From positions 1-6,856 of the forward strand of contig JAISQP010000164.1 of NCBI GenBank assembly GCA_031274115.1: a DNA stretch of 6,856 bases, read 5' to 3'. The position numbers were made by a program, and so were the translations under genes. The stretch comes from Synergistaceae bacterium. GTDB lineage: Bacteria > Synergistota > Synergistia > Synergistales > Synergistaceae. How positions within the stretch are numbered: the stretch's first letter is position 1; the number at the start of each line of letters is the position of its first letter. Under the pieces are notes generated by a model. That model did not search any database and was not told the origin of the DNA. It saw only the letters and a program-made list of their open reading frames with translations. Shown piece by piece: positions 1 to 6,856 of this stretch.

Positions 1-593
1 GAGCCTATGGATGCCGGATCGTGAGTGCCATGGATGCCTATGCCCCTCCACGGCGGGGTTTTGAGCCTGATGAACAGCGGCCCATAGGCGTTGCGGATCG
101 CTCCCTTGCCGTCCTTGAAATCGTGAGTCCATTTGGAGGAATCCTGAACCTGCTGTACGGGGAACGTGCCCTCCGGCGTCCTCAGGTCGCCCACGCGTTT
201 TTTGTCGCCTTTATTTTTCCCGACCGCCACTTTATATTCCCTTATCCTCTCGCCGTCGCGAAAGACGGTGAGCTTATGCGCTTTTTTTTCGATCAGAACA
301 GACAGGCCTCTCTGCGCCTGAACGCCTGAGAATCCGCCGCCGGGGTCATCCAGAGTCCGTCTGAGGTCGGAAAGACCTCCGGCGGGAGACTCCGGCGCGT
401 TCGCGACTGATTGGGCGGACCGCGCCTGAGCGTCTGAAGCCTCGTCTGTCTCACTGCCGTCGTATCTGGCGTTGCGAAAAAAGAATATCGCGCAGATGAG
501 AACGAAGAAGAGACATAAATAAAGCGGACTCCATGGGGCCTTGCCATTATTCGCTTTAATTTTTTTCCACTTCGGCGCGTTGTTGAAATTCAT
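1..593 (-). CDS. Membrane-anchored L,D-transpeptidase (YkuD domain), 3' end cut by window edge
   Basis: The 197 visible residues begin at ATG 593. A basic, Lys-rich N-terminus is followed by one hydrophobic segment (about residues 22-40), then a low-complexity acidic and Ala/Ser/Pro-rich linker (about 41-95), then the start of a YkuD fold from about residue 96. Family signatures visible are the opening strands (LSVLIEKKAHKLTVF), TPEGTFPV at 139-146, and GIGIHGTHDPASIG at 184-197 with the conserved His188. The window ends just before the expected SHGC motif with the catalytic Cys, so activity cannot be confirmed here. Members of this family form 3-3 peptidoglycan cross-links or attach proteins to peptidoglycan, acting outside the inner membrane. 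The start lies 5 bases after the stop of the zinc-ribbon/SH3b gene with no strong Shine-Dalgarno sequence, so coupled translation in one operon is likely. The single N-terminal segment looks like an uncleaved anchor because no clear signal-peptidase site follows it. Confidence 0.9.
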   Translation of the reverse strand, partial: MNFNNAPKWKKIKANNGKAPWSPLYLCLFFVLICAIFFFRNARYDGSETDEASDAQARSAQSVANAPESPAGGLSDLRRTLDDPGGGFSGVQAQRGLSVLIEKKAHKLTVFRDGERIREYKVAVGKNKGDKKRVGDLRTPEGTFPVQQVQDSSKWTHDFKDGKGAIRNAYGPLFIRLKTPPWRGIGIHGTHDPASIG

Positions 594-598
594 GCGGT

Positions 599-1495
599 TT
601 ACTCTATGGCAATGCTCACATATTGACCGTACATCCACCCCGTCTTGCCCTTGCCGCTGACATTGAACCAGTAATAATCCTCAGAGACGGAGGAATAGCG
701 CTGCAGCACCTCGATGGAGTCGTTCCTGTTGAAATGCAGAATGATCTTTGAATTTGTGTTCGGTTCGGCGCGCAGCCGAACGCGATCACCGAGCACCGTC
801 CCCTTGGGGTTGCCTGGAACCGGGGAGACGTCCGACGGGTTTGCCGGGACTATACGGCTGTATCCGCTCTCACTCCAACTGGACCACGAGTACCTCGGCC
901 CGCTCTGAGCGGCGGAAGCCTCCGGAGGAGAATCGCCGGCGGATTGCGGGTTCGATATGGAGACAAAGCTTCCGTCATCCGAAGTGTTCCTATTATCCAC
1001 GACCGGCGTCGATGAATCATTCGGCTGATTGACGGGCAAGTCGTCGTTCGCCCTAAACGATCTATACGCTATAGCTCCAGCGCATCCAAAGATTAAAAAA
1101 GCGATCATCATAAGCACGAGCGGGGAAAGGGAGTTCCTTTTCGGCGCGCTCTTCCTGGAAGAAACGAGATGCGGATCGAATTTGGGGACTTTGCCGTCCG
1201 TTACAGGCTGTATCCTCGGAGTGAGAATCGCCTTTCCCCTAGGATGCTTATTATCCCCCGATTCCCGCTCTCCCCTGTCCTGTCCGGCGTCGGATTCAAA
1301 CTCCGTCAGATCTGCGCCGCACGACTCACAAAAACGGTCCTCCTGGTGAACGATCTCGCCGCAATACCCGCACGTTTTCTCCGTTTGGGCCTGCCGCGCC
1401 TTATGCGACGCCGTCCTTGGCGTTCCGCACTGAGGACACGAGGATTTACCCTTTGAAAACTGGGCGCCGCAGTTGCCGCATGTATAATTACTCAT
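599..1495 (-). CDS. Double zinc-ribbon / transmembrane / SH3b protein, probable cell-wall sensor or anchor
   Basis: This 298-residue protein has four parts. Two C-x2-C...C-x2-C zinc ribbons (Cys6, 9, 20, 23 and Cys42, 45, 56, 59) are separated by a short basic linker. A charged linker (about 61-122) follows, ending in a basic stretch (SRKSAPKRN). A single transmembrane segment lies at about 124-145. A Ser/Pro/Asn-rich spacer then leads to a C-terminal bacterial SH3 domain (about 231-297; key parts GDRVRLRAEPNTNSKI, YYWFNV and GKTGWMYGQYVS). The positive-inside rule places the zinc ribbons in the cytoplasm and the SH3b domain outside, where such domains usually bind peptidoglycan or peptides. 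The spacer contains WSSWS at 204-208. It is the first gene of a pair with the L,D-transpeptidase, so a role in sensing or organising peptidoglycan is inferred. ATG 1495 is chosen because the first zinc ribbon follows directly. Purine-rich AGAGGA (1506-1511) and GAGG (1498-1501) lie upstream. The precise function is unknown. Confidence 0.85.
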   Translation of the reverse strand: MSNYTCGNCGAQFSKGKSSCPQCGTPRTASHKARQAQTEKTCGYCGEIVHQEDRFCESCGADLTEFESDAGQDRGERESGDNKHPRGKAILTPRIQPVTDGKVPKFDPHLVSSRKSAPKRNSLSPLVLMMIAFLIFGCAGAIAYRSFRANDDLPVNQPNDSSTPVVDNRNTSDDGSFVSISNPQSAGDSPPEASAAQSGPRYSWSSWSESGYSRIVPANPSDVSPVPGNPKGTVLGDRVRLRAEPNTNSKIILHFNRNDSIEVLQRYSSVSEDYYWFNVSGKGKTGWMYGQYVSIAIE

Positions 1496-1526
1496 AACCT
1501 CGCCATCCTCTCGTTTGCCGTATAAA

Positions 1527-1544
1527 TTAACGGAGAACCGTCAA
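1527..1544 (-). promoter_or_regulatory. Leader hairpin upstream of the zinc-ribbon gene
   Basis: Read on the minus strand, TTGACGG-TTCT-CCGTTAA can form a 7-pair RNA stem with a four-base loop if one G-U pair is counted. The plus-strand transcript would have an A-C mismatch at that pair, so the hairpin suits the minus-strand leader. It is flanked by further CCGT/ACGG half-sites at 1518-1521 and 1544-1547, which allow alternative pairings. It lies between the predicted start of transcription (near 1557) and ATG 1495. No U-run follows, so it is not a classic terminator. Function is unknown. Confidence 0.3.
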
Positions 1545-1560
1545 CGGCGAACTTTATACA

Positions 1561-1593
1561 ATGATTATAGCAATGATTCATCAAACAAATCAT
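1561..1593. repeat. Three ATGATT elements in the divergent control region
   Basis: ATGATT occurs at 1561-1566 and 1573-1578 as direct repeats 12 bases apart, and inverted as AATCAT at 1588-1593. The second and third copies form an inverted pair with a 9-base gap. The cluster covers the extended -10 element that reads toward the zinc-ribbon gene, a place where a repressor would act. The surrounding DNA is AT-rich, so chance recurrence is possible. Confidence 0.3.
1564..1572 (-). promoter_or_regulatory. Extended -10 promoter for the zinc-ribbon / L,D-transpeptidase pair
   Basis: The minus strand reads TGCTATAAT, which is a perfect TATAAT with the TGn extension that can replace a strong -35 box. 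No good -35 hexamer lies at the usual distance. Transcription would start near 1557, giving a leader of about 60 bases before ATG 1495. Confidence 0.5.
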
Positions 1594-1649
1594 ACATTTT
1601 TTTATATTATCGTCAACACCCTAAGTCGTACTCCGCCTTACGTTCAAGT

Positions 1650-1677
1650 TTGACACCTGCCGTATACATGATAAAGT
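1650..1677 (+). promoter_or_regulatory. Sigma-70-type promoter for ugd
   Basis: A perfect -35 box TTGACA (1650-1655) is followed after 16 bases by TAAAGT (1672-1677), a 4/6 match to TATAAT, with a TG at 1669-1670 making an extended -10. Transcription would begin near 1684 and give a leader of about 50 bases before the TTG start at 1737. The -10 box overlaps the in-frame ATG at 1668, which argues against that ATG being the start codon. Confidence 0.6.
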
Positions 1678-1723
1678 ATCCGGGCGGAAAGTTTTACGCG
1701 AAATGCACACAATTACTGACGTT

Positions 1724-1729
1724 AGGAGG
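1724..1729 (+). promoter_or_regulatory. Ribosome binding site that fixes the TTG start of ugd
   Basis: AGGAGG, a perfect anti-16S match, ends 7 bases before TTG 1737. This spacing and the family's usual N-terminus (MNICVIGVGYVG) identify TTG as the start. Confidence 0.9.
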
Positions 1730-1736
1730 AGCGTTT

Positions 1737-3059
1737 TTGAATATTTGCGTTATTGGAGTAGGATATGTTGGGCTGGTGACTGGAACCTGTTTTGCTGAAA
1801 AGGGCAATGTCGTGTGGTGCGTAGATATAGACGAACGCAGGATAGAAAAATTGAAAAGAGGCGAGATCCCAATATACGAGGAGGGATTGAGCGGGCTTGT
1901 GACGAAAAATATCTCACGCGGTCTGCTCAAATTTTCCACGGATATAAGCGAGGGGCTCGAAGGAGCGGATGTATGCTTCGTTGCCGTGGGCACTCCTCCG
2001 GGGGAAAACGGCGAGGCGGACATGAGCCAGGTGCTCTCCGCGGCGGATGGTATCAGCCGAAGCGTGAGCCAGCCTTGTTTTATCGTGATAAAATCGACAG
2101 TGCCGGTCGGAACGAACCGGATGCTCAGCGACCGCATCGGCGCCCGCTTGCGGGAGCGCGGCGTAAAACGCAACCCGGAGATCCTCTCAAACCCGGAATT
2201 TCTCAAGGAAGGGATGGCGCTCTCGGATTGCCTGCATCCAGACAGGGTCGTCGTTGGAGCTGTTTCAGAGGAGGCGCGGACTCTGATGAAAAAATTATAC
2301 GCCCCCTTTGTGGAAGAGGAGAAGATAATCTTCATGGACCCTGCCTCAGCAGAGATAACGAAATATGCCGCAAACACAATGCTGGCGTCTCGCATAAGCT
2401 TCATCAACGAGATCGCGAGCCTGTGCGACGCTGTCGGAGCCGACATCGCGCACGTCCGGAGCGGCATAGCTTCGGACAGTCGGATCGGAACGCGCTTCCT
2501 CAGCGCCGGATGCGGCTACGGAGGATCCTGTTTCCCGAAGGACGTGCAGTCGCTGTGCAGGATAGGCGAGGAACACGGGCTCGAAATGACCATCGCAGCC
2601 GCGATAGAGGAGGTGAACAGGCGGCAGAAGCTCATTCTTCCCGCCATGCTCCGCAGGCGTTTCGGCGAGACAATGGACGGATTGAAGATAGCGGTTCTGG
2701 GACTGGCGTTCAAACCAGGCACTGACGATATGAGGGAGGCGCCGTCCATAGTCCTTATAAACGACCTCCTGGAACACGGCGCGGATATCGCGGCTTACGA
2801 TCCCATAGCCGCGGCAAACGCGAGCGAAATACTGCCGCAGGTAGTTTACGAAGAGAGCGCCAGAGACGCGCTTTTAAACGCGGACGCGGCGGTACTCGTC
2901 GCCGAATGGCCGGAGTTCGCCTCGATCGACTGGGAGGAAGCGGGCCGGTCCATGAAACGCAGGATCCTCGTTGACGGGCGCAATTTTTACGACCCGTCGA
3001 AACTGGACGCTCTGGACTTCGAATACTACTGCATCGGACGAAGCCGAACGCCAGCGTGA
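1737..3059 (+). CDS. ugd: UDP-glucose 6-dehydrogenase
   Basis: This 440-residue cytoplasmic enzyme would oxidise UDP-glucose to UDP-glucuronate with two NAD+, supplying uronic acid for capsule, LPS or aminoarabinose synthesis. The N-terminal Rossmann motif is GVGYVG (7-12), with an acidic VDID (29-32) at the end of the second strand. VGTPPGENGEADMS (84-97), STVPVGT (120-126) and NPEFLKEG (152-159) match the nucleotide-sugar dehydrogenase family. ITKYAANTMLA (207-217) supplies the catalytic Lys209 and Asn213. GCGYGGSCFPKD (258-269) holds the nucleophile Cys265. The C-terminal UDP-binding domain includes GLAFKPGTDDMREAP (322-336). Length and motifs fit the Ugd/TuaD branch better than the UDP-ManNAc dehydrogenase branch. 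The frame is open back to an ATG at 1515, but the leader up to 1737 encodes nothing like the family and contains the promoter, so TTG 1737 is chosen. The gene appears to be transcribed alone and converges on the five-gene minus-strand operon. Confidence 0.95.
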   Translation: MNICVIGVGYVGLVTGTCFAEKGNVVWCVDIDERRIEKLKRGEIPIYEEGLSGLVTKNISRGLLKFSTDISEGLEGADVCFVAVGTPPGENGEADMSQVLSAADGISRSVSQPCFIVIKSTVPVGTNRMLSDRIGARLRERGVKRNPEILSNPEFLKEGMALSDCLHPDRVVVGAVSEEARTLMKKLYAPFVEEEKIIFMDPASAEITKYAANTMLASRISFINEIASLCDAVGADIAHVRSGIASDSRIGTRFLSAGCGYGGSCFPKDVQSLCRIGEEHGLEMTIAAAIEEVNRRQKLILPAMLRRRFGETMDGLKIAVLGLAFKPGTDDMREAPSIVLINDLLEHGADIAAYDPIAAANASEILPQVVYEESARDALLNADAAVLVAEWPEFASIDWEEAGRSMKRRILVDGRNFYDPSKLDALDFEYYCIGRSRTPA

Positions 3060-3072
3060 ACCGAGGCTTGAG

Positions 3073-3672
3073 TCACTTCATCTCAATGAACGCGTCCTGT
3101 TTATACACTGGGTTGTGGTTTGTGACGACGATGCCGGCTTTGATATACCTCACGCCTCGATTTAAAGCGTGCCACCTGGTCAGGAGGATTTCGTTCTCTA
3201 TATAAGTATAATTTGCGATCGTGTACGGATCCATGAAATAAACCCTCTTGTCGTCGTACCCTATCGCGATCGCGTAGTGCCCGTCGTTCCACGTATCGGA
3301 GTAATCATGGTCGTCTTCATCGTCCCAGGCCTGAATGATGCAGATCACGACCCGGTCGAGGTCTATGCATACCTTCAGATCCCGCAGCGTCATGTTCTCC
3401 CGAATCTCCGCCCGAACTCCCTTATCGTTCAGGAATTTTCTAATGTCCTCCATCCCGGTGCCTTGCTGGGGGGTCGTGCCGACCGCGAGCTCCAGCACAT
3501 CCTGGCTGCATTCGATTCCGTTGTGGTACAGAACGGACTGCAGCGCGGCGACGCCGCACGTGTAAAAAGTCGCCTGACCGGTCTGTGGGATTCTGATCAA
3601 TTTGACGGGGCGAAACGGCGCAGTTCCGCCGGCGCCGCATAAAGCGGCGTTGTGTGTGTTCAGGAAGAGCAT
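3073..3672 (-). CDS. C39-like papain-fold cysteine peptidase (Peptidase_C39_2 type)
   Basis: The 199 residues carry the C39/papain-like pattern. Gln33 is followed by Cys39 (QATFYTCGVAAL, the Q-x5-C-G arrangement), then His132 in DGHYAIAIGYD, then Asp148 in VYFMDPY. These are a plausible oxyanion-hole residue and a Cys-His-Asp triad. C39 domains process double-glycine leader peptides when fused to transporters. Stand-alone C39_2 proteins are mostly of unknown function. There is no ABC transporter here, no transmembrane segment and no signal peptide, so the product is predicted to be cytoplasmic unless exported in some other way. ATG 3672 lies inside the end of the preceding gene (13-base overlap) and has GGAG at 3679-3682 with a 6-base spacer, so translational coupling is likely. 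Upstream the frame meets a stop near 3735 without giving a signal peptide. A weaker alternative start is TTG at residue 25. Confidence 0.8.
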   Translation of the reverse strand: MLFLNTHNAALCGAGGTAPFRPVKLIRIPQTGQATFYTCGVAALQSVLYHNGIECSQDVLELAVGTTPQQGTGMEDIRKFLNDKGVRAEIRENMTLRDLKVCIDLDRVVICIIQAWDDEDDHDYSDTWNDGHYAIAIGYDDKRVYFMDPYTIANYTYIENEILLTRWHALNRGVRYIKAGIVVTNHNPVYKQDAFIEMK

Positions 3673-4256
3673 CTCGCTCTCCGAAAAACCGCGAAAACGA
3701 GCAGCGCGGACGCGAGAGGCGCGGCGCCGGAGTCACAGCCGCTCGCGGCATCCGGAATATCCGGCTTTGACGTGCCCTGCCGCCATATCGCACAGTCCGC
3801 GTTGATTTCGCACTGCCCGACCGTGTCCACCTCTATGAAGCCGGAGATATTAACCGTGCCGGAGTTGACGCTGGTCAGGACCACTCTGTACGTCAGCCCG
3901 TCTATCGCGAACGGAGGGAGATAGAAAGGTTCGCTCGAGGTCGGGTTGAAGCTATTGATGACAAGCGACGCCGGCAGCTCGTATTCGTCGTGGTAACTCC
4001 ATGTGTTGATCCTGAGTTCGCTGGCGTTGAGTTCGCCCCATACCTCATACCCTGATACGTACTCGGCGCTCCCGTTCAGATCGGACTTGATATCGAGCGT
4101 TCCGCCGGCCCGGAGCGAAACCCGGAGCACGCTTTTCTCGGCAAAACCGCCCCCGTCGACGAGCCACCTGCCGCCAAGAGTGGATGCCTCCGCGTATACC
4201 GGCGCCAAAAGCGTCAGAGCAAGAATAACCGTCACAGCCAACAGTGTTTTTCTCAA
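3660..4256 (-). CDS. Secreted beta-rich protein with Synerg-CTERM-like sorting tail
   Basis: The 198 residues begin with a clear signal peptide: MRK, a hydrophobic core (about 5-20) and a likely cleavage site at VYA-EA or AEA-S near residues 22-25. The middle (about 26-165) alternates polar and hydrophobic residues as in a beta-sandwich, and I recognise no known domain. Cys149 and Cys155 could form a disulfide. The C-terminus has SGCDSG (172-177), a hydrophobic run (about 178-191) and Arg192-Arg193. This matches the tripartite Synerg-CTERM type of sorting signal in Synergistota, in which a motif, a membrane segment and a basic cluster direct processing at the cell surface. The start is TTG 4256, because an in-frame TGA sits 6 bases upstream and the signal peptide begins here. 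A GAGGGGAG Shine-Dalgarno sequence (4267-4274) is 10 bases away. It is preceded by the ArnD-like gene (64-base gap) and overlaps the C39 peptidase gene by 13 bases. Confidence 0.8.
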   Translation of the reverse strand: MRKTLLAVTVILALTLLAPVYAEASTLGGRWLVDGGGFAEKSVLRVSLRAGGTLDIKSDLNGSAEYVSGYEVWGELNASELRINTWSYHDEYELPASLVINSFNPTSSEPFYLPPFAIDGLTYRVVLTSVNSGTVNISGFIEVDTVGQCEINADCAIWRQGTSKPDIPDAASGCDSGAAPLASALLVFAVFRRARCSS

Positions 4257-4266
4257 GAAAATTCAT

Positions 4267-4274
4267 CTCCCCTC
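4267..4274 (-). promoter_or_regulatory. Ribosome binding site for the TTG start at 4256
   Basis: The minus strand reads GAGGGGAG, then ATGAATTTTC, then TTG. The ATG directly after the purine run is out of frame with the signal peptide and too close to be served by it. The 10-base spacer to TTG is longer than ideal. Confidence 0.5.
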
Positions 4275-4320
4275 GCAATTTTTCCATGGAAGCGCTGATT
4301 TGCAGCGACCTCCGTAACTC

Positions 4321-5136
4321 TTAAACCATCTGCATCGTCACAGCGCGAGACATTCCAGCGGCTTTGACGGTCACTATCTCGCACGACGGCAACGCCGCGG
4401 CGTCAACGCTCTTAACCACGGTATTCAGACTAATAAATTTAACGCCTTCCCTCACGGAACACAAGAGGAATTCGTAAAATGGTCCAAAAATTTCAGGGAT
4501 TATCGCGATAACCGCATTCAAAGGCAGGACGTTCAGCCCGTTTTTGATATTGCCGTTGAGTTCCTTGAATCGAGAGCGCGCCTCCGACTCGGAAACGCGC
4601 CGCAGCGCGACCTCCAGCGGAGGAAGGGTGGACGGAATCTGAGGGGTGTCGAATACTTTCCTCGACATCTTTGGAAGAAACGGACAGAATCCAAACGTGT
4701 CGCTGCAGTATTTGAAACGAATATCGTCCTGTATCCTGAGGCTTATGTAGTTTACGCGAAACCCAGGGGCCGCGAACCCGTCAGGGCGTCGGCCGGTCCT
4801 CCGCGCGAAGTACTCCACCGCGCGTTTTAAATCCGCCTCGATCGTAGTGTCCCTCATCTTTTCCAGGCGAGTCTCCCACTCGTGAGGGCTCCATCCATAG
4901 ATGCCGCAGTCCTGCCCCCTGCGGGAGGCGTCCCTCAGAATGCCGGGCGCTGACGGCACTATCTCCTTCCCCTCTCCGAACAGCCTCGATACGACGGACC
5001 CGCTTCCCTCGGTTCCCATGCCGAAGAAAAAACTGCCCGCAAGAGATAATTCATCGAAAGCGTCGAGAAGCTTCGGCACGCCGTCTCTATAAGCTCCCAG
5101 CGTGTCAACATAAATCTTGAGGGCAATGATTTTCAT
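4321..5136 (-). CDS. ArnD-like NodB-fold protein lacking most catalytic residues
   Basis: The 271 residues resemble ArnD, the deformylase that removes formyl from undecaprenyl-phosphate 4-formamido-arabinose. Matches in order are VDT with GVPKLLDAF (10-27), FFFGMG (36-41), YGWSPHEWETR (80-90), APGFRVN (123-129), YCSD (143-146) and TPQIPSTLPPLEVAL (164-178). Compared from memory with E. coli ArnD, the key positions differ. The catalytic-base Asp of DVDT is Tyr9, with only the second Asp (Asp11) kept. The metal-binding HxxxH is Tyr80 and Pro84. The last-motif His is probably Asn207. Arg127 and Asp146 remain. This points to a non-hydrolytic or altered protein, although an unusual active site using His85 is not excluded. 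It has no signal peptide or membrane segment. The start overlaps the methyltransferase stop as ATGA and has no clear Shine-Dalgarno sequence, so its translation probably depends on the upstream gene. ArnD-like ancestry is fairly secure, but present function is unknown. Confidence 0.75.
   Translation of the reverse strand: MKIIALKIYVDTLGAYRDGVPKLLDAFDELSLAGSFFFGMGTEGSGSVVSRLFGEGKEIVPSAPGILRDASRRGQDCGIYGWSPHEWETRLEKMRDTTIEADLKRAVEYFARRTGRRPDGFAAPGFRVNYISLRIQDDIRFKYCSDTFGFCPFLPKMSRKVFDTPQIPSTLPPLEVALRRVSESEARSRFKELNGNIKNGLNVLPLNAVIAIIPEIFGPFYEFLLCSVREGVKFISLNTVVKSVDAAALPSCEIVTVKAAGMSRAVTMQMV
5133..5136 (-). other. ATGA stop/start overlap coupling methyltransferase and ArnD-like genes
   Basis: The methyltransferase TGA (5135-5133) overlaps the ArnD-like ATG (5136-5134). 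No Shine-Dalgarno sequence lies at the usual distance upstream, so termination-reinitiation would set a fixed ratio between the two proteins. Confidence 0.85.
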
Positions 5137-5786
5137 GGCGTACGGTCAGAGAGCTCTCCCGGACCTTTCGGTTTACGGAACACCTCCACCTTTGCCGGAG
5201 GAAGGTTGTACAGGACAACTTTGGATCTCAGCTTTCTGAAACTCTTCGGTATGAACGGCATCTCCCCTATCAGCGCATAGGTGAACTGCACAAAGAGCCC
5301 GCCGGGAGCAAGGATCTTCTCAACCTCGGCCATTATCGAAACGCTGACATCAGCCGGCAGAGTTCGGAACGGCAGACTCGACACTACCGCCCTCACCGGA
5401 CCGCATTTTACACACGACCTCATCTCTTCAGCCGGGCAGCAGATGACGTTTACGCTGGAAAATCGACTTTGGAGACAATCAGCCAGGGCTTTTGATCTCT
5501 CGATGACAATCAGCCTCGACGGGGAGGCCCCATGACGTAACAGAGCTTCCGTCACCGGTCCTGTTCCAGCGCCAAGCTCAATGAGATAACCAGACTTCAA
5601 AAACGATTGAGTGAGCGCGGCGACCATCTCGTCGGAAAGCGCCGGCGAGCTTGCGCACAGCGTACCCATATTCCTCGGCGCCCTTATCAGCTCTCTCAGG
5701 AGAAGGAACTGCCGCGCCAAGCTATGCCTCCTGCGGTCGATGAAGCCTGAAAAACCGTTTTTCGACACCGTGGAATCTTCCGTCAT
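5133..5786 (-). CDS. PmtA-like SAM-dependent methyltransferase (phospholipid N-methyltransferase family)
   Basis: The 217 residues form a class I methyltransferase. After a basic N-terminus, RELIRAPRNMGTLCASSPAL (31-50) matches the characteristic 'F-L-x-P-x-x-(V/M)-G-x-x-x-(P/S)-S-S' entry segment of PmtA-like proteins. The SAM-binding loop is IELGAGTG (69-76), with the ribose-binding acidic Glu96 in VIERS. SSLPF (136-140) is the post-strand-4 motif, and LAPGGLFVQFTYAL (159-172) is also typical. The family methylates phosphatidylethanolamine or related lipids at the membrane face. KsgA-type rRNA dimethylases share the fold but have N-(L/I)-P-(Y/F) with an Asn, absent here. The substrate cannot be fixed from sequence. 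ATG 5786 has no good Shine-Dalgarno sequence. A GTG at residue 7, with GGAAG 8 bases upstream, is a possible alternative start. The gene follows the flavodiiron gene after 26 bases and overlaps the ArnD-like gene by 4 bases. Confidence 0.8.
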   Translation of the reverse strand: MTEDSTVSKNGFSGFIDRRRHSLARQFLLLRELIRAPRNMGTLCASSPALSDEMVAALTQSFLKSGYLIELGAGTGPVTEALLRHGASPSRLIVIERSKALADCLQSRFSSVNVICCPAEEMRSCVKCGPVRAVVSSLPFRTLPADVSVSIMAEVEKILAPGGLFVQFTYALIGEMPFIPKSFRKLRSKVVLYNLPPAKVEVFRKPKGPGELSDRTP

Positions 5787-5812
5787 GTGAGGATCATGGC
5801 TTCAACGCCAGC

Positions 5813-6856
5813 TCATTTTCTATTTACAGCTTCTGCCATCTTCACGCCAAGCTCGGCGCAAAGCTCGAGGTCGGCGTTCTTCGGGCGCGACTTTATCTCT
5901 ATCGCGGGTTCGATCAGACTCCAACCGCCCTTCGAACGCTCTACAAAAGCCTTCATCTCCCTCAGCGCCGCGCTGCTCCAGCTATATGAGCCGCACAGAC
6001 CTATAGCCCTGCCCTTCATCATCTTGTTCTCCAGCAGACGGAGAAGCGAGGCGACCGGAGGAAAAAGCTCCATATTGTACGTGCACGCCGCCAAGACGAG
6101 TCCGGCGTAACGCCATATATCGGTCGTCACGTACGACATGTTCGTGCGAGAGGCGTCATAAACTATGACCTTTTTCTCTCCCGCCTTCGAGAGACCTCTG
6201 GCTATCGCGTCCGACGCTATTTTAGTGTTGCCGTACATTGAGCCGTAAACCACTACTACGCCGTCTTCCGTCTCCTGCCTGCTCCATTTTTCATACAGCT
6301 CTATCACCGTGTTCGGGTCGCTGCGCCAGACCGGACCGTGAGCCGGGCATATCAAAGCTATGTCGAGCGATCTGACTTTTTCGAGGGCCTTCTGCGCCGG
6401 CCCGGAAAACCTGCCGACTATATTGACGTAGTAACGCATCATCTCGCTGACGGCTAATTGCAGGTTCGCCTCGTCATCGAACAGCCCGCCCTCCAACGCG
6501 CCGAACCCGCCAAATATGTCGCTCGAAAAAAGTATACGATGCGTGGCGTCATAAGTCACCATGCTCTCAGGCCAGTGAACCATGGGGGCCAGAGCGAAAA
6601 CGAGCTTGCGCCCGCCAATGTCCAGGACCTCGCCCTCTTTTACCTCGACCACGCCGTCTTCTATTCCGTAGAAATTTTTTATCATCTCCGCCGTCTTTGT
6701 GTTCCCGACGAATTTGACCCCCGGATAAAGGCGGCGGATCAGGGCAAACGAGCCCGCGTGATCCGGCTCCATGTGATTGACTATGACATAGTCAAGTCCG
6801 CGCCCATTCAGCAGATGGTTCAGCCTGTCGAGGAAATCGTCGATAAAGGAGCTTTT
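5813..6856 (-). CDS. fprA: Flavodiiron protein (A-type flavoprotein), 5' end cut by window edge
   Basis: This is a partial gene: 347 residues are visible and about 50 N-terminal ones are missing from a family length near 400. The frame is open to the last base, so the ATG at 6772 is internal. The metallo-beta-lactamase-like domain holds the diiron ligands His28, Glu30, Asp32 and His33 (NHMEPDHAG), His94 (VHWPES), Asp113 (SSDIFGGFG) and His173 (PAHGPVW), counted from the visible start. Their spacing matches the family. The C-terminal flavodoxin domain starts near 198 and has the FMN phosphate loop YGSMYGNT (204-211). No extra rubredoxin or flavin-reductase domain follows. Such proteins reduce O2 to water or NO to N2O in the cytoplasm of anaerobes, with electrons usually from rubredoxin. 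Sequence alone does not decide between O2 and NO. It heads the visible part of the five-gene run. The symbol is the family name, not proof of orthology. Confidence 0.93.
   Translation of the reverse strand, partial: KSSFIDDFLDRLNHLLNGRGLDYVIVNHMEPDHAGSFALIRRLYPGVKFVGNTKTAEMIKNFYGIEDGVVEVKEGEVLDIGGRKLVFALAPMVHWPESMVTYDATHRILFSSDIFGGFGALEGGLFDDEANLQLAVSEMMRYYVNIVGRFSGPAQKALEKVRSLDIALICPAHGPVWRSDPNTVIELYEKWSRQETEDGVVVVYGSMYGNTKIASDAIARGLSKAGEKKVIVYDASRTNMSYVTTDIWRYAGLVLAACTYNMELFPPVASLLRLLENKMMKGRAIGLCGSYSWSSAALREMKAFVERSKGGWSLIEPAIEIKSRPKNADLELCAELGVKMAEAVNRK

What the first reader, a model, noticed from the sequence alone, without database searches (positions are those of the whole stretch)
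4321..5136. ArnD-like protein with systematically replaced catalytic residues
Seen in sequence: the N-terminal motif is IYVDT instead of IDVDT, the second motif is YGWSPH instead of HAWDHH, and the last-motif region is PLNAV where ArnD has TIHAE. That removes the catalytic-base Asp, both metal-binding His and the late His. Arg127, Asp146, YxSD and the IPxTLP segment are kept. The reading frame is intact and translationally coupled, so this does not look like decay. Inference: a pseudoenzyme that binds a lipid-linked sugar without hydrolysing it, a regulator or scaffold for the coupled methyltransferase, or a new active site.
Basis: partly seen in the sequence, partly recalled or inferred. Interest (0 to 1): 0.78.

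Follow-up and report, generated by a model that had tools for sequence, protein, structure and literature searches.

The report
Dead ArnD left from gutted operon
A group of Synergistaceae bacteria keeps a well-preserved but catalytically stripped relative of a sugar-lipid enzyme, apparently left behind when the rest of its pathway's operon vanished from the same chromosomal spot, which suggests the protein has taken on a new job.

The parts
4321..5136 (-). ArnD-derived NodB-fold pseudoenzyme, 271 aa (IYVDT / YGWSPHEW / AAPGFR / YCSDTFG / PLNA)
5133..5786 (-). PmtA/OlsG-like (phospholipid / ornithine-lipid N-methyltransferase-like) protein; its stop overlaps the pseudoenzyme start by 4 bp
   Evidence: Methyltransf_25 1.3e-7; OlsG 76.8 bits and PmtA 68.7 bits, both below the curated cut-offs; next to the pseudoenzyme in 17 of 17 loci where both are on the stretch
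5813..6856 (-). Flavodiiron protein (FprA type: ODP lactamase + flavodoxin), 5' end outside the window
   Evidence: ODP 9.3e-16, Flavodoxin_1 5.4e-9; PRK11921 198.9 bits, below its cut-off
3660..4256 (-). Secreted-looking protein: signal-peptide-like N-terminus, C-terminal GCDSG + hydrophobic + basic tail (resembles a Synergist-CTERM sorting tail; name recalled, not tested)
   Evidence: no Pfam match, no meaningful NCBIfam match; cluster c4 in 9 of 17 family loci, window counted; tblastn adds L009
3073..3672 (-). C39-like papain-fold peptidase domain protein
   Evidence: Peptidase_C39_2 7.6e-11; same place in L001, L003, L004, L006, L016
1737..3059 (+). UDP-glucose 6-dehydrogenase (Ugd), TTG start; possibly the old far flank of an arn locus, now in opposite orientation (tentative)
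   Evidence: TIGR03026 432 bits, over cut-off; 46-48% identical to the Ugd next to arnD in G138, G171, G172, G173. Against: L001 has no Ugd between the C39 gene and the next shared gene, and in G004 and G015 a Ugd lies near a separate canonical arn operon

Best explanation
The protein is an ArnD-derived pseudoenzyme conserved across a family. Shown by sequence: fold, descent from ArnD, family-wide loss of the catalytic Asp, both metal His and the late His, loss of a 27-residue segment, a new fixed pattern (YxD, YGWNPxEWxxR, SDTFG, LPxNA), purifying selection, and a fixed place after FprA and a lipid-type methyltransferase. Inferred from gene order: the site once read YvyF-FprA-spacer-arnT-arnB-arnC-arnFT-arnADH-arnD; in one Synergistaceae clade the genes between FprA and arnD were replaced by the methyltransferase and the leftover arnD changed. 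Inferred function: it no longer holds the catalytic metal and no longer deformylates undecaprenyl-phosphate-Ara4FN; its remodelled pocket or surface binds another ligand or protein, most likely modulating (not constituting) the neighbouring methyltransferase, or serving the FprA operon in another accessory way.
For: Fold: pLDDT 92.3, pTM 0.91; 8t0j first. Loss in the family, retention elsewhere. Constraint: median dN/dS 0.16 over the 68 of 120 pairs (16 sequences) with dS below 2; 16 positions fixed differently in family and canonical sets, 8 of them in or beside the catalytic motifs (9, 80, 83, 84, 127, 148, 205, 207); 42 positions conserved at 90% or more in the family that are another residue or variable in the canonical set. 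Tree: 37 family tips one clade (UFBoot 86) inside a 42-tip clade with canonical sisters (UFBoot 100). Origin: L206-L209, 4 of 4 sister genomes. New operon: methyltransferase adjacent in 16 of 16 family genomes and FprA before it in 15 of 16 (the other is at a contig edge). ArnT found in 6 of 16 family genomes.
Against: No experiment. D11 and D146 are kept in most members and an Arg stands at 127, so some pocket chemistry may remain. The four replaced positions are not exceptionally conserved: mean entropy 0.49 against a family mean of 1.21, and random foursomes are as low in 6% of draws; Y9, Y80 and N207 vary (F, H, L, C; C, S; S, D). UFBoot for the family itself is only 86. The Ugd flank is ambiguous (see parts). 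The spacer between FprA and arnT in the sister genomes is 1.6-3.7 kb and holds no methyltransferase hit, so a second event is needed. The regulatory role rests on adjacency alone, and the gene was lost twice with the operon kept.
Confidence: 0.64

Rival explanations
1. New metal-independent enzyme: the pocket was rebuilt for another reaction, as in PuuE allantoinase, a NodB-fold hydrolase that works without metal.
Against: Y9 and Y80 are F, L, C, H or S in some members, which is unusual for catalytic residues; the neighbours suggest no substrate; PuuE's own catalytic residues were not compared here.
Confidence: 0.18
2. Slow decay of an orphan arnD: the operon was lost and the last gene is drifting.
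For: Other orphan arnD copies in the phylum look relaxed: L102, L109, L113, L124 have no arn neighbour in the stretch read, their genomes give only weak ArnT matches (29-44 bits with the family model; 80-90 bits or none with a Synergistota ArnT as query), and the five pairs that include them have dN/dS 0.16-0.39. Two genomes of the group lost the gene outright.
Against: dN/dS near 0.16 over deep divergence, no stop in the 16 sequences compared, a uniform segment length (81 of 86), the same five-residue signature in 62 of 89 proteins, and 14 invariant columns in 81 rows, four of them outside the family.
Confidence: 0.06
3. It still binds undecaprenyl-phosphate-Ara4FN or a similar lipid-linked sugar without cutting it.
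For: The ArnD fold and IPxTLP segment are kept; it sits beside a lipid-methyltransferase-like gene.
Against: A 27-residue segment present in 96 of 96 readable canonical copies is missing; R148, T173 and D175, invariant in canonical copies, are changed; neither ArnT nor a canonical ArnD was found in 10 of 16 family genomes, which are drafts.
Confidence: 0.08

Closest known systems
ArnD (4-deoxy-4-formamido-L-arabinose-phosphoundecaprenol deformylase), PDB 8t0j, NCBIfam NF011923
   Different: D9, H80, H84 and H207 lost, 27-residue segment lost, R148/T173/D175 changed, outside the arn operon, 99.6 bits against a cut-off of 382
CE4/NodB pseudoenzymes: BA3943 (7bkf, so titled in PDB), BA0150 (4m1b), EcCDA (2vyo)
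   Same: NodB fold with lost catalytic residues; EcCDA lacks both metal His, the catalytic Asp and the Arg and is called probably inactive (PMC10967932, passages seen)
   Different: polysaccharide-deacetylase lineages, not ArnD-derived (Foldseek and VIA-align rank them well below ArnD); no comparable operon origin is known to me
PuuE allantoinase (3cl6)
   Same: NodB fold that works without a metal
   Different: active enzyme of another lineage; catalytic residues not compared here

Membership tests
ArnD deformylase | NodB-type fold matching solved ArnD | tested here: met
ArnD deformylase | metal site with two His, catalytic Asp and late His | tested here: not met
   alignment; no readable family member keeps D9, H80, H84 or H207
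ArnD deformylase | curated score for NF011923 (382 bits) | tested here: not met
   99.6 bits; the five canonical copies found also fall short (216-242 bits)
ArnD deformylase | gene among arn genes | tested here: not met
   0 of 17 family representatives had an arn gene above threshold in the stretch read, against 92 of 97 canonical ones; L016 and L158 are fragments from one genome, several stretches are cut by contig ends, and in L004 an ArnT begins about 10 kb downstream
ArnD deformylase | deformylase activity on undecaprenyl-phosphate-Ara4FN | not testable with these tools
   needs biochemistry
NodB-fold pseudoenzyme | NodB fold with metal ligands and catalytic residues lost, frame intact and conserved | tested here: met
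NodB-fold pseudoenzyme | no catalytic activity | not testable with these tools
   needs an assay and metal analysis
PuuE-type metal-free NodB hydrolase | PuuE catalytic residues | not tested
   only the fold was compared

The most novel reading that the evidence does not exclude
A bacterial lipid-A-modification enzyme, left alone when its operon was gutted, was rebuilt at its original site into either a metal-free enzyme of new chemistry or an allosteric regulator of a phospholipid-type N-methyltransferase in a flavodiiron operon; independent orphan arnD genes elsewhere in the phylum are losing their catalytic residues in parallel.
Probability: 0.3. Interest if true: 0.75.

Novelty: new variant of a known kind. 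Interest (0 to 1): 0.6.

Why it matters
It is a case of enzyme-to-pseudoenzyme conversion that can be followed by gene order: relatives of the working ancestor at the same site, the changed copy, two later losses, and independent orphan copies that may be at earlier stages are all in hand, so the order of segment loss, pocket change and partner change can be studied. It also warns that 'ArnD' or 'polysaccharide deacetylase' annotations in these genomes do not imply L-Ara4N lipid A or polymyxin resistance.

Tried and rejected
Single degraded outlier: rejected, 89 proteins share the change. Assembly artefact or frameshift: rejected, full-length in 15 genome loci. Recent duplicate of a canonical ArnD in the same genome: rejected as origin; G003, G004, G015 and G016 carry both, but those canonical copies (L021-L024) fall in other clades of the tree, while the FprA site matches the arn site of G138, G171, G172 and G173. 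Cys-based new site from C77, C144, C252: rejected, canonical P0088 and P0089 share them. Accessory of the Arn pathway: disfavoured, ArnT found in 6 of 16 family genomes (one of them, G008, has a partial ArnT beside an ArnC match of 484.5 bits, well above the others, possibly foreign DNA). Obligate subunit of the methyltransferase: disfavoured. Ugd as proof of the old far flank: taken back to tentative after recheck, because L001 lacks it at that place, no Ugd was found in G001, G003 and G007, and in G004 and G015 a Ugd lies near a separate canonical arn operon. Pocket geometry could not be inspected: no model coordinates in the box. Tree: only 22 of the 89 family proteins and 15 family loci were put in. 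Phylum survey: of the matches, two fragments of G097 and 17 weak matches (under 30 bits, ordinary polysaccharide-deacetylase level) were not fetched. Literature: searches (14 papers hold the terms, 10 listed; 1 of 1; 750, 8 listed; 9 of 9; 'arnd' mostly matched other words; 4,386, 10 listed; 'synergist' mostly matched 'synergistic', so it says little; 3, 2 listed) showed no paper on an ArnD-derived pseudoenzyme; one search found no paper with 'Synergist-CTERM'. The termite or cockroach gut origin of the named Synergistaceae records is recalled from the style of isolate names and was not confirmed.

Full report

The missing residues. The alignment with 8t0j places Tyr9, Tyr80, Pro84 and Asn207 where ArnD has Asp, His, His and His. 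In the general NodB scheme motif 1 holds two Asp (catalysis and metal), motif 2 the two metal His, motif 5 the late His (PMC10967932, section 3.3, read); which of Asp9 and Asp11 does which in ArnD was not settled here, and either way both His are gone. Of 93 aligned proteins I set aside P0088, P0089, P0092 and P0093 (27-40% BLAST identity). In the remaining 89 no readable position shows D9, H80, H84 or H207; the commonest signature Y-D-Y-P-N is in 62. D11 is kept in 75 of 83.

The phylum-wide control. A scan of 185 genomes of the phylum (its named members here are Synergistaceae/Synergistales) with the family alignment matched 123. From the loci held I took 120 distinct ArnD-like sequences: 17 family copies or fragments, 2 distant ones (L018, L019), and 101 others of the phylum. 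Of these 101, 95 show D9-D11-H80-H84-H207 in full, two are fragments consistent with it, and four do not (L102, L109, L113, L124). The 'canonical set' of 97 below is thus chosen by these residues; its other features (segment length, R148, T173, D175) are independent of that choice. Two fragments of G097 and 17 weak matches were not fetched.

Selection and remodelling. Median dN/dS is 0.16 among the 68 of 120 pairs with dS below 2 (16 sequences). Sixteen positions are fixed differently in the two sets; eight lie in or beside the catalytic motifs (9, 80, 83, 84, 127, 148, 205, 207), and T173P and D175E follow the kept IPxTLP. The stretch between residues 42 and 61 is 20 aa in 81 of 86 family members and 47 aa in 96 of 96 canonical copies: a uniform 27-residue deletion. 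Against over-reading: the four replaced positions are only moderately conserved (mean entropy 0.49; 6% of random foursomes are as low), so Y9, Y80 and N207 are favoured, not absolutely required.

Phylogeny. In a 141-tip maximum-likelihood tree (22 of the 89 family proteins plus 15 family loci) the family is one clade (UFBoot 86) on a long stem (0.73), joined at UFBoot 100 with five canonical tips P0088, L045, L046, L050, L051.

Where it came from. Family loci share one order: YvyF-like zinc ribbon, FprA flavodiiron protein, PmtA/OlsG-like methyltransferase, this gene, and in part of them a secreted protein and a C39 peptidase; upstream, on the other strand, lies a methylmalonyl-CoA block (for example L001, L002, L003 with Mcm; L010 shows only the rest of it). 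The methyltransferase is adjacent in 16 of 16 family genomes and FprA precedes it in 15 of 16, the other being cut by a contig end. In the genomes of the canonical sister group, G138, G171, G172 and G173 (4 of 4), the same divergent Mcm block and YvyF-FprA are followed by a spacer of 1.6-3.7 kb (with a gene that reads like a chemotaxis receptor, by eye) and then ArnT-ArnB-ArnC-ArnFT-ArnADH-ArnD, with Ugd next. The simplest history, inferred: the genes between FprA and arnD were lost or replaced, the methyltransferase took their place, and arnD stayed and changed. The window's Ugd, in the other orientation, could be the old far flank: it is 46-48% identical to the Ugd beside arnD in those four genomes, where the only other match above threshold (in two of them) is 25-28%. 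But L001 lacks a Ugd at that place, and in G004 and G015 a Ugd lies near a separate canonical arn operon, so this flank is tentative.

Pathway context. ArnT was found in 6 of 16 family genomes (G003, G004, G008, G014, G015, G016) and an ArnC match above 300 bits in the same six; a canonical ArnD in four of them. In ten no ArnT was found; these are draft genomes, so absence is not proof. Another arn gene lies in the stretch read for 92 of 97 canonical representatives, 0 of 17 family representatives and 0 of 4 degenerate orphans (the lengths of the stretches differ).

A dispensable partner. The methyltransferase search matched 104 of 185 genomes, strongly (over 158 bits) in 19: the 16 with the family gene plus G157, G159 and G160; the rest are under 90 bits. 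G160 and G159 have YvyF-FprA-methyltransferase without this gene, and neither is among the 123 genomes matched by the family alignment. In an FprA+methyltransferase tree G160 pairs with L009 (UFBoot 97) and G159 groups with L012 and L015 (UFBoot 100), so these look like two separate losses. On G157's 4.4-kb contig only the methyltransferase was recognised. The distance between methyltransferase stop and this gene's start is -4 to 56 bp in 17 loci, window included.

Orphans elsewhere. L109 and L124 (sisters, UFBoot 100), L102 and L113 lack one or more catalytic residues; their genomes show only weak ArnT matches (29-44 bits), and dN/dS in the five pairs that include them is 0.16-0.39, against 0.09-0.21 in five pairs of canonical copies. 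They look relaxed. L113 carries Asn83 and Pro84 as the family does, apparently by convergence.

Reading. Shown: a conserved ArnD-derived family without ArnD's catalytic residues, in another operon. Inferred: origin as the remnant of an arn operon at this site, no catalytic metal, no deformylation of Ara4FN-lipid, and a new binding or modulating role tied to the FprA-methyltransferase operon. Not excluded: metal-free chemistry as in PuuE. NodB-fold pseudoenzymes are known (EcCDA and BA0150, passages of PMC10967932 seen; BA3943 by PDB title), so this is a new variant of a known kind, set apart by lineage and traceable origin. My searches of the open library (listings only, several capped) showed nothing on an ArnD-derived pseudoenzyme; the ArnD structure paper itself was not found there.

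Noticed in passing
L109 (3527, -), L124 (5007, -), L102 (4989-5909 +), L113 (4989-5861 -): Orphan arnD copies outside arn operons with lost catalytic His or Asp; L113 converged on Asn83-Pro84.
   Followed up: partly
L206-L209: In four genomes the arn operon sits downstream of YvyF-FprA and is followed by ugd, next to a divergent methylmalonyl-CoA mutase block.
   Followed up: yes
window 3660-4256 (-): Secreted-looking protein without a convincing family match, with a C-terminal GCDSG-hydrophobic-basic tail resembling a Synergistota protein-sorting tail (recalled, not tested).
   Followed up: no
window 3-638 (-): Partial protein that looks like an L,D-transpeptidase (by eye); not searched.
   Followed up: no
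window 599-1495 (-): Protein with zinc ribbons at the N-terminus and a bacterial SH3 domain at the C-terminus; a similar gene follows the C39 gene in L001.
   Followed up: no
G008, contig C78: ArnC match of 484.5 bits, well above the other family genomes with ArnC (319-365 bits), next to a partial ArnT; possibly foreign DNA in that assembly.
   Followed up: no
P0092 (public protein, 344 aa): A distant ArnD-like protein (30% identity) that keeps Asp9 but lacks Asp11, both His and the late His: another non-canonical lineage.
   Followed up: no
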